A program made the position numbers and the translations under genes. The notes beneath the pieces are model-generated. The model worked only from the letters and a program-made list of their open reading frames with translations. It was not told where the DNA came from and made no database searches. 64,000 bases of DNA from assembly GCA_018432315.1 (NCBI GenBank), contig JAHDLB010000018.1, forward strand, positions 1 through 64,000, written 5' to 3'. Position 1 is the stretch's first letter; every line of letters begins with the position of its first letter. Origin of the DNA: Anaerolineae bacterium (GTDB lineage: Bacteria; Chloroflexota; Anaerolineae; Aggregatilineales; Aggregatilineaceae). Of this stretch, positions 1-64,000 are shown piece by piece.

Positions 1-123
1 ATCTTGCGCCGCATGGTGCTCAACCTACTCCGACGCCATCCAGCCAAGCTAAGCCTGAAACGCAAACGCTTCAAGGCAGCGCTCGATACCGACTTCCTAT
101 TCGAGCTGCTCACTCAAGTTTGA
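1..123 (+). pseudogene. C-terminal end of an ISAs1-type transposase (cut by window edge)
   Basis: Frame 1 is open from the first base to the TGA at 121-123 and encodes about 40 residues. They begin ILRRMVLNLLRRHP and run on through a basic KRKRFKAALD segment to a short acidic end. This pattern (LRR-ALNLL, then K-KRxKAAxDxDFL-ELL) is the usual C-terminus of ISAs1/H-repeat family DDE transposases. The catalytic part lies outside the window, so I cannot tell whether the gene is intact. No terminal inverted repeat was recognised between its stop and the neighbouring gene. It is typed as pseudogene only because it is partial here. Confidence 0.6.
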
Positions 124-149
124 TGCGTTTGCCCTGCGCGGGGGGCAAG

Positions 150-956
150 TCACCATATGGCGTTGGGGAACGTCTCGACGTGCGCATCATGGCCGATGCG
201 CTTGTACATCTGCACGCCCGTGTATGGGCGTCCCAGCACGCCGTCATGCAGCGCCCACGAGCGTCCCGTCACCGTGCGCCACGCATCGCGTGATCGAAAA
301 GGCGAATCACCGGTAAGCTTCTGGTGAAGGCAGCCGCCGGGCAGGAATTCGCGATGGATGGTCTTCATGAGCTGCAAGCCCTGCGAATACGAGAACCCAT
401 ACCGCTCGAACGTGATCGCATTGTGGTAAAACAGCGGCTCGATGAAAAAAAGCGCGTGGCCCATGTTGCGCACAAATGTTTCGAACATTGGAAGCATGGT
501 CCGGAACACGCGCAGGCCGCGGCGCACCTGCCCAGGGGCAAGCCCTGCCTCCATCGCCCGGATCTCTTCCGGGATGTTGCGCCCTTCCATGCCCAGTTGG
601 TTGGGACGCCCCGCCTCATCGCGATCGATGTTATAACGCGGCGAGGCCGGATCGTTGATCACCACCAGAAACACGACGAGTTGTGCGTTGAAACTGTCCC
701 CCATGTGCAGGTACAGCGCCGGCTCCGTCGATTCGGGCGCGTTGTAGACGGAAATCTCGACCGAACTGCTGCGCGCAGGGCACCGGACATGCACCACACG
801 TGTGCCGCGAATGGTATGCGTGGCCGGATCGATCCCAAACATGGGAAAAACCCAGTCGGGCAGCAGCGTGTGATAGATGGCAAGCTTGGCCGGCTCCGCC
901 AGATCGTTGATCCCTCGAATGGAATCCGGCCAACTTGACGTCCCGTTGTTCCGCAT
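150..956 (-). CDS. conserved-looking hypothetical protein, 268 aa
   Basis: I do not recognise this protein. It has no signal peptide or obvious membrane segment and reads as a soluble globular protein with alternating hydrophobic strands in its first 110 residues. A helical middle follows (about 125-190, with GLAPGQVRRGLRVFRTMLP) and the C-terminus is rich in aromatic residues. AGGTGA lies 8 nt upstream of the ATG, which supports the start. It follows smpB in the same direction with a gap of about 30 nt, so it may be the last gene of the leftward S41-S41-smpB cluster. The opposite frame (324-938) is also open, but its composition is typical of a shadow ORF. No function is proposed. Confidence 0.7.
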   Translation of the reverse strand: MRNNGTSSWPDSIRGINDLAEPAKLAIYHTLLPDWVFPMFGIDPATHTIRGTRVVHVRCPARSSSVEISVYNAPESTEPALYLHMGDSFNAQLVVFLVVINDPASPRYNIDRDEAGRPNQLGMEGRNIPEEIRAMEAGLAPGQVRRGLRVFRTMLPMFETFVRNMGHALFFIEPLFYHNAITFERYGFSYSQGLQLMKTIHREFLPGGCLHQKLTGDSPFRSRDAWRTVTGRSWALHDGVLGRPYTGVQMYKRIGHDAHVETFPNAIW

Positions 957-986
957 TTGCCAATCACCTACCCGGCAGCAGGCCGG

Positions 987-1442
987 TCACTGACGCTCGT
1001 TCAGCGTCCGCCGGATCTGCCGCTCAGTGTCACGTTCACGAAGCGTGCTCCGCTTGTCGTACTTCTTCTTCCCGCGCGCCAGCGCGATCTCGACCTTCGC
1101 CAAACCGCGCGTCAGATACATAACGGTGGGCACGAGGGTCAGTCCCTTTTCCTGAACCTGCGACATGAGCCGGTCGATCTCGCGCCGGTGTAGCAGTAGT
1201 TTGCGCGGGCGCAAGGGATCGTGCCCAAACATCCCCGCCTGTTCATACGATGCGATGTGCACGTTGAGCAGCCACAACTCATCACCGCGCGGTTGAACGA
1301 ACCCTTCTCTCAGGTTGACATGGCCTGCGCGGATAGATTTGATCTCAGAACCGGTGAGTGCCAGACCGGCTTCGTAGGTGTCGAGTATCTCGAAGTCGTG
1401 CCTTGCCTTGCGGTTCGTCGTTACGATTTTTCGGCCTTCCAT
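987..1442 (-). CDS. smpB: SsrA-binding protein SmpB
   Basis: SmpB binds tmRNA and delivers it to stalled ribosomes for trans-translation. The family pattern is present: the N-terminal IVTTNRKARHDFEI segment, the YEAGLALTGSEIKSIRAGHVNL core, the MFGHDPLRPRKLLLHRREI region, and the basic C-terminal tail with GKKKYDKR and repeated RER/RR residues that enters the decoding centre. The length of 151 aa is normal. I chose the ATG at 1442 because GAGGA sits 5 nt upstream; a GTG four codons earlier (1454) is in frame but poorly placed. It lies about 35 nt downstream of the second S41 protease gene, in the same orientation. No tmRNA gene was seen in the window. Confidence 0.96.
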   Translation of the reverse strand: MEGRKIVTTNRKARHDFEILDTYEAGLALTGSEIKSIRAGHVNLREGFVQPRGDELWLLNVHIASYEQAGMFGHDPLRPRKLLLHRREIDRLMSQVQEKGLTLVPTVMYLTRGLAKVEIALARGKKKYDKRSTLRERDTERQIRRTLNERQ

Positions 1443-1476
1443 CACATTCCTCACATTCGACGGTCATGAGCGACCG

Positions 1477-2688
1477 TCATTCTGGCTGTTCTGCGTTCAA
1501 GTACTCGACTGCGGCATCAAGTGCCGGATCGGTGGGTGTCGCTGCACCCTCGCCAATGGGGGCTTCCATGTCCGGGGCCAGTCCGCGCCCCTGGATGACC
1601 GTGCCGCCAGGGGTCAACCAGACGGCAACCGTCACGCGGATCTGCGATCCGTCCCGCAGATTATACACGTGCTGCACCGAGCCTTTGCCGTAACTGGTCT
1701 GCCCCACCAGGACAGCCCGACCGCGATCCCGCACGGCGCCGGCCACGACCTCGGACGCGCTGGCGCTGCCCGCGTCGATGAGCACGGCCAGCGGAATCGA
1801 CTCGGCAATATCTCCCGTCGCCGATTCGAAAACGCGTTCGTCGCCAGCCCGGTAGCGCTCGGTGACGATGATCCCTTCATCCAGGAACAGATCGCTCACG
1901 CTGACCGCCTGATCGAGCAGGCCACCGGGGTTCCCCCGGAGATCGAGGATCAGAGCGCTGGCGCCTTGCTCCAACAGGCTGCCAATCTCCTCAGCCAGGA
2001 GCGACGTCGCCTTTTCGTTGAAACGAAACAGCCGCACATAGCCGATTTCGTCCATCAACGTGGCCTCAACGGTCGGGAGCTCGACCCGCGCTCGAACGAT
2101 CTCGACGGAGAGGGTGCTGGAGTCTGACGGGCGGAACACGTCGAGTTCGACGGCAGTGCCGATCTCCCCACGCAGCTCGCCTACGGCTTTCTCCTGCGTC
2201 CATCCTTCGGTTGACGACCCGTTGACGGCGATCAGGATGTCGCCATCCTGAAGACCGGCCTCTGCCGCGGGCATGCCGGTGAAGGGCTGCGTAATGATCA
2301 GATCGCCGCGCTCGTTTTGCGTGATGTACGCCCCGATGCCACCGAACTCGCCGGCGGTCGCCTGGCGATCAAACTCGGCAACTGCTGGCGGCGCGAAATA
2401 GGTGAACGGATCGTTTGTCGTTGCGAGCAGTCCCTGAATCGCGCCGTGAATCAGCGTCTGGTCGTCGGGCATGTCGAAGTAGAAATCGCGTTCCAGAATA
2501 TCCCAGCTCTGCCAGAACACCTCGAAGTCTTCGGTATTGTGGCGCGAGTCGCGGATGTCTCCGAGAAAAAAGCCGGCGACAAACGCAACACTGCCCACCA
2601 GCGCGCATAGGAGCACAACCTGTGTGGCCGATATGTGCCGCGCGGGTCGCGGTGCCTTCGTCGACGTACCGGGTTCCATCGCTGTCAT
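1477..2688 (-). CDS. S41 family C-terminal processing peptidase (CtpA-like), copy 1
   Basis: This is a membrane-anchored serine protease of the tail-specific/C-terminal processing type. An N-terminal cytoplasmic stub is followed by one hydrophobic segment at about residues 22-43, then the extracytoplasmic part. A PDZ domain lies at about 110-195 (GGIGAYI..., AAEAGLQDGDILIAVNG). The S41 catalytic core follows, with DLRGNPGG at about 250, the nucleophile region SASASEVVAGA and the general-base lysine in SYGKGSVQ. At 403 aa it is typical for the family. It starts only about 5 nt after the neighbouring paralogue, so the two are almost certainly cotranscribed. The substrate cannot be read from the sequence. 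Confidence 0.93.
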   Translation of the reverse strand: MTAMEPGTSTKAPRPARHISATQVVLLCALVGSVAFVAGFFLGDIRDSRHNTEDFEVFWQSWDILERDFYFDMPDDQTLIHGAIQGLLATTNDPFTYFAPPAVAEFDRQATAGEFGGIGAYITQNERGDLIITQPFTGMPAAEAGLQDGDILIAVNGSSTEGWTQEKAVGELRGEIGTAVELDVFRPSDSSTLSVEIVRARVELPTVEATLMDEIGYVRLFRFNEKATSLLAEEIGSLLEQGASALILDLRGNPGGLLDQAVSVSDLFLDEGIIVTERYRAGDERVFESATGDIAESIPLAVLIDAGSASASEVVAGAVRDRGRAVLVGQTSYGKGSVQHVYNLRDGSQIRVTVAVWLTPGGTVIQGRGLAPDMEAPIGEGAATPTDPALDAAVEYLNAEQPE

Positions 2689-2693
2689 GCGTA

Positions 2694-3905
2694 TCAGTCC
2701 AAAACACCTATCGTTTCGCGGAGGAAACGCACCGCTTCGGCCAGTTCGACATCCCGCCCGTCATCCGCCGCCACGGTGGTGATGTTGGGCTCGAGCCCGC
2801 TGCCTGCCAGCGGCGTCTTAGCCGGCGTGAACCACTCGGCGGACGTGATGTGAACCGACGAGCCATCCGACAGCCGGAAGATCAGTTGAACCGACCCCTT
2901 GCCATACGTACGCTGCCCGATCAGGATTCCGCGCCCCTGGTCGCGAATGGCGCCCGCGACCAGCTCCGCTGCGCTGGCCGTGCCGCCATTCACCAGCACG
3001 ACCAGAGTCTTGTCGAGGCCCGCGCCTCCCGGTGAGGCGAGTGTCTCGGTCTCGCCGTCGCGCCGCTGCTCGAAAAACACCACGCCGCCATCCAGGAACT
3101 CGGATGCAACCTCGACCGATTCCTGCAGCAGCCCTCCCGAATTGGAGCGCAAATCGAGAATCCAGGCCCGGACGCCCAGCGAGTCAAGCTCGGCGAGCGC
3201 GGTGCGCAATTCTTCCGGCGTGCGGCTCGTGAACTGGCGAATCTGGATGTAGCCGAACTGTGGTTCCTCGGTGACCGGGCGCCAGATGACCGACGGCACG
3301 GCCACGACGGCGAACTCGATGAAGTAGTCCGCAGATTCGCCGGAATCGGGCGTCAACACGGTGATCTCAACACCGCGCCCGTCACCAACCTCGCCGCGCA
3401 GCATCTGATCGACGACGTCCAGGCGCTCGCTGGGTGACAGCACGGTGCCGTTCACGGCCTGCAGAATGTCGCCGTCCTGCACACCGGCTTGAGCCGCCGG
3501 CCCATCCCGAAATGGGTACAGCACGAACTGGCCCTGCTCATTCAGCTTCACCTGGACGCCAATGCCGCCGTACTGCCCGGCCAGCACGTCGGATTCGCTC
3601 TGCGTAACCGGGGGATCGTTGAAAAAGGTGTATGGATCATCTAGCTCTGCCAGATAGCCGCGTATCGCGCCGTATTCCATATCGCTCGCAGGAGGAATCT
3701 CGCGGAGGTAGTTGGACTCGATCAGCGCCTTGACTTCTGCCAGCAAGGTGAATGGCTGGTCCGTTTTCTCCTGGGCCGTTGCAGGAACCTGTCCCCGGAT
3801 CAAAAAACCCGCCGCGAAGACTGCACTCAGGACAGTCCCGACCAACAGCCCACGAAAGATCGCTCCGGTCACGCGTTGTTTCTTCATCACTGCGTTGTGA
3901 TCCAT
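2694..3905 (-). CDS. S41 family C-terminal processing peptidase (CtpA-like), copy 2
   Basis: This second S41 protease is also 403 aa. It has an N-terminal hydrophobic anchor at about residues 15-35 (FRGLLVGTVLSAVFAAGFLI), a PDZ domain at about 112-200 (GGIGVQV, AAQAGVQDGDILQAVNG) and the catalytic core. The core shows DLRSNSGG, the serine in GTASAAELVAGA and the lysine in TYGKGSVQ. It is clearly related to the downstream copy but diverged throughout, so this is an old duplication rather than a recent repeat. It is the first gene of the leftward cluster, and the AT-rich stretch 3930-3970 upstream probably carries the promoter. An internal ATG at codon 7 is an alternative start. Confidence 0.93.
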   Translation of the reverse strand: MDHNAVMKKQRVTGAIFRGLLVGTVLSAVFAAGFLIRGQVPATAQEKTDQPFTLLAEVKALIESNYLREIPPASDMEYGAIRGYLAELDDPYTFFNDPPVTQSESDVLAGQYGGIGVQVKLNEQGQFVLYPFRDGPAAQAGVQDGDILQAVNGTVLSPSERLDVVDQMLRGEVGDGRGVEITVLTPDSGESADYFIEFAVVAVPSVIWRPVTEEPQFGYIQIRQFTSRTPEELRTALAELDSLGVRAWILDLRSNSGGLLQESVEVASEFLDGGVVFFEQRRDGETETLASPGGAGLDKTLVVLVNGGTASAAELVAGAIRDQGRGILIGQRTYGKGSVQLIFRLSDGSSVHITSAEWFTPAKTPLAGSGLEPNITTVAADDGRDVELAEAVRFLRETIGVLD

Positions 3906-3926
3906 ACGCCTGTGCCTTGTCTCATC

Positions 3927-3965
3927 AGGAATGCGGGCATTTTAACATATTGTTTGCCCGATTTT
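3927..3965 (-). promoter_or_regulatory. AT-rich dyad upstream of the S41 protease cluster
   Basis: A six-base inverted repeat (CGGGCA ... TGCCCG) flanks an AT-rich core that reads TATGTTAAAATG on the minus strand. Its position 25-60 nt upstream of the first S41 gene suggests promoter or operator function. No convincing -35 box was identified, so this is tentative. Confidence 0.3.
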
Positions 3966-4046
3966 AAGCGGCGACATTTTCCCAATTCAGCAAGCGGTGC
4001 TATTCTGGAAATGGAATACAGCTTCCGGTGACAGGAGATAGCCAGG

Positions 4047-5693
4047 ATGCCAGGTGACAGACCTCTTGTGCTGATCGCCGACGACGAGCGGAACGCGGTC
4101 GTGCTGCTGACGCGTATTCTGGAACGCGATGGCTTCGCGGTGGAGAGCGCCAAAGATGGCGAAACCGCGCTGCAAAAAGCGACGGAGTTGCATCCTGATT
4201 TGATTCTGATGGATGTGCAAATGCCGCGCATGAACGGGTTCGAGGTGACCCAACAGCTTCGCGACAACCCGGAAACGGCACGCATTCCGGTGATCTTCGT
4301 GACAGCCGCAGCGCGCGAGCCGTCGGATGTCGCGCATGGCTTCCAACTCGGCGCGGACGACTACATCCGGAAACCCTACAACTATCATGAGTTGCTCGCG
4401 CGGGCTCACAGCAAAATGCGGGCGCGCCAGCTCGAGGACCGGCTCCAGCGGCGCAGCGAGGAACTCGAAGCGCTAGTGCGCATCGGGGGCGAATTCAACC
4501 AACGGCTGGGTCTCAACGAGTTGACAGAGCTCATTCTGTTGATCGCCTCGCAAGAATTGAGTGCTGGTCACGCGGAGCTTTTCCTGTTCAATGAGAACCG
4601 CCGGCTGATCGTGTGGCGGGATGTCCGGCAAGGCATGCGAGAACCGGCGGAAGGCGCCAGCGTGCTGGAAAACGAGCACACCGTGGCCGCGCATGTATTC
4701 CGCCGGGGGGAACCGGTTCTGGTGGCAGATACTCAAGACGGAGGCATGCCATACCTGCCCAACGCCGCCGATTTTCGCTCGATTGTAGCAACACCGCTGC
4801 GCCACCACGGGCGCCTCGTGGGGATTCTCCTGGTGGCGGACGAGCGGCCACAGCATTTTTCGGAGAACGATTTGCGCCTGCTGCGGTCGATCGGCGAGCA
4901 GGCAGCGCTGGCCGTCCGAAATGCTCAACTCCACGCCGCATTGCAGGAGTACGCGCAGAACCTGGAAGAGATGGTGGAACAACGCACTCACGAGCTTCAG
5001 GCCGCGCAGGCGCAACTGGTACGGACCGAGAAACTGGCCGCTTTGGGCCGTCTGGCGGCGGGTATTGCTCACGAGGTCAATAACCCGCTGCAGCCCATAT
5101 TGAACTGTCTCGAGGTCGCCATCGAAGATGTCGAGCACGATCACAAGATTGACGCAGAAGTCCTACGGGTGGCCGAGCGAGAAGTCGTGCGGATCAAATC
5201 GATCGTGACACGTCTGCTTGATTTCGCGCGTCCGAGCACAGCGGACAAGGTCGCGCTTGATCTTCACGGGCTGATCGACGAGATCCTCGTCCTAACAAAA
5301 AAGCAACTGGAACATATGCACATCGATTTGGAGTTGCAGTTGGAGTCCTCGCTGCCTTTGATTGGCAATCCCAATCAGATCAAGCAAGTGCTCCTCAATG
5401 TCGTGCTGAACGCCATGCAGGCCATGCCCAACGGCGGGCGGTTACGTATCGCCACCTATAACAACGAAGACGGCGTGGTCACCGAGGTTAGTGATACGGG
5501 CGTGGGCATGAGCGAAGAGACGATCGCCCAGATTTTCGAGCCATTCTACTCGACGAAAGACGATGGAACGGGGTTGGGCCTAGCGGTGAGCTATGGCATC
5601 ATCCAGGGCCATGGGGGAGAAATCCACATCGAAAGTGAAATCGGCAGAGGCAGCCGTTTTGTCATCTGGCTGCCTCGATCCTCATCCTCATGA
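4047..5693 (+). CDS. hybrid two-component protein: receiver-GAF-histidine kinase
   Basis: This is a cytoplasmic signalling protein of 548 aa. A receiver domain fills residues 1-120, with the acidic DDE near the N-terminus, phosphoacceptor D56 in LILMDVQMP and K109 in IRKP. After a short coiled linker, a GAF domain spans about 150-295. A second coiled coil (about 300-335) leads into a HisKA domain with the phospho-histidine in AAGIAHEVNNPLQP at about residue 342. The ATPase domain shows the N box (VLNAMQAMPNGG), DTGVGM and GTGLGLAV. There is no transmembrane segment, so the stimulus is internal or comes from a partner kinase acting on the receiver. It ends 2 nt from the convergent gene at 5696. 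The partner is not encoded next to it. Confidence 0.92.
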   Translation: MPGDRPLVLIADDERNAVVLLTRILERDGFAVESAKDGETALQKATELHPDLILMDVQMPRMNGFEVTQQLRDNPETARIPVIFVTAAAREPSDVAHGFQLGADDYIRKPYNYHELLARAHSKMRARQLEDRLQRRSEELEALVRIGGEFNQRLGLNELTELILLIASQELSAGHAELFLFNENRRLIVWRDVRQGMREPAEGASVLENEHTVAAHVFRRGEPVLVADTQDGGMPYLPNAADFRSIVATPLRHHGRLVGILLVADERPQHFSENDLRLLRSIGEQAALAVRNAQLHAALQEYAQNLEEMVEQRTHELQAAQAQLVRTEKLAALGRLAAGIAHEVNNPLQPILNCLEVAIEDVEHDHKIDAEVLRVAEREVVRIKSIVTRLLDFARPSTADKVALDLHGLIDEILVLTKKQLEHMHIDLELQLESSLPLIGNPNQIKQVLLNVVLNAMQAMPNGGRLRIATYNNEDGVVTEVSDTGVGMSEETIAQIFEPFYSTKDDGTGLGLAVSYGIIQGHGGEIHIESEIGRGSRFVIWLPRSSSS

Positions 5694-5695
5694 CG

Positions 5696-6865
5696 TCAGG
5701 AGCGCTTCCATAACGATTGAAACTCTGTCAAGCTGATTTCGTAATTGGCATAGCGCTGGGCATCCGCAAGAGACGCAAAAGCGCGATACAGGGTGTCGCG
5801 CGAGTCGTCCCCACAGATAGACACGTCGACACCCACAGCCTCTAGCTCGTCCTGGAGTGCCGCAGACTGCTGCGCGAGAATGCTCATCCCCTGGGCGACG
5901 TAGGCGGGCAGGCCCGGCCCTGGCCGGTCGCAAATCTGAAGCAGCATTGCATCGCCGAGATCGCTCTTGGCAACGACAACCTCGCGGCTGCTGCCCAGAT
6001 TGGCCGCCTGGGCCTGGAACGCTACGGCGTCTATCGTTGTCGCGACGGTTGGCGAGTCGACCGTCGCCACGTCCACAGCAGACGGCTCTGCGCTTTCGTC
6101 TTCCTCGCCGGGGCGAACCAGCGCCCAAACCAGCACGAGCACCAGCGCCACAAGTACGAGCGCGCCCACCAGTTGCACGAGCCGGCGCGTGCGGCCACGC
6201 CGCCGGGCTGTTTGCTCCTCAAGCTTCGCCAGCGTTTCCTCATCGTACGTCCTAGATTCATCCGCTGCTAACGCCAGCCGGATTTCTTCTTCCAGAGCCG
6301 AGGACCGTGGCTCCGAATCGTGCGGGACAGCATCGACGCCCTCGTCCGCTTCCGGACCAATTGCTTCGGCGCGCAGGTCGGAGAAGGGATCCTCGGAGAC
6401 GAACAAATCCTCGTCGAGTTCCGGAATCTCCGAATCGGCGAAAACATCGCCAAAGATGTCTTCCGAGAATGGCTCCTCCTCTGCGGAGAACGGCTCGAAC
6501 TCAGAGGGGGCGAGCTCGGTCACGTCGAGTTCGGCCTCTTCCAGGGCAGGCGTCTCCAAACGAGCGGCGGCCAACTCCGGGAACTGGGCGATCTCATCCT
6601 CGCCAGGAGGATACTCAGCATTCAGCTTTTCCAGCATCTCCCGCGCTTTTGGAGCGTTGGTGTAATCGGGATCGAGTCGAAGCACGTTCAACAGCGCGCC
6701 TCGCACTTCACGGGGTTCAGTGACGGCATAGGCCAACAGCCACCACGCATCAACATTGTCCGGCTCTTCATCCAGAATGGGCCGGATGATTTGTTGCGCT
6801 TCTTCAGTTTCATCGCGTTTGATGAGCTTAAACGCGCGCTCCAGTTCCTTGCGGGACTCGCTCAT
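5696..6865 (-). CDS. acidic TPR-like protein with one membrane segment, 389 aa
   Basis: The N-terminal 75 residues look like two or three tetratricopeptide-type helical hairpins (ELERAFKLIKRDETEEAQQIIRPILDEEPDNVDAWWLLAYAV, then VLRLDPDYTNAP). A long, very acidic low-complexity region follows (about 90-220, many E/D/S/P). A basic cluster TARRRGRTRRL then precedes a single membrane helix at about 227-247 (LVGALVLVALVLVLVWALV). The last about 130 residues should lie outside, with paired cysteines in LLQICDRPG and ISICGDD. The positive-inside rule puts the TPR part in the cytoplasm. The function is unknown; it may be an adaptor between a cytoplasmic TPR scaffold and an external domain. Confidence 0.75.
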   Translation of the reverse strand: MSESRKELERAFKLIKRDETEEAQQIIRPILDEEPDNVDAWWLLAYAVTEPREVRGALLNVLRLDPDYTNAPKAREMLEKLNAEYPPGEDEIAQFPELAAARLETPALEEAELDVTELAPSEFEPFSAEEEPFSEDIFGDVFADSEIPELDEDLFVSEDPFSDLRAEAIGPEADEGVDAVPHDSEPRSSALEEEIRLALAADESRTYDEETLAKLEEQTARRRGRTRRLVQLVGALVLVALVLVLVWALVRPGEEDESAEPSAVDVATVDSPTVATTIDAVAFQAQAANLGSSREVVVAKSDLGDAMLLQICDRPGPGLPAYVAQGMSILAQQSAALQDELEAVGVDVSICGDDSRDTLYRAFASLADAQRYANYEISLTEFQSLWKRS

Positions 6866-7082
6866 AGCATCCTCCGAGATGTCGTTTGCGGCACCCTTTC
6901 CCGCATTATAGTCTGACTGGGGCAGGGTGCAAACAGGAATATCCGGCCAACGTTCCCTGGTGGATCGGACGGCTCACTGGCGCTGTGGAATCTGCGACAA
7001 ACAAAAGGACGCTGTCACGCCCGGTAGTTTCCTGGAGAACGAGCGTTACAACGTCCTGTTTGCGAGTTGCTGATCCTGGCGG

Positions 7083-8459
7083 CTAGTTGACGACGGGAAC
7101 GCCGCTCGTGTTGCCAGTGGTGTAGGCAAACGCCTTCGAAATCCAGCCGTTTCCGAACGAACTTTGCACGAACCACCAGCCACGGTCCGGACTCTGGCCA
7201 ATGATGGGGAGTTTCGCCCCGGCGTACACCGAGCCAAGTGACTCGAACGTCCCGTTCGGGCCCGAGCGAATGTTCAACGCGCCGGTGTTCACGATTGCGA
7301 GCGGCCCGGCGAGAGCGGGTTCTGGCGACTCGACTGCGGTGCCCTCGTCCGAAGGCGGCACAGCAGCCCCCGGCGCCACATAGGGCACGCCGCCCGTGCT
7401 GCCGCGGACGATGACGTAAATGCCGTTCGCCCAGCCGTTGCCAAGAGGCGTTTCGAGGAGCCACCAGCTCCAATCGCGCGTCCTGCCGATGATGCGCGTT
7501 TCCGTACCGCCAGGCAGGACGCCAATACTGGAATACTGGATACCCGGACCGCTCCGGATGTTCAGCGCGCCTGTGTTGATGATGCCGACCGGGCCGGCTA
7601 CCGGGGCGCCTTGCGCGGACTCGGTGGTGATTGGTGCCGCGCCGAATTCATTCCGCGTGATCACATATGCTCCATAGACCCAACCGGTGCCGAAGGATGT
7701 CTGAACCTGGTACCAGGAGTTGTCTGCTGTGCGCCCAACGATCGGCAGTTCGTCGCGCCCCCCAACGGCTCCCAGCACAGCATAGTTTTCGCCGGGGCCG
7801 CTGCGGACGTTCAGGTAGGTTGCCATTACCACCGCGTACGCGCCTTCACCTGTCACCGGCAACCCATCCTGGATCACCCCTGGAGTTCCGTTGAGCATGA
7901 CCAGTGGGGCCGATACCCAGCCAACGCCGAAAGGTGAGCGTATCTGCAGCCACGAGCCATCCGGGTTTTGCCCCAGCACGAGAGCCTGCGCGCCTTGCCG
8001 GAGCTGTCCCAGCACGCCCGCGAATGGGCCCGGACCGCTGCGGACGTTGAGGGCGCCAGAGGCGACGGTGGCCGTCGGGCCAGGATCGTGGACGGGAACG
8101 CCGGACGTATTCGCCGCGGTCACGCTGATGTGCGAAACCCATCCCTCACCGAAGGTGGCCGCGATATACCACCAGGCGCCGTCCGGGCTGACTCCGAGAA
8201 TCGGGACGACTTCCCCGGTGGAAAGCACGCCGGCGATTGCGAAGCCGGTTCCGGGACCCGTCCGAACGTTGACGGCCCCACTTGATGTGGCATAGGGCCC
8301 CGTCTGGCTCGTATGGGCACGCCCCGGCTGGGTCTCTACGGCGCTCGCCGTGCCCGCCGCTGTGACTGTCAAGACCAGCAGAGCGGCAACGAGCATGATG
8401 CTGAAAAAAGGAACACCTCGCGCTTTTACTCTCGGCATCGAGTTACCTCCCGTGCACAT
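7083..8459 (-). CDS. secreted protein with five bacterial SH3 (SH3b) repeats
   Basis: The 458 aa product starts with a basic N-terminus and a hydrophobic signal sequence (about residues 12-35, IMLVAALLVLTVTAAGTASA). The rest is five SH3b repeats, each beginning with a VNVRTGPG or LNIRSGPG motif and closing with FG-GWV-type strands. They start at about residues 55, 125, 198, 290 and 375. Short Pro/Gly/Thr linkers separate them, and the last motif (TSGVPVVN) recalls the one between repeats 1 and 2 (TSGVPVHDP). SH3b domains commonly bind peptidoglycan or cell-surface ligands, so an envelope-binding role is inferred. No catalytic domain is present. It appears to be monocistronic. Confidence 0.88.
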   Translation of the reverse strand: MCTGGNSMPRVKARGVPFFSIMLVAALLVLTVTAAGTASAVETQPGRAHTSQTGPYATSSGAVNVRTGPGTGFAIAGVLSTGEVVPILGVSPDGAWWYIAATFGEGWVSHISVTAANTSGVPVHDPGPTATVASGALNVRSGPGPFAGVLGQLRQGAQALVLGQNPDGSWLQIRSPFGVGWVSAPLVMLNGTPGVIQDGLPVTGEGAYAVVMATYLNVRSGPGENYAVLGAVGGRDELPIVGRTADNSWYQVQTSFGTGWVYGAYVITRNEFGAAPITTESAQGAPVAGPVGIINTGALNIRSGPGIQYSSIGVLPGGTETRIIGRTRDWSWWLLETPLGNGWANGIYVIVRGSTGGVPYVAPGAAVPPSDEGTAVESPEPALAGPLAIVNTGALNIRSGPNGTFESLGSVYAGAKLPIIGQSPDRGWWFVQSSFGNGWISKAFAYTTGNTSGVPVVN

Positions 8460-8645
8460 GTATTATGCCGGACATGAAAGGTCGAACATGATCGCTACAG
8501 TGCAGTGTACGTTGGATCAGCACGTGACGCAACAGTACGAGAGGAATAGTGAAACGTGGCGCGGGACGGCTAGGACAACAAAAAAAGCCGTTTCATCACA
8601 TAGCGACGAAATGACTTGTTTCGTGATCATCGTATTGCATGAAAG

Positions 8646-8728
8646 TGCCCTGGAGAGGACTCGAACCTCCACGCCCGTAAGGGCACAGGCCCTCAACCTG
8701 CCGCGTATGCCAATTCCGCCACCAGGGC
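8646..8728 (-). tRNA. tRNA-Leu (anticodon GAG)
   Basis: On the minus strand the acceptor GCCCTGG pairs with CCAGGGC and is followed by discriminator A. The D-arm contains GGCGGAATTGGCA, and the anticodon loop TTGAGGG gives anticodon GAG. A long variable arm (TGCCCTTACGGGCG) and the T-arm GGTTCGAGTCC follow. The long variable arm is the class II shape expected of leucine tRNAs. CCA is not encoded, in contrast with the tRNA-Arg at 27.7 kb. Confidence 0.96.
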
Positions 8729-8852
8729 TGTTGAGGACATTATACACAGCCGTCTAGAGATGTCAATGGTTGGCGCCCAAGTCCTCCACGGCGTACAATC
8801 AACCATCAACACGTCTTCGAGATCAGCACTTCTATCAGAACAAGGTACGACC

Positions 8853-9881
8853 ATGCGAATTGTATTAGACGCGATGGGCAGCGATGAGAATCCGGCCCCG
8901 GATGTGGAAGGCGCGGTGCTGGCGGCGCGCGAGTTTGGAATGACGATCGTCCTCGTGGGAGAACAGGACCAGATCAAACGCGAGCTGGACAACCACGACA
9001 CAGCAGGGCTCCCACTTGAGATCGTGCACGCCGGGCAGAAGGTCACCATGGAGGACAGACCGGGCGAGGTGGGACGAGCAAAACCCGAGTCGTCCATGCA
9101 CGTCGGGATGCGCCTCGTCAAGGAACGACAGGCGGACGCCTTCGTAACGGTGGGAAACACCGGCGCAGCTCTGTCAATCGCCACGCTGCACACCCTGAAA
9201 CGCATTCCTGGCGTTTCCCGACCGGCGCTGTCGACCATTCTAACCCTGCAAGGCAAGGCCATGATTCTGCTCGACATCGGGGCGAATGCGGACTGCCGGC
9301 CTGAATGGTTGGCCCAGTTCGGCGTGATGGGCAGCATCTATGCCGAGCGCGCACTCAGCAGGAAGAATCCATCCGTGGCCCTGCTCTCGATCGGGGAAGA
9401 GGCGGGCAAAGGGAGCACACTGGTCAAAGAGGCGGCGGAACTCTTGCAGTCCTGTGGGGTTAACTTCATTGGCAATGTCGAGCCAAAGGAGATTCTCGCC
9501 GGCACTGCCGATGTGGTGGTCATGGACGGGTTCTCGGGCAACGTGCTGATCAAGTCGATGGAAGCGCTGGGCAACACACTCTTCGGGCTCATTCGTTCGG
9601 AGATCAAGGCAGACTGGCGATCAGCCATCGGCGGCTTGCTTGTCAAGCCAGCCCTCAAGCGTGTTTACCGCGCAGTCGACCCCTTCGAAGTTGGGGGAGC
9701 ACCGTTGCTAGGAGTCGATGGTGTGGTTATCATTGGGCATGGGCGATCCAATGCCTATGCCGTCAAGAACGCGATTCGGCAGGCGCAGTATGCTGCGTCG
9801 GGCCACATTGTCGAAGCTATACGAGATGGCCTTTCGTCCACCATCACACGTGATGATTCACTGCCCGAGAGCAGTCACTAA
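8853..9881 (+). CDS. plsX: phosphate acyltransferase PlsX
   Basis: PlsX converts acyl-ACP and phosphate to acyl-phosphate, the acyl donor for glycerol-3-phosphate acylation in phospholipid synthesis. The family N-terminus MRIVLDAMGSDENPAPDVEGA is evident. It is followed by the typical AFVTVGNTGA motif, LDIGANADCRPEWLAQF and the C-terminal GGAPLLGVDGVVIIGHGRSNAYAVKNAI. The reading frame stays open upstream to 8760, but the ATG at 8853 matches the family start and gives a normal 342 aa. The gene lies directly upstream of fabF in the same direction (22 nt gap), a fatty-acid and lipid gene pairing. Confidence 0.96.
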   Translation: MRIVLDAMGSDENPAPDVEGAVLAAREFGMTIVLVGEQDQIKRELDNHDTAGLPLEIVHAGQKVTMEDRPGEVGRAKPESSMHVGMRLVKERQADAFVTVGNTGAALSIATLHTLKRIPGVSRPALSTILTLQGKAMILLDIGANADCRPEWLAQFGVMGSIYAERALSRKNPSVALLSIGEEAGKGSTLVKEAAELLQSCGVNFIGNVEPKEILAGTADVVVMDGFSGNVLIKSMEALGNTLFGLIRSEIKADWRSAIGGLLVKPALKRVYRAVDPFEVGGAPLLGVDGVVIIGHGRSNAYAVKNAIRQAQYAASGHIVEAIRDGLSSTITRDDSLPESSH

Positions 9882-9903
9882 CTAACAGCAAAGGAAATCA
9901 GAG

Positions 9904-11160
9904 ATGGATTTCATGCGCAATGGTTTTCCACGTGTCGTCGTAACCGGTATGGGTGCCGTGACGCCGTTGGGCCGCCTGCCAAATTTCTGGGAAAAGCTCA
10001 AGGCTGGCGTGTCGGGCGTGCGGCGCATCCAGAGTTTCGACCCCTCTCACTTAGAGGTACAGATCGCGGCAGAGGTAATCGATTTCGATCCGAACGAATT
10101 CATTGATCCTAAGGAAGCCCGGCGTATGGGCAGGCCGGCCCAGTTTGCGGTTACGGCAGCGATGGACGCGCTCAACGACGCGGGCCTGACAGTTGAGGAT
10201 ATTGAGGCAATCGGCGAACGCGTCGCCGTGGACTTCGGCTCATCCCTGGGCGGGCATGACCTGGCCCAGCAGGCATCGTTCAATTTTCGCACCACCGGGC
10301 GGCGCCCTGGGCCGTTCTCTCTCATCAACTCCATCCCCAACATCCCCGCGCACTACATCAGCCGGATAACCGGGGCGCTAGGCCCCCTGGTGTGCATCTC
10401 GGCGGCGTGCGCGTCAGGCACGCACAGCATTGGCGATGGTGTCGAGCTGATCCGGCGTGGGCGTGCAGATATGGTCTTTGCCGGTGGCGTTGAGGCGATG
10501 ATCCTCGATTACGGCATCGCCGGGTTCATTTCGATGACCGCGCTGGCGACCGGCTACAACGATAACCCCGCCGCGGCGAGTCGTCCCTTTGATGCGAACC
10601 GTAATGGCTTCATCTTCGGAGAAGGGGCCGCCGTTCTGATTCTCGAAACGCTGGAGCGCGCCGTGAAGCGTGGGGCCCGTATCTATGCCGAAGTCCTGGG
10701 TTCGGCTTCCTCGTCGGATGCGTACCATGTCGCCGCGCCGGAGCCAACGGGGCGCGGCCCGGCGAATGCCATGAAATGGGCGCTGCAGGATGCTGGCATC
10801 AATCCGGAAGACGTCGACTACATCAACGCGCATGGGACGTCGACCAAGGCCAATGACGCGATCGAGACTCATGCCATCAAGACCGTGTTCGGTGAACACG
10901 CGTATAATCTGGCCGTCAATTCGACGAAAAGCATGATCGGCCATCTGCTCGGCGGGGCGGGGGCGGCTGAAGCCGTTGCGACGGTCATGTCGATCTATGA
11001 AAAGGTGCTGCACCCGACGATCAACTACGAAACGCCGGATCCCGAATGCGATCTCGACTACGTGCCCAACGAAGCACGGGACGCGCGCATCCGGTACGCG
11101 TTGTCGAACAGCTTCGGCCTGGGCGGTCAGAACGCCACGATTGTGTTAGGGGCTGTTTAG
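9904..11160 (+). CDS. fabF: beta-ketoacyl-[ACP] synthase II (FabF)
   Basis: FabF condenses malonyl-ACP with acyl-ACP in fatty-acid elongation. The thiolase-fold signature is complete. The N-terminus is VVVTGMGAVTPLG. The active-site cysteine lies in ISAACASGTHS at about residue 170, and the two histidines in NAHGTSTKAND (about 309) and KSMIGHLLGGAGA (about 346). The C-terminus has SNSFGLGGQNATIVLG. The length of 418 aa is normal. AAAGGA about 8 nt before the first ATG supports that start, though an ATG three codons later is also possible. It is most likely cotranscribed with plsX. Confidence 0.97.
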   Translation: MDFMRNGFPRVVVTGMGAVTPLGRLPNFWEKLKAGVSGVRRIQSFDPSHLEVQIAAEVIDFDPNEFIDPKEARRMGRPAQFAVTAAMDALNDAGLTVEDIEAIGERVAVDFGSSLGGHDLAQQASFNFRTTGRRPGPFSLINSIPNIPAHYISRITGALGPLVCISAACASGTHSIGDGVELIRRGRADMVFAGGVEAMILDYGIAGFISMTALATGYNDNPAAASRPFDANRNGFIFGEGAAVLILETLERAVKRGARIYAEVLGSASSSDAYHVAAPEPTGRGPANAMKWALQDAGINPEDVDYINAHGTSTKANDAIETHAIKTVFGEHAYNLAVNSTKSMIGHLLGGAGAAEAVATVMSIYEKVLHPTINYETPDPECDLDYVPNEARDARIRYALSNSFGLGGQNATIVLGAV

Positions 11161-11187
11161 CCGCGGTCAGGCTGCATCGCTGAGCAA

Positions 11188-11235
11188 ACAACCGCGCTGG
11201 TCCGAGGGTACTCAGTTCGAGGCCAGCGCGGTTGT
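11188..11235. terminator. 13-bp perfect inverted repeat between fabF and the convergent transglycosylase gene
   Basis: The arms ACAACCGCGCTGG (11188-11200) and CCAGCGCGGTTGT (11223-11235) are perfect complements separated by 22 nt. The right arm lies inside the last codons of the convergent lytic transglycosylase gene. No T-run follows on either strand, so it may be a factor-dependent or bidirectional transcription end, or simply an mRNA-stabilising hairpin for fabF. Confidence 0.5.
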
Positions 11236-12009
11236 GCGCACCTGCTCATTTTCCAGCCGCTGCAGGCTCTGCGTGGCGCGCGAGCATAGGTTCCGCCCGC
11301 CCGCATTCAGCCATTCATCGAGTGTTGGGCTTGCTTCCATACCGGATGTGGCCTCGGCGTATATCCGGGTTCCCCAGTAGTAATAACGCTGCGTTTCCGA
11401 AGCCCAGGTGGCCCACCCGCGTTTGATAACCCCGTGGCCGCCATTGTAGCCCGCGAGCGCCAACCCGGCGTGGCCGTCGGCCAGCTCCAGCCCTTCCGCC
11501 AGATACGTGAGGCCGCGCAACGCGTTCGTCTGCACGTCGAGCATATCCTCGCCAGCAGCGAAGTGAAACGGCATGACCTGGAACAGCCCTTGCGCACCCG
11601 CGGGCGATGACACATAGGGATCGCCACAACTCTCGATCTGGATAACCGTGGCGATCAGGTTTGGATCGATCTGGTGGACGACCCCCCACGCCAGGATAAT
11701 CGGTGCCCAGTACTGCACCTGGGGCGTGAACACCGGAGAGAGAGGGGAAACTGCCGCTTCGGGCCCCACCGGGCTTTGTGCGTAATAGGGCCGGTTGGTT
11801 TCGATCACCTGATAGCGGGTGTTCACCGTCGCGTTGAAGACCGACGCCGCGGCCAGGGTTCCGGTGAAGCCGCCCGCGCCGCAGAGAATCAGCAGCGCGC
11901 CGGTGAGCGCGACTCCGATCCGGCGCTTGAGCCGTTCGATCAAGCCCGCCGGATGACTGTTGCTCTTTGATTTTCGAGATTGGGAGTGTGTGTGATTGTT
12001 TGCTGCCAT
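11212..12009 (-). CDS. membrane-anchored lytic transglycosylase (SLT domain)
   Basis: This enzyme should cleave the glycan strands of peptidoglycan. After a basic cytoplasmic stub there is one hydrophobic segment (IGVALTGALLILCGAGGFTG). The SLT/goose-lysozyme-like domain follows, with the catalytic glutamate in VIQIESCGDPYVSSPAGAQGLFQVMP and the downstream N-A-GL-YL and ALAGYNGG motifs. The frame is open to a TTG at 12042, but the ATG at 12009 gives the more natural start (265 aa). A perfect GAAC-N4-GTTC palindrome lies 18 nt upstream (12027-12038), which suggests regulation by a LexA-type repressor. It is convergent with fabF. Confidence 0.9.
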   Translation of the reverse strand: MAANNHTHSQSRKSKSNSHPAGLIERLKRRIGVALTGALLILCGAGGFTGTLAAASVFNATVNTRYQVIETNRPYYAQSPVGPEAAVSPLSPVFTPQVQYWAPIILAWGVVHQIDPNLIATVIQIESCGDPYVSSPAGAQGLFQVMPFHFAAGEDMLDVQTNALRGLTYLAEGLELADGHAGLALAGYNGGHGVIKRGWATWASETQRYYYWGTRIYAEATSGMEASPTLDEWLNAGGRNLCSRATQSLQRLENEQVRTTALASN

Positions 12010-12026
12010 GCGATTGCGCCACGATA

Positions 12027-12038
12027 TAGAACATATGT
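12027..12038. promoter_or_regulatory. GAAC-N4-GTTC palindrome (candidate LexA/SOS operator)
   Basis: The sequence GAACATATGTTC is a perfect 12-base palindrome matching the GAAC-N4-GTTC operator known for Gram-positive-type LexA. It sits just upstream of the lytic transglycosylase start, in the intergenic region shared with trmFO. The same pattern occurs directly upstream of uvrB. Confidence 0.5.
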
Positions 12039-12241
12039 TCAATACAAGTCTACCTAAGGATACCAGACTCTGGGGCAGGGAGTCAAGTAATCTCGTGGGT
12101 AGTGTTATTTTGCCTGAAACTGTAGACTTTCTAGCCGGTTTTTGGCCGTGCGATCGACGCTCATCTGCGTGGACATCAGGGCTCAGTCAGGCTACAATTG
12201 GCTGAGAGCAGGGTGAAGACTCGTCGCAGATAGTGAGGCTC

Positions 12242-13585
12242 ATGAGCAACAACGTTATCAATGTAATCGGTGGTGGTCTTGCCGGGTCGGAGGCGGCCTG
12301 GCAGATTGCCCGACGCGGCATTCCCGTTCGGCTCTATGAGATGCGGCCCGCCAAGATGACTCCCGCGCACGTGACCGGGCAGTTCGCCGAGCTGGTGTGC
12401 AGCAATTCGCTGGGTTCCGACCTGCCAGACCGAGCGCCGGGCGTCCTCAAAGCGGAGCTTCGACGGATGGGCTCGCTCTTGCTGGAGTGCGCCGAACGTG
12501 CGTCGGTCCCCGCCGGGGGGGCGTTGGCAGTGGATCGCGAGGTGTTTTCGCGTCTGGTGACTGATGCGATCAAGGCGCAGCCTTTGATCACGGTCGTGCC
12601 GGAAGAAGTCACCAGTATCCCGGATGGGGTGACCATCATCGCAACCGGTCCATTGACGGCGGACGCGCTGGCTGCCGACATTGCCCGGCTGGTAGGCGAC
12701 GAATACCTGTATTTCTACGATGCAATCGCGCCCACCGTCATCGCGGAATCGATCGATATGTCGGTCGCGTTCCGCGCCAGCCGATATGGACGGGGCGAAG
12801 ACGAAGCCGGCGACTACATCAACTGCCCGATGACGCGCGAGGAATACGAGCGCTTCGTCGCCGCCTTGCTCGAGGCCGAAACCATCGAGCTTCGCACTTT
12901 CGAGCAGGAAGACTCGCAGTTCTTTGAAGGCTGTCTCCCGATCGAGCAGATCGCGCAGCGCGGCTTCGACTCGCTGGCATTTGGCCCCATGCGTCCCGTT
13001 GGGCTGACCGATCCCCGCACGGGCCGGCGTCCTCAGGCGGTGGTTCAGCTACGGCAGGACAACCTGGCCGGTACGCTTTACAACCTGGTCGGGTTCCAGA
13101 CGAACCTGCGCTGGGGAGAACAACGCCGGATCTTGCGGATGATTCCCGGCCTGGAACAAGCCGAGTTTGCGCGCTACGGTATGATGCACCGCAACACTTT
13201 TCTCAATTCCCCGTCGCATCTGCAGCCGTCCCTGGCATCGAGGCAGCGCGACGACCTGTATTTCGCCGGCCAGATCACCGGCGTCGAAGGGTACGTCGGC
13301 AACATTGGCACCGGGCTGCTGGCGGGGATTAATGCCGTCCGCGCCGTTCGTGGGGAAATGCCGTGGGTTCTGCCGCCGACCACGATGCTGGGGGCATTGT
13401 GTCATTACATCACGCACGCCGATCCAGCCGATTTCCAGCCGATGAAGGCCAATTTCGGCATTCTCCCGGCGCTGGAGAACACGCCCAGAGGCAAACGGGA
13501 CCGGCAGCGTGCCTATTCGGAGCGCGCCCTAGCCGACCTGGAAGCCTTTCTGATCGCACACGACACGGTGGCGCCCCCGCGTTAA
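12242..13585 (+). CDS. trmFO: methylenetetrahydrofolate-tRNA-(uracil-5-)-methyltransferase TrmFO
   Basis: TrmFO is the folate- and FAD-dependent enzyme that makes m5U54 in the tRNA T-loop. The dinucleotide-binding N-terminus [24 protein letters not shown] is followed by the diagnostic LYEMRP and [11 protein letters not shown] motifs. Further on are [31 protein letters not shown] and [22 protein letters not shown]. The ATG at 12242 gives 447 aa, normal for the family; an in-frame GTG lies three codons upstream. It is read away from the transglycosylase gene and followed by hflX after about 36 nt, so the two may share a transcript. Confidence 0.96.
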
Positions 13586-13621
13586 GATCGAGGTGGGGGA
13601 TCTGCATTTGCGCCTGTCAGC

Positions 13622-14962
13622 ATGGGGAGGAATATCGACATTAGCGAGCAACTTGCCCGAAACACACCACAAAAGGCGCTGTTGGTCGGCGTCGAACTGA
13701 AGGAAACGAGGCCGCTGTTCGGCGTCGACGACTCGCTCGACGAGCTTGCGTTGTTGGCACGGACCGCGGGCCTGGAGGTCATGGGGCGCGCTGTGCAGCG
13801 CCTATCCCAGATACACCCGGCGACCTTGATCGGCTCGGGCAAACTGGCCGAGATCGCCGAGACGCTCCCTCAGATCGGCGCCAACCTGGTCATTTTCGAC
13901 GACGAACTCACTCCGCGGCACCAACGCGAACTCGAAAAGGCGTTCGGGGAAGACGTTCAGGTCATCGATCGCTCGGCGCTCATCCTGGACATCTTTGCAC
14001 AACACGCGCGGACGCGAGAAGGCGCTTTGCAGGTGGAGCTGGCGCAGTACGAGTACCGGCTTCCCAGGCTCACCCGCCAATGGAGTCACCTCGCGCGCCA
14101 GGTGGGCGGTGGAGCAGCGCGCGGCGGCGCTGCTGGTGTAGGGCTGCGTGGGCCGGGTGAAACCCAACTCGAAGTCGACCGGCGGGAGATTCGGCGGCGG
14201 ATCTCCAAACTCAAAGAAGAGATTGAGGCAGTCCGTGCACATCGCCAACGGCACCGCGCTCAGCGAACGCGGGCGGGCATGACGACGGTGGCGTTGGCGG
14301 GCTATACAAATGCCGGCAAATCGACACTGTTGAACGCGCTATCAGGCGCCGACGTGTATGTCGCCAACCAGCTTTTCGCCACGTTGGATCCCACGACGCG
14401 CCGAGTGGAACTGCCCAGCGGTCGCACAGTGTTGATGTCCGACACGGTCGGTTTCATCCAGAAACTGCCGGTGACGCTCGTGGCGGCCTTTCGGGCCACG
14501 CTGGAAGAGGTCATCGAGGCGGATCTGCTGATTCACGTCGTGGATGCCAGCCACCCGCGTGCATGGGACCACGCGGACGTTGTAGAGGATACCCTCGCTG
14601 AGTTGGAAGCCGGTCGCGTTCCTAAAATTCTGGTACTGAATAAGATCGACCGTGGCGAGGCTGTCACACCTCATGATTTCCACGAGTTGGGATACCGTCA
14701 CGTCATCAAGACCTCGGCGACCGAAGGCACCGGTCTCGACGACCTGCTATCGGCGATCGAGCACGAGCTGATGGAGAGCTTAACCCCGGTTTCGCTGCTG
14801 ATCCCGTATTCACAGGGCGAAGTACTGTCTGCAATCTATGAAACGGGGGTTGTGATAGACGAAGTCCACACCGAGCAGGGGGTTAAGATCACCGCACGTA
14901 TCCCGGCGCGGCTCGTGGGCAGCCTCAGCCAATTCAGGGAGGTGAACGGTGAGCCAGATTAG
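13622..14962 (+). CDS. hflX: ribosome-associated GTPase HflX
   Basis: HflX is a ribosome-binding GTPase that splits stalled or hibernating ribosomes. The N-terminal HflX-specific domain (residues 20-190) contains IGSGKLAEI, VIDRSALILDIFAQHARTREGALQVELAQ and the GGGAARGGAAGVGLRGPGETQLE glycine-rich stretch. A basic helical linker leads to the G domain (about 220-390) with GYTNAGKST (G1), DTVGFIQKLP (G3) and LNKID (G4). The small C-terminal domain is retained, giving 446 aa. Its stop overlaps the start of the next small gene by 14 nt, so the two are probably translationally coupled. Confidence 0.96.
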   Translation: MGRNIDISEQLARNTPQKALLVGVELKETRPLFGVDDSLDELALLARTAGLEVMGRAVQRLSQIHPATLIGSGKLAEIAETLPQIGANLVIFDDELTPRHQRELEKAFGEDVQVIDRSALILDIFAQHARTREGALQVELAQYEYRLPRLTRQWSHLARQVGGGAARGGAAGVGLRGPGETQLEVDRREIRRRISKLKEEIEAVRAHRQRHRAQRTRAGMTTVALAGYTNAGKSTLLNALSGADVYVANQLFATLDPTTRRVELPSGRTVLMSDTVGFIQKLPVTLVAAFRATLEEVIEADLLIHVVDASHPRAWDHADVVEDTLAELEAGRVPKILVLNKIDRGEAVTPHDFHELGYRHVIKTSATEGTGLDDLLSAIEHELMESLTPVSLLIPYSQGEVLSAIYETGVVIDEVHTEQGVKITARIPARLVGSLSQFREVNGEPD

Positions 14963-15311
14963 CGCTGCGTCACGGCGTTGGGTGCTGATGCCCTTCAGAC
15001 CGGTGTTGGTCCTGTTTCGCCCTCTGTTGAGGCGCGTGGACAGGTCCGAAAAACTGAGCAGGCTGATAAACTCACTGTCGTCATCCATGGCAACGCAGCG
15101 AGGCTTGCTGCTCATGCTGGGGACGGCGATTGTCGTCGTGAGCCTGGTCGCGCATGCCGTCGTGTTGGCGGCGCTCGTATCCACGGATGATTTCGGCCAG
15201 AAACTGTACCTTCTCTGCATCCCGTTTGGGTTGCTGCACGTGGGCGTGCTGATCGGCTTTACGGGGACCATGTTAGCCACGCCGCTGGGTCAGGGCTACA
15301 AAGACGAGTAA
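14949..15311 (+). CDS. small membrane protein with two predicted helices, 120 aa
   Basis: This is an unrecognised small protein beginning with GTG inside the end of hflX, with GGTGAACG just upstream. After a basic N-terminal half (about 45 residues with many R/K) there are two hydrophobic segments, at about 57-82 (LLLMLGTAIVVVSLVAHAVVLAAL) and 91-113 (LYLLCIPFGLLHVGVLIGFTGTML). Both termini are predicted to be cytoplasmic. The 14-nt overlap with hflX suggests coordinated expression. No functional assignment is possible. Confidence 0.65.
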   Translation: MSQISAASRRWVLMPFRPVLVLFRPLLRRVDRSEKLSRLINSLSSSMATQRGLLLMLGTAIVVVSLVAHAVVLAALVSTDDFGQKLYLLCIPFGLLHVGVLIGFTGTMLATPLGQGYKDE

Positions 15312-15325
15312 TTTACACCAAAACG

Positions 15326-16792
15326 CTAATCCTCCGACTCGCCGTCCTGTTTGGGCAGGCGGGTATGTTTTGCTGCATCGTCCACGCGAAGCGGATCGGT
15401 GTGGGCGTAGTACGCGCGGGTCGTTTCCACCGAGCGGTGTCCGAGATAATCTTGCACCACGTCCAGCGGAGTCCCGGCGTTGATAAGCTGGGTAGCGCGC
15501 CAGTGACGAAAGTCGTGCGGGCTTATCTTCTTCAGGCCCAGTGCACGCGCGGCCCGCTGGACGACCCGCCACGCCACAACACGGCTCATGCGGCTGCCGT
15601 CGAAGCGTGGCGCGTGGCTCACGAACAGTGGCACCTCGCCGCGAGACGTTGCGCGCAGGTTCGCTCCGCGAGCGCGAATGTAAGCGCGAATCGCGGGCAG
15701 AGAGTCGAAAAAGCGCAGGTAATACGTGTGGCCGCCTTTGCCCACGACCTCCACGCGCAGTACGTCGTTTTTGCTCAGGTATCGCTCGGGAAAGTCCGAC
15801 AAGTTCAGGCTCAGGACTTCGCTTATCCGCCCGCCGGTTTCCGCCAGGCTGTGCAATAGGGCGCGGTTCCTGAGCTGCGTGAGTTCCCATTGGCGGATTT
15901 TCGCCGGATCGGTGTCAGCCTTTTTCAGGTGGCGCGGAGGCTCAAGGGAATCGTAGTAGTATATGATTTCGTCCATGTGCTCGGGCGGCTGTGGCGGGCC
16001 GCTGCGCTGTGGTCGGGTGCGGAGCTCGTCGCGGACGATGCGCCGCGCTTTTGCCAGCGGGAACTGGGCCGGCAGCCAACCGTAGTCGTCCAGGAACTGA
16101 AACCAGTTGATGATCCCGGCGATGCGCAACTCGACCGTCGAGGGTTTGTAGGGCCTGTGATCGCCTGAATGCGCTCGTGGCGGGGCGGATAGCATCCATT
16201 GTGCGAATTGGAGGAAGATCGGCGCGTCGTCGGATGACAGCTTCTTGATGGGAAGATTTTCGGGAGTGACGACCTGTGCCTGCTGGATTGGCAAACGAGA
16301 TGGAAACGATCGGTCCCCCAGGAAATCGAAGAAGAGCTCGATGGCGCGGCGATAGGAAGCGATGGTGTGCTCGGATTTCAGAGTGGCGCGTTGGAGGTAG
16401 GCGTCACGTGCATCGCCGAGCGTGATATCTTGCTGTGGTGCCGGCAGTGCGCTGAGGAGCCGTCTAAAGCCCGTTGGGAAGTCATCTGTCACATCTTCGA
16501 TTGTCAGGTCCGCGATATACCAGGGGAGTTGAGGTGTGAAGCGGATAAGCAGCGGGAAGACCGGGACGTGGTGGTGACGTGCCAATGTGCAATCCTGCAT
16601 TACAGATTCGCAGTTGATCGTGTCCGGGCTGACAAGTACGATCAGGGCCGCGGTTGCCGGGACTGCTGGTGTGTTATCCGAAGCGTGCTGTGAGATATGG
16701 ACGGTGAAACCTTGCAGTTGTAACATGCTCTGTAGACGGCGGGCGAAATCTCCATCCTGCTCTGCCGCGGTCACGGTCAAGGAATGAGACAT
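15326..16792 (-). CDS. tyrosine recombinase with an N-terminal TIR-like domain
   Basis: This is a 488-aa fusion. Residues 1-115 follow the TIR pattern of alternating strands and helices: a short N-terminal strand, the DGDFARRLQSMLQLQGF helix, ALIVLVSPDTINCES, a helix, then HVPVFPLLI and an IED/RRLLSAL end. The family's catalytic glutamate position appears to hold D (VMQDC), so NADase activity is doubtful. Residues 122-290 form the SAM-like core-binding domain. Residues about 300-480 are the tyrosine recombinase catalytic domain with all key residues: R in GGRISE (about 324), K in VGKGGH (about 349), H and R in HDFRHW (about 425), H in LGHRS (about 450) and Y in TRAYYAHT (about 460). It is preceded by an unusual nested-dyad region and a 1.2 kb gene-poor stretch. 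Substrate sites are unknown. The TIR call is by pattern only. Confidence 0.85.
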   Translation of the reverse strand: MSHSLTVTAAEQDGDFARRLQSMLQLQGFTVHISQHASDNTPAVPATAALIVLVSPDTINCESVMQDCTLARHHHVPVFPLLIRFTPQLPWYIADLTIEDVTDDFPTGFRRLLSALPAPQQDITLGDARDAYLQRATLKSEHTIASYRRAIELFFDFLGDRSFPSRLPIQQAQVVTPENLPIKKLSSDDAPIFLQFAQWMLSAPPRAHSGDHRPYKPSTVELRIAGIINWFQFLDDYGWLPAQFPLAKARRIVRDELRTRPQRSGPPQPPEHMDEIIYYYDSLEPPRHLKKADTDPAKIRQWELTQLRNRALLHSLAETGGRISEVLSLNLSDFPERYLSKNDVLRVEVVGKGGHTYYLRFFDSLPAIRAYIRARGANLRATSRGEVPLFVSHAPRFDGSRMSRVVAWRVVQRAARALGLKKISPHDFRHWRATQLINAGTPLDVVQDYLGHRSVETTRAYYAHTDPLRVDDAAKHTRLPKQDGESED

Positions 16793-16811
16793 GTGTCATT
16801 ACCCTTTGGAA

Positions 16812-16857
16812 TGTTACATAACAATGAATTGCGCTTCATTTCTTTCATTATGTTACA
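16812..16857. promoter_or_regulatory. nested inverted repeats upstream of the TIR-like recombinase gene
   Basis: The outer arms TGTTACATAA (16812-16821) and TTATGTTACA (16848-16857) are complementary with one mismatch. Inside them AATGAA (16823-16828) and TTCATT (16835-16840) form a second, perfect pair. The block is AT-rich in a GC-rich window and ends about 20 nt upstream of the recombinase start codon, where a promoter or operator would lie. On the minus strand GTAACATAATG resembles a -10 region. It could also be a recombination site. Confidence 0.45.
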
Positions 16858-17236
16858 CCTATGTCCAGAGAAATACAAGTACAACGTTCACGAGAAGTCG
16901 ACGTCAGGCGCTTTTATCGCACACGCCGGCGATTTCCAATACTTTCCAGCCCCCTACCCAACGATGATACCCTGGTCAACATATGTGAAAACATGCCGAT
17001 TCGGTTCGCGCAGCTTGAGTCTCGGCTATGGTTGAGCCGTCAGTCACACGTCTTCGCGTGAAGGCGGCACCTATAATCGGAGAATCACGCGAGCAAGCGC
17101 TTGTTTTCCATCATGGACAATCGTCTATTGGCGTGCATTAATCTTACTAAACGCACTTCTGTTATATTAGTATCACTGTTTTTGGTGCGGTTTTTCGCGT
17201 ATCGACCCGTATTCCGCGCTCATTTGCCGCGAAACA

Positions 17237-17248
17237 GAACGTGTGTTC
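17237..17248. promoter_or_regulatory. GAAC-N4-GTTC palindrome in the gene-poor region
   Basis: GAACGTGTGTTC is flanked by A and T, extending the dyad to AGAAC-N4-GTTCT. It matches the pattern upstream of uvrB, but no convincing gene begins on either side, so it may be a relic or a chance match. Confidence 0.3.
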
Positions 17249-17855
17249 TATCCCCGGCAAGACGGCAGTTATGAGGCTTTGCGACCGTATCTCATGCCCG
17301 GTAGAAACCGTTGCCCGCATAATCTTCTTGACACTGTAGCCCGAGAGGCTGCATGATGACTGCTGCCGTCGCTTGTGCGTGGCATGCCGTGTCCAGCTGA
17401 CACAGCTAGTATACAAGGAATGGCACGGCTCACAGGTGTTTCCAGGTATCAGATGCGCTCGTGCGAAGGTGTGCAGGTGTACGCTGTGCCGTCAGATAGC
17501 ACAACAGGATACTGGAGACGCCGCCCCTCGGAGCCAGGTCTGCTTCAATGCACAAGTCCACGAACGTCCCCTCCCCTGCCCGCCGGCGGCAGGCAAGCCG
17601 GCTGCACATCAGGATAGGGAAGACAACACTCATGATGAGCTGTCAGAGCACAGCGCTTGTTGACGCATGGTTGTCACGAGTAGACGAGCGCTTCATCGCC
17701 TGGACCGAAGGTGCGAGCGACCTGGCCAGCAACGGGCAATAGGGTCCCTGCCCTGTCGGCCATCCCCTCGTGCCGTCACGATGGTCGGGGCATTGAACCA
17801 TTCGCAGGAATACGTGCCGGCGATGATGCACCCGACCTCCGTACAGGCAGTGAGT

Positions 17856-17950
17856 AGTCTTACGGATCCAAACACAACGCTTTCGGTGGACAATGTGGGC
17901 TTGACTGCTTTTTACGGGAAAGGAAGGGATGGGTTTGGATCCGTAAGACT
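17856..17950. repeat. 95-bp segment bounded by 18-bp perfect inverted repeats
   Basis: AGTCTTACGGATCCAAAC at 17856-17873 is the exact reverse complement of 17933-17950. The 59-nt interior has no credible ORF. The geometry fits a MITE-like element, a recombination site pair or a long hairpin. No flanking target duplication was clear. A second copy was not seen in this window. Confidence 0.65.
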
Positions 17951-18017
17951 GAATGACTACACGAAAATAATGTCGTGGTTGTGGGTCATTTCCGGTTGGC
18001 CCATGACTACGCGAACC

Positions 18018-18566
18018 CTATTCGCCGCGCTTCCATATGGCCTCAGACTTTCCAGCCTCTATATTTGCCAACCGGGCCGCGACGAACAACCAATCGGATA
18101 ACCGGTTCACGTATTTCAGCACATCGGGATTCACGTCTTCCACTGCTGCGAGCTGCACGATCCACCGCTCTCCACGGCGACACACGGTACGCGCCTGATG
18201 CAAAAATGCCCCGGACAGTCCGCCGCCGGGCAGGATGAAGTTCCTCAACTCAGGCAGCGCCCCTTCCCACGTGTCGATTTCCTGCTCAAGGCGCGCTGTC
18301 ATCTCGAACGAAACGCGCGTTATGGCAGCGTTCGCGCTCTTCGAAGGAGTCGCCAGGTCGCCCCCAACGACGAACAACTCGGACTGAACGCGTAACAACG
18401 CCTCTTCAAGCTGTGAGGCCACGCCAGCCGCCACGACCAGCCCCAAGACTGCATTCAACTCGTCAATCGTCCCGTACGCGTGCAGGCGCACGTGCCCTTT
18501 GCTAACCCGCCCGCCTGCGAACAAGCTGGTCGTTCCCTCGTCTCCGGTGCGTGTATAAATTCTCAT
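18018..18566 (-). CDS. cob(I)alamin adenosyltransferase, PduO type
   Basis: This enzyme transfers adenosyl from ATP to corrinoid cobalt to make adenosylcobalamin. The N-terminal ATP-binding motif YTRTGDEGTTSLFAGGRVSKGHVRLHAYGTIDELNAVLG is diagnostic of the PduO/MMAB family. The C-terminal ARTVCRRGERW and YVNRLSDWLFVAAR motifs are also present. The length of 182 aa is normal for a single-domain enzyme. It is the downstream neighbour of the sensor kinase gene in the same direction (28 nt gap), which could be cotranscription without functional linkage. No cobalamin riboswitch was seen. Confidence 0.94.
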   Translation of the reverse strand: MRIYTRTGDEGTTSLFAGGRVSKGHVRLHAYGTIDELNAVLGLVVAAGVASQLEEALLRVQSELFVVGGDLATPSKSANAAITRVSFEMTARLEQEIDTWEGALPELRNFILPGGGLSGAFLHQARTVCRRGERWIVQLAAVEDVNPDVLKYVNRLSDWLFVAARLANIEAGKSEAIWKRGE

Positions 18567-18594
18567 CGCAGGTCATTCCCTCCATTGATCCCGA

Positions 18595-20817
18595 TCATCG
18601 CCCACGCGCTGCCGGCAGCCACACGTGAAACGCCGTCCCCTTGCCCGGCTCACTCTCCAGCCCGATCTCCCCCTTATGACTATTGACTATCGCTCGAACG
18701 AGTGACAACCCAAGCCCCGAGCCGCCAACATGGACGACCCCTTGCTGTTGGCCCCGGTAAAACCGCTCGAAGATCTTCGATTGATCCTCGACGCGAATGC
18801 CCACACCAGTATCGACCACGTCGACCATCACACCCTGCTCATCGCCGCGCGCCTCGACCACTACGCGCCCTCCAGCAGGCGTGAACTTCACTGCATTCTC
18901 AACCAGATTGGCGAGCGCCTGCGTGAGCTGCTGCGTGTCACCGGCCACCAGTGGCAGTTCACCCGCGATCGCCAACTCCAACTGCAAGCCTTTCGACTGG
19001 GCCTGGTCGCTCACCTCGCTCACGACACGCTGCAAGATATCATCCAGTGCGCAATTCTCGAACGCCGGAGTGCCGGACTGCACGCGCTCGAGGTCCAATA
19101 TCCCACTGATGATGCGGTACATCCGCGTGAGCTGCGTCCAGACGTTATCGATGTAATAGCTCATGTCGGGGGTGAACGTATCCCGCCCGTCGTCCTGCAA
19201 CAACTCGATGTAACTCATCGCAGCCTGCAGCGGATTCTTCAAATCGTGACTCGTCATCTGGACCATCTGGCTCTTGAGTCGATCGAGCTCCTTGAGCTGC
19301 GTCACGTCATTCAGCACCACGACCCAGCCTTCTGTGCGCGGCTTGCTCAGCTCGGCGAGATGGCAGAGATAGGTCTTGCCCTGGGCTTCGATTTCGTACA
19401 CGTGCACGCGCTGCTGGCGCAAATCACGAAAAGCACGGCGCCGGTCCGGCGGCAAATAACTCCCAGGGACGAAATCGATAATGCGCCATCCCACCGGGTT
19501 GATATCCGCTTCCAGCAAATAAACCGCCGCCGGGTTGGCGAAGATGATCCGCATCTCGCGGTCAATGGCCACAACGGGATTCTCGGTACTGGTCAGCACT
19601 GTCTCCAACTGGTTCTTCGCCACTTCCAGATCGGTGGACAAATCGCGCTCTGCCTCGAACAACCGGCTGTTGGTGATTGCCACCGCTGCCTGTGGCCCCA
19701 GCAGCTCCAGCAAGTGCATGTCCTCCCGATCGAATAACTGCCCTTGCCGCCCTTGAATGCCCAGCAGAACACCGACCACCTCGTCGGCGAACATCAGCGG
19801 CACGCTGATCACCGCGCCGAACGTTTCGCGCGCCAGTGGCAGATCGGGCCGCCCCGCCCAATCTCGCCGGTAGTTGTCAACCCGCCGCCCGCGGCGTTCG
19901 AGCGCGACCGTTCCCACCACGCCCTCGCCCATCGGAATCCGGATGCCCATGTACTGCGGAGGTAGGCTGTGGACCGCTGCAAGCTCCAAATACGTGTCGC
20001 ACTTCAGGAAAATAGCCACGCCGTCGGCTCCCAACAATCCCGCCGCCTGGGCCGCAATCGTGGACAAGGCTTCGTCGAGGCGCAGCCGGCTGGTGATCGC
20101 AAGGCCAACGTCTCGCACGGCTTCCAACTGCCGAGCCTTTCCGAGCAAGGGAACCATGATCTGCTGCCGCACCACGGCGTAGCTCATCATCAACGCGGCG
20201 ACGGCGCTCACGTCCTCCGCCACTCCCAGCATTCGGAGCCTTGGGCTAAGCAGTCCTGCGATCAGCCCGCCGCAAAACAAGAGAATCCCCAATAGCAGTG
20301 TCCGCCCGCGGATCTTTTGGCGGTTCCGCCAGACCAGCCAACTGGTCGAGAGCAGAAACACCAGATAGAGAATGACCACCGGCGTGCCAAACCCGTACTG
20401 CAAAACGCCCTGCGATGTCACGTCGTATGGTCGCGGAGATTTGCTCACCAGCAGGAGCACTTGATAGCTGAGCACGACCACAAGCCCGGCCAGCGAGAGC
20501 AGGCGAAACATCCGCCCCTGGAACCCGGTCAGGACGGCGCTGTACACGTACAGGCTGATGCTCGCGCCGGCGAAGCCCACATCCAGCAGCCGCAGACCGG
20601 TCTGGATAGCCCCCTGCCCTGCTCCGACGTACGCGGCGGAGCGGGCGAGCAGCGAACCGGATGACCAGATGACGACCATCAACAGAAAGAGTGAGAAATA
20701 CCGGTTCGTTTCGCTGTTCGGATCCTGCCAAAGGATCAAGAACAGAAGCCCCAACGCCAGCGCGAGCGTGAGGCCGTTCAGAAGCAAAACAATGATATTG
20801 GCAGTCATCGCAGTCAC
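18595..20817 (-). CDS. membrane sensor histidine kinase (7TM-GAF-PAS-HisKA-HATPase)
   Basis: This 740-aa sensor kinase begins with about seven hydrophobic helices (residues 5-225), resembling the histidine-kinase N-terminal 7TM region. A GAF domain follows (about 245-395, FGAVISVPLMFADEVVGVLLG), then a PAS domain (about 405-510, ENPVVAIDREMRIIFANPAAVYLL). The HisKA domain has its phospho-histidine in MTSHDLKNPLQA at about 523. The ATPase domain has LVENAVKFTPAGG, DTGVGI and GGSGLGLSLVRAIV. It lies about 20 nt downstream of the OmpR-type regulator gene, and the two form an evident two-component pair. The signal is not deducible. Confidence 0.94.
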   Translation of the reverse strand: MTAMTANIIVLLLNGLTLALALGLLFLILWQDPNSETNRYFSLFLLMVVIWSSGSLLARSAAYVGAGQGAIQTGLRLLDVGFAGASISLYVYSAVLTGFQGRMFRLLSLAGLVVVLSYQVLLLVSKSPRPYDVTSQGVLQYGFGTPVVILYLVFLLSTSWLVWRNRQKIRGRTLLLGILLFCGGLIAGLLSPRLRMLGVAEDVSAVAALMMSYAVVRQQIMVPLLGKARQLEAVRDVGLAITSRLRLDEALSTIAAQAAGLLGADGVAIFLKCDTYLELAAVHSLPPQYMGIRIPMGEGVVGTVALERRGRRVDNYRRDWAGRPDLPLARETFGAVISVPLMFADEVVGVLLGIQGRQGQLFDREDMHLLELLGPQAAVAITNSRLFEAERDLSTDLEVAKNQLETVLTSTENPVVAIDREMRIIFANPAAVYLLEADINPVGWRIIDFVPGSYLPPDRRRAFRDLRQQRVHVYEIEAQGKTYLCHLAELSKPRTEGWVVVLNDVTQLKELDRLKSQMVQMTSHDLKNPLQAAMSYIELLQDDGRDTFTPDMSYYIDNVWTQLTRMYRIISGILDLERVQSGTPAFENCALDDILQRVVSEVSDQAQSKGLQLELAIAGELPLVAGDTQQLTQALANLVENAVKFTPAGGRVVVEARGDEQGVMVDVVDTGVGIRVEDQSKIFERFYRGQQQGVVHVGGSGLGLSLVRAIVNSHKGEIGLESEPGKGTAFHVWLPAARGR

Positions 20818-20836
20818 GGACCGGTAAAGCTACGGA

Positions 20837-21535
20837 TCAGACATTGTTCTGTTTTTCGAACCGGTAGCCAACCCGGTGTTCGGTTAGAATGTAGATCGGA
20901 TTTGCCGCGTCAGGCTCGATCTTTCGCCTTAGCTGGCTGATATACACGCGCGGATAGTACACGTCATCGATATATTCAGGCCCCCAAACTTGCTCCAACA
21001 GATCCCGCTGCGGGACGACCCGCCCGGCATTCTCCAACAGCACAACCAGCAGTTTGAATTCTGTGGGAGTCAGGTGAATCTTCTGACCGTCCACGTAGAC
21101 GTGCCTTCGCTGAAGGTCGATGCTCAAATACCCGTCGTTGTATCCGGTTTCAGTCTCCGAGCCGGACATCTGCGCCCGTCGTAGCAGCGCCTGAATTCGC
21201 GCCACAAACTCGTTCAGCCGGATTGGCTTGACCAGGTATTCGTCGGCTCCCGCATTCAACCCTTCGATGATGTCCTCCTCTGTGACCGCCTGGGCGGATA
21301 ACATCATCACTGGGGTCTCAGCAACCTCACGAATGCGCTGGCACACCGTCAGGCCATCCATTTCGGGCATCACAATGTCCAGAATCACGAGATCGGGCCG
21401 CTCGGTGTGGAACGCGCGTAAACCCTCCAGCCCGCTGCCAGCCAGCGTGACCGCAAAGCCCTCGCGGCGCAGTTTTCGCCCAAGCGAATCCCGTATGGCT
21501 AACTCATCATCGACAATCAACACTTTGGTTGTCAT
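20837..21535 (-). CDS. OmpR/PhoB-family response regulator
   Basis: The 232-aa product has a receiver domain (residues 1-120) with the acidic DDE at 9-11, phosphoacceptor D53 in LVILDIVMPEMDG and K103 in EYLVKPIRL. The winged-helix DNA-binding domain (about 135-230) has the LTPTEFKLLVVLLENAGRVVPQRDLLEQVWG and VYISQLRRKIE motifs and a C-terminal GVGYRF wing. It is directly upstream of and in the same operon as the 7TM kinase, its presumed partner. GGGGGA lies about 8 nt before the ATG. The regulon is unknown. Confidence 0.96.
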   Translation of the reverse strand: MTTKVLIVDDELAIRDSLGRKLRREGFAVTLAGSGLEGLRAFHTERPDLVILDIVMPEMDGLTVCQRIREVAETPVMMLSAQAVTEEDIIEGLNAGADEYLVKPIRLNEFVARIQALLRRAQMSGSETETGYNDGYLSIDLQRRHVYVDGQKIHLTPTEFKLLVVLLENAGRVVPQRDLLEQVWGPEYIDDVYYPRVYISQLRRKIEPDAANPIYILTEHRVGYRFEKQNNV

Positions 21536-21597
21536 TGGCGTCTATCCCCCGCTGCATACTATGTAGCCCATCACGAGCACACGGCCCTGGTTACCGC

Positions 21598-22521
21598 TCA
21601 GCCTGCCAGCAATCGCCGGACCGCTTCATCATCCGGCAGAGATGGCTGAGCACCGACTTTGGTCGTCGCCAAAGCGCCACACGCACAGGCATATCGCGTC
21701 GCTTCTGGCAGATCCATGCCCCCACGCCCCAAAGCCACCACCAGCCCCGCATTGAACGCGTCGCCCGCCCCGGTCGTATCAACCGCCTCGACGGGGAAGC
21801 TGGGCACGCGCACCCATCCCCAGGAACCGGCGGCCAGCGCTCCCTCTTTGCCCAGGGTGATTACGGCGGAGGGCACGCCCAGGCCCAGGGCACTCTTAGC
21901 GAGACGCTCATCATCCATCGCCATGACGTCGTTTTCCGAGACACCGAGCAGTTGGGCCAGCTCGATCCGGTTTGGCGTAAGCACGTCGACGGCTTGCAGT
22001 AGATCGGATGGCAAAGACTGCGCCGGGGCCGGGTTCAACACCACCTGAATGCCGTTTTTGCGCCCGAGGCGAGCCGCTTCGATAACGGACTCCACCGGAA
22101 TTTCAAGCTGAAGCAACACGACATCAGCCCGCGCAAACGCGTCGCCAGCGGCCTCGATGAGTGAGGGTGTCAGGCGCATGTTCGCCCCGGAAGCCACCGC
22201 GATGCTGTTCTCGCCATCATTAGCCACCGAAATGAGCGCGACGCCGGTCGCTTCATCTGAAACACGCTTGATATAACTGGTATCGATGCCCTCTTGTTCG
22301 TAGCCATCCAGGCACTGATCGCCGAAAGTGTCTGTGCCGACGCACGCCAGAAACGTCACCTCCGCGCCAAGACGTGCCGCCCCGACGGCCTGATTAGCCC
22401 CCTTGCCGCCCAACGCCATGACGAAGTCCCGTCCCAACACGGTTTCGCCCGGACGGGGAATATGCGGCGTCCGCACGACCAGGTCAACGTTTGCGCTCCC
22501 CACCACAACAATGCGTGCCAT
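21598..22521 (-). CDS. rbsK: PfkB-family sugar kinase, probably ribokinase
   Basis: The enzyme phosphorylates a sugar, most likely D-ribose to ribose-5-phosphate. The ribokinase pattern VVVGSANVDLVVRTPHIPRPGETVLG, the GGKGANQAVGAARLGAEV signature and the catalytic DTTGAGDAFNAG motif with the base aspartate are present. The ATG at 22521 was chosen because GAGGAAG lies about 8 nt upstream and it gives the family length of 307 aa; the frame is open to 22599. It lies downstream of aconitase but is separated from it by a terminator. No ribose transporter gene is adjacent, so the substrate is inferred from similarity only. Confidence 0.88.
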   Translation of the reverse strand: MARIVVVGSANVDLVVRTPHIPRPGETVLGRDFVMALGGKGANQAVGAARLGAEVTFLACVGTDTFGDQCLDGYEQEGIDTSYIKRVSDEATGVALISVANDGENSIAVASGANMRLTPSLIEAAGDAFARADVVLLQLEIPVESVIEAARLGRKNGIQVVLNPAPAQSLPSDLLQAVDVLTPNRIELAQLLGVSENDVMAMDDERLAKSALGLGVPSAVITLGKEGALAAGSWGWVRVPSFPVEAVDTTGAGDAFNAGLVVALGRGGMDLPEATRYACACGALATTKVGAQPSLPDDEAVRRLLAG

Positions 22522-22594
22522 GATCTGCTTCCTCACTGTCGAATGCCATCCAACCACCCTTATCTTACTCCACACCTGCGTTTTTCCGCACGTC

Positions 22595-22634
22595 AGCATA
22601 AAAAACGAGCGGCCACACGTGGTGACCGCTCGTT
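22595..22634 (-). terminator. rho-independent terminator after aconitase
   Basis: On the minus strand an AACGAGCGG ... CCGCTCGTT stem (arms at about 22626-22634 and 22604-22612) is followed directly by TTTTTATG. It lies about 30 nt beyond the aconitase stop and separates that gene from the ribokinase gene. Confidence 0.88.
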
Positions 22635-22661
22635 AAGGTCGTTATCTCCGGATAATCCCGA

Positions 22662-25385
<2,724 letters not shown>

Positions 25386-25672
25386 GCCAAACCTTCCTGT
25401 GGCTACATGCGGATGATTAATCGATATTTCAACGAATTAGAACAGAGATATCCTCTATTATACCAAGTCGCTGCGCATAGACGCACCCTGAATCCATGGA
25501 AGGCGTCCTTGTGCGCACTGGCGTCGATCGTAGCGTCTGCGCGGCTCAATTGAACTGTGCAGACGCGATTATTAGTCTTGCGGCTTTCGGGTCCTTTGCT
25601 TATAATCGTTCACTGCAAGTTCGCCGCTGCGACAGAAGTGTCACCAGCCTAATTCTACGAACCACAGGTACG

Positions 25673-27250
25673 ATGTTGCTGCAACTCCAAACCGAAACTG
25701 AAAGCTACTGGACAGAGAGCTTCGCCGTCACCGACGACGATCTCGAGCACATTTTCTCGGTGTTTCTCGATGAAGAAACCCCGCTAACCAGCCGCGAGAT
25801 CGCGCGGCTTCTGATCCAGTACCGCGCCAAACAAGAGGCACAGACACTTCGCCGCCAGATCGAAAAAGGCGAAATCTTTCAGCCTAAGAACGCCTATTCC
25901 ATCGGTCAACAACTGGTCTTTCCCGCTCTCAATTACAAAATGGGAGAGGTGATCGCACAACGCCCGGGCCACAACCCCGAGCACGGCGATTTCACCGTGA
26001 TCCAGGTCGATTTTGGCGACGGCAAATCGCGCGAGTATGCGAGCGCGCTGGCGAGCCCGCACGCGCTCAACGTAGATGTGAGCCCCGAAGCACAAAGCGC
26101 CCGCGCCAGCGAGGAAGTTGTCGATCAAATCCTGCAGCAGTATGGCGACGACATCATCTATCTGCTTGAAGATCGCCTGCGCGACACGGAAGATGTCGTG
26201 TATTTTGCCGGGCGATGGTTCCTGCGTTCGCTGCTGGCCGATGTTGGCATCGCTCGCCTGCACCTGGCCGAGGCCGTATTGGTGATGCACGAGGGTGGCC
26301 CGCTCGATACGCCCAGCATCGCCAAGGAAGTGGACCTGTCCGAGGAAGTCAACCCACGCTTGCAGGTCTTTTCGCTCGACCATGCGCTGTTTCACGACGA
26401 GCGTTTCGACGAAGTGGGCCCCGCTGGGAAAGTCCTGTGGTACCTACGCGAGATGGAGCCGGAAGAGGTCACGGCGGTTCCTGAGCGGCTGCGGTACAGC
26501 CCCATCGACTACGACTGGCGCGTTCTCCCTGAAGAGCTCGCCATACTCGAGCACGAAATCGATGACGAGTTGTCCAACCTGCGCTCGCCCGCTCGACAGG
26601 CCGATGAAGTAACGATCAGCCTGAGCTTCCCGCACCGACGAGCGGGCACCTTGCCTTTGAACTCGCAACTGCGCCATCTATTCCCAACGGCCTATGAAAC
26701 CCCGCGCATCCTGGTCACCTTCGTCGACGGACAGACCGGGGAGGAAATGACCGGCTGGGTCGTGCGCGAACATCGCTATGTCTATGGCCTTGCGGACTTC
26801 TACCGGCGCCACAAGCTGCCGGTCGGCGTCTACCTGACGGTTCGCCGCACCGACGATCCTTCGCGCGTGGCCGTGGACTTTGATGGGCACCGCCCGCGAA
26901 CAGAGTGGATCCGGCTGGCCGTTCCCGGCGATAACCGCCTCCTTTTCGAGAACCACAAGCGCTCAATCGGGGCCGATTACGACGAACTCATGATCCTCGG
27001 CGCTGACGACCTGAAGGGAGTCGATGCGCTGTGGATCAACACCGAGAATCCGGAACGCCCCCTGGTAGACACCGTCCGCGACCTTATGGGAGAACTGGTG
27101 CGTTTGAACCCACAGCGCACCGTCCATGCGAAAACGCTCTACAGCGCCGTCAACGTTTTGCGCCGGTGTCCACCGGGCCCCATCTTCGCCACGCTTGTCA
27201 TGGAACCGGAGTTCGAACACGTTGGCGGTCCGTATTGGCGACTTGCATAA
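25673..27250 (+). CDS. unknown protein with apparent tandem winged-helix modules, 525 aa
   Basis: I do not recognise this protein by name. The ATG at 25673 is preferred over the open frame that begins at 25496 because the upstream part reads as non-coding. Three regions look like small winged-helix (HARE/RpoE-delta-like) modules. They are residues 15-55 (DLEHIFSVFLDEETPLTSREIARLLI), about 180-265 (ARLHLAEAVLVMHEGGPLDTPSIAKEV, ending FDEVGPAGKVLWYL) and the C-terminal 65 residues (RPLVDTVRDLMGELVRLNPQRTVHAKTLYSAV, ending GGPYWRL). A beta-rich stretch lies between the second and third (about 310-450). It is followed 16 nt later by another unknown gene, so the two form an operon. A transcription-related or DNA-linked role is inference only. 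Confidence 0.75.
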   Translation: MLLQLQTETESYWTESFAVTDDDLEHIFSVFLDEETPLTSREIARLLIQYRAKQEAQTLRRQIEKGEIFQPKNAYSIGQQLVFPALNYKMGEVIAQRPGHNPEHGDFTVIQVDFGDGKSREYASALASPHALNVDVSPEAQSARASEEVVDQILQQYGDDIIYLLEDRLRDTEDVVYFAGRWFLRSLLADVGIARLHLAEAVLVMHEGGPLDTPSIAKEVDLSEEVNPRLQVFSLDHALFHDERFDEVGPAGKVLWYLREMEPEEVTAVPERLRYSPIDYDWRVLPEELAILEHEIDDELSNLRSPARQADEVTISLSFPHRRAGTLPLNSQLRHLFPTAYETPRILVTFVDGQTGEEMTGWVVREHRYVYGLADFYRRHKLPVGVYLTVRRTDDPSRVAVDFDGHRPRTEWIRLAVPGDNRLLFENHKRSIGADYDELMILGADDLKGVDALWINTENPERPLVDTVRDLMGELVRLNPQRTVHAKTLYSAVNVLRRCPPGPIFATLVMEPEFEHVGGPYWRLA

Positions 27251-27266
27251 CAACTAAGGGATACCC

Positions 27267-27713
27267 GTGAGCACATCTGCCAGCGCTGCCAGCCGACGCA
27301 TCAAACCCACACTCGAGACGAAGTTCCACATCGATTACGAGTGGTGGAACCGGGAGGATCGAGAGTTACGCGTCTATCTGCTCAGCCATCTGGACACGGA
27401 AAAACGCGAGTATTTTGCCGCCTATCGCGACACGGAAGAGGTGGACTGGATAGACCCGGTCACCGCCGAGGTCCAAAAGGTGGATGCGCTGCAGCGTGCT
27501 CTCCAGGAGGCAGCCCAGGCGCCCGATTTCATCACGGCGCGCACGTCTCTGGTCGACGCCGTCTTTCGCGTCTTCCTGGCGAACAATAACAAGCCTCTCA
27601 CCCCGGTCGAACTCGGTGAGATCATCGGGCGCCCTCCCATGACGATTCTCAGAACACTGGCCGGGACCAACGTTTACAAAGGAATCCGGCCCGTGATCGA
27701 GGATGAGAACTAA
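27267..27713 (+). CDS. unknown protein with probable C-terminal winged helix, 148 aa
   Basis: It starts with GTG after AAGGGA and follows the preceding unknown gene by 16 nt, so cotranscription is very likely. Residues 15-90 are mixed, with WWNREDRELRVYLLSHL and EEVDWIDP. The C-terminal 55 residues (LVDAVFRVFLANNNKPLTPVELGEIIGRPPMTILRTL) resemble a helix-turn-helix, with a wing-like GTNVYKGIRPVIED end. That end recalls the HARE-like modules of the upstream protein. The pair may form a complex, but this is inference from layout and fold pattern. Confidence 0.72.
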   Translation: MSTSASAASRRIKPTLETKFHIDYEWWNREDRELRVYLLSHLDTEKREYFAAYRDTEEVDWIDPVTAEVQKVDALQRALQEAAQAPDFITARTSLVDAVFRVFLANNNKPLTPVELGEIIGRPPMTILRTLAGTNVYKGIRPVIEDEN

Positions 27714-27742
27714 CCGCTTCGTCCACCACGACAACCGATTTC

Positions 27743-27818
27743 GCCCCTGTAGCTCAGTGGATAGAGCAACCGCCTTCTAAGCGGCAGGCCGAGGGTTCGA
27801 GTCCCCCCAGGGGCGCCA
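27743..27818 (+). tRNA. tRNA-Arg (anticodon TCT)
   Basis: The acceptor GCCCCTG pairs with CAGGGGC, followed by discriminator G and an encoded CCA. The D-arm is GCTCAGTGGATAGAGC, the anticodon loop CTTCTAA gives TCT, and the T-arm is GAGGGTTCGAGTCCCCC. All standard class I elements are present. Confidence 0.97.
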
Positions 27819-27823
27819 CACAA

Positions 27824-27855
27824 CGAAAAATGCCCGTCATACTCCGGCGGGCATT
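27824..27855 (-). terminator. terminator for the BTAD regulator gene
   Basis: On the minus strand AATGCCCG (27855-27848) pairs with CGGGCATT (27836-27829) over an 11-nt loop and runs into TTTCG. It lies about 25 nt past the regulator's stop. The same hairpin would also fold in the transcript leaving tRNA-Arg on the plus strand, but with no T-run there. Confidence 0.7.
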
Positions 27856-27878
27856 CCATTCCGTAGCACACCTGACCA

Positions 27879-29150
27879 TCAGGACATGATGGCAGCGTAT
27901 AGCTCTTGCGTCTCCGCGTCCGGCTCTTTGCCGTCCAGTTTCAGCTTCTCGACCAGCTTCTGGTAGTGTGCCGCCGCCTCGCTGCGCCGCCCGAGATTCG
28001 CGTACAACTGCATGATCTGGCGATGGATCGGCTCGTAGCGATCGTTCTCCGAAACCGCGCGCAACAGCAAGCCCAGCGCATTCTCTTGCCGGCCCTCTTC
28101 CAGCCGGATCCGCGCCATTTCGCTCAACGCCTCCAGGTATCCGGTCTGGTAGTCGCTCCGCCGCTGGACGATCCAATCGTCGCTGTGGCCCTGCAGGAAC
28201 GGGCCGCGATAGAGGTCGATCGCATCCTGCCACACAGCCGGCTTGTCTTCTGTCTCCGGCGACCGGCCCTTCACCAGCGCCCCGACAAAGGCCATGATGT
28301 CGTAGTAGATCGACACGTCCGGATTGACGCGGTAGTATCCCCCCTCGTGCACCAACACGTCGAAGTCCAGCGCTTTGTGCAGCCGGCGCTTGGTCACATG
28401 GAACACATTCACCGCCTGATCGTTGTCCAGGTCCGGCCAGAACGCCTGGCAAATCTCCGAGCGCGTCACCACCGGGCGATCCAGCGCGAAGAAGAACAGC
28501 AGCCGCGGCAGGTGCCCTTCCCAGGTATCGATGGGCTTGCCGTTCAGCAACACGTATCCCGGCCCCAGCGCGAACACTTCGAGCTTGGTTTCCCCTTCGG
28601 TTTTCATGCCATAGAAATCCTGAGCCACCAGGTGATCGTCCTGCAGGATGACCGCCTTCTTCTGGGCAATGAACGACACCCACGGCAAGCGCGGCAGCGT
28701 GCGGCTGTTGATCACGAGCTTGCAGTGCGCCGGCAGATTCGTGATCGCGCCCTCGACAAACGTCTGGAGATCGTCAGCGCTGTCGGTCCGGTCATACTCA
28801 TCCAGGATGAGCAAAAACGGCTCGTCGCTCAGATCGCTCAAATCGGAGATGAACGCCGACAGCAACACGTCCAGGTCTTCCTCGGTCTCGAAATGGACCT
28901 GGTTGAGATAGCGACCGAAGGTCGGATGCTGGTTCGCCAGATCGTGCGTGATGCCGGACAAAAAAGATCGAACATTGACATCGTCCGGACCCATAGCATA
29001 ATAGAAGACCTGTATGTCGGGGTCATTCATCAGTTGTGCGACGAGCATCGACCGGTACCGGCTCGCCGGGTGAAGGAGAACCACACTGGCATCAGGCGTG
29101 CGATCTTGAAACGCTTGATACGAAGCTGCAATCAAACCGTTCAGTTCCAT
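27879..29150 (-). CDS. BTAD-type regulator with a degenerate MalT-like ATPase domain
   Basis: The 423-aa product has an N-terminal region (1-190) laid out like MalT/LuxR-family STAND ATPases. It shows a Walker B-like LLILDEYDR at about 125 and the sensor segment LPAHCKLVINSRTLPRLPW. The place of the Walker A loop (about 25-35) reads LLHPASRYRSMLVAQL without the GxxGxGKT glycines or lysine, so ATP binding is probably lost. A small winged-helix unit follows (about 190-270, LEVFALGPGYVLLNGKPI ... EICQAFWPDL ... VTKRRLHKAL). A bacterial transcriptional activation domain of TPR-like helices fills about 275-420. It is read away from the gene at 29423 and has its own terminator. Confidence 0.85.
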   Translation of the reverse strand: MELNGLIAASYQAFQDRTPDASVVLLHPASRYRSMLVAQLMNDPDIQVFYYAMGPDDVNVRSFLSGITHDLANQHPTFGRYLNQVHFETEEDLDVLLSAFISDLSDLSDEPFLLILDEYDRTDSADDLQTFVEGAITNLPAHCKLVINSRTLPRLPWVSFIAQKKAVILQDDHLVAQDFYGMKTEGETKLEVFALGPGYVLLNGKPIDTWEGHLPRLLFFFALDRPVVTRSEICQAFWPDLDNDQAVNVFHVTKRRLHKALDFDVLVHEGGYYRVNPDVSIYYDIMAFVGALVKGRSPETEDKPAVWQDAIDLYRGPFLQGHSDDWIVQRRSDYQTGYLEALSEMARIRLEEGRQENALGLLLRAVSENDRYEPIHRQIMQLYANLGRRSEAAAHYQKLVEKLKLDGKEPDAETQELYAAIMS

Positions 29151-29328
29151 GATGCTTATAGTCCCTTGTATTGTTTGGTGAATAGAGATACTCCTAGTAT
29201 AGTCCCATTAGCCCGATAAGGCAAGGACTAAGGTAATCGTACTTGCCACTTACGGGCCTGAATGCGATCTCACATCCCGGCTGTTTGACATTTTACCTAC
29301 CCTCCCGCCCGTCCGATCAGGCTGCACC

Positions 29329-29357
29329 TTGATATTTTGCCGGAATCCGAGTATTGT
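29329..29357 (+). promoter_or_regulatory. candidate sigma-70-type promoter for the 29.4-32.9 kb operon
   Basis: TTGATA (29329-29334) is followed by a 17-nt spacer and TATTGT (29352-29357), 66 nt before the first start codon. Spacing is ideal and each hexamer differs from consensus at one or two positions. Confidence 0.5.
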
Positions 29358-29422
29358 ACGAACTCGTAAGATATGTTACCTTGTCAATACGTCAACTGTG
29401 ATCAGCAAGTGAGTCGAAACCC

Positions 29423-29869
29423 ATGTATAAAACAGTGCGAAACCTGACTGTGTTCAGCCTGGGGCTTGGGGTCAGCGCGGTTGTTGGCTGGTTGTTGTTG
29501 AAGGAAAGCAAGCGCGACCAGAATGCCGCCAGCGTAACCGTTCGCTCGCAAACGCGCACGACTGAGCCGGACGAGATACCTCAAATCGTGCTTCCCATGG
29601 AGCCAATTCCGGCGGAAGAACCCGCCACCGCACCCGCTCAAAAGACCGTCGCCAGCCAGCCTGACGACTTCACCGCCATCAACGGGATAGGCCCGCGCTT
29701 TGCCGAAGCCCTTCACGCGATTGGCATTTCGCGCTTCGCCCAGTTGGCCGAGCAGGATCCTGATGATCTGGCAAACCGGCTCGCCGCGCACGTCACCATC
29801 CGCGCTGCGCGCATTCGCGAAAACGATTGGATCGGCCAGGCGCGAGCCTTGGCGCAAGACCAGAGCTGA
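29423..29869 (+). CDS. membrane-anchored helix-hairpin-helix protein, 148 aa
   Basis: A single N-terminal hydrophobic segment (about residues 8-25, LTVFSLGLGVSAVVGWLLL) is followed by a Pro/Glu/Ala-rich linker. The C-terminal domain (about 78-140) contains DFTAINGIGPRFAEALHAIGISRFAQLAEQDPDDLANRL, a helix-hairpin-helix pattern of the kind in ribosomal-L21-like and DUF4332-type domains. Such domains bind DNA or mediate protein contacts. Here the domain is tethered to the membrane and, by the short basic N-terminus, is probably outside the cytoplasm. Its stop overlaps the next start (TGATG), so translation is coupled. Function unknown. Confidence 0.78.
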   Translation: MYKTVRNLTVFSLGLGVSAVVGWLLLKESKRDQNAASVTVRSQTRTTEPDEIPQIVLPMEPIPAEEPATAPAQKTVASQPDDFTAINGIGPRFAEALHAIGISRFAQLAEQDPDDLANRLAAHVTIRAARIRENDWIGQARALAQDQS

Positions 29870-30207
29870 TGAATACCGTCATACCCACTGACATCACACT
29901 CGATCAAACTACCGGCTACCTCGTCATCCGCTGGTCCGACCAACGCGTCTGTCGCTACCCGGTCAGCAACCTGCGCCTGGCGTGTCCGTGCGCCGAATGT
30001 CGGGGCGGTCACGAGAACATGGGCCGCCAGTCCGATCCGAAGAACCTGCTCGATCTGATCCCGCTTCGGGACTATCACGTAGAACGCGTCGAGATGGTCG
30101 GCAATTACGCCCTGCAGTTCTTTTGGGATGACGGTCACCACGCGGGGATCTATACGTGGGACTTTCTGTACCGTCTTTGCCCACCAGAGGATTCGCACGA
30201 TGAATGA
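29869..30207 (+). CDS. DUF971 domain protein (gamma-butyrobetaine hydroxylase-like N-terminal)
   Basis: The 112-aa product matches the stand-alone DUF971 pattern: LVIRWSDQRVCRYPVSNLRLACPCAECRG, then a short variable region, VERVEMVGNYALQFFWDDGHHAGIYTWDFLYRLC. The clustered cysteines at about 41-46 together with the DGHHAGIYTWD motif are the usual metal-site signature of the family. The family is often linked to iron-sulfur or metal handling, but the function is unsettled. The ATG at 29869 overlaps the previous stop, and its own end overlaps the next start by 8 nt, which places it inside a tight operon. Confidence 0.85.
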   Translation: MNTVIPTDITLDQTTGYLVIRWSDQRVCRYPVSNLRLACPCAECRGGHENMGRQSDPKNLLDLIPLRDYHVERVEMVGNYALQFFWDDGHHAGIYTWDFLYRLCPPEDSHDE

Positions 30208-30778
30208 TCTGTCTGATCACGGATTTATCACTGTTGCTGAGATCAGTTATCTGCGTCTCGAGGCGATGCGATTATTCGAGCAGTGCCTGACCAACGGCGA
30301 CGACTCGGCCATGGTCACGTTCATCGAGCAGCAGATCGTTCACCAGCCGCCACGAATCCAGCTTCTGCGCGATCTCACCGAGGATCTCCAGCAGCGCCTG
30401 CTGTCCCTGCGCGAGTACCATTTCGACGTACGCGAGCGGGTCGTGCGCACGTTGCACGACAACTATGGGGTTGACATCAGCGCCATCGCGCCCCCAACGA
30501 AGTTGAACCAATACCACCACCTGACGACCGAGCAGATCCTGTCTCTCGTCGTCGACGCGGGTACGGCGGTGGGCGCAGAAGAGCTGATCATTTTGCGCAA
30601 GACGGTCGAAGCCTCGTTACAAATGGCCGCGCAGTTGTTCCACGACATTCAACTGACGGCGCATCTACACTATTTGGTGTCGGACTGGCTCGAAGGAATG
30701 AACGCCACCGCAGCCCGCCAGCACTGGAATTCGGCCTTGCCGGCGTCGCCCAACAACCAGAATACTACCTACCACTAG
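30200..30778 (+). CDS. unknown all-helical protein, 192 aa
   Basis: The ATG at 30200 overlaps the DUF971 gene by 8 nt. The protein is predicted almost entirely helical, with long amphipathic stretches (SYLRLEAMRLFEQCL, LLRDLTEDLQQRLLSLREYHFDVRERVVRTLHDNYG, AAQLFHDIQLTAHLHYLVSDWLEGM). It has no signal peptide or membrane helix and ends in a polar N/T/P-rich tail. No family is recognised. Its position between DUF971 and hpt in a coupled operon is the only clue to its role. Confidence 0.7.
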   Translation: MNDLSDHGFITVAEISYLRLEAMRLFEQCLTNGDDSAMVTFIEQQIVHQPPRIQLLRDLTEDLQQRLLSLREYHFDVRERVVRTLHDNYGVDISAIAPPTKLNQYHHLTTEQILSLVVDAGTAVGAEELIILRKTVEASLQMAAQLFHDIQLTAHLHYLVSDWLEGMNATAARQHWNSALPASPNNQNTTYH

Positions 30779-30828
30779 CATCATCCCGGTTCACTTCATT
30801 CTCCCGCCGCACAAGACCTGAGGAATCG

Positions 30829-31395
30829 ATGAGTCAGCCATACGAACGTTACTTGCAAGAGATCCTGATCGACTCGGAAACGCTGCAAAACCGGGTCGTC
30901 GATCTCGCCGCATCGATCAACGAAGACTACGCCGACACGCGCAGACTCCTGCTTGTGTGCATCCTCAAAGGCGGCGTCATGTTCCTGGCCGATCTGGTCC
31001 GCCATATAACCGTTCCGCACAGCATCGACTTCATGGCGATCTCCAGCTACGGCGACGGCGTGCGCGAGTCGTCGGGGCGCGTGCGCATCGATATGGACCT
31101 GCGCCAGGATATCGCCGACAAGCATATCCTCATCGTCGAAGACATCATCGACAGCGGACATACCATGCAGTACATCCTGAGCCTGCTCGAAACGCGCCAA
31201 CCGGCCAGCATCCGGATCTGCACCCTGCTCAGCAAGCCCAGCCGGCGCCTTGTGCCGGTTCATCTCGATTACGTCGGCTTCGAGATTCCCGACAAGTTCG
31301 TCTTCGGATATGGCCTCGACCTGGATGAGCTGTACCGCAACCTGCCCTTTGTGGGGGTCTGCAAACCGGATATGCAGGTGGGAGACGATTGTTGA
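30829..31395 (+). CDS. hpt: hypoxanthine phosphoribosyltransferase
   Basis: This purine-salvage enzyme converts hypoxanthine or guanine plus PRPP to IMP or GMP. The PRPP-binding motif HILIVEDIIDSGHTMQYI is present. The early catalytic loop region LLVCILKGGVMFLADLVRHI and the flexible-loop SSYGDGVRESSG segment are also in place, as is the C-terminal DYVGFEIPDKFVFGYGLDLDELYRNLPFVGV. At 188 aa it is a normal HPRT. GAGGA lies 5 nt before the ATG. Its stop overlaps the start of the CCA-adding enzyme gene. Confidence 0.96.
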   Translation: MSQPYERYLQEILIDSETLQNRVVDLAASINEDYADTRRLLLVCILKGGVMFLADLVRHITVPHSIDFMAISSYGDGVRESSGRVRIDMDLRQDIADKHILIVEDIIDSGHTMQYILSLLETRQPASIRICTLLSKPSRRLVPVHLDYVGFEIPDKFVFGYGLDLDELYRNLPFVGVCKPDMQVGDDC

Positions 31396-32909
31396 ACGCA
31401 CAACCCATCGTGCCAAATCGCCCACTTATCTGGCCCGATGTCATTGAAGCAATCCGCCAGGCGGCGCGCCCATCGGACGATCTCTATATCGTAGGCGGCG
31501 CCGTTCGGGACGCCTATCTCCATCGTCGCCTGCACGATATCGATCTCGCCACGCCTCACGACGGGCGCCCCATCGCGCGGCGCATCGCGGACCATTTTGG
31601 CGGCGTGTATTATTCCCTGGATCCGCAACGCGGCGTTGGGCGGGCCATTATCCCGTTTGATCGTGAACAGCTTACCATCGATGCAGCCCAGTTCCGCGGC
31701 CCCGACCTGACTACCGACCTGCTGCTGAGGGATTTCACGATCAACGCGATGGCCGTTCGCCTCGCCGGTGACCTCCAGGAAGTGATCGATCCCCTCGGAG
31801 GCCTGACGGATCTCGACCAGCGACTGCTCCGCGAGTGCAGCGCGGAATCGATTCGGAGCGATCCTGTTCGCGTGCTGCGCGCGGTACGCACCAGCGCCAA
31901 CTACCGGCTTCACATCGAGCCAGCTACGCTGAGCCACATCAAGCAATACGGCGCCCATCTGGATCGCGTCTCGATCGAACGAGTCCGCGACGAATTCTTC
32001 CAGATTCTCGACACGCCGAAGCCTGCCGCCGCGATCGCACTCCTGCTCCACCTGGAGCTGCTCGATCACATCGTCCCCGAAGTCGCCACCATGCGCGCCG
32101 TCGAGCAGGGACCACCCCATCAGGTCGACGTCTTGCAGCACACGCTGCACACCATCGAACATCTGTCGACCGTGTTGTCTATCCTCCGGGCCAACCACGA
32201 CGACGCACTGACCGGCAACATGCAGTTTGGCCTGCTCTCACAATCGCTCAAGCCTTACCTCTCGCGTCTCGAGGAACATATTGCGCATGAATGGCCGAAC
32301 GGGCGCACGCATCGCGCCCTGCTCCTACTCGCCGCCCTGCTCCACGACGCGGGCAAGCCACAGACGCGCTCGGTGGGTGACGATGGGCGGGTGCATTTTC
32401 ACCAGCACGAGCAAATCGGGGCCCAGCTCGCGGAGAAGCGCGGCGAGGCACTCCGGCTCAGCAACGACGAGGTCCAGCGCCTGACCACGATCGTGAAACA
32501 CCACATGCGCCCGCACTGGCTCCACGGCGCGAAACCTCTCACGCCCCGTGCCATCTACCGCTTCTGGCGCGATACTGGCCCGGCAGGCATCGACATTTGC
32601 CTGCTCGCTCCAGCCGACCTGCTGGCAACCTATGGTCCTACGCTGGACACCCCTACCTGGACGGACTATCTGGAAACGGTCCAGGCCCTTCTGGACGGCT
32701 ATTTCGTGCATCACGACACGGTCGTCGCACCGCCGCCGTTACTCACCGGCCAGCACCTGATCGAGCACTTTGGCTTGCAGCCCGGTCCTCAGATCGGGAT
32801 GCTGCTCGAACAGGTCCGTGAGGCGCAGGTCGAAGGCTTAGTCACCACAACACAAGAAGCGCTGGAATGGATCCAACGCTTCTTGGACACGGCCACAAAA
32901 AACAATTGA
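31389..32909 (+). CDS. cca: CCA tRNA nucleotidyltransferase with HD domain
   Basis: This class II tRNA nucleotidyltransferase repairs or adds the 3' CCA of tRNAs. The head domain has YIVGGAVRDAYLHRRLHDIDLAT, with the GG and DxD metal-binding residues. The neck follows, with LLLRDFTINAMAVRLAG, DPLGGLTDLDQRLLR and DPVRVLRAVR. An HD-type domain is recognisable at about 300-400 (LLLLAALLHDAGKPQT ... IVKHHMRP). The start is TTG, either at 31389 or 31392, within the end of hpt. The stop abuts the convergent rsmD gene with no gap. At 506 aa it is longer than minimal CCA enzymes because of the HD part. One of the two tRNA genes in the window lacks an encoded CCA. Confidence 0.92.
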   Translation: MLNAQPIVPNRPLIWPDVIEAIRQAARPSDDLYIVGGAVRDAYLHRRLHDIDLATPHDGRPIARRIADHFGGVYYSLDPQRGVGRAIIPFDREQLTIDAAQFRGPDLTTDLLLRDFTINAMAVRLAGDLQEVIDPLGGLTDLDQRLLRECSAESIRSDPVRVLRAVRTSANYRLHIEPATLSHIKQYGAHLDRVSIERVRDEFFQILDTPKPAAAIALLLHLELLDHIVPEVATMRAVEQGPPHQVDVLQHTLHTIEHLSTVLSILRANHDDALTGNMQFGLLSQSLKPYLSRLEEHIAHEWPNGRTHRALLLLAALLHDAGKPQTRSVGDDGRVHFHQHEQIGAQLAEKRGEALRLSNDEVQRLTTIVKHHMRPHWLHGAKPLTPRAIYRFWRDTGPAGIDICLLAPADLLATYGPTLDTPTWTDYLETVQALLDGYFVHHDTVVAPPPLLTGQHLIEHFGLQPGPQIGMLLEQVREAQVEGLVTTTQEALEWIQRFLDTATKNN

Positions 32910-33494
32910 CTACGGGTCGCCGCCCGCGTTGTCCACGTCTCCCGGGCGCTCGAAGAACCACAGCAGCGTCTTGCCATACACGCGCTCGTCGAATGGTTCG
33001 AGAACGTCCAGCGCCACATCCTCGCGTTCGGCGGGGTCTATCTGCACGACAACGATCCCATCCGGGTACAGGTGCGCCGGATTCTGATCGATGGCAACCA
33101 GCGCGTCCTTCCACCACCCCTTGTATTGCGGCGGCGCGACATAGATATACTCGAACGGCTGAGGACCGGGACGCTGCAAATAACTGAACGCATTGGTGCG
33201 CAGCACCTCGGCGCGCTCGGCCAGCCGGGTGATTGCCAGATTCTCGTGTATTGTCCGAATCGCCAGCCGGTCGTTGTCGACGAACACAACGTGCCCCGCG
33301 CCCCGGCTGAGCGCTTCGATGCCCACGCTTCCCGTACCCGCGAAGAGATCCAAAAACGAACTGCCGCGTATCCCAACTCCCAGGATGTTGAACAGCGCCT
33401 CTTTGACGCGATCCATCACCGGGCGCGTCGACTCGCCGGGGACCATCTTCAGCTTCCGCCCCTTCGCCGAACCCGCAATCACCCGTATCGGCAC
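32910..33494 (-). CDS. rsmD: 16S rRNA (guanine-N2)-methyltransferase RsmD
   Basis: RsmD methylates G966 of 16S rRNA with SAM. The family N-terminus IRVIAGSAKGRKLKMVPGESTRPVMDRVKEALFNILG and the SAM loop FLDLFAGTGSVGIEALSRGA are clear. The catalytic motif IV, usually D/N-PPY, reads APPQY here (EYIYVAPPQYKGWW), a notable change in the active site. I chose the GTG at 33494 because GGGAG lies 6 nt upstream and family homology begins there (194 aa). The frame is open to 33536, which would overlap the preceding gene. Confidence 0.9.
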   Translation of the reverse strand: MPIRVIAGSAKGRKLKMVPGESTRPVMDRVKEALFNILGVGIRGSSFLDLFAGTGSVGIEALSRGAGHVVFVDNDRLAIRTIHENLAITRLAERAEVLRTNAFSYLQRPGPQPFEYIYVAPPQYKGWWKDALVAIDQNPAHLYPDGIVVVQIDPAEREDVALDVLEPFDERVYGKTLLWFFERPGDVDNAGGDP

Positions 33495-33510
33495 AAGATG
33501 CTCCCGACTT

Positions 33511-34503
33511 TCATGCCAGGCTCTCGACAACTTCACGCGCGGCCCGAATGTTCGATGTGGGCGTGGTCGTCATGATCACGCACCCCGTCGACAGGATGAA
33601 GCGCCGCGCGCTGGTCTGCTCGATCGCCTGCCGCGCCTGTGCGCGCACCTCGACCGGTGTCCCGCTGTGCATGGGATCCCAGCGCCCGATCCCCCCGCTC
33701 ACCGCCCCACTGAATTTGAGCTTGCCCTCGGCCAGGTCCGGGCTGGTTTCGCGATCGTGCCAGTTGATGACCTGCACCGGGTAATCGGCCACCAGATCGA
33801 ACATGGGGACTGCCCCGTGCAGGTGAAGCACGTTCAGCCACCAATCTTCGGGCAACGCTTCCAGAATCCGCAGATCGAACGGGCGGCCAAATTCCCGGTA
33901 TTCCGCCTCGCTCATGATCCCATATGAAGCGTGCTGGATGGCATAGAATATACCGGACACGCCGCTCCGCCGCATGGAATCGATGAAACGCAGCGTGCTC
34001 TCGGTAATGGTGTTCAACCCGGTCATCAACCGGTCGGGTGCCGTTCGCATATACTCGATCAGCCGTTCTTTGCCGCAAATATTCTTGGCCTGGGCCAGCG
34101 GACTGAACACCGTCTGGATGAATGGAGTCTCCGTTCCGAACACGTCCTTGAACATGCGCAGCGCGTCAAGCTGGCGAGAGAGCGCGCCGCGACCCGGATC
34201 CAGCACCCGCAGCTCGGTCCAGTCCAGTGAGCGTTCAACCGCCCGGCGGACGTAGTCACGGGTTCCCTCGACATTTCCAACCCACCGATCCTGGACTCCG
34301 TAGTCGGCAACCTGAAAACTGCTGGCCGGCGTCACTTTCACAAAATCGAAATCCCACCTGCGCTGAAATGCAACCGTGGCCTCGACCAGGTCCGCGGCGC
34401 GTTGATCGTCACCCGGCCAGTGACGCCACAATGCCACAGGCACGCGATCCGCTTCCTCGCCATGTATCGTCTTTTCCAGGCGCTCACGCTTCGTCATTGA
34501 CAT
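33511..34503 (-). CDS. uroporphyrinogen decarboxylase (URO-D) superfamily protein
   Basis: The 330-aa product has the URO-D fold pattern: ERLEKTIHGEEADRVPVALWRHWPGDD, FDFVKVTPAS, a long central barrel with VFSPLAQA and ISGIFYAIQHAS, and the C-terminal VINWHDRE and FILSTGCVI. It lacks the canonical HemE N-terminal RQAGRY motif, so it is not the haem-pathway enzyme. It belongs to the broader family that includes corrinoid- and coenzyme-M-linked methyltransferases. A cobalamin-linked role is possible but unproven. It lies between a TPR gene (upstream) and rsmD (downstream) with gaps of under 20 nt. Confidence 0.87.
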   Translation of the reverse strand: MSMTKRERLEKTIHGEEADRVPVALWRHWPGDDQRAADLVEATVAFQRRWDFDFVKVTPASSFQVADYGVQDRWVGNVEGTRDYVRRAVERSLDWTELRVLDPGRGALSRQLDALRMFKDVFGTETPFIQTVFSPLAQAKNICGKERLIEYMRTAPDRLMTGLNTITESTLRFIDSMRRSGVSGIFYAIQHASYGIMSEAEYREFGRPFDLRILEALPEDWWLNVLHLHGAVPMFDLVADYPVQVINWHDRETSPDLAEGKLKFSGAVSGGIGRWDPMHSGTPVEVRAQARQAIEQTSARRFILSTGCVIMTTTPTSNIRAAREVVESLA

Positions 34504-34509
34504 CGAAAC

Positions 34510-34845
34510 TCACTCCTCGCTGCTGGCTTGTGTGTCGTCCGCCACGTATCCCATACGCGCGAGCTGCTGGTTCACCATACGGGTGAGCATAAAATAGCGC
34601 TCGTAATCTTCGGGCTCGCTTTCCAGCTTGACGGTGACCAGGTCCTTCACTTTCTTGAACAGCCTGACAGCCCGCTCGGTGTCGCCCGTGGTCCGGTATG
34701 AGAGGGCCAACCCCCAGTTCGCGTCGATATTCTCTGGCGATTGCTCGGTAAGTCGTATGAATTGATCAATTGCATCCTGATCTCGCCCCTGATAATGGGC
34801 CCTCCAGGCTTCGCCGATTTTTTCATTGATCTCTTTTTGATTCAT
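34510..34845 (-). CDS. small TPR-repeat protein, 111 aa
   Basis: The part after the tandem ATGs at 34848/34845 reads as one and a half tetratricopeptide repeats (IGEAWRAHYQGRDQDAIDQFIRLTEQSPENIDANWGLALSYRTTGDTERAVRLFKKV). A further helical region of about 45 residues follows. GGAG 6 nt before the second ATG supports that start. The hydrophobic extension that continues upstream to 34935 is probably not translated. It is the first gene of the leftward TPR-URO-D-rsmD group, and its role is likely as a protein-interaction adaptor. Confidence 0.78.
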   Translation of the reverse strand: MNQKEINEKIGEAWRAHYQGRDQDAIDQFIRLTEQSPENIDANWGLALSYRTTGDTERAVRLFKKVKDLVTVKLESEPEDYERYFMLTRMVNQQLARMGYVADDTQASSEE

Positions 34846-34953
34846 CATTAGCTCCGCAATGAACAAAAGCAAAGGCAGGTTGAGCACCAGTAGTGGATAT
34901 GTCGCATTATACAGATTACACAATCCAGTTAGCAAGCAAAATCACCGCCCCCT

Positions 34954-37461
34954 TCAGGGCTGCACAGTTATCCGTTCAGGCAGGGTAATGCGCTGCCCCA
35001 GGCTGCTCCCCCTGCCGTCGCGCACGAACAGCGGAACAACCGTGTCACACGGCGCGGCGCCGAACTGGCCGCATCGCCCCACCTGGATGTGAATCTCGTA
35101 CTCGCCAGCAGGCGTATCTGGCGCGATCGAAATCGCGTATGAATCGCGAACGTAGTGGTCAAGTAAGGGCCATACCGGCCACGTGCTGCTTGGAATTGCG
35201 CCCGGATGCCGGTGGCGAGCGAGACTGATGGCCTCCTCCGGCTCGCCAACCGGCGCGACCGTCACATCGACCTGGTAATCGGGCAAATCGGGCCGGACCG
35301 CCCGCCAATAGACGGTCAGACCGAGTTGAGCGCCGGGTTTCACGCCCGACGGATCATCGAGGTCATAGGCCAGCATGTCGATCCCGCCCTGCAGCGCGCG
35401 AGGCAGTGCATTCTCAGCCGGCCTCACCGTGCCGGGCGCCGACCGCACGGTGAACGCTTCGCGGAACAGGTACGGCAGCCCGCTCGCGGCGCTGAGCCAC
35501 AGCACCGCACAAACCAAAACCAATCGGCTCTGCATCGCCGCCCCCGGTGAGCGTTCCGCAGCATGCGAAGTCACGCGCCGGCTGGATAGCTCATGACTGC
35601 CGGTGCGCATCCAGACCACGCCGATCACGAGGCCGACCGACGCCAGCGTGATGAGCCATCCTGCCGTGCGCGCGGGTGTGCCGCCAAACGCGATCCGCGC
35701 ATCGTAGCGCCCCTCCGGAACGCGAATCCTCATCAAACCGGTATCCGGATCGGTCTGGATGGGAACTTCGCGGTCATTCAGGTCGGCTCTCCAGCCAGGA
35801 AAATTGAACGTAAGAATGGTAATCTCCACCGGCGCCCGCGTCTGAATCACCAGTCGTTCCTGTTGGGTCGCGTGTTCGACGATGTCAACCTGGGTTGCCG
35901 GCGGCAGCGAGTCGCGAGCCACCTTGTCGAGGATGCCACCCTGGTACGAAGCGAGCAGCGTGGGCGACGGCGGCGGCAGCGAGTCGACGCTCCGCGGAAG
36001 AAGCCACCCGCCGGCCAACCCGGCGACGCCCACGCCGCGCAGCTCGTCCCTCACGATATCCTGACGTGTGGGCAGCGTATGGCGAGCCGGCCACTCCGGA
36101 GCGTACGAAACAGGCAGCGCCGTCAATGCCACCAGCGCCATCGCGAGATTGGACGCGGCCAACACCGCCCACGGGCGGCCCGATCGCTCCGCCAACCTGG
36201 CGACCTGAGCGCCGACAATTGCCCAGCTTCCGATCACCAGCCACAGCAGATCGCGCGGCACCAACCGCGGCCACTCGGAACCAAGGTCCCAAACAGGCGA
36301 TGCCCAGGGCGCGATCAACAGCAGTCCCACAATCCCTACCGCCCCAAAATACGCCACTTCAGCGTGTTCGCGGGCAATCCAACGCCCCACGTGAACGATC
36401 CGCCGCTGGAGCGCATCGCCCCGCGTCATCGTTCTCGCGGCGGGCGAGACGCTGCGCCAGCCCACGACGGCGATCCACGCCAGTGCAGCAGCGGCGAGCG
36501 CCCATACGGCAACTCCCAGCGCGCCGGAACGAACGGGATTGATCGCGGCCAGGTCGACTCGTCCCGGCGGCAGCAGCAGTTCCCCCAGCGAGATCGTGCC
36601 CACCAGCTCGTCCGCAAATCCGGGAAACGGGACCCAATGAACGGCGGTGCGCTCCGCCCAGGCGGGCAGCCAGAAAAACGCCGTCCCACCAATCCCGCTG
36701 CCCACCGCCAGCACGATGTGCCATCCATGCGCGTGGAGCAACGTCCGTGGCGCGACAACCGCCCTGACCCACACCCAGCCGAGCGCAATGCCGGTCAGCA
36801 CGATGCTCAACGAGCCGTGCGACAACCACAGCCCCATCGCGCTAACCGAAACTAACGCCACGTTCCACCGGCTCTCGCCGGCCAGCACTCGCTCCAGCGC
36901 CCACAGGGCAAGCCAGAACCATCCCAGCGCCAGCATGCCGGATAGATCGCCCTGCAAATAGGGTTTGACCAGCAGCAGTTGGGGATTGAACAGGTAAATC
37001 GCCAGCGCCAGAATTCCCGGAATCGCGCCCCACCGCCGCCGGACGAAGCCAAAGCAGGCCAGCCCGTTGAGCGCCATGCCGAACGCAAATACAACCTTGA
37101 TGCTGTTCTCGATGCTGATCTGGAACAAAACGCGTACCATTCCGGCCAGATAATGCGGCAGCGGGGGAACATAGTTGAACAGCGGCGAACCGTAGCCGTG
37201 ATTGAAATCCGGCGCCCAGCGTGGGTAGAGCACACCGTCCTGCAGACTCTCGGCGATCTCGATTGTCCGGTAAATCAAACCCTGTGTTTCAGTGTTTTGT
37301 GGGAGCCCTGGCCGTGCCAGCAGCGGCCAGATGGCGATCAGGCACAGCCCTACCGCCGCCCACAGCGCCCAGTCAACTTCACGTCGGGCGCTTCGCATCC
37401 AGGCCGGGAGGTCGTCGGGTGTCATCCCGAGCGGCAGTTCATCTGTTTTTCGCCAGTTCAC
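34954..37461 (-). CDS. large multi-pass membrane protein, GT-C glycosyltransferase-like, 835 aa
   Basis: The N-terminal cytoplasmic stub (to about residue 30) is followed by at least ten hydrophobic helices up to about residue 470. A large outer domain comes next, then two more helices around 610-635 and 660-680, and a C-terminal beta-rich domain. The first outer loop holds GVLYPRWAPDFNHGYGSPLFNYVPPLPHYL, the pattern of YfhO and 6-pyruvoyl-tetrahydropterin-synthase-related GT-C membrane proteins, which probably transfer lipid-linked sugars to surface polymers. The start is GTG with GAGGA 8 nt upstream. The exact substrate is unknown. It diverges from the Ser/Thr kinase gene. Confidence 0.8.
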   Translation of the reverse strand: MNWRKTDELPLGMTPDDLPAWMRSARREVDWALWAAVGLCLIAIWPLLARPGLPQNTETQGLIYRTIEIAESLQDGVLYPRWAPDFNHGYGSPLFNYVPPLPHYLAGMVRVLFQISIENSIKVVFAFGMALNGLACFGFVRRRWGAIPGILALAIYLFNPQLLLVKPYLQGDLSGMLALGWFWLALWALERVLAGESRWNVALVSVSAMGLWLSHGSLSIVLTGIALGWVWVRAVVAPRTLLHAHGWHIVLAVGSGIGGTAFFWLPAWAERTAVHWVPFPGFADELVGTISLGELLLPPGRVDLAAINPVRSGALGVAVWALAAAALAWIAVVGWRSVSPAARTMTRGDALQRRIVHVGRWIAREHAEVAYFGAVGIVGLLLIAPWASPVWDLGSEWPRLVPRDLLWLVIGSWAIVGAQVARLAERSGRPWAVLAASNLAMALVALTALPVSYAPEWPARHTLPTRQDIVRDELRGVGVAGLAGGWLLPRSVDSLPPPSPTLLASYQGGILDKVARDSLPPATQVDIVEHATQQERLVIQTRAPVEITILTFNFPGWRADLNDREVPIQTDPDTGLMRIRVPEGRYDARIAFGGTPARTAGWLITLASVGLVIGVVWMRTGSHELSSRRVTSHAAERSPGAAMQSRLVLVCAVLWLSAASGLPYLFREAFTVRSAPGTVRPAENALPRALQGGIDMLAYDLDDPSGVKPGAQLGLTVYWRAVRPDLPDYQVDVTVAPVGEPEEAISLARHRHPGAIPSSTWPVWPLLDHYVRDSYAISIAPDTPAGEYEIHIQVGRCGQFGAAPCDTVVPLFVRDGRGSSLGQRITLPERITVQP

Positions 37462-37507
37462 GACACCATCCTCACCGTTTTGACTGGACGTCCGGCTTAC
37501 TGCCGAC

Positions 37508-37513
37508 TATAAT
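37508..37513 (+). promoter_or_regulatory. TATAAT box upstream of the Ser/Thr kinase gene
   Basis: A perfect -10 hexamer lies 72 nt before the chosen start. The best -35 candidate, TTGACT at 37480-37485, is 22 nt away, too far for standard spacing, so only the -10 element is claimed. Confidence 0.35.
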
Positions 37514-37584
37514 TTGACCTGACGACGAGGTATCGCTTGGACTGCATTCATGATCATTCTAGCTTCGCAGGGACAAAGAGGGAA

Positions 37585-38871
37585 ATGTCTTCACAAGAAA
37601 CCCTTCTGAACGGGCGGTACCGGCTCGTAGCACAGCAAGGCTCGGGCGGGATGGCGGTCATCTACAAGGCTACCGACCTCGCTTTGGGGCGCACGGTTGC
37701 AGTGAAGATACTGCGGCCCAGCTTAACCAATGATCCTGAATTCCTCAAGCGCTTCAGACAGGAGGCGCGCAACGTCGCCAACCTGTCGCACCCCAACATC
37801 GTGACGGTCCATGACGTCGGGCAGGACGGCAATACACACTACATCGTCATGGAATACATCGACGGCGAGGACCTCAAGCGGCTGATTCGTGCCGAGGCCC
37901 CCTTCTCGATCGACCGGAGCCTCAGCATCATCATCAAGATCTGCGCGGGTGTCGGCTACGCGCATCGCGCCGGACTTGTTCACGCCGATGTCAAGCCCCA
38001 GAACGTTCTCGTCACCGAGACGGACAACGTCAAGGTGACCGATTTCGGCATCGCGCAGGCCCTGTCCGCCACCCAGCCGCTCGAACGCCAGCGTGTCGTC
38101 TGGGGCAGCCCGCACTACTTCTCGCCGGAGCAGGCCCAGGGCGAGTCGCCTACCCCTGCATCGGATGTCTACGCCATCGGCATCGTCTTGTTCGAGATGC
38201 TGACCGGGCGCCTTCCCTTCGTCGGTACGGACCAACAAGAATTGGCGATGGCTCACATTCGCGAGACTCCGCCGAATGCGTCCGACTTCAACCCAAACGT
38301 GCCCGTCCACCTCGACCGAATTCTACAAAAGGTGCTATCGAAAGAACCGGCGTCGCGCTACCGGACCGCCGATCAACTGGGTCGAATCCTGATCAGCTAC
38401 CGGCGCCAAGGCCAGTCCACTACCGACGAGGTCCCGGAAGTCCAGGGGCACGATCCGGCCAAAGACACTGCCGCCACAATCCCGCCATCCGCCGATTCGA
38501 TACACCTTGCCCCCGCTCCTCCCATCTCCGACCCCAGCCCAATGGCAACTGCGCCCACGCTGGGCAATCCCCAGGCGCCGGTCCGACTCAGCGAATCGGT
38601 GACCAACGCCTTTACCGGGCCGCAAACCAATGCGTTCACGGGGCCGCAACCCCATTCGGCAGCCACCAGTCCGGGGATCCCGCCGGTTGCAGTGTCCCAT
38701 CCCTACCAGCCGCCGCGCGCCCCGGAGGTCATGATCCAGTCACGCTATCGCGCCGCAGAGCCACCCCCACAACTCGACCTGGTCACGCTGGTGCTGGCGT
38801 TTCTGGCGTTCATCGCCGTGGTATTGCTCATTCCACTCTGGATCGCGGTGTATCAGGCGTGGCTGGGGTAA
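37585..38871 (+). CDS. PknB-like Ser/Thr protein kinase with C-terminal membrane anchor
   Basis: The kinase domain fills residues 1-260. It has the glycine loop QQGSGGMAVIYKA, VAVKIL, a catalytic loop HADVKPQN in place of the usual HRDVKPxN, and DFGIA. The arginine-to-alanine change makes it a non-RD kinase, while D and N are kept, so it is probably active. A Pro/Thr/Ala-rich juxtamembrane region (about 275-380) includes a tandem TNAFTGPQ repeat. One membrane helix lies at about 405-425, leaving only a few residues outside, so there is no sensory PASTA-type domain. The ATG at 37585 was preferred to 37537. TATAAT occurs at 37508-37513. No cognate phosphatase gene is adjacent. Confidence 0.93.
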   Translation: MSSQETLLNGRYRLVAQQGSGGMAVIYKATDLALGRTVAVKILRPSLTNDPEFLKRFRQEARNVANLSHPNIVTVHDVGQDGNTHYIVMEYIDGEDLKRLIRAEAPFSIDRSLSIIIKICAGVGYAHRAGLVHADVKPQNVLVTETDNVKVTDFGIAQALSATQPLERQRVVWGSPHYFSPEQAQGESPTPASDVYAIGIVLFEMLTGRLPFVGTDQQELAMAHIRETPPNASDFNPNVPVHLDRILQKVLSKEPASRYRTADQLGRILISYRRQGQSTTDEVPEVQGHDPAKDTAATIPPSADSIHLAPAPPISDPSPMATAPTLGNPQAPVRLSESVTNAFTGPQTNAFTGPQPHSAATSPGIPPVAVSHPYQPPRAPEVMIQSRYRAAEPPPQLDLVTLVLAFLAFIAVVLLIPLWIAVYQAWLG

Positions 38872-38968
38872 TTTCGCGCCCGCCGCGTATAACGTATAGA
38901 GTCCCAGTTTCTTATGCAATGCTAATTTGCCTGACTATTCCCATCCTGGTTTTTGCTGATCGATTCCT

Positions 38969-38974
38969 GTATAA
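38969..38974 (+). promoter_or_regulatory. TATAAT box upstream of ftsH
   Basis: A perfect -10 hexamer lies 103 nt before the ftsH start in an AT-rich stretch. The -35 region (TGGTTT at about 38946) is weak. It implies a leader of about 95 nt. Confidence 0.4.
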
Positions 38975-39076
38975 TTTCAGTAGGTGATACGATAAGGAAA
39001 TTTCTCGCCAGGTTGTAGCTGTAGAGCGCAGAAACCCATGTGCCATACACGACGGTTGAGGGCTGGAGGCTAAGCA

Positions 39077-41029
39077 GTGAATAATCGTTCGCGGAACGTG
39101 TTTGTGTACATTCTCATAATCGCCGCCATCGCCGCGATTGTGTTCGGTGTACGCAACAACAGCGCCAACTCCAAAGAAATATCGGTGAGCCAACTGGTCG
39201 ATGACATCAACGCGGGCAAGGTCAGCGCGATCTCTGTCTCGGATGAGGGTGAGCTGACCGCCACCTACATTAACAGCAACGAAGAACGCAAAGCGCAGAT
39301 CAATCCCAACACGGATGATCCGGTAACCCTGCTCGAGTCCCTTGGCGCTGTGCCGGAGCTGCTCAGGTCAATCGACTTCGAATTCACTAAGCCGAGCAAC
39401 CTCTTCAATTGGATCGGCCTGATCGGCACGTTCCTCCCCCTGTTGTTGATCGGCGGCTTCATCTATCTCATGCTGCGCCAGGCCCAGGGCTCCAACAATC
39501 AAGCCATGTCCTTTGGCAAAAGCCGCGCGCGCATGTTCACCGGCGATCAACCAACCGTCACATTTGATGACGTGGCCGGCGCAGAAGAGGCGAAAGAGGA
39601 GCTTCAGGAAGTCGTCGAATTCCTCAAAGATCCCGAGCGATTCATCCAGCTTGGCGCGCGGATTCCGAAAGGTGTGCTTCTGGTGGGCAGCCCTGGTACA
39701 GGCAAGACGCTGCTGGCGAAAGCCGTCAGCGGCGAGGCCGGCGTGCCCTTCTTCAGCATCTCCGGCTCGGAATTCGTGGAGATGTTCGTTGGCGTCGGGG
39801 CCAGCCGCGTGCGCGACCTGTTCGACCAGGCGAAGCGCCACAGCCCCTGTATCGTTTTCGTCGATGAGATCGACGCCGTTGGCCGCCACCGTGGCGCGGG
39901 CCTCGGCGGCAGCCACGACGAACGCGAGCAGACATTGAACCAGATTCTGGTGGAGATGGACGGTTTCGATACCGACACCAACGTGATCATCGTCGCCGCG
40001 ACCAACCGCCCGGACATTCTGGACCCCGCGCTCTTGCGTCCGGGGCGTTTCGACCGCCGCGTCGTCCTGGACCGGCCCGATATGCGGGGCCGCGAAGCGA
40101 TCCTGAAAGTTCACAGCCGGGGCAAACCGCTGGCGTCAGACGTCGATCTCTCGGTGCTCGCCAAGACCACGCCGGGCTTCGTCGGTGCCGACCTGGAGAA
40201 CTTGGTCAACGAGGCTGCGATCGTCGCGGCGCGGAAGAACAAGAAGAGCATCAGCATGCGCGATTTCGAGGAAGCTGTCGAGCGCGTGGTCCTCGGTCCG
40301 GAGCGACGCAGCCGTATCATCACCGAAGAGGAAAAACGCCTGATTGCCTATCACGAGGCGGGACATGCCATCGTCTTCCACATGCTGCCGCTCTGCGACC
40401 CGGTCCGCAAGGTGACGATTGTAGCGCGCGGCATGGCGGGCGGCGTCACCTGGGTTATGCCCGAAAACGACTCGTCCCTGGGCACGACGAAGCGCTACAT
40501 GGACCAGATCGCGGGCGCTCTTGGTGGGCGTGCTGCTGAGGAACTTGTCTTCGGCGATGTGACCAACGGCGCCTCGAGCGACCTGGAAAATGTGACTCGG
40601 ATCGCCCGCACCATGATCACCCGGTGGGGGATGAGCAGCAAGCTCGGGCCGCGCGTGTTCGGCCAGAAAGAGGAGCTTGTCTTCCTGGGCCGCGAGATTG
40701 GCGAGCAGCGCGACTACAGCGAGAGCGTCGCCGAGCAGATCGACGAAGAAGTGCACGAGATCGTCTCGACGGCCTACACACGCGCCATGAACGTTCTGCA
40801 GGAAAACCGCGACAAACTCGACCTGTTGGCCCAGCGGCTTATGGAAGTGGAAACCATCGGCCAGGAAGAGTTCATCGAACTGATGGATGGCGCCAAACCA
40901 GCCGATCCAACCGACACGCCGGACGCGCCCAACGCGCCGAGCACGCCTCGCAATGCCGACGTGGAAGACGAGCAAACCGACAGCGATATGCCCCCCGCCC
41001 CAATGGGCACGGCGCCGTCACCGGCATAA
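39077..41029 (+). CDS. ftsH: ATP-dependent zinc metalloprotease FtsH
   Basis: FtsH degrades membrane and regulatory proteins from the cytoplasmic side of the membrane. The 650-aa product has two membrane helices, about 8-25 and 113-135 ([19 protein letters not shown]), bracketing a short outer domain. The AAA+ module shows Walker A GSPGTGKT (about 208), Walker [11 protein letters not shown], the pore-loop [10 protein letters not shown] and the second region of homology [21 protein letters not shown]. The peptidase module has the zinc motif HEAGHA at about 428. The end is Pro/Ala/Thr-rich and probably disordered. A strong terminator follows, so it is monocistronic. Confidence 0.98.
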
Positions 41030-41051
41030 TCGCCCGACCTGTCCAAAAACC

Positions 41052-41088
41052 AAAAGAGGCTCACCGTTGCGATGAGCCTCTTTTTCTT
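41052..41088 (+). terminator. rho-independent terminator after ftsH
   Basis: AAAAGAGGCTCA (41052-41063) pairs perfectly with TGAGCCTCTTTT (41073-41084) over a 9-nt loop, with T-rich sequence continuing to 41088. It lies 23 nt after the ftsH stop and just before the end of the convergent HAD gene. Confidence 0.92.
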
Positions 41089-41100
41089 CGCCACGAGAAC

Positions 41101-41823
41101 TCACGCGCCGTTGAAGATCCGCCAGCCATGCGCCAGAGCGTGGGACCGCATCGCCACATCCGGATAGACCGCCACCGGGTAGCCAACCCCGGACAACAGC
41201 GGCACATCGGCCCGGCTGTCCGCATATGCCGCACATTCGGCCAGTGTAGCCGGCTCCGCCACCTGGGCGAGATGCTCGCCCGCAAACCGGAGTTTCTGTT
41301 CTCCCGAACAGGTCGGCCCGATGATCTTCCCCAGGCAGCGCCCATTCTGCACGGCCACGCGCGAACCCAGCCCGGCGTTCGCGCCCAGGAAGCGGGCGAG
41401 TTCCATGACAATGCCTTCGAACATGGTTGACACCAACACGACGTAACGCCCCTGTTGGCGGTGCTCTTTCAAAACGTCCACCACGTCAACCCTCAGATCG
41501 GGCACCAGTTGGTTGTGGACGATCTCGCGATATAGTTCCTCGACCGCCTGCGACGACCACCCCGTCATCACCCAAGCCATGAGCCGGACCCACCGGTCGC
41601 GGAACCGCGCCTGGCTCACGATCCGCCCCTTGCTGAGCACGTAATGCGGCATCGCCGTCGCGTACAGCCACACCTTTCTGGCAGGCGGCACGTCCGGCGA
41701 GCGCAGCAGCGGACCCCACACCCCGGTTCCGGCTGTTAAAGTGCCATCCACGTCGAACAGCGCCGCCCGAATGTGTGACGGCACACTCCCAACCCCACCA
41801 TCCCGTTGATCAGTTTTCTGCAT
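41101..41823 (-). CDS. HAD-superfamily phosphatase (HAD-IB type), 240 aa
   Basis: Motif I is AALFDVDGTLTAG with the nucleophile and acid/base aspartates. A helical cap follows (about 45-115), then the motif II region VVLVSTMFEGIVMELARFLG and a lysine in QKLRFAGEHL. The motif III/IV acid is in AAYADSRADVPLLSGVGYPVAVYPD. This is the phosphoserine-phosphatase-like subgroup. The ATG at 41823 makes the gene overlap the end of the acyl-CoA synthetase gene by 14 nt, so the two are coupled. HAD-IB phosphatases are often found with lipid-metabolism genes, hence a lipid phosphate substrate is possible. Confidence 0.85.
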   Translation of the reverse strand: MQKTDQRDGGVGSVPSHIRAALFDVDGTLTAGTGVWGPLLRSPDVPPARKVWLYATAMPHYVLSKGRIVSQARFRDRWVRLMAWVMTGWSSQAVEELYREIVHNQLVPDLRVDVVDVLKEHRQQGRYVVLVSTMFEGIVMELARFLGANAGLGSRVAVQNGRCLGKIIGPTCSGEQKLRFAGEHLAQVAEPATLAECAAYADSRADVPLLSGVGYPVAVYPDVAMRSHALAHGWRIFNGA

Positions 41824-43576
41824 CCTCTTCTGCCTTCTCGCGCGATTCCAGTTCCATGCGCGCCAGCTCGCGCCGCAGGATCTTGCCCACCATGGTACGC
41901 GGCAGCTCATCCACAAACTCGATCCGTGTCGGAATCTCGTACCGGGCCAGCTTCTGCCCGGCGAATTCGATGAGCTGCTGGGTTGTGATCGATTCTCCAG
42001 ACTTGACGACCACCCACGCTTTCAGGGCCTCCTGCCCCACCTTGGCGGGGTCCGGATGTGGGATCGCGACGACGCCCGCTTCCAGCACAGCAGGATGCTC
42101 CATCAGCGCGTCCTCGACGACGCGCGGATAGACGTTGAACCCACCAATCAGCGCCACGTCTTTTTTGCGGTCCACGATGTAAAAGTAGCCATCCTCGTCC
42201 ATGCGCGCGATATCGCCGGTATACAACCATTTCTTACCGTCCGGACCTTCGCGCCGCGCGTTGGCCGTCTCGGTTGGCATGCCGTAATACCCTTTCATCA
42301 ACTGCGGGCCGCGCATGACCAGTTCACCCACTTCGCCCACCGGCAATTCCTCGGTCCCCTCATCCAGGTCGACAATCCGCATTTCCATGTCAGGGAACGG
42401 TAGGCCGATCGATCCGGTCCGGTTTTCGCCGCGCACCGGATTCGCGTGGCTCGCTGTGGGCGCCTCGCTCATGCCGAACCCCTCGATGATGACGCCTCCC
42501 GACAACTCCTCGAACCGGCGCTTGGTGGCCGGCGGCAGCGGGGCCGATCCACTGATGCACGCGTAGATGGAGGACAGATCGTACCTGCCGGCGGCGACGG
42601 GGGGGAAATTATTGATCGCGTTGAACAGCGCCGGAACGCCCATGAAAATCGTGGGTCGGTGAACGTGGATATTGTCCACCACATCCTCGATGTCGCGGGC
42701 ATTGGGCACCATGATCATCGCCGCGTTCAGCGACACGGCAAAGCTCATCACCGCAACCATGCCAAACACGTGAAACAATGGGATCGCGGCCAGGAAGCGT
42801 TCCTCGACGCCGGTGCGGGCCAGCCACGCCCGGCATTGCAGCGTGTTCGCCACCAACGCGCCGTGCGTGGACATCGCCGCTTTGGGGACTCCGGTCGTGC
42901 CACCCGTATATTGGAAGACAGCGACGTCGTCGCTCGTCACCGCGACATCCGCCCGTTTGCCACCGTATCGCGCCAGAATGTCCGCCAGCCAGTGGTCCTC
43001 CGGCCTCTTGGTGATGCGGTGCCCTTCCTTCTTCTCTTTCGCCACCGAGAACAGGAAGCGGGCCAGCGAGGGAAGGTATTCCTTGATATTCGTCACGATG
43101 ACGTGTTGAACCTTGCTGCCCTCTTGAGCCTGCTTCAAGGCGTCGTAGAACAACGACAGAGAGATAGCGGCCACCGCCCCGCTATCCATGAGGTGGTCGT
43201 GGAGCCGCCGCGGCGGCAGCGTCGGGTTGAGCGCGACGACCACGCCGCCCGCCTTGAGAATGGCGTAGAACGCGATCACGAACTGGGCACAGTTCGGCAT
43301 CAGGATCGCCACGCGATCCCCTTTGCGAATCCCCATATCGACCAGCGACGCCGCCAACGCATCGGCCCATTCGTTGATGGCCCCATACTTCACGGCAGCG
43401 CTCACCCGCCCCACAGCGGGCAGGCGCGCCGAGGTGATCGTCGCGATGGCTTCGGGATGGTTCCGGGCGGACTCTTCGAGATAGGTGTGCAAGGGGTGTT
43501 CCGGATAGGGAGCCAGGCTGTGCGGGATGCCGGGATCGTACCGCTGGAGCCAGGGTTTAGCTTGATAGGTAACCAT
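41810..43576 (-). CDS. long-chain acyl-CoA synthetase (FadD-like)
   Basis: This AMP-forming ligase activates fatty acids to acyl-CoA. The 588-aa product has the P-loop-like motif VFQYTGGTTGVPKAAMSTH and the A5 motif region EGFGMSEAPTASH. It also has the A7-A8 core WLYTGDIARMDEDGYFYIVDRKKDVALIGGFNVYPRVVEDALMEHPAV, and the catalytic lysine region MVGKILRREL close to the C-terminus. The N-terminal stretch NHPEAIATI and AILMPNCAQFVIAFYAILKAGGVVVALNP is typical of FadD enzymes. It is the first gene of a two-gene unit with the HAD phosphatase. It could also be used for lipid remodelling rather than beta-oxidation. Confidence 0.95.
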   Translation of the reverse strand: MVTYQAKPWLQRYDPGIPHSLAPYPEHPLHTYLEESARNHPEAIATITSARLPAVGRVSAAVKYGAINEWADALAASLVDMGIRKGDRVAILMPNCAQFVIAFYAILKAGGVVVALNPTLPPRRLHDHLMDSGAVAAISLSLFYDALKQAQEGSKVQHVIVTNIKEYLPSLARFLFSVAKEKKEGHRITKRPEDHWLADILARYGGKRADVAVTSDDVAVFQYTGGTTGVPKAAMSTHGALVANTLQCRAWLARTGVEERFLAAIPLFHVFGMVAVMSFAVSLNAAMIMVPNARDIEDVVDNIHVHRPTIFMGVPALFNAINNFPPVAAGRYDLSSIYACISGSAPLPPATKRRFEELSGGVIIEGFGMSEAPTASHANPVRGENRTGSIGLPFPDMEMRIVDLDEGTEELPVGEVGELVMRGPQLMKGYYGMPTETANARREGPDGKKWLYTGDIARMDEDGYFYIVDRKKDVALIGGFNVYPRVVEDALMEHPAVLEAGVVAIPHPDPAKVGQEALKAWVVVKSGESITTQQLIEFAGQKLARYEIPTRIEFVDELPRTMVGKILRRELARMELESREKAEEDAEN

Positions 43577-43710
43577 ATTTTTTCCGCGTATCGTGACGCG
43601 CCCCTTTCTTAACTCTAATTCGACTGCCGGTGATTTTGTTTCATTTTAACATAGTTTGATATATTATTATTGACCAATATGATCAGCCTTGTAGCAAAGG
43701 CTTTCAGACT

Positions 43711-44643
43711 ATGCCGGCCAAACAACTCCCGCTGTTTCCAGGGCCGGGCGAGCATGTGCTCACCCGCAACAGCCCGCTCAGCGAAGCAATCCCCCCGTTC
43801 CTGGATCACCTGCGCGCGGAGGGTCGCAGCGTCCACACGATCAGCGCGTTCTCGTCCGATCTCAACCTGCTGCGCGAGTTCTTCGGCGACGAAACGCCGC
43901 TCAAAACGTTCACCACCACGCGACTCAACCAGTTCATGGAATGGATCGAGCACGGGCGCGGCGTGCCGTGCAGCCGCAAGTCTTACGCGCGCCGGGTGAC
44001 GACCCTGAAGGTGTTCTTCAAATTCCTGAAGGCCGAGCGCGTCATCCCCAGCGATCCCGCAGCGGCTCTCCTGCAACGGTCCGGCGCCGCCCCGCTCCAG
44101 CCGGTGCTGTCCAATGCGGACGTCCGCCGCTTGCTCGAGCACACGCAGTCCCTGCGCTTTGCCGACAAACCAGACGCGCGGCCCGATCTGCTGGTACGGC
44201 TGCTGCTCGACACGGCGATCAAGAAAAGCGAGTGCATGGACCTGACGTCCAGCCACGTGCACCGCGAGAACCCGGCGGAGCCTTTCCTGGTCATTCGCCA
44301 CCGCAAGCCTAACAACGTCTACAAGGAGCGCAACATCGCTCTCGACCCCGAATGGATGAGCGTCCTCGATGAATACGTTGAGCAGTACACGCCGCAGGAG
44401 AAGCTGTTCGAGTGCACGGCGCGGAATCTGGAATACGTGCTCAGCGACGCGGCCCAAGGAGCCGGCGTCGAGGGAAAGGTCTCGTTCGAAGTCCTGCGGT
44501 GGACCAGCGCCGTCCGGGACTACCTGCGCGGCGTAGACCTGGAAGTGCTCCGCGAGAAAATGGGCCTGAGCCGCATCAGTTGGCGCGAGACGGGCGACAA
44601 AATCGTGCGCTTGGCTGCGCTCCAAAATGAGCAAAAGCCTTAG
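43711..44643 (+). CDS. tyrosine-recombinase-like protein lacking the catalytic residues, 310 aa
   Basis: The overall layout is that of a Xer/phage integrase-type protein. A SAM-like core-binding domain spans about 25-120 (EAIPPFLDHLRAEGRSVHTISAFSSDLNLLREFFG ... RRVTTLKVFFKFLKAERVI). A catalytic-fold region spans about 130-305 (VLSNADVRRLLEHT ... LLVRLLLDTAIKKSECMDL). The active site is not conserved: the arginine of the usual GLRxSEL position is K (IKKSECMDL), the HxLRH motif reads FEVLRW, and the segment that should hold the second histidine and tyrosine reads GLSRISWRETGDKI. It is probably a DNA-binding paralogue without strand-exchange activity. The gene is stand-alone, convergent with rlmI, in normal host-like composition. 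Confidence 0.8.
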   Translation: MPAKQLPLFPGPGEHVLTRNSPLSEAIPPFLDHLRAEGRSVHTISAFSSDLNLLREFFGDETPLKTFTTTRLNQFMEWIEHGRGVPCSRKSYARRVTTLKVFFKFLKAERVIPSDPAAALLQRSGAAPLQPVLSNADVRRLLEHTQSLRFADKPDARPDLLVRLLLDTAIKKSECMDLTSSHVHRENPAEPFLVIRHRKPNNVYKERNIALDPEWMSVLDEYVEQYTPQEKLFECTARNLEYVLSDAAQGAGVEGKVSFEVLRWTSAVRDYLRGVDLEVLREKMGLSRISWRETGDKIVRLAALQNEQKP

Positions 44644-44649
44644 AGCACC

Positions 44650-48775
<4,126 letters not shown>

Positions 48776-48902
48776 CGCTTCACTTCACCAAGCCATTCCT
48801 GAAACGATCATTTCAACAGAGTATACCACTTTTTGACAGCTATCCTCCGCTTGCAGTACGCTTTGCTCGGTTCCGGTTCCGGCAGACCCGAGTGTTGCTT
48901 CG

Positions 48903-49997
48903 ATGGCTTCCTACGAATACGTTGGCAACCTGCACATTCACACCCCTTATTCGGATGGCGCCGAATATCACGCGGAAATCGCTGAGGCGGCCTTGCTGGT
49001 CGGGCTCGATTTTCTGGTCTTCACCGATCATAATGTCTGGCTTGACGGCATCGAAGGGTACTACGGCGATGAGGATCGGGGATTCGTCCTGCTGCTCTCC
49101 GGCGAAGAGGTTCACGACCGCGCGCGCAACCCACAATGCAATCACGTGCTCGTCTATCAAGCCGAAAAGGAGATGGCCCCACACGCTCACACGCTGTCCG
49201 CCTTGCTCAACGCGGTTTACCAGACGGGCGGCATGAGCTTCATTGCCCACCCGGACGATCGGGCCGTCGATTGGCTGCACGAACCGGCGATCCCCTGGCT
49301 GGATCGCTCCGTCGATGGATTCACCGGGCTGGAAATCTGGAATTACATGTCCCGCTTCAAAGACCACATCCAGACTCGCCGCGACGCGGTGCGTGGGATT
49401 TTTCGCCCGGAAGAGGTCGTGATCGGGCCTTCGCCACTCACTCTCGCGCTCTGGGATGAGCTACTCAGCGAGAATCGCAAGGTGGTCGGCATCGGGAACG
49501 CCGATGCGCACGGGACGGTCTATCATTTCGGCCCCATCACACACACCGTCTTTACTTACGACTTCCTGTTTAGCTCGGTCAACACGCATCTCCTGACCAA
49601 GTCGCCGCTCAATGGCGACCTCGAACACGACAGACTACAGCTCTACCAGGCACTCCGCCAGGGCCGGGCGTTCATCGGATACGACATCCCCGGCAGCACG
49701 CGCGGCTTCCGCTATTCCGGCCAGGGACAAAACGTGTCGGTTGTCATGGGAGAGAGCATTCGCCTCGGCCACGGTGTCACCCTTCAGGCCCTGGCCCCTG
49801 CCCGCTCGCACATCAAGATCATCCGTTATGGCGAGGTCGTGGCGGAAGAAACGAACGTCGAGAACCTGACCCACGTCGTCCGCGAGCCTGGAGCCTACCG
49901 CACCGAAGTCTGGCGCTCGTTCCACGGCGTCGAGCGCGCCTGGATTCTGAGCAATCCGATCTACGTTGAGCCCAATCCGACCCGCCTGCGCGCCTGA
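48903..49997 (+). CDS. PHP-domain metal-dependent phosphoesterase-like protein, 364 aa
   Basis: The N-terminus NLHIHTPYSDGAEYHAEIAEAALLVGLDFLVFTDHN is a clear PHP domain start, with the HxH and TDHN metal ligands. Further ligands are in LLSGEEVHD, FIAHPDD and GNADAHGT. The C-terminal about 100 residues form a beta-rich region (FIGYDIPGSTRGFRYSGQGQ ... GVTLQALAPARSHIKIIRYGEVVAEE) of the kind attached to PHP proteins of unknown function. It is most likely a phosphoesterase, and the substrate is unknown. It diverges from the SH3b-ligA-rlmI operon and precedes uvrB by about 90 nt. Confidence 0.88.
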   Translation: MASYEYVGNLHIHTPYSDGAEYHAEIAEAALLVGLDFLVFTDHNVWLDGIEGYYGDEDRGFVLLLSGEEVHDRARNPQCNHVLVYQAEKEMAPHAHTLSALLNAVYQTGGMSFIAHPDDRAVDWLHEPAIPWLDRSVDGFTGLEIWNYMSRFKDHIQTRRDAVRGIFRPEEVVIGPSPLTLALWDELLSENRKVVGIGNADAHGTVYHFGPITHTVFTYDFLFSSVNTHLLTKSPLNGDLEHDRLQLYQALRQGRAFIGYDIPGSTRGFRYSGQGQNVSVVMGESIRLGHGVTLQALAPARSHIKIIRYGEVVAEETNVENLTHVVREPGAYRTEVWRSFHGVERAWILSNPIYVEPNPTRLRA

Positions 49998-50034
49998 CCG
50001 TCACGTCTTCTAGCCACTCATCCCACCCAGCGGT

Positions 50035-50060
50035 ATAATCTACCTACAGAACGTTCGTTC
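50035..50060 (+). promoter_or_regulatory. uvrB promoter -10 box overlapped by a GAAC-N4-GTTC operator candidate
   Basis: A perfect TATAAT (50035-50040) is followed 8 nt later by GAACGTTCGTTC (50049-50060), which fits the GAAC-N4-GTTC operator of Gram-positive-type LexA and would cover the transcription start. uvrB is a classical SOS gene. The -35 region is weak. Confidence 0.6.
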
Positions 50061-50084
50061 GTGTCCTAGCCAAAAGGGAGTCGT

Positions 50085-52139
50085 ATGCGGTCCTTCGAGT
50101 TGGTATCAGACTACAGACCTACCGGCGATCAACCTCAAGCCATCGCACAGTTGGTACAAGGCATCGAACAGAACCTCAAGTTCCAGACCCTGTTGGGCGC
50201 GACCGGCACCGGCAAGACGTATACCATTGCCAACGTCATCGCGCAGATCCAGCGCCCCACCCTAGTGCTGGCCCACAACAAGACTCTGGCCGCCCAGTTA
50301 TACGCCGAGTTCAAGGAGTTCTTTCCTAACAACGCCGTCGAATACTTCGTGAGCTACTACGACTACTACCAACCCGAAGCCTACGTGCCAAAGCACGATC
50401 TCTACATCGAGAAGGAAACCGAGATCAACGAAGAGATCGACCGCCTTCGCCTCTCGGCGACAGCAGCGCTTCTCAGCCGCCGTGACGTGCTCATCGTGGC
50501 GTCGGTGTCGTGCATCTATGGCATCGGCAACCCGGTGACCTGGGGCAAGGTCACGCTCGAGCTGCAGCGCGGCACGATTCACCGGCGCGATCTCATTCTC
50601 CGGCACCTGGTGGGCATCCACTACGGGCGCAACGATATGGAGCTGCGTCCCGGCACGTTCCGGGTGCGTGGCGACACGCTGGAGGTCGTTCCCGCCTACA
50701 GCGAATCGGCCTACCGCATCGCGATGTTCGGTGACGAGATCGAGCGCCTCGTCGAATTCGACCCGCTGACGGGTGAAGTCCTCGACGAGTACGACGAAAT
50801 CACGATCTTCCCGGCCAAGCAGTTTGTGACCGAAGAAGACAACTTGCGCCAGGCTCTGCACAACATCGAGCGGGAACTGGAAGAACGATTGGCTGAACTC
50901 AAGCGCGGCGATCGTCTGCTCGAAGCCCAGCGCCTGGAACAGCGCACCCGGTACGATCTGGAGATGATCCGCGAGATCGGCTATACGAGCGGAATCGAGA
51001 ACTACTCCCGGCACCTGGATCAGCGCCCGCCCGGCAGCCCGCCCTGGACGCTTGTCGATTATTTCCCGGACGACTACCTGCTGGTGATCGACGAAAGCCA
51101 CATGACTATCCCACAGGTCCGTGGCATGTTCGGCGGGGACCGGTCGCGCAAGGAGACGCTGGTCGAGTTTGGCTTCCGGCTGCCGAGCGCCCTGGACAAT
51201 CGCCCGCTCAGCTTTGAGGAGTTCGAGCAGCGCATCGGCCAAACCATCTTCATGAGCGCCACGCCCGGCCCCTACGAAGACGCTCACGCCGAGCAGGTCG
51301 TCCAGCAGATCATCCGGCCCACCGGCGTCGTCGATCCGCAGATCGACATTCGCCCCACGCAAGGGCAGATCGACGACCTCCTGGCCGAGATCACCCGGCG
51401 AGTCAAACGTGGCGAGCGTGCGCTGGTCACCACGCTCACCAAGCGCATGGCCGAAGACCTGGCCGATTACCTGCTCGAAATGGGCGTTCGCGTGCATTAC
51501 CTCCACTCCGAAGTGGACACCATCGAACGCATCGAGATTCTGCGCGACCTCCGGCTCGGTGTGTATGACGTCGTCGTGGGAATCAACCTCCTGCGTGAGG
51601 GAATCGACCTGCCGGAGGTGTCGCTCGTCGCCATCCTGGATGCCGACAAACAGGGCTTCCTGCGCTCCGAACAAGCCCTCATCCAGACGATCGGGCGCGC
51701 CGCGCGCCACATCAACGGCTACGTCATCATGTATGCGGACAAAGTCACGCCGGCCATGCAAGGCGCCGTTGACGAAACGGAGCGACGCCGCGCGATCCAG
51801 ATCGCGTACAATGAGGAGCACGGCATCGAGCCCGCCAGCATCATCAAGGAGATCCGCGATCTGACACAGCGGGTACAGCAGGCCGCGGTAGCGACCAAAC
51901 CCGCCGCCGAGCGCGGCGCTCCGGCTCCGGGCGACCTCCCCAAGAGTGAGCTGCACAAACTGATCGAGTCCCTGGAACGCGAGATGAAAGCCGCTGCGAA
52001 AGCGCTCGAATTCGAGAAAGCAGCCGTGCTTCGCGACCAGTTGATGGAACTGCGCCAGATCATGATTCTCAAGGACGGCGAACAGGGGCCAGGGCTTGGC
52101 ATCGCCCGCCAGACACAGCGCCCCAAGCCCCACCCATAG
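50085..52139 (+). CDS. uvrB: excinuclease ABC subunit UvrB
   Basis: UvrB verifies DNA damage in nucleotide excision repair. The 684-aa product has Walker A GATGTGKT at 38-45, the DNA-wedging beta-hairpin [12 protein letters not shown] at about 93-105, and [11 protein letters not shown]. The DEAD-like [11 protein letters not shown] is at about 334. In the second helicase domain are [42 protein letters not shown] and [11 protein letters not shown]-terminal UVR domain (about 620-665) has [28 protein letters not shown]. All motifs are intact. A candidate LexA operator lies at its promoter. A stem-loop follows the stop. Confidence 0.98.
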
Positions 52140-52159
52140 GCAGGTTAGCCTTCCCCGAT

Positions 52160-52204
52160 AAGCGGCGGGTTTCCCCCGTCACCCCCGGAGGAAACCCGTC
52201 GCTT
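52160..52204 (+). terminator. stem-loop after uvrB
   Basis: AAGCGGCGGGTTT (52160-52172) pairs with AAACCCGTCGCTT (52192-52204) with one mismatch over a 19-nt loop. It begins 20 nt after the uvrB stop. No T-run follows, so it may terminate weakly or protect the uvrB mRNA end. Confidence 0.55.
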
Positions 52205-52282
52205 ACAGAGCTATAAATTGCATCTCCGCGCGGTTTGCGGTATCTTCGAGTCTCTATCAAGTGAGATTCTTCGGCTAACGAC

Positions 52283-53440
52283 ATGATCATTACTCGCCAA
52301 CAACGCGAAGCGATTGAAGCGCAGACTCTTGCTCCCTATGCGGCAAAGAGCGGGGAGAGCAAAGGCCGCGCGTATCCCGATTCCGAAGCCGACTACCGGA
52401 CGGCATTCCAGCGCGACCGCGACCGGATTCTGCACACGACCGCCTTTCGCCGTCTCGAGTACAAGACGCAGGTCTTCATCAATTACGAAGGTGACTACTA
52501 CCGCACGCGCCTCACCCACACGCTGGAGGTCACCCAGATTGGGCGGAGCCTGGCGCGCGCCTTTGGCGCCAACGAAGATCTCGTCGAGGCAATCTGCCTG
52601 AGCCACGACCTCGGGCACTCCCCGTTCGGACATTCGGGCGAGTCGATTCTGAACAACCTCATGGCCGACCATGGCGGGTTCGATCATAACAAGCAGTCGC
52701 TTCGCATCGTGACGATGTTGGAGTCGCGATATCCCAACTGGCCGGGTCTCAATCTGACCTACGAAGTCCGCGAGGGAATCGTCAAACACGAGACGGAGTA
52801 TGACCTCAGCGATTCCGCCGCCTCCGGTTTCGACCCCGCCAAACGCGGCAGCATCGAGGCGCAGATCGCCAATGTGGCCGATGAGCTGGCCTACAACGCG
52901 CACGACCTCGACGACGGGCTGCGCGCCGGGTTGATCGCGCCGGAACAACTCGACGACCTGCGCATCTGGCAAATGCTCAAGGAGAGTATCGGCTGGGATG
53001 GCAATGAATTTTCCGAGCAGATCCGCCACCGCATCATCCGCCGGATGCTCGGGATCGAGATCGACGATGTGATTCGGGCAACCGGCGCCATGCTGGACCG
53101 CCACGAGCTCAACTCGGCGGACGATCTCCAGAGTCTGCCGTACAGTGTCGTCGTCCACTCGGATGAGATCAACGCGATCAACGCGGAGTTGAAGCAGTTC
53201 CTCTACACTGAGTTATACCGGCACCACCGTGTCGTCAGGATGGCAGTCAAGGCCGAGCGGTTCGTCACCCAGTTGTTCGAAACCTACGTCACCGAGCCCG
53301 CTCAGCTCCCACCGACTGTCCAGGCCGTCATCGAATCGCGCGGCATCCACCAGGCCGTGACGGATTACATCGCTGGCATGACCGATCGTTACGCCTTGCA
53401 GGAATGGCAGCGCCTGTTCGATCCCTTTACGCGACCGTAA
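52283..53440 (+). CDS. dGTPase-like HD-domain deoxynucleotide triphosphohydrolase
   Basis: The product should hydrolyse dNTPs to nucleosides and triphosphate. The family N-terminus is FQRDRDRILHTTAFRRLEYKTQVF, followed by RTRLTHTLEVTQIGRSLARAF and the metal-binding HD motif in AICLSHDLGHSPFGHSGE. Further matches are GGFDHNKQSLRIV and LEAQIANVADELAYNAHDLDDGL-type residues. At 385 aa it matches the type-2 dGTPase group rather than the longer E. coli enzyme. It lies between uvrB and greA in the same direction. Confidence 0.93.
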   Translation: MIITRQQREAIEAQTLAPYAAKSGESKGRAYPDSEADYRTAFQRDRDRILHTTAFRRLEYKTQVFINYEGDYYRTRLTHTLEVTQIGRSLARAFGANEDLVEAICLSHDLGHSPFGHSGESILNNLMADHGGFDHNKQSLRIVTMLESRYPNWPGLNLTYEVREGIVKHETEYDLSDSAASGFDPAKRGSIEAQIANVADELAYNAHDLDDGLRAGLIAPEQLDDLRIWQMLKESIGWDGNEFSEQIRHRIIRRMLGIEIDDVIRATGAMLDRHELNSADDLQSLPYSVVVHSDEINAINAELKQFLYTELYRHHRVVRMAVKAERFVTQLFETYVTEPAQLPPTVQAVIESRGIHQAVTDYIAGMTDRYALQEWQRLFDPFTRP

Positions 53441-53500
53441 CCCAGACCCATCCTACTCATGCGATAAACACATTCTACTGATTCGAGGTTGAAGCACACC

Positions 53501-53977
53501 ATGACTGATGAACAACAATTTCTGACAGCCGAGGGGGCCGCCGAACTGCGCGAGGAACTGGACGATTTGATCAACGTCAAGCGCCCTCAATTGGCCGAGC
53601 GGCTTCGTGACGCGATCAGCCAGGGCGACCTGTCGGAAAATGCGGACTATAGCGACGCCAAAGAACAGCAGGCATTTCTGGAAGGACGCATCCAATACCT
53701 GGAAAACTTGCTGCGCAGCGCTGTGATCATCGACGGCAACGACGCCGGCGCGCCGCTCGAAGTTCAGGTAGGAACTGAGGTCACCATCCAGGCCGAAGGC
53801 GAGCCTGAGGAAACGTATCGGATTGTTGGCGCCGCGGAGGCCGATCCGAGAAATGGCAAAATCTCCAACGAGAGTCCGATTGGCTCCGCCCTGCTTGGGC
53901 ACCGCAAGGGCGATCTGGTGCGGGTGCAGACGCCGGGCGGCGAATGGACGGTGAAAATCCGCCGCATTTCCCGTTAG
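53501..53977 (+). CDS. greA: transcription elongation factor GreA
   Basis: GreA rescues backtracked RNA polymerase by stimulating transcript cleavage. The N-terminal coiled coil has FLTAEGAAELREELDDLINVKRPQLAERL, and the tip acids lie in GDLSENADYSDAKEQQAFLEGRI. The C-terminal FKBP-like domain (about 80-158) has VTIQAEGEPEETYRIVGAAEADPRNGKISNESPIGSALLGHRKGD. The ATG at 53501 gives 158 aa, the usual length; a TTG four codons upstream is in frame. A strong terminator follows at 54.0 kb. Confidence 0.97.
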   Translation: MTDEQQFLTAEGAAELREELDDLINVKRPQLAERLRDAISQGDLSENADYSDAKEQQAFLEGRIQYLENLLRSAVIIDGNDAGAPLEVQVGTEVTIQAEGEPEETYRIVGAAEADPRNGKISNESPIGSALLGHRKGDLVRVQTPGGEWTVKIRRISR

Positions 53978-54001
53978 GATCTCGACTCACCGGCAAAAGG
54001 A

Positions 54002-54034
54002 AACGGGGCCCGCGATGGGCCCCGTTTTGTTTTT
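54002..54034 (+). terminator. rho-independent terminator after greA
   Basis: AACGGGGCCC (54002-54011) pairs perfectly with GGGCCCCGTT (54017-54026) over a 5-nt loop, followed by TTGTTTTT. It lies between greA and the convergent membrane protein gene, whose stop is at 54039. It probably works mainly on the plus strand. Confidence 0.95.
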
Positions 54035-54038
54035 CGCC

Positions 54039-55211
54039 TCAGTAATTCAACAGCTCGGCGGTATCTCCAAACGCCGCCGATGTATCGGGCGGTTGTGGCG
54101 ATCCGCCACTCAATCCGCCTTCTTTCGGCCACGCCGCGATTTCCACGGTAAGGCGCTCGAAATAGCTGTTGGGCGGCAGCGCGCCGCCGCCGTACTGCAG
54201 ATCGATGATCCGCACCTGCACGCGCAGAGTCTGCGTTTCCAACACGGACACGCCGGCGGGCGTCACCAGGACCGCCTCCCCTTTCGGGGCCAGCTTGGTG
54301 CGCAGCGCCTGGTCGTTGTACGCGTGCTCGCTCATCAGGACTTTCGTCACCGTCCGGATATCGTTCTTGTCGAAGAGCCAGACCTCGGTCGCGGTGACCT
54401 TCTTCGGCTCGCCAACCCCGATCGTCTCCGAAATCCCCGATCCGCACTCGCCCAGGAACTCGCCCGATTCGGTCTCGATACTGTACGAATCGTCGTACAG
54501 GTCGTCCCCCAAAATGTACGTGGAAATGTACTGGCTGACCGGGGGTTCCTCGCCTACCGCGGCGAAGTCCGTCTTCTGTTCGGTGCCAGCCTTGTGAGCC
54601 GCCACCCGTTCCGCGTGGGTGGAGGGCGTCCCCGTCCCGACGACCGAAGCTTCACCCGCGCTCGCGCGAACCGGTTTCTTTTTGGCCCACTTGCCGATTG
54701 GCGGCACCCAGTAGAAGGTCAGGGCCAACGCCAACAGTAGACCGATGAGCGCCGTTCCGAAAATGCAGGCCAGCGGCCCCATGATCCCGCCCAGGAAGCC
54801 GCCCTCGATTTTGTCAGCCTGTTCCGCCGCCGCCGAGGAATTCGCCTCGGCAACCGTCAACAGCCCCTGCAACTGGTTCGCGAGCAACGGGTCCGAAGCC
54901 TGATTGTCTTCGATCAGGGTCCGGATCAAGTCGGGCGAAACACCGGCTTCCACGACCTTGCGGCGCGCCTCTTCCGTGTCGCCCGATTCCGCCAGCTCGA
55001 CCGCTGTCATCTTGATCCACTGGTCCTTATAACCATCGGCCAGATGAACCGGTTCGGCATCGCGGAACTTTATCGGGGCCCCCTGATAAGCCCAGACCAG
55101 TCCGATGATCACGCCAAGAAGCACAAAACCGAGCCGTATCAGTGATGGCGCCAGAGAGCTTAAAGCGGCCTTTCCAATGATGTTAAACTGTCCTGTTAGG
55201 CGCTTGATCAT
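54039..55211 (-). CDS. unknown membrane protein with two helices, 390 aa
   Basis: I do not recognise this family. Residues 22-42 form a first membrane helix (LIRLGFVLLGVIIGLVWAY). An outer or inner helical region of about 110 residues follows (DGYKDQWIKMTAVELAESGDTEEARRKVVEAGVSPDLIRTLI). A second helix lies at about 148-172 (LACIFGTALIGLLLALALTFYW), then a basic KKKP cluster. The last 200 residues form a soluble beta-rich domain with YISTYILGDDLYDDSYSIETESGEFLGECGSGI and VWLFDKNDIRTVTKVLMSEHAY. The basic cluster after helix 2 suggests this C-terminal domain is cytoplasmic. The gene stands alone, convergent with greA. Confidence 0.72.
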   Translation of the reverse strand: MIKRLTGQFNIIGKAALSSLAPSLIRLGFVLLGVIIGLVWAYQGAPIKFRDAEPVHLADGYKDQWIKMTAVELAESGDTEEARRKVVEAGVSPDLIRTLIEDNQASDPLLANQLQGLLTVAEANSSAAAEQADKIEGGFLGGIMGPLACIFGTALIGLLLALALTFYWVPPIGKWAKKKPVRASAGEASVVGTGTPSTHAERVAAHKAGTEQKTDFAAVGEEPPVSQYISTYILGDDLYDDSYSIETESGEFLGECGSGISETIGVGEPKKVTATEVWLFDKNDIRTVTKVLMSEHAYNDQALRTKLAPKGEAVLVTPAGVSVLETQTLRVQVRIIDLQYGGGALPPNSYFERLTVEIAAWPKEGGLSGGSPQPPDTSAAFGDTAELLNY

Positions 55212-55343
55212 AAGGTCTAGCCTTTCTCTTCAAGCTGCCACCCTGCGTGGTAGCGCTGCTGTCCGCCAATCTGCCTTGCTGTCAAGCATTGTACATGAAC
55301 ACCAAATCCATGACAAATTGAGATTGCTTCAAGGCATCACACA

Positions 55344-55379
55344 AAACACGGGCGTTTCGCGGACGATCGGCCCGTGTTT
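55344..55379 (-). terminator. terminator after the ABC permease operon
   Basis: On the minus strand AAACACGGGC pairs perfectly with GCCCGTGTTT (arms 55370-55379 and 55344-55353) over a 16-nt loop and runs into TGTGTG after the TTT. It lies about 50 nt past the MalG-like stop. Confidence 0.65.
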
Positions 55380-55428
55380 GCAGGTATCACGCAAGGGAGA
55401 GCGTCCCCCTTGTGCCCGAGAGGGCGGC

Positions 55429-56319
55429 CTATCCCTTGACCGCGCCGGCTGTCAGTCCTTCGATGATGCGACGCTGGAAGATCAGCACGAGCACCAGCAC
55501 CGGAACCGTCACGATGACGGTCGCCGCGGCCCGGTCGGCCACAGGCACCTCGAAGCCGTACCCGCCGAAGTTGGCAATCGCCACCGGCACCGTTTGTGAT
55601 GTCTTGCTGACCAGCGTGAACGTCAGCGCGAACAGGTATTCATTCCAGGCCGAGATGAACGCCAGCAGGCCCGTCGTCACCAGGGCCGGAGCGGTCAACG
55701 GCACCAGGATGCGCCAGAAGGTCTGGAACGGTGTCGCGCCATCCACGAGCGCCGCCTGTTCGATCTCGGCGGGAAGCCCCTGGAAGAAGCTGGTGAGCAC
55801 CCACACCGTGAACGGCAGGGTGAAGATCGGATAGGTGAACATCAGCGCTACGGTCGATCCGTAGATATCCAGGTCGTTCACGATGCTGAACAAGCCCGAC
55901 AGAATGGAGATCTGCGGGAACATGGTCATCGCCAGCACTGTATACAGCACCATCATGCGCCCTTTGAAACGCACGCGGCCCAGCGCGTAGGCAGCAAACG
56001 AGCCCACTACCAGCGAGAACAACACGGTGACAGACGCCACCAGGGCCGAGTTGAACATCGTGCGCATGAAGTCGGCGTCCTCGAACAGATTCTGGTAATT
56101 GATCAGCGAGGGATCTTCGGGAAGATACCGCGCCTCGACCAGAACCTGCGAGTTCGTCCGGAACGAGATGCTGAACGCGTAGATGAACGGGGCGATTGTG
56201 TAGAAAGCCACCGCCAACACGAGCAGCCAGAAAAACACCCGGCCAATCAACCCCAGCGCCTGCTTGCGCATGGAGGCCAGATCCGATCCTCCGTTATTCG
56301 TCGTAGCTATTGTGTTCAT
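55429..56319 (-). CDS. sugar ABC transporter permease, MalG-like
   Basis: This inner-membrane subunit of a carbohydrate importer has about six hydrophobic helices in 296 aa. The cytoplasmic EAA loop that docks the ATPase is EIEQAALVDGATPFQTFWRILVPLTAPAL at about 195-225. The N-terminal FIYAFSISFRTNSQVL segment is typical of MalG. It overlaps the MalF-like gene by 4 nt, which couples their translation. No ATP-binding subunit gene is nearby, so a shared MsmX-type ATPase encoded elsewhere is likely. Confidence 0.95.
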   Translation of the reverse strand: MNTIATTNNGGSDLASMRKQALGLIGRVFFWLLVLAVAFYTIAPFIYAFSISFRTNSQVLVEARYLPEDPSLINYQNLFEDADFMRTMFNSALVASVTVLFSLVVGSFAAYALGRVRFKGRMMVLYTVLAMTMFPQISILSGLFSIVNDLDIYGSTVALMFTYPIFTLPFTVWVLTSFFQGLPAEIEQAALVDGATPFQTFWRILVPLTAPALVTTGLLAFISAWNEYLFALTFTLVSKTSQTVPVAIANFGGYGFEVPVADRAAATVIVTVPVLVLVLIFQRRIIEGLTAGAVKG

Positions 56320-58220
56320 TCTCGTTCAATCCCTACAAACCGAACGTACAGGATCGTGAAGAGGAGGATGAAGATGAAGATCATCACCCCTACTGCCGAA
56401 GCGTAACCATCCGATCGCGTCAAGACCAGCCGGTTATAGTTGTAGGTTGCCATCGAGGGTCGCGTCGTATCCAACAACACCTGAAACACGTCGAATACGC
56501 GCAGCGCGTCCAGCGTGCGGAAGATCAGCGCAACGGCAATCGTCGGGCGCAGCAGCGGCAGGGTAATCGTGAAGAACTGCCGCACCTTGGACGCCCCATC
56601 GACCGACGCCGCCTCGTACAGGTCAGCCGGGATGATCTGTAGCCCGGCCAGCAGCAGCAGCGCCATGAACGGCGATGTTTTCCACACGTCCACTGCCACG
56701 ATCGAGTTCATCCACGGGCCGGTTGTGGAAAACCACTGCTTCGCCTGATCGATGAGTCCCAGGTCCATCAGTAGCTTGTTGAAGATGCCGGTTTGATCGC
56801 CGCGCAAGATCACCTGCCACAACACTGCGGACACCACGGTCGGAATCGCCCATGGCACCAGCATCGCCGTGCGCATCAGGCCTCGTCCGCGAAAGCTCGA
56901 GTTGACCACCATCGCGATGATCAACCCCAATGTCAGCTCAAGCACAACCGACGTGAACGTGAAGCGCAAGGTGTTCGAGATCGAATTGAGGAACGTCGGA
57001 TCGCGCCCCAACAACCGCAAGCCGGTATCGCTGCCCATCAGCCGCCAGGTGGCAGCCACATCGTACCGCTTGAACTTTCTGCGCTCGTCGCTGGACATGC
57101 TGCGCAGCTTTTCGCGCTCCACCTCTTCCACGTCCGACGTTTCCCACACGATGGAGCCGTTGGGCGTGCGCGCGCACTCGCCATCATCGTCCTTCACGCA
57201 CGGGACAGTAGTGAACTTGAAGCTCGTCAGCGTTTGATAGTTGTCCAGCCCAATGAAACGCGCGGGCCGGTTGGTGCCGAACTCGTCGTCGGTCAGGCTC
57301 TTGATGAACGTCTGCTCGAGGGGCCGCGCCGCGACCAACGCCAGCACCACCAGCGTCGGGACGAGCAGCGTCCAGGCGAAACGCGTTTGCCGCGATGTCA
57401 GCGACTCCTCGCCGGAAAAGACCTCGTTGATAACCTGGTCGAGCCAGCGGTAGGCAATCAACATGGGAATGATCGCCAGCAGAATCGGAACGCTATAGGA
57501 CAGTGCCCTGCCATAGTCGAACGGATCATCACCGATGATGCCGCCCTTGCCATTCACCCAGAAACTCCACACGGCGGCCACAAACAACCCGATCATCAGC
57601 CACAAGAACGCGACCAGGGACCAGCGGGCTGCCACCACATCGTATCGGCGCAGCCGGATCCCCAAACGTATGAACAGGTAGCCCAGGCTGATGACGATGA
57701 GCGGCAGCACGAATGCAAAGCTGTTGAGATAGGCGATCAGAAAGGTCGGGGCAACGTTTTTGGGGACCGTGCGCTCGGCTTCGCTGAGCCTGCCATCCGT
57801 CCCCGGCCTGAGGAAATCGAAAACGATTTGAAAGTCATCATCTTCGAGCTTGACATCATCTTCACGGATCAAGGCCCGCACTTCGTCAAGCGTGAGGCCG
57901 CTGACTTCAACTCGATCGATGCTCACCAGTCGATCGCCGTCTTTGATGCCGGTCAAATCGGCCTGTCCGCCCGTGATCGGGCGCAGCTCGAAATAGGGCT
58001 CCTCGTCCTCTGGCTCGCGGAGCACGACATCCAGCCCTACACCAGGAATCTCGGGCCCCTGGGTGGCCTCTTGAATACTATCGTTTGTGACAATCGCATA
58101 AAAAAGGGCCGCAAACGCGACCAACCCAATAATCATCAGCAGTCCGCTGACGAGCTCGAGCGCTATCATTTCTTGCTCGGTCGGACGTCGCCGTCCAGCA
58201 CCGGGCGGGATGAGTGTCAT
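56316..58220 (-). CDS. sugar ABC transporter permease, MalF-like, with inserted PDZ-like domain
   Basis: At 634 aa this is about twice the usual 300-residue MalF-type permease. After a first helix (about 19-45) there is an extracytoplasmic PDZ-like domain at about 60-140 (YFELRPITGGQADLTGIKDGDRLVSIDRVEVSGLTLDEVRALI). A block of helices (150-320) and a second soluble loop (about 325-410, with CVKDDDGECAR cysteines) follow. The permease core (about 415-634) has DLYEAASVDGASKVRQFFTITLPLLRP as its EAA loop. AGGGAGGTG gives a strong ribosome binding site. It lies downstream of the binding-protein gene, with a hairpin between, and overlaps the MalG-like gene. Confidence 0.9.
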   Translation of the reverse strand: MTLIPPGAGRRRPTEQEMIALELVSGLLMIIGLVAFAALFYAIVTNDSIQEATQGPEIPGVGLDVVLREPEDEEPYFELRPITGGQADLTGIKDGDRLVSIDRVEVSGLTLDEVRALIREDDVKLEDDDFQIVFDFLRPGTDGRLSEAERTVPKNVAPTFLIAYLNSFAFVLPLIVISLGYLFIRLGIRLRRYDVVAARWSLVAFLWLMIGLFVAAVWSFWVNGKGGIIGDDPFDYGRALSYSVPILLAIIPMLIAYRWLDQVINEVFSGEESLTSRQTRFAWTLLVPTLVVLALVAARPLEQTFIKSLTDDEFGTNRPARFIGLDNYQTLTSFKFTTVPCVKDDDGECARTPNGSIVWETSDVEEVEREKLRSMSSDERRKFKRYDVAATWRLMGSDTGLRLLGRDPTFLNSISNTLRFTFTSVVLELTLGLIIAMVVNSSFRGRGLMRTAMLVPWAIPTVVSAVLWQVILRGDQTGIFNKLLMDLGLIDQAKQWFSTTGPWMNSIVAVDVWKTSPFMALLLLAGLQIIPADLYEAASVDGASKVRQFFTITLPLLRPTIAVALIFRTLDALRVFDVFQVLLDTTRPSMATYNYNRLVLTRSDGYASAVGVMIFIFILLFTILYVRFVGIERE

Positions 58221-58281
58221 GTCAACACCTCCCTCTCCGTAAGATTAACAAGGAACAATATTCGTCGTAAGCGAGATACGT

Positions 58282-58308
58282 ACTGGGGGCAGACCAGCTG
58301 CCCCCAGT
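58282..58308 (-). ncRNA. 11-bp perfect hairpin between binding-protein and permease genes
   Basis: ACTGGGGGCAG (58282-58292) and CTGCCCCCAGT (58298-58308) form a perfect stem with a 5-nt loop. It lies 38 nt after the binding-protein stop and 60 nt before the permease start. No T-run follows on the minus strand, so it more likely protects the 3' end of the binding-protein mRNA or attenuates read-through. It is typed as ncRNA only because it is a transcribed RNA structure. Confidence 0.6.
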
Positions 58309-58345
58309 GTCAAGGTAACAATTTCGAATGGTGAAACCCGGCTGA

Positions 58346-59656
58346 TCAGGGCAGCTCGAAACCGAGATCGGCCAGCGCCAGTTCCAGGTCTCCCATGGCC
58401 GTCGCCGCGGCCTTGTTGCCCGCCAGAACCTCGTTCACAGCGGTGTAGTATGCCTCAGATACGGCTGCATACTGTGTACCCGCCACACCGGGGCGCGGCG
58501 TGGCCGACTCGAGAATGTCGGACGTGAAGGCGAGATAGGGGAGCGCTTCCTGCAGCTCGGCATCCTCATAGAGGGCCGGCAGCACGGGCTGCTCGCCGCG
58601 CGCCAGATGGAACTCGACAAGCGCGTCGTACTCGGTCAGCCAGTTGGCAAAGGCCACTGCGGCCTCGGTGTTCGCCGAGTACTTGGACACGGCGATACCC
58701 CAGCCGCCCAGCGTCGCCGCCGACATACCGGGTTCCTTGCCGGGGAGCGGCGTGACCGTGAATTTGTCCTTGATCACGGCATCGTCCGCCTGCCCCAGGG
58801 TATACGCATACGCCCAGTTGCGCATGAACGCAGCGTTACCGGCCTGCCATACCGCGCGGGATTCCTCTTCGGTGTAGGAAAGCACATCCGGCGGGACGAT
58901 GTCGCCAACCCAGCTCGCCACCTGATCGAAGATCTCGATGGACGCAGGATCGTTGACTTCGATCACGCCCTCAGGGCTCAGAATACGGCCACCGCCCGAG
59001 GACACCTGCCACTCGAGCGCATCGCAGGTAAGACCTTCATACGGGCTGCCCTGGAACACGAAGCCCCAGAAGTTGGCGTTGCCCTCGGCCCGCTCGCCAT
59101 CCTGGATCGTCTTGGCCGTAGCAGCAAGTTCGTCCCACGTCTGCGGGATTTCCAACCCGTACTTTTCCAGCAGGTCCGTGCGGGAATACAGCATGCCGCC
59201 GCCCGCAAACCACGGGAACGCCACCAGACGCCCCTCGACCGTATAGGCATCCAGCACTGCCGGGTAGAACCGGCTGAGGAGTTCATCATCCGCGTACTCG
59301 CTGATATCTACCAGGTGCTCAGCGATCATGGCCGGCCACACCACATCGACCATGAACAGGTCCAGTTCAGCGCTTTGGCCCTCGAAGAACTGCTGATACT
59401 GCGCGAGTGTTTCAGTGGTGCTTTCCGGGCGCTCGACGACTTTCACCGTCACGTTCGGGCAGGCTTCGGCCATGAACCGCTCGGCCAGCGCCGCATACAC
59501 CTCGTGTTCGCCGCCAACGGTCCCCGCGATGAAGGTGATGGTCACCGGTTCGTCGGTACCACACCAGACATCCCCACCGTCCTGAGCGCTGACGGTTGGA
59601 AGGGCACCAATCGCCAGAACCGCGATCAGTGCTAACACCAACATTCGCTTTGCCAT
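58346..59656 (-). CDS. ABC transporter substrate-binding protein (family 1, sugar)
   Basis: This is a secreted or lipid-free binding protein of 436 aa. Its signal peptide is at 1-24 (MAKRMLVLALIAVLAIGALPTVSA, cleavage after ALPTVSA). The solute-binding pattern VTITFIAGTVGGEHEVYAALAERFMAEACPNVTVKVVE, LFMVDVVWPAMIAEHLVDIS and LVAFPWFAGGGMLYSRTDLL is typical of the MalE/trehalose-maltose group. No lipobox cysteine is evident at the signal cleavage site. AAGGAGAG 6 nt before the ATG is a strong ribosome binding site, fitting high expression. It is the first gene of the importer operon. Confidence 0.95.
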   Translation of the reverse strand: MAKRMLVLALIAVLAIGALPTVSAQDGGDVWCGTDEPVTITFIAGTVGGEHEVYAALAERFMAEACPNVTVKVVERPESTTETLAQYQQFFEGQSAELDLFMVDVVWPAMIAEHLVDISEYADDELLSRFYPAVLDAYTVEGRLVAFPWFAGGGMLYSRTDLLEKYGLEIPQTWDELAATAKTIQDGERAEGNANFWGFVFQGSPYEGLTCDALEWQVSSGGGRILSPEGVIEVNDPASIEIFDQVASWVGDIVPPDVLSYTEEESRAVWQAGNAAFMRNWAYAYTLGQADDAVIKDKFTVTPLPGKEPGMSAATLGGWGIAVSKYSANTEAAVAFANWLTEYDALVEFHLARGEQPVLPALYEDAELQEALPYLAFTSDILESATPRPGVAGTQYAAVSEAYYTAVNEVLAGNKAAATAMGDLELALADLGFELP

Positions 59657-59795
59657 GCTTAACTCTCCTTATTCAACAAAAATACACTTCTTACCGGGCC
59701 ACAAATCCTGCCGACAACATGCGTCAATGTATGCTGCCGGATAACGGGCCACACACCAACACATAACGACATGAGTTGTGATCCCTGTTGGCATC

Positions 59796-59824
59796 ATTGT
59801 ACTCTAGATTGGTCAGTACGCAAA
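59796..59824 (-). promoter_or_regulatory. candidate promoter for the sugar importer operon
   Basis: On the minus strand TTTGCG (59824-59819), a 17-nt spacer and TACAAT (59801-59796) lie about 140 nt before the binding-protein start. The -10 is good and the -35 poor, as expected for an activator-dependent promoter. The 59657-59795 leader holds no ORF of note. Confidence 0.4.
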
Positions 59825-59949
59825 CGCCCACCGATCCTCGGTTTTCGCGCGTCTCAAAATTCAGGACGCAAACGCGGCGCCGCCCGAACCTGCCCCATAG
59901 ACACGTCGCGTTGCAGGTTCCCGGCGCTTTCGGGTAGAATGCACGTATC

Positions 59950-60504
59950 ATGAGCACTCACAAACGCAACCAATTCGTCGTGCGCGAGCTGCGCGACGCT
60001 TCCGATCTGACGTCGTGTCTCGCGCTCGAGCACGCCTACGCGACCGACTACGTGTGGCAGGTCGACATGCGCGAGGATGGCGATGACATGCAGGTACGTT
60101 TTCGGACGGTACGTCTGCCGCGCACCATGCAGGTAGCCTATCCGCGCGACGAACAACACCTGGTGCGGTCGTGGGAACAGCGGGATTGTTTCCTGGTGGC
60201 CGCCATGGATGACGTCGTTTTGGGCTACGTCCATCTGCGCGTGGATAGCAGCCACACGAAAGGCTGGATTCAGGACCTGGTCGTGGGCCAGCCCTTCCGC
60301 CGCCGCAAGATCGGCAGCGCCCTGCTCGAACAGGCGGAGCGCTGGGCGCGCCTGCGCAGCCTCGTGCACCTGACGCTCGAAATGCAGACCAAGAATCACC
60401 CGGCCATCTGTTTTGCGCGCAAGCACGGGTTCAGCTTTTGCGGCTTCAACGATCGCTATTACATCAACCGCGATATCGCCCTGTTCTTCGGCAAGAACTT
60501 GTGA
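59950..60504 (+). CDS. GNAT-family N-acetyltransferase, 184 aa
   Basis: The acetyl-CoA-binding motif A is WIQDLVVGQPFRRRKIGSALLEQAERWARL at about 98-130, followed by LTLEMQTKNHPAICFARKHGFSFCGFNDRYY, the typical beta5 and C-terminal alpha/beta end. The N-terminal VRELRDASDLTSCLALEHAYATDYVWQV is an acceptor-site region seen in Chloroflexi GNAT proteins of unknown specificity. It lies 12 nt upstream of the 7TM-GAF gene, likely the same transcript. The substrate cannot be predicted. Confidence 0.88.
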   Translation: MSTHKRNQFVVRELRDASDLTSCLALEHAYATDYVWQVDMREDGDDMQVRFRTVRLPRTMQVAYPRDEQHLVRSWEQRDCFLVAAMDDVVLGYVHLRVDSSHTKGWIQDLVVGQPFRRRKIGSALLEQAERWARLRSLVHLTLEMQTKNHPAICFARKHGFSFCGFNDRYYINRDIALFFGKNL

Positions 60505-60516
60505 TCCGTCAACCCT

Positions 60517-62502
60517 ATGAAATCAAGCGAAGTGCTGGCTGTTCTGGAACTGATCAACGAGACACTCACCGCCACGATTGTCATCGTCACCGTCTCGATT
60601 CTGCTCTATAACCTCGCGCGCGACACCCAGGACCGCGTGACCCGCGCGTCGTCGGTCGTGTTGTTCTGCGTGTTCATCGTGTTCCTGGCCGACGTCCTGA
60701 TCTCACTCGACCCCGGCGGCTCGTACCTTGAAGTGTGGCTCCGCTTCCAATGGATCGGCATCGCGTTCGTACCGGCGGCTCTGTTTCACCTGTCCGACGC
60801 CCTGCTCGCCACCACGGGCCGCCCCTCACGGGGACGCCGCTGGCTCGTCGTGCGCATTGCCTACGCCATCGCCGCCCTGCTGACCGGCCTGGCGCTCTTT
60901 TCGGACAGCCTGATCCACGGCCCGGCGGAGACCGGCGCGCCGCGCATGATATCCGGGCCAACTTTTCCGGTTTACGTCGCCTTTCTCCTGGTGTTGGCCC
61001 TGGTCTCGATGATCAACGTGATTCGCGCGCGCCGGCGCTGCCTGACCCGCTATACCCAGCGTCGCATGACCTACCTGCTGTCGGTCTTTCTGGCGCCCGC
61101 CTGGGGCGTCTTCCCCTATTCGCTGCTGTTCCAGCGGCTGGGCGGCGAACAAGACACGCTGCTGCTGGTCATCGTGAACCTCGCCAACCTCCTGGTCATG
61201 ATGATGCTGATCTTCCTGGCCTATCCGCTCTCCTTCTTTGGGTCCGAAAAACCCGACCGCGTTGTGAAGGCGCGCCTGCTCGAATTCATGCTGCGCGGGC
61301 CGCTGACAGCCGCCGCGCTGCTGGCCGTTGTTTTGTTCGTGCCGCGCGCCTCAAATGTGCTTGGGCTGGACGGCGACGCACTGATGCCGTTTGCGGCGGT
61401 AGGCGTGCTGCTGTTCCTGCAATGGTCGATCACCCTGCTGCTTCCGGTGCTGCAACGCGTCTTGATATACACCCAGGACCAGCGGCAAGCGGAGTGGATT
61501 CAGCGCCTCAGCGATCGCCTGCTCACCGAGGCCGACGCCTCCCAATTGCTCGAGTCGATTCTGGCCGCCATCTGCGACAATCTGCGCGTCCCGACCGCGT
61601 TCGTCGCCAGGATCGAGGCCGATGGTGCCCAACTGGTCCAGGTAGCCGGATCGCTCGTCCCGTCGCCGGAAGCGCTGACCGCGCCCGAGTTATCGACGCT
61701 GGGCGCTTCCGGGGAGGACCAGCTTGGCGAGAACATCAAGCGCATTGGCGATTTCTTCGTCTGGCGGTCCTACTGGCTCGTCCCCCTGCACTACCACCGC
61801 CGGGGCCAGAATGGCGTGACCGTCCCCATCCTGGGTATTTTGGGTGTCTGGGCGCGCGCGCCCGAGCCGGACTTCACCGAGGACGAGGAAGAGATATTCC
61901 ACGCCCTGGCTGCCCAGGTCGGGCGCGTGCTGGAAGATGTCCAGCACCAGTCAGAGGTGTTCGCCCTGCTGGAGGGTCTGGCTCCACAACTCGATATGAT
62001 GCAGCAGTTGCGGGGCGTATCGCGTTACGGGCACGTCGCGCAGGCGCCCCCCGCCACCGACGAACTGCTGGCCGATCCGCAGTTCTCGGATCACGTCAAA
62101 GATGCGCTGCGCGACTACTGGGGCGGCCCCAGGCTCACGGACAGCGAGCTGTTGAAGCTCAATATCGTGTGGCGCGAAATGGAGGGGGCCAACGACAACA
62201 ACCCGGTCCGGGCGCTACGCACCGTGCTGACCCAGGCCATCGAGAATCTGAAGCCCGAAGGCCAGCGCAGCCTGACCACGACAGAGTGGATTCTGTACAA
62301 CATTCTCGAAATGCGTTTTCTCCAGGGTCGCAAGGTGCGCGATGTAGCGTTAAGATTGGCGATGAGCGAATCCGACCTGTACCGGAAGCAGCGTATTGCA
62401 ATCGAAGAAGTAGCTCGCCAGATCGCCGAAATGGAACGGAACAGCACGTCGCCATCGCCGGCGTCATCCAATGGCGACATCGTGCACGCAGTCGAGCATT
62501 AG
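60517..62502 (+). CDS. membrane sensor with 7TM, GAF and C-terminal helix-turn-helix, 661 aa
   Basis: About eight hydrophobic segments span residues 10-315. They resemble the histidine-kinase 7TM input region (ETLTATIVIVTVSILLYNLA, WLRFQWIGIAFVPAALFHLSDALL). A coiled stretch leads to a GAF domain (about 330-480, LESILAAICDNLRVPTAFVARI ... LGVWARAPEPDFTEDEEEIFHALAAQVGRVLE). The C-terminal about 130 residues contain LTDSELLKLNIVWREMEGAN and a helix-turn-helix-like QGRKVRDVALRLAMSESDLYRKQRIAIEEVARQI. There is no kinase or cyclase domain. It may be a one-component membrane regulator. It follows the GNAT gene by 12 nt. Confidence 0.8.
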   Translation: MKSSEVLAVLELINETLTATIVIVTVSILLYNLARDTQDRVTRASSVVLFCVFIVFLADVLISLDPGGSYLEVWLRFQWIGIAFVPAALFHLSDALLATTGRPSRGRRWLVVRIAYAIAALLTGLALFSDSLIHGPAETGAPRMISGPTFPVYVAFLLVLALVSMINVIRARRRCLTRYTQRRMTYLLSVFLAPAWGVFPYSLLFQRLGGEQDTLLLVIVNLANLLVMMMLIFLAYPLSFFGSEKPDRVVKARLLEFMLRGPLTAAALLAVVLFVPRASNVLGLDGDALMPFAAVGVLLFLQWSITLLLPVLQRVLIYTQDQRQAEWIQRLSDRLLTEADASQLLESILAAICDNLRVPTAFVARIEADGAQLVQVAGSLVPSPEALTAPELSTLGASGEDQLGENIKRIGDFFVWRSYWLVPLHYHRRGQNGVTVPILGILGVWARAPEPDFTEDEEEIFHALAAQVGRVLEDVQHQSEVFALLEGLAPQLDMMQQLRGVSRYGHVAQAPPATDELLADPQFSDHVKDALRDYWGGPRLTDSELLKLNIVWREMEGANDNNPVRALRTVLTQAIENLKPEGQRSLTTTEWILYNILEMRFLQGRKVRDVALRLAMSESDLYRKQRIAIEEVARQIAEMERNSTSPSPASSNGDIVHAVEH

Positions 62503-62636
62503 GGGGAATGGGAAGGAGGTGGTACAGACAGCATACGCTAACCAGAACGATCTCATGGGAGCACCTGTATCAATTTCTCTGATGAGGCAGAACCGGGTTT
62601 ATTACAGGCACAATAGGTTGAGGAAGGCACAAGAAC

Positions 62637-63614
62637 ATGGGTACAGAGGTTCAACAACACGGCTCCTCCCCGCCTCTCCCGCCCGATGAAGGCTATTGGG
62701 AAGCGCTGTTGCAGGAAGGGGAATACGCAGCCGAAAGCGACGGGCCTCAACAGAAGGACGCGCAATGGGACAAGCTGGGCGACAATCACAATTCGGGTTC
62801 GCAGCCGGGCATTCCGACCGGGGCCCAGGCGGATTGGGAGCAGGTCCAGCAGGTTTTTGATGCTGATACCACGGTTGAGTTGCGAGTAATTGGGTATAAC
62901 CGAGGGGGGTTATTGGTCGAGTGGAACAGCCTGAGAGGATTCATCCCGGCCAGCCAGCTTACCGAATCCCCGGCACCCAACGACAACCATTATCGACGCG
63001 AATCCCTGGCCTCATTCGTCGGCAAACTTCTGAAGCTTCGGGTCATCGAACTCGATCCCGTCCAGAATCGCCTGATCCTGTCCGAGCGCGCCGCCCAGGT
63101 CCAGCCGGGCACACGGGCCAACGTGTTGAACTCGATTGACGAGGGCGACACCTGTGAAGGGCAGGTCACCAATCTGTGCGACTTCGGCGTTTTCGTGGAC
63201 CTGGGGGGGCTTGAGGGGCTCATCCACATCAGCGAGCTGAGTTGGGGGCGCGTGGGCCATCCCAGTGATATCCTCGCGCGCGGCGATACGATCAGGGTCT
63301 ACGTCATGAGCGTCGACCAGGACGAAGGCCGAATCGCGCTCAGCTTGAAACGGCTCCACCCTGACCCGTGGCAAACCGTCGAACAGCGCTACGAAGTCGG
63401 GCAGATCGTGGAGGGGACGATCACCAACGTCGTGGACTTCGGCGCGTTCGCCTGCATCGAAGAAGGGCTTGAGGGGCTGATCCACGTGTCCGAGCTGGCC
63501 GAGGGTCACTTTCTGCATCCTCGCAACGTCGTCAGCGAGGGCGATGTCGTCCGGGCCCGCATTCTGAACATCGACGGGCAGGCCCGGCGGCTGGGTCTCA
63601 GTTTGCGGCGCTAG
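62637..63614 (+). CDS. S1 RNA-binding domain protein with three S1 repeats, 325 aa
   Basis: An acidic N-terminal tail of about 65 residues precedes three S1 domains. They are at about 72-150 (VELRVIGYNRGGLLVEWNSLRGFIPASQL ... KLLKLRVIELDPVQNRLILSERAA), 165-240 (CEGQVTNLCDFGVFVDLGGLEGLIHISEL) and 253-325 (VEGTITNVVDFGAFACIEEGLEGLIHVSELAEG). This is the short form of ribosomal protein S1 found in many non-proteobacteria; a translation-initiation or RNA-binding role is likely. GAGGAAGG lies about 12 nt before the ATG. A terminator follows. Confidence 0.9.
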   Translation: MGTEVQQHGSSPPLPPDEGYWEALLQEGEYAAESDGPQQKDAQWDKLGDNHNSGSQPGIPTGAQADWEQVQQVFDADTTVELRVIGYNRGGLLVEWNSLRGFIPASQLTESPAPNDNHYRRESLASFVGKLLKLRVIELDPVQNRLILSERAAQVQPGTRANVLNSIDEGDTCEGQVTNLCDFGVFVDLGGLEGLIHISELSWGRVGHPSDILARGDTIRVYVMSVDQDEGRIALSLKRLHPDPWQTVEQRYEVGQIVEGTITNVVDFGAFACIEEGLEGLIHVSELAEGHFLHPRNVVSEGDVVRARILNIDGQARRLGLSLRR

Positions 63615-63642
63615 CAGAGACAACCGGGCATGGGGGGCTGTG

Positions 63643-63680
63643 CGGCAAATCCTGGACGCTCAGGGTTTGCCGTCTTCTTT
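63643..63680 (+). terminator. rho-independent terminator after the S1-domain gene
   Basis: CGGCAAATCCTG (63643-63654) pairs with CAGGGTTTGCCG (63661-63672) with one mismatch over a 6-nt loop, followed by TCTTCTTT. It is 28 nt after the stop codon. Confidence 0.85.
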
Positions 63681-63738
63681 ACACCCAAAGCCGGCACAAT
63701 CTCTCATGGTTCTCTCACGCTCAGGCGAATCGCGGCGT

Positions 63739-63747
63739 TGATATAAT
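63739..63747 (+). promoter_or_regulatory. extended -10 promoter before the ABC ATPase gene
   Basis: TGATATAAT is a perfect extended -10 element (TG-N-TATAAT), 42 nt before the ATG and downstream of the S1-gene terminator, so the ABC gene starts a new transcription unit. Confidence 0.6.
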
Positions 63748-63789
63748 CTCAGAGGTATCAGCGATACGACGAGACAAGACACAACGCCC

Positions 63790-64000
<211 letters not shown>

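Follow-up and report, generated by a model that had tools for sequence, protein, structure and literature searches.

A TIR-like domain on a putative dif-linked, Xer-type recombinase in a lineage of Chloroflexota

In the XerCD/dif system of Escherichia coli, dif is a 28-bp site of 11-6-11 layout with an TTATGTTA-type arm. Systems in which the recombinase gene is linked to a dif-like site are described, in the available text of PMC5357621, for streptococci and lactococci (XerS/difSL) and for Helicobacter and Campylobacter (XerH/difH). The divergent, order-wide single-recombinase system of the Legionellales, XerL/dif, was discovered from a site located close to the maximum of cumulative GC skew, and a TIR domain is not mentioned in the accessible portion of that report (PMC9765430). 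A survey of dif sites predicted dif in three genomes of Chloroflexi, all of them Dehalococcoides, according to the portion of its text available (PMC3025954).

The locus described here lies in a 64,000-nucleotide stretch of DNA (the window; positions 1 to 64,000 of contig JAHDLB010000018.1) from an Anaerolineae bacterium, in which an open reading frame at 15326-16792 on the minus strand encodes, from its ATG, a 488-aa fusion of a TIR-like domain and a tyrosine recombinase. Like XerS/difSL and XerH/difH, it combines one recombinase gene with a genetically linked candidate site, and this site shares with that of XerCD both the 28-bp 11-6-11 layout and the TTATGTTA-type arm. It differs from XerCD in that gene and site are adjacent, and the protein remains far under the NCBIfam equivalog cut-offs for XerC (97.4 bits, cut-off 335.15) and XerD (98, cut-off 329.6); those for XerS (69, cut-off 267), from which it is far off in sequence, and XerA (86.6, cut-off 220) were not reached either. 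The match to XerH (5jjv, E 7e-7) is confined to residues 179-356 of a 369-aa query, the spacer is 6 bp as against the 11 bp given for difSL in the available text of PMC5357621, and the protein is set apart from XerS and XerH by its extra TIR domain. The likeness to XerL lies in the site near the skew maximum. On the best reading, which is drawn by analogy, the locus would be a previously unrecognised Xer/dif module arranged like XerS/difSL.

The recombinase and its chromosomal locus

The tyrosine recombinase catalytic domain occupies residues 304-466 (15395..15883, minus strand), where Pfam places Phage_integrase at residues 305-465 with 89.6 bits, and matches XerD (1a0p) with a phmmer E-value of 9e-12. 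It is preceded by a linker and core-binding (SAM-like) DNA-binding domain at residues 120-290 (15923..16435, minus strand, borders approximate), a region that is alignable across the orthologues (two rows are cut) and that includes a weak match to Phage_int_SAM_1, below its cut-off, at residues 131-160. From the alignment to XerD and the known active site of the enzyme class, R322, K352, H426, R429, H452 and Y462 are presumed to form the active site; the nucleophile could instead be Y461. R322, K352, R429 and H452 are invariant across 20 aligned sequences, two of them N-terminally cut, and H426 and Y462 are both present in the window protein, H426 being Gln in two rows from family f8 and Y462 being Tyr in all aligned rows but that of genome G011 (Y462F). 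The f8 genome G047, which is not among the aligned rows, carries R322Q. The initial annotation had held that the R, K, H-x-x-R, H and Y of a working enzyme are kept. All six residues are in place, and the window protein is predicted to have a complete tyrosine recombinase active site and is apparently active. A full-length fold prediction from four sequences had a pLDDT of 49.5, too low for any claim.

Orthologues were sought in a first set of 41 genomes (22 with the gene and 19 without it), later enlarged to 154 genomes of the order, 27 of which contain the recombinase (E of at most 1e-60). Family f1 has the gene in 15 of its 18 genomes. Nine of these genes encode the TIR domain (G000, G001, G002, G009, G010, G011, G012, G014 and G015), four lack it (G004, G013, G016 and G017, all of one genus, to which the TIR-bearing G015 also belongs), and two are truncated by contig ends (G005 and G006). 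The recombinase is without TIR in the members examined of f5, f6, f8 and f60, the last from another order. When the search was widened to the class, 18 of 396 genomes matched, comprising two of f1, four of f8, three of f60 (in which no TIR was seen) and nine of f11 or f52, whose frames of 321-352 aa are too short to hold a 119-aa TIR domain before the match; at the level of the phylum and E 1e-40, the one match among 400 genomes was the window's own. The fusion frame is open in nine genomes and is therefore not a chance product, and, as judged from these sequences, the TIR domain is a lineage-specific accessory addition in one family. Beyond these genomes, none of 11 plasmid records (query G015) or 25 phage records (query window protein) covered 80% of the query as a TIR-recombinase fusion would, and no report of a TIR-tyrosine recombinase fusion was found among the listed titles and abstract openings of open-licence literature.

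The f8 orthologues show changes of their own: the first catalytic Arg is Gln in L036, the locus of G047, and the His of HxxR is Gln in L056 and L057. No dif-like site was found upstream of the genes at L036 and L056-L058, and the system may have been abandoned or relocated in that lineage.

In f1 the chromosomal position of the recombinase gene is largely fixed. It is followed by a small unnamed gene (120 aa in the window, with no family match) in 14 of 15 loci. Of the 11 loci with enough upstream sequence, 8 have a cobalamin adenosyltransferase gene as the next one; in G002 a long frame separates this gene from the recombinase, and in G012 and G015 the adenosyltransferase gene was not found adjoining the recombinase. 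HflX and TrmFO are encoded further out, and the domains of a further neighbour mark it as a sensor histidine kinase. Profile scores for the named neighbours were 188.5 bits for the adenosyltransferase (cut-off 108.45), 445.4 for HflX (216.75) and 657.6 for TrmFO (262). Between the recombinase and adenosyltransferase genes of the window, positions 16793-18017 form a gap of about 1.2 kb with no convincing gene, which exceeds the roughly 180-690 bp seen in seven relatives in which both genes are adjacent.

The Phage_integrase domain invites the reading of a phage or mobile-element integrase that has acquired a TIR domain. This is extremely unlikely, and was rejected in view of the largely fixed f1 locus and of the absence of close viral relatives: six peptide patterns found none in viral contigs, and the best 10 of 25 phage rows reach no more than 72% query coverage, with identities of 23-38%.

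The upstream site and the GC-skew switch

The dif-like site, GTGTAACATAA-TGAAAG-AAATGAAGCGC, lies at 16831-16858 on the minus strand, 38 bp before the start codon, and consists of 28 bp in the 11-6-11 arrangement. Its arms match each other at just 5 of 11 positions. Across sites the arm match runs from 3 of 11 in G015 to the perfect inverted repeat of the f6 genome G022 (TGCTAACATAA CTTATG TTATGTTAGCA); the site of G017 reads TTGTAACATAA GCAAAG AAATGTTACAA. At the outer six arm positions, 58 of 90 comparisons match in inverted orientation, a count reached by none of 20,000 shuffles, against 29.5 expected, the sequences being related. Several TIR-bearing genes have a poor arm 2, which could point to a partner recombinase, and an additional recombinase of about 340 aa that recurs in f1 may be such a partner. 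An extra third arm, TTATGTAACA, is located 26 bp after arm 1 in the window (16812..16821, minus strand) and occurs in 6 of the 8 TIR-bearing genes with a site as against 0 of the 7 TIR-less genes with one. Because site, TIR and core-binding half lie next to one another on the DNA and can travel together, the association of the third arm and the weak arm 2 with TIR is not independent evidence.

The pattern TAACATAA-N6-WWATG was found in 16 of the first 41 genomes and immediately upstream of the recombinase gene in 15, out of 22 that bear the gene; the exceptions are G005 and G006, where the gene is cut, G011, which has no site in the 176 bp available upstream, and four genomes of f8, a family in which the recombinase is present and no such site stands upstream. 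Among the 19 genomes that lack the gene it had no match. Elsewhere there are three stray matches (G000:C27, G010:C388 and G030:C17). Within the window the site is the sole match at up to two mismatches, with 0.23 expected by chance. In f1 the same locus has the same kind of site whether or not the gene encodes a TIR domain.

GC skew was measured on the contigs of nine site-bearing genomes, all of them drafts; with their common gene order the f1 genomes do not count as independent cases, and the neighbours in f6 differ. The cumulative GC-skew maximum fell within 553 bp of the site on six of the nine contigs, at distances of 13 bp (G028, f6), 53 bp (G004), 103 bp (the window's genome), 307 bp (G015), 318 bp (G002) and 553 bp (G009). 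On the window contig it lies at 16743; this contig offers only 16.8 kb to the left of the site, and the cumulative curve climbs little before its maximum (127). A two-segment change-point placed the switch 58 and 56 bp from the site in G013 and G017, whose cumulative maxima are 36 and 40 kb off; it lay 1,153 bp off on the window contig and 40 kb off in G002, and in G001 both measures put the switch 64 kb from the site. On all nine contigs the 5 kb to the left of the site have positive skew and the 5 kb to its right have negative skew. As a control for gene direction, third-codon-position skew was compared between genes directed toward the site and genes directed away from it, and was greater in the former on all nine contigs (pooled, +0.051 for 524 genes toward the site vs -0.112 for 488 away from it, with mechanically picked ORFs), so that gene direction alone does not account for the switch. 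A tenth contig, that of the siteless f8 genome G047, has no skew switch at its recombinase gene.

The element could also be an operator or promoter and nothing else, with the real dif and Xer located elsewhere. It stands 27-103 bp from the start codon across genes and, by eye, overlaps a TTGACA-N17-TAACAT-like promoter in f5 and one f6 genome; the window's genome has 13 Phage_integrase matches, and XerD-like proteins are encoded in f5, f6 and G030, with XerD-profile scores of 293-309 bits in G021, G022, G028 and G030, all outside f1. The XerD cut-off of 329.6 bits was passed by no genome of the set, a result of little weight since just 4 of 14 control genomes pass it. Against this stand the dif-like 11-6-11 geometry and the coincidence of the skew switch with the element in both f1 and f6 despite their different neighbours, and a purely regulatory element is accordingly rather unlikely. 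The element may serve both as dif and as operator or promoter. The initial annotation had linked the recombinase to genome rearrangement; it does appear active, but the gene-tied site and the skew switch replace a generic role with a more specific one, and the protein is in all likelihood an Xer-type enzyme linked to dif at the replication terminus.

An FtsK_gamma domain is encoded in 40 of the 41 genomes. Another Xer-like protein, P0002, is encoded in the window at 43711-44643 on the plus strand (310 aa; Phage_int_SAM_1 44.3 bits, Phage_integrase 27.6 bits) and has lost most catalytic residues, as judged by eye. Relatives that are 66-72% identical occur on six of the eight other site-bearing contigs, about 15-32 kb from the dif-like site, and a dead recombinase retained near dif could be a regulator.

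The N-terminal TIR-like domain

Residues 1-119 of the window protein (16436..16792, minus strand) form a TIR_2-like domain according to Pfam, AF2, VIA-align and sequence alignments. TIR_2 (PF13676) matches the window protein at residues 10-113, and residues 1-119 alone give E 2e-5 and 25.5 bits, below the cut-off of 28 bits. The identity of the domain is settled by the orthologues: all seven fused N-termini scanned, out of nine (G011 and G012 were outside the scan), match TIR_2 at E 0.01 or better, and that of G015, the best of the fused set with 98.3 bits, matches TIR and ThsB_TIR as well. Ordinary TIR proteins, taken from loci preselected as TIR hits, score 38-72 bits against an HMM of the nine fused domains. 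An AF2 model of residues 1-119 with six further TIR rows reached a pLDDT of 88.7 and a pTM of 0.83. Its top VIA-align match was a SPARTA TIR-APAZ protein (Z 16.9, rmsd 1.9, 116 residues aligned), the best 50 rows were TIR proteins throughout, and Foldseek returned 12 matches at E 0.001 or better, comprising 11 TIR chains and one RcsB, with receiver domains at weaker E. The sequence evidence outweighs the fold match because the AF2 input alignment was author-chosen, included ordinary TIRs and thus leaned to TIR. The fusion of a TIR-like domain to a complete-looking recombinase, as first annotated, was in this way borne out by Pfam, orthologues, fold and alignment, and both of the segments cited for it, LIVLVSPDT and VPVFPLL, are present in the 488-aa translation. 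The two checks proposed with that annotation, structure prediction and Foldseek of the N-terminus alone and a genome search for the same fusion and its neighbours, yielded the TIR chains above and the nine f1 genomes with their largely fixed locus.

The replacement of the catalytic TIR glutamate by aspartate, likewise proposed at the outset, was confirmed: D67 of the window aligns with E73 of G015, which we take to be the catalytic Glu, so that the residue of a TIR NADase is not found in the window domain. Glu occupies this position in two of the nine fused members (G010 and G015), Asp in the window and another residue in the remaining six. Seven of nine copies have no Glu there, and the Asp favours a non-enzymatic role, as had been suggested. 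The window domain, best described as a degenerate TIR_2 domain, also has a shorter segment between strands B and C than G015 and G002. It has fold and profile in common with SPARTA TIR-APAZ and bacterial TIR_2 proteins but differs from them by the Asp, the short B-C region, the recombinase fusion and the absence of a PADLOC match (no family at E 1 or better in a scan of this protein alone).

One alternative is that the TIR domain is a decaying passenger, a fused TIR gene that has no function and is being lost, all the work falling to the recombinase. The scarcity of the catalytic Glu, the absence of TIR from four genes of one genus and the low identity of the TIR part (26-38% in 8 of the 11 measured pairs, against 61-82% for the recombinase in these) are in its favour. 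The frame, however, is open across nine genomes, the predicted window fold is intact in the model, and in G014/G001, the one close pair, most other pairs being saturated, the TIR part has a dN of 0.121 and a dS of 0.535 (dN/dS about 0.23; recombinase dN 0.017, dS 0.391). Judged by this pair, the domain is diverging fast and yet is constrained, and decay remains a minority reading that is less probable than a retained function. In a tree of TIR rows several fused rows had no resolved placement, so that a single origin of the fused TIRs is not supported (the group test ignores 12 other TIR rows).

The gene of G015 is a mosaic. Its first part is closest to the TIR-bearing genus g2, and after alignment column 260 it is closest to the TIR-less g5 genomes, with 0.91-0.97 identity to G016 in windowed comparison; half-gene trees concur. 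The mosaic may be an assembly chimera. If it is not, it shows that site, TIR and core-binding half are exchangeable as one block.

This exchange of the TIR-bearing half, the fast divergence of the domain and the SPARTA TIRs as its nearest fold would all suit a second alternative, in which TIR places the recombinase in a defence or conflict system that, for example, guards dif from Xer-hijacking elements or reports infection. PADLOC matched nothing for the window protein, the named neighbours are of housekeeping type, the strict site pattern has seven matches in viral contigs, about the number expected by chance on our own estimate, and the Glu is mostly lost; such a placement is improbable. 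The corresponding proposal for the mechanism, that TIR couples dimer resolution to an infection or stress cue or keeps integrative elements from hijacking dif and Xer, is equally doubtful. If it were true, the terminus recombinase would be a sensor as well as a resolvase, and the fast TIR divergence and TIR-half exchange would be signs of conflict.

TIR domains also occur apart from the recombinase in f1. A TIR protein that stands on its own, about 180 aa long (L006:1345-1884, minus strand) and with a membrane-like C-terminal helix by eye, is found in 10 f1 genomes with or without the fused recombinase and forms its own TIR clade. L078 of G011 has two adjacent TIR-like frames, and the long C-terminal parts after them are similar by eye.

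Proposed role of the module

Taken as a whole, the locus is probably an Xer/dif dimer-resolution module with an upstream site, in which TIR would be a non-catalytic interaction module that tunes recombination at dif. The protein would serve this Chloroflexota lineage as a dedicated Xer recombinase, bind the 28-bp site upstream of its own gene and, probably together with FtsK, recombine two dif copies so that chromosome dimers are resolved; one recombinase may suffice for this. The dimer-resolution role is assigned by analogy with the gene-site linkage of XerS/difSL and XerH/difH and with the XerL site near the skew maximum. Since the site is at the promoter region of the gene, binding may also repress the gene, which would amount to autoregulation. 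The TIR domain would have been added to the N-terminus of the recombinase in one family, after which the catalytic Glu was mostly lost, and it would most likely act through protein contact rather than NAD cleavage, as an interaction or oligomerisation module, adjusting how the recombinase assembles or works at dif.

What is new is a probable gene-linked Xer/dif module of its own sequence type, to which a TIR domain, an immune-type domain not expected on such an enzyme, has been added in one family. If this reading is right, it adds such a module to the Chloroflexota, and the fusion is the sole case, in the genomes, plasmid and phage records and literature searched, in which a likely chromosome-dimer resolvase carries a TIR domain. 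The TIR-bearing and TIR-less genes at the same f1 locus constitute a natural comparison, by which the role of a Glu-less TIR domain on a DNA-recombining enzyme would be directly testable.
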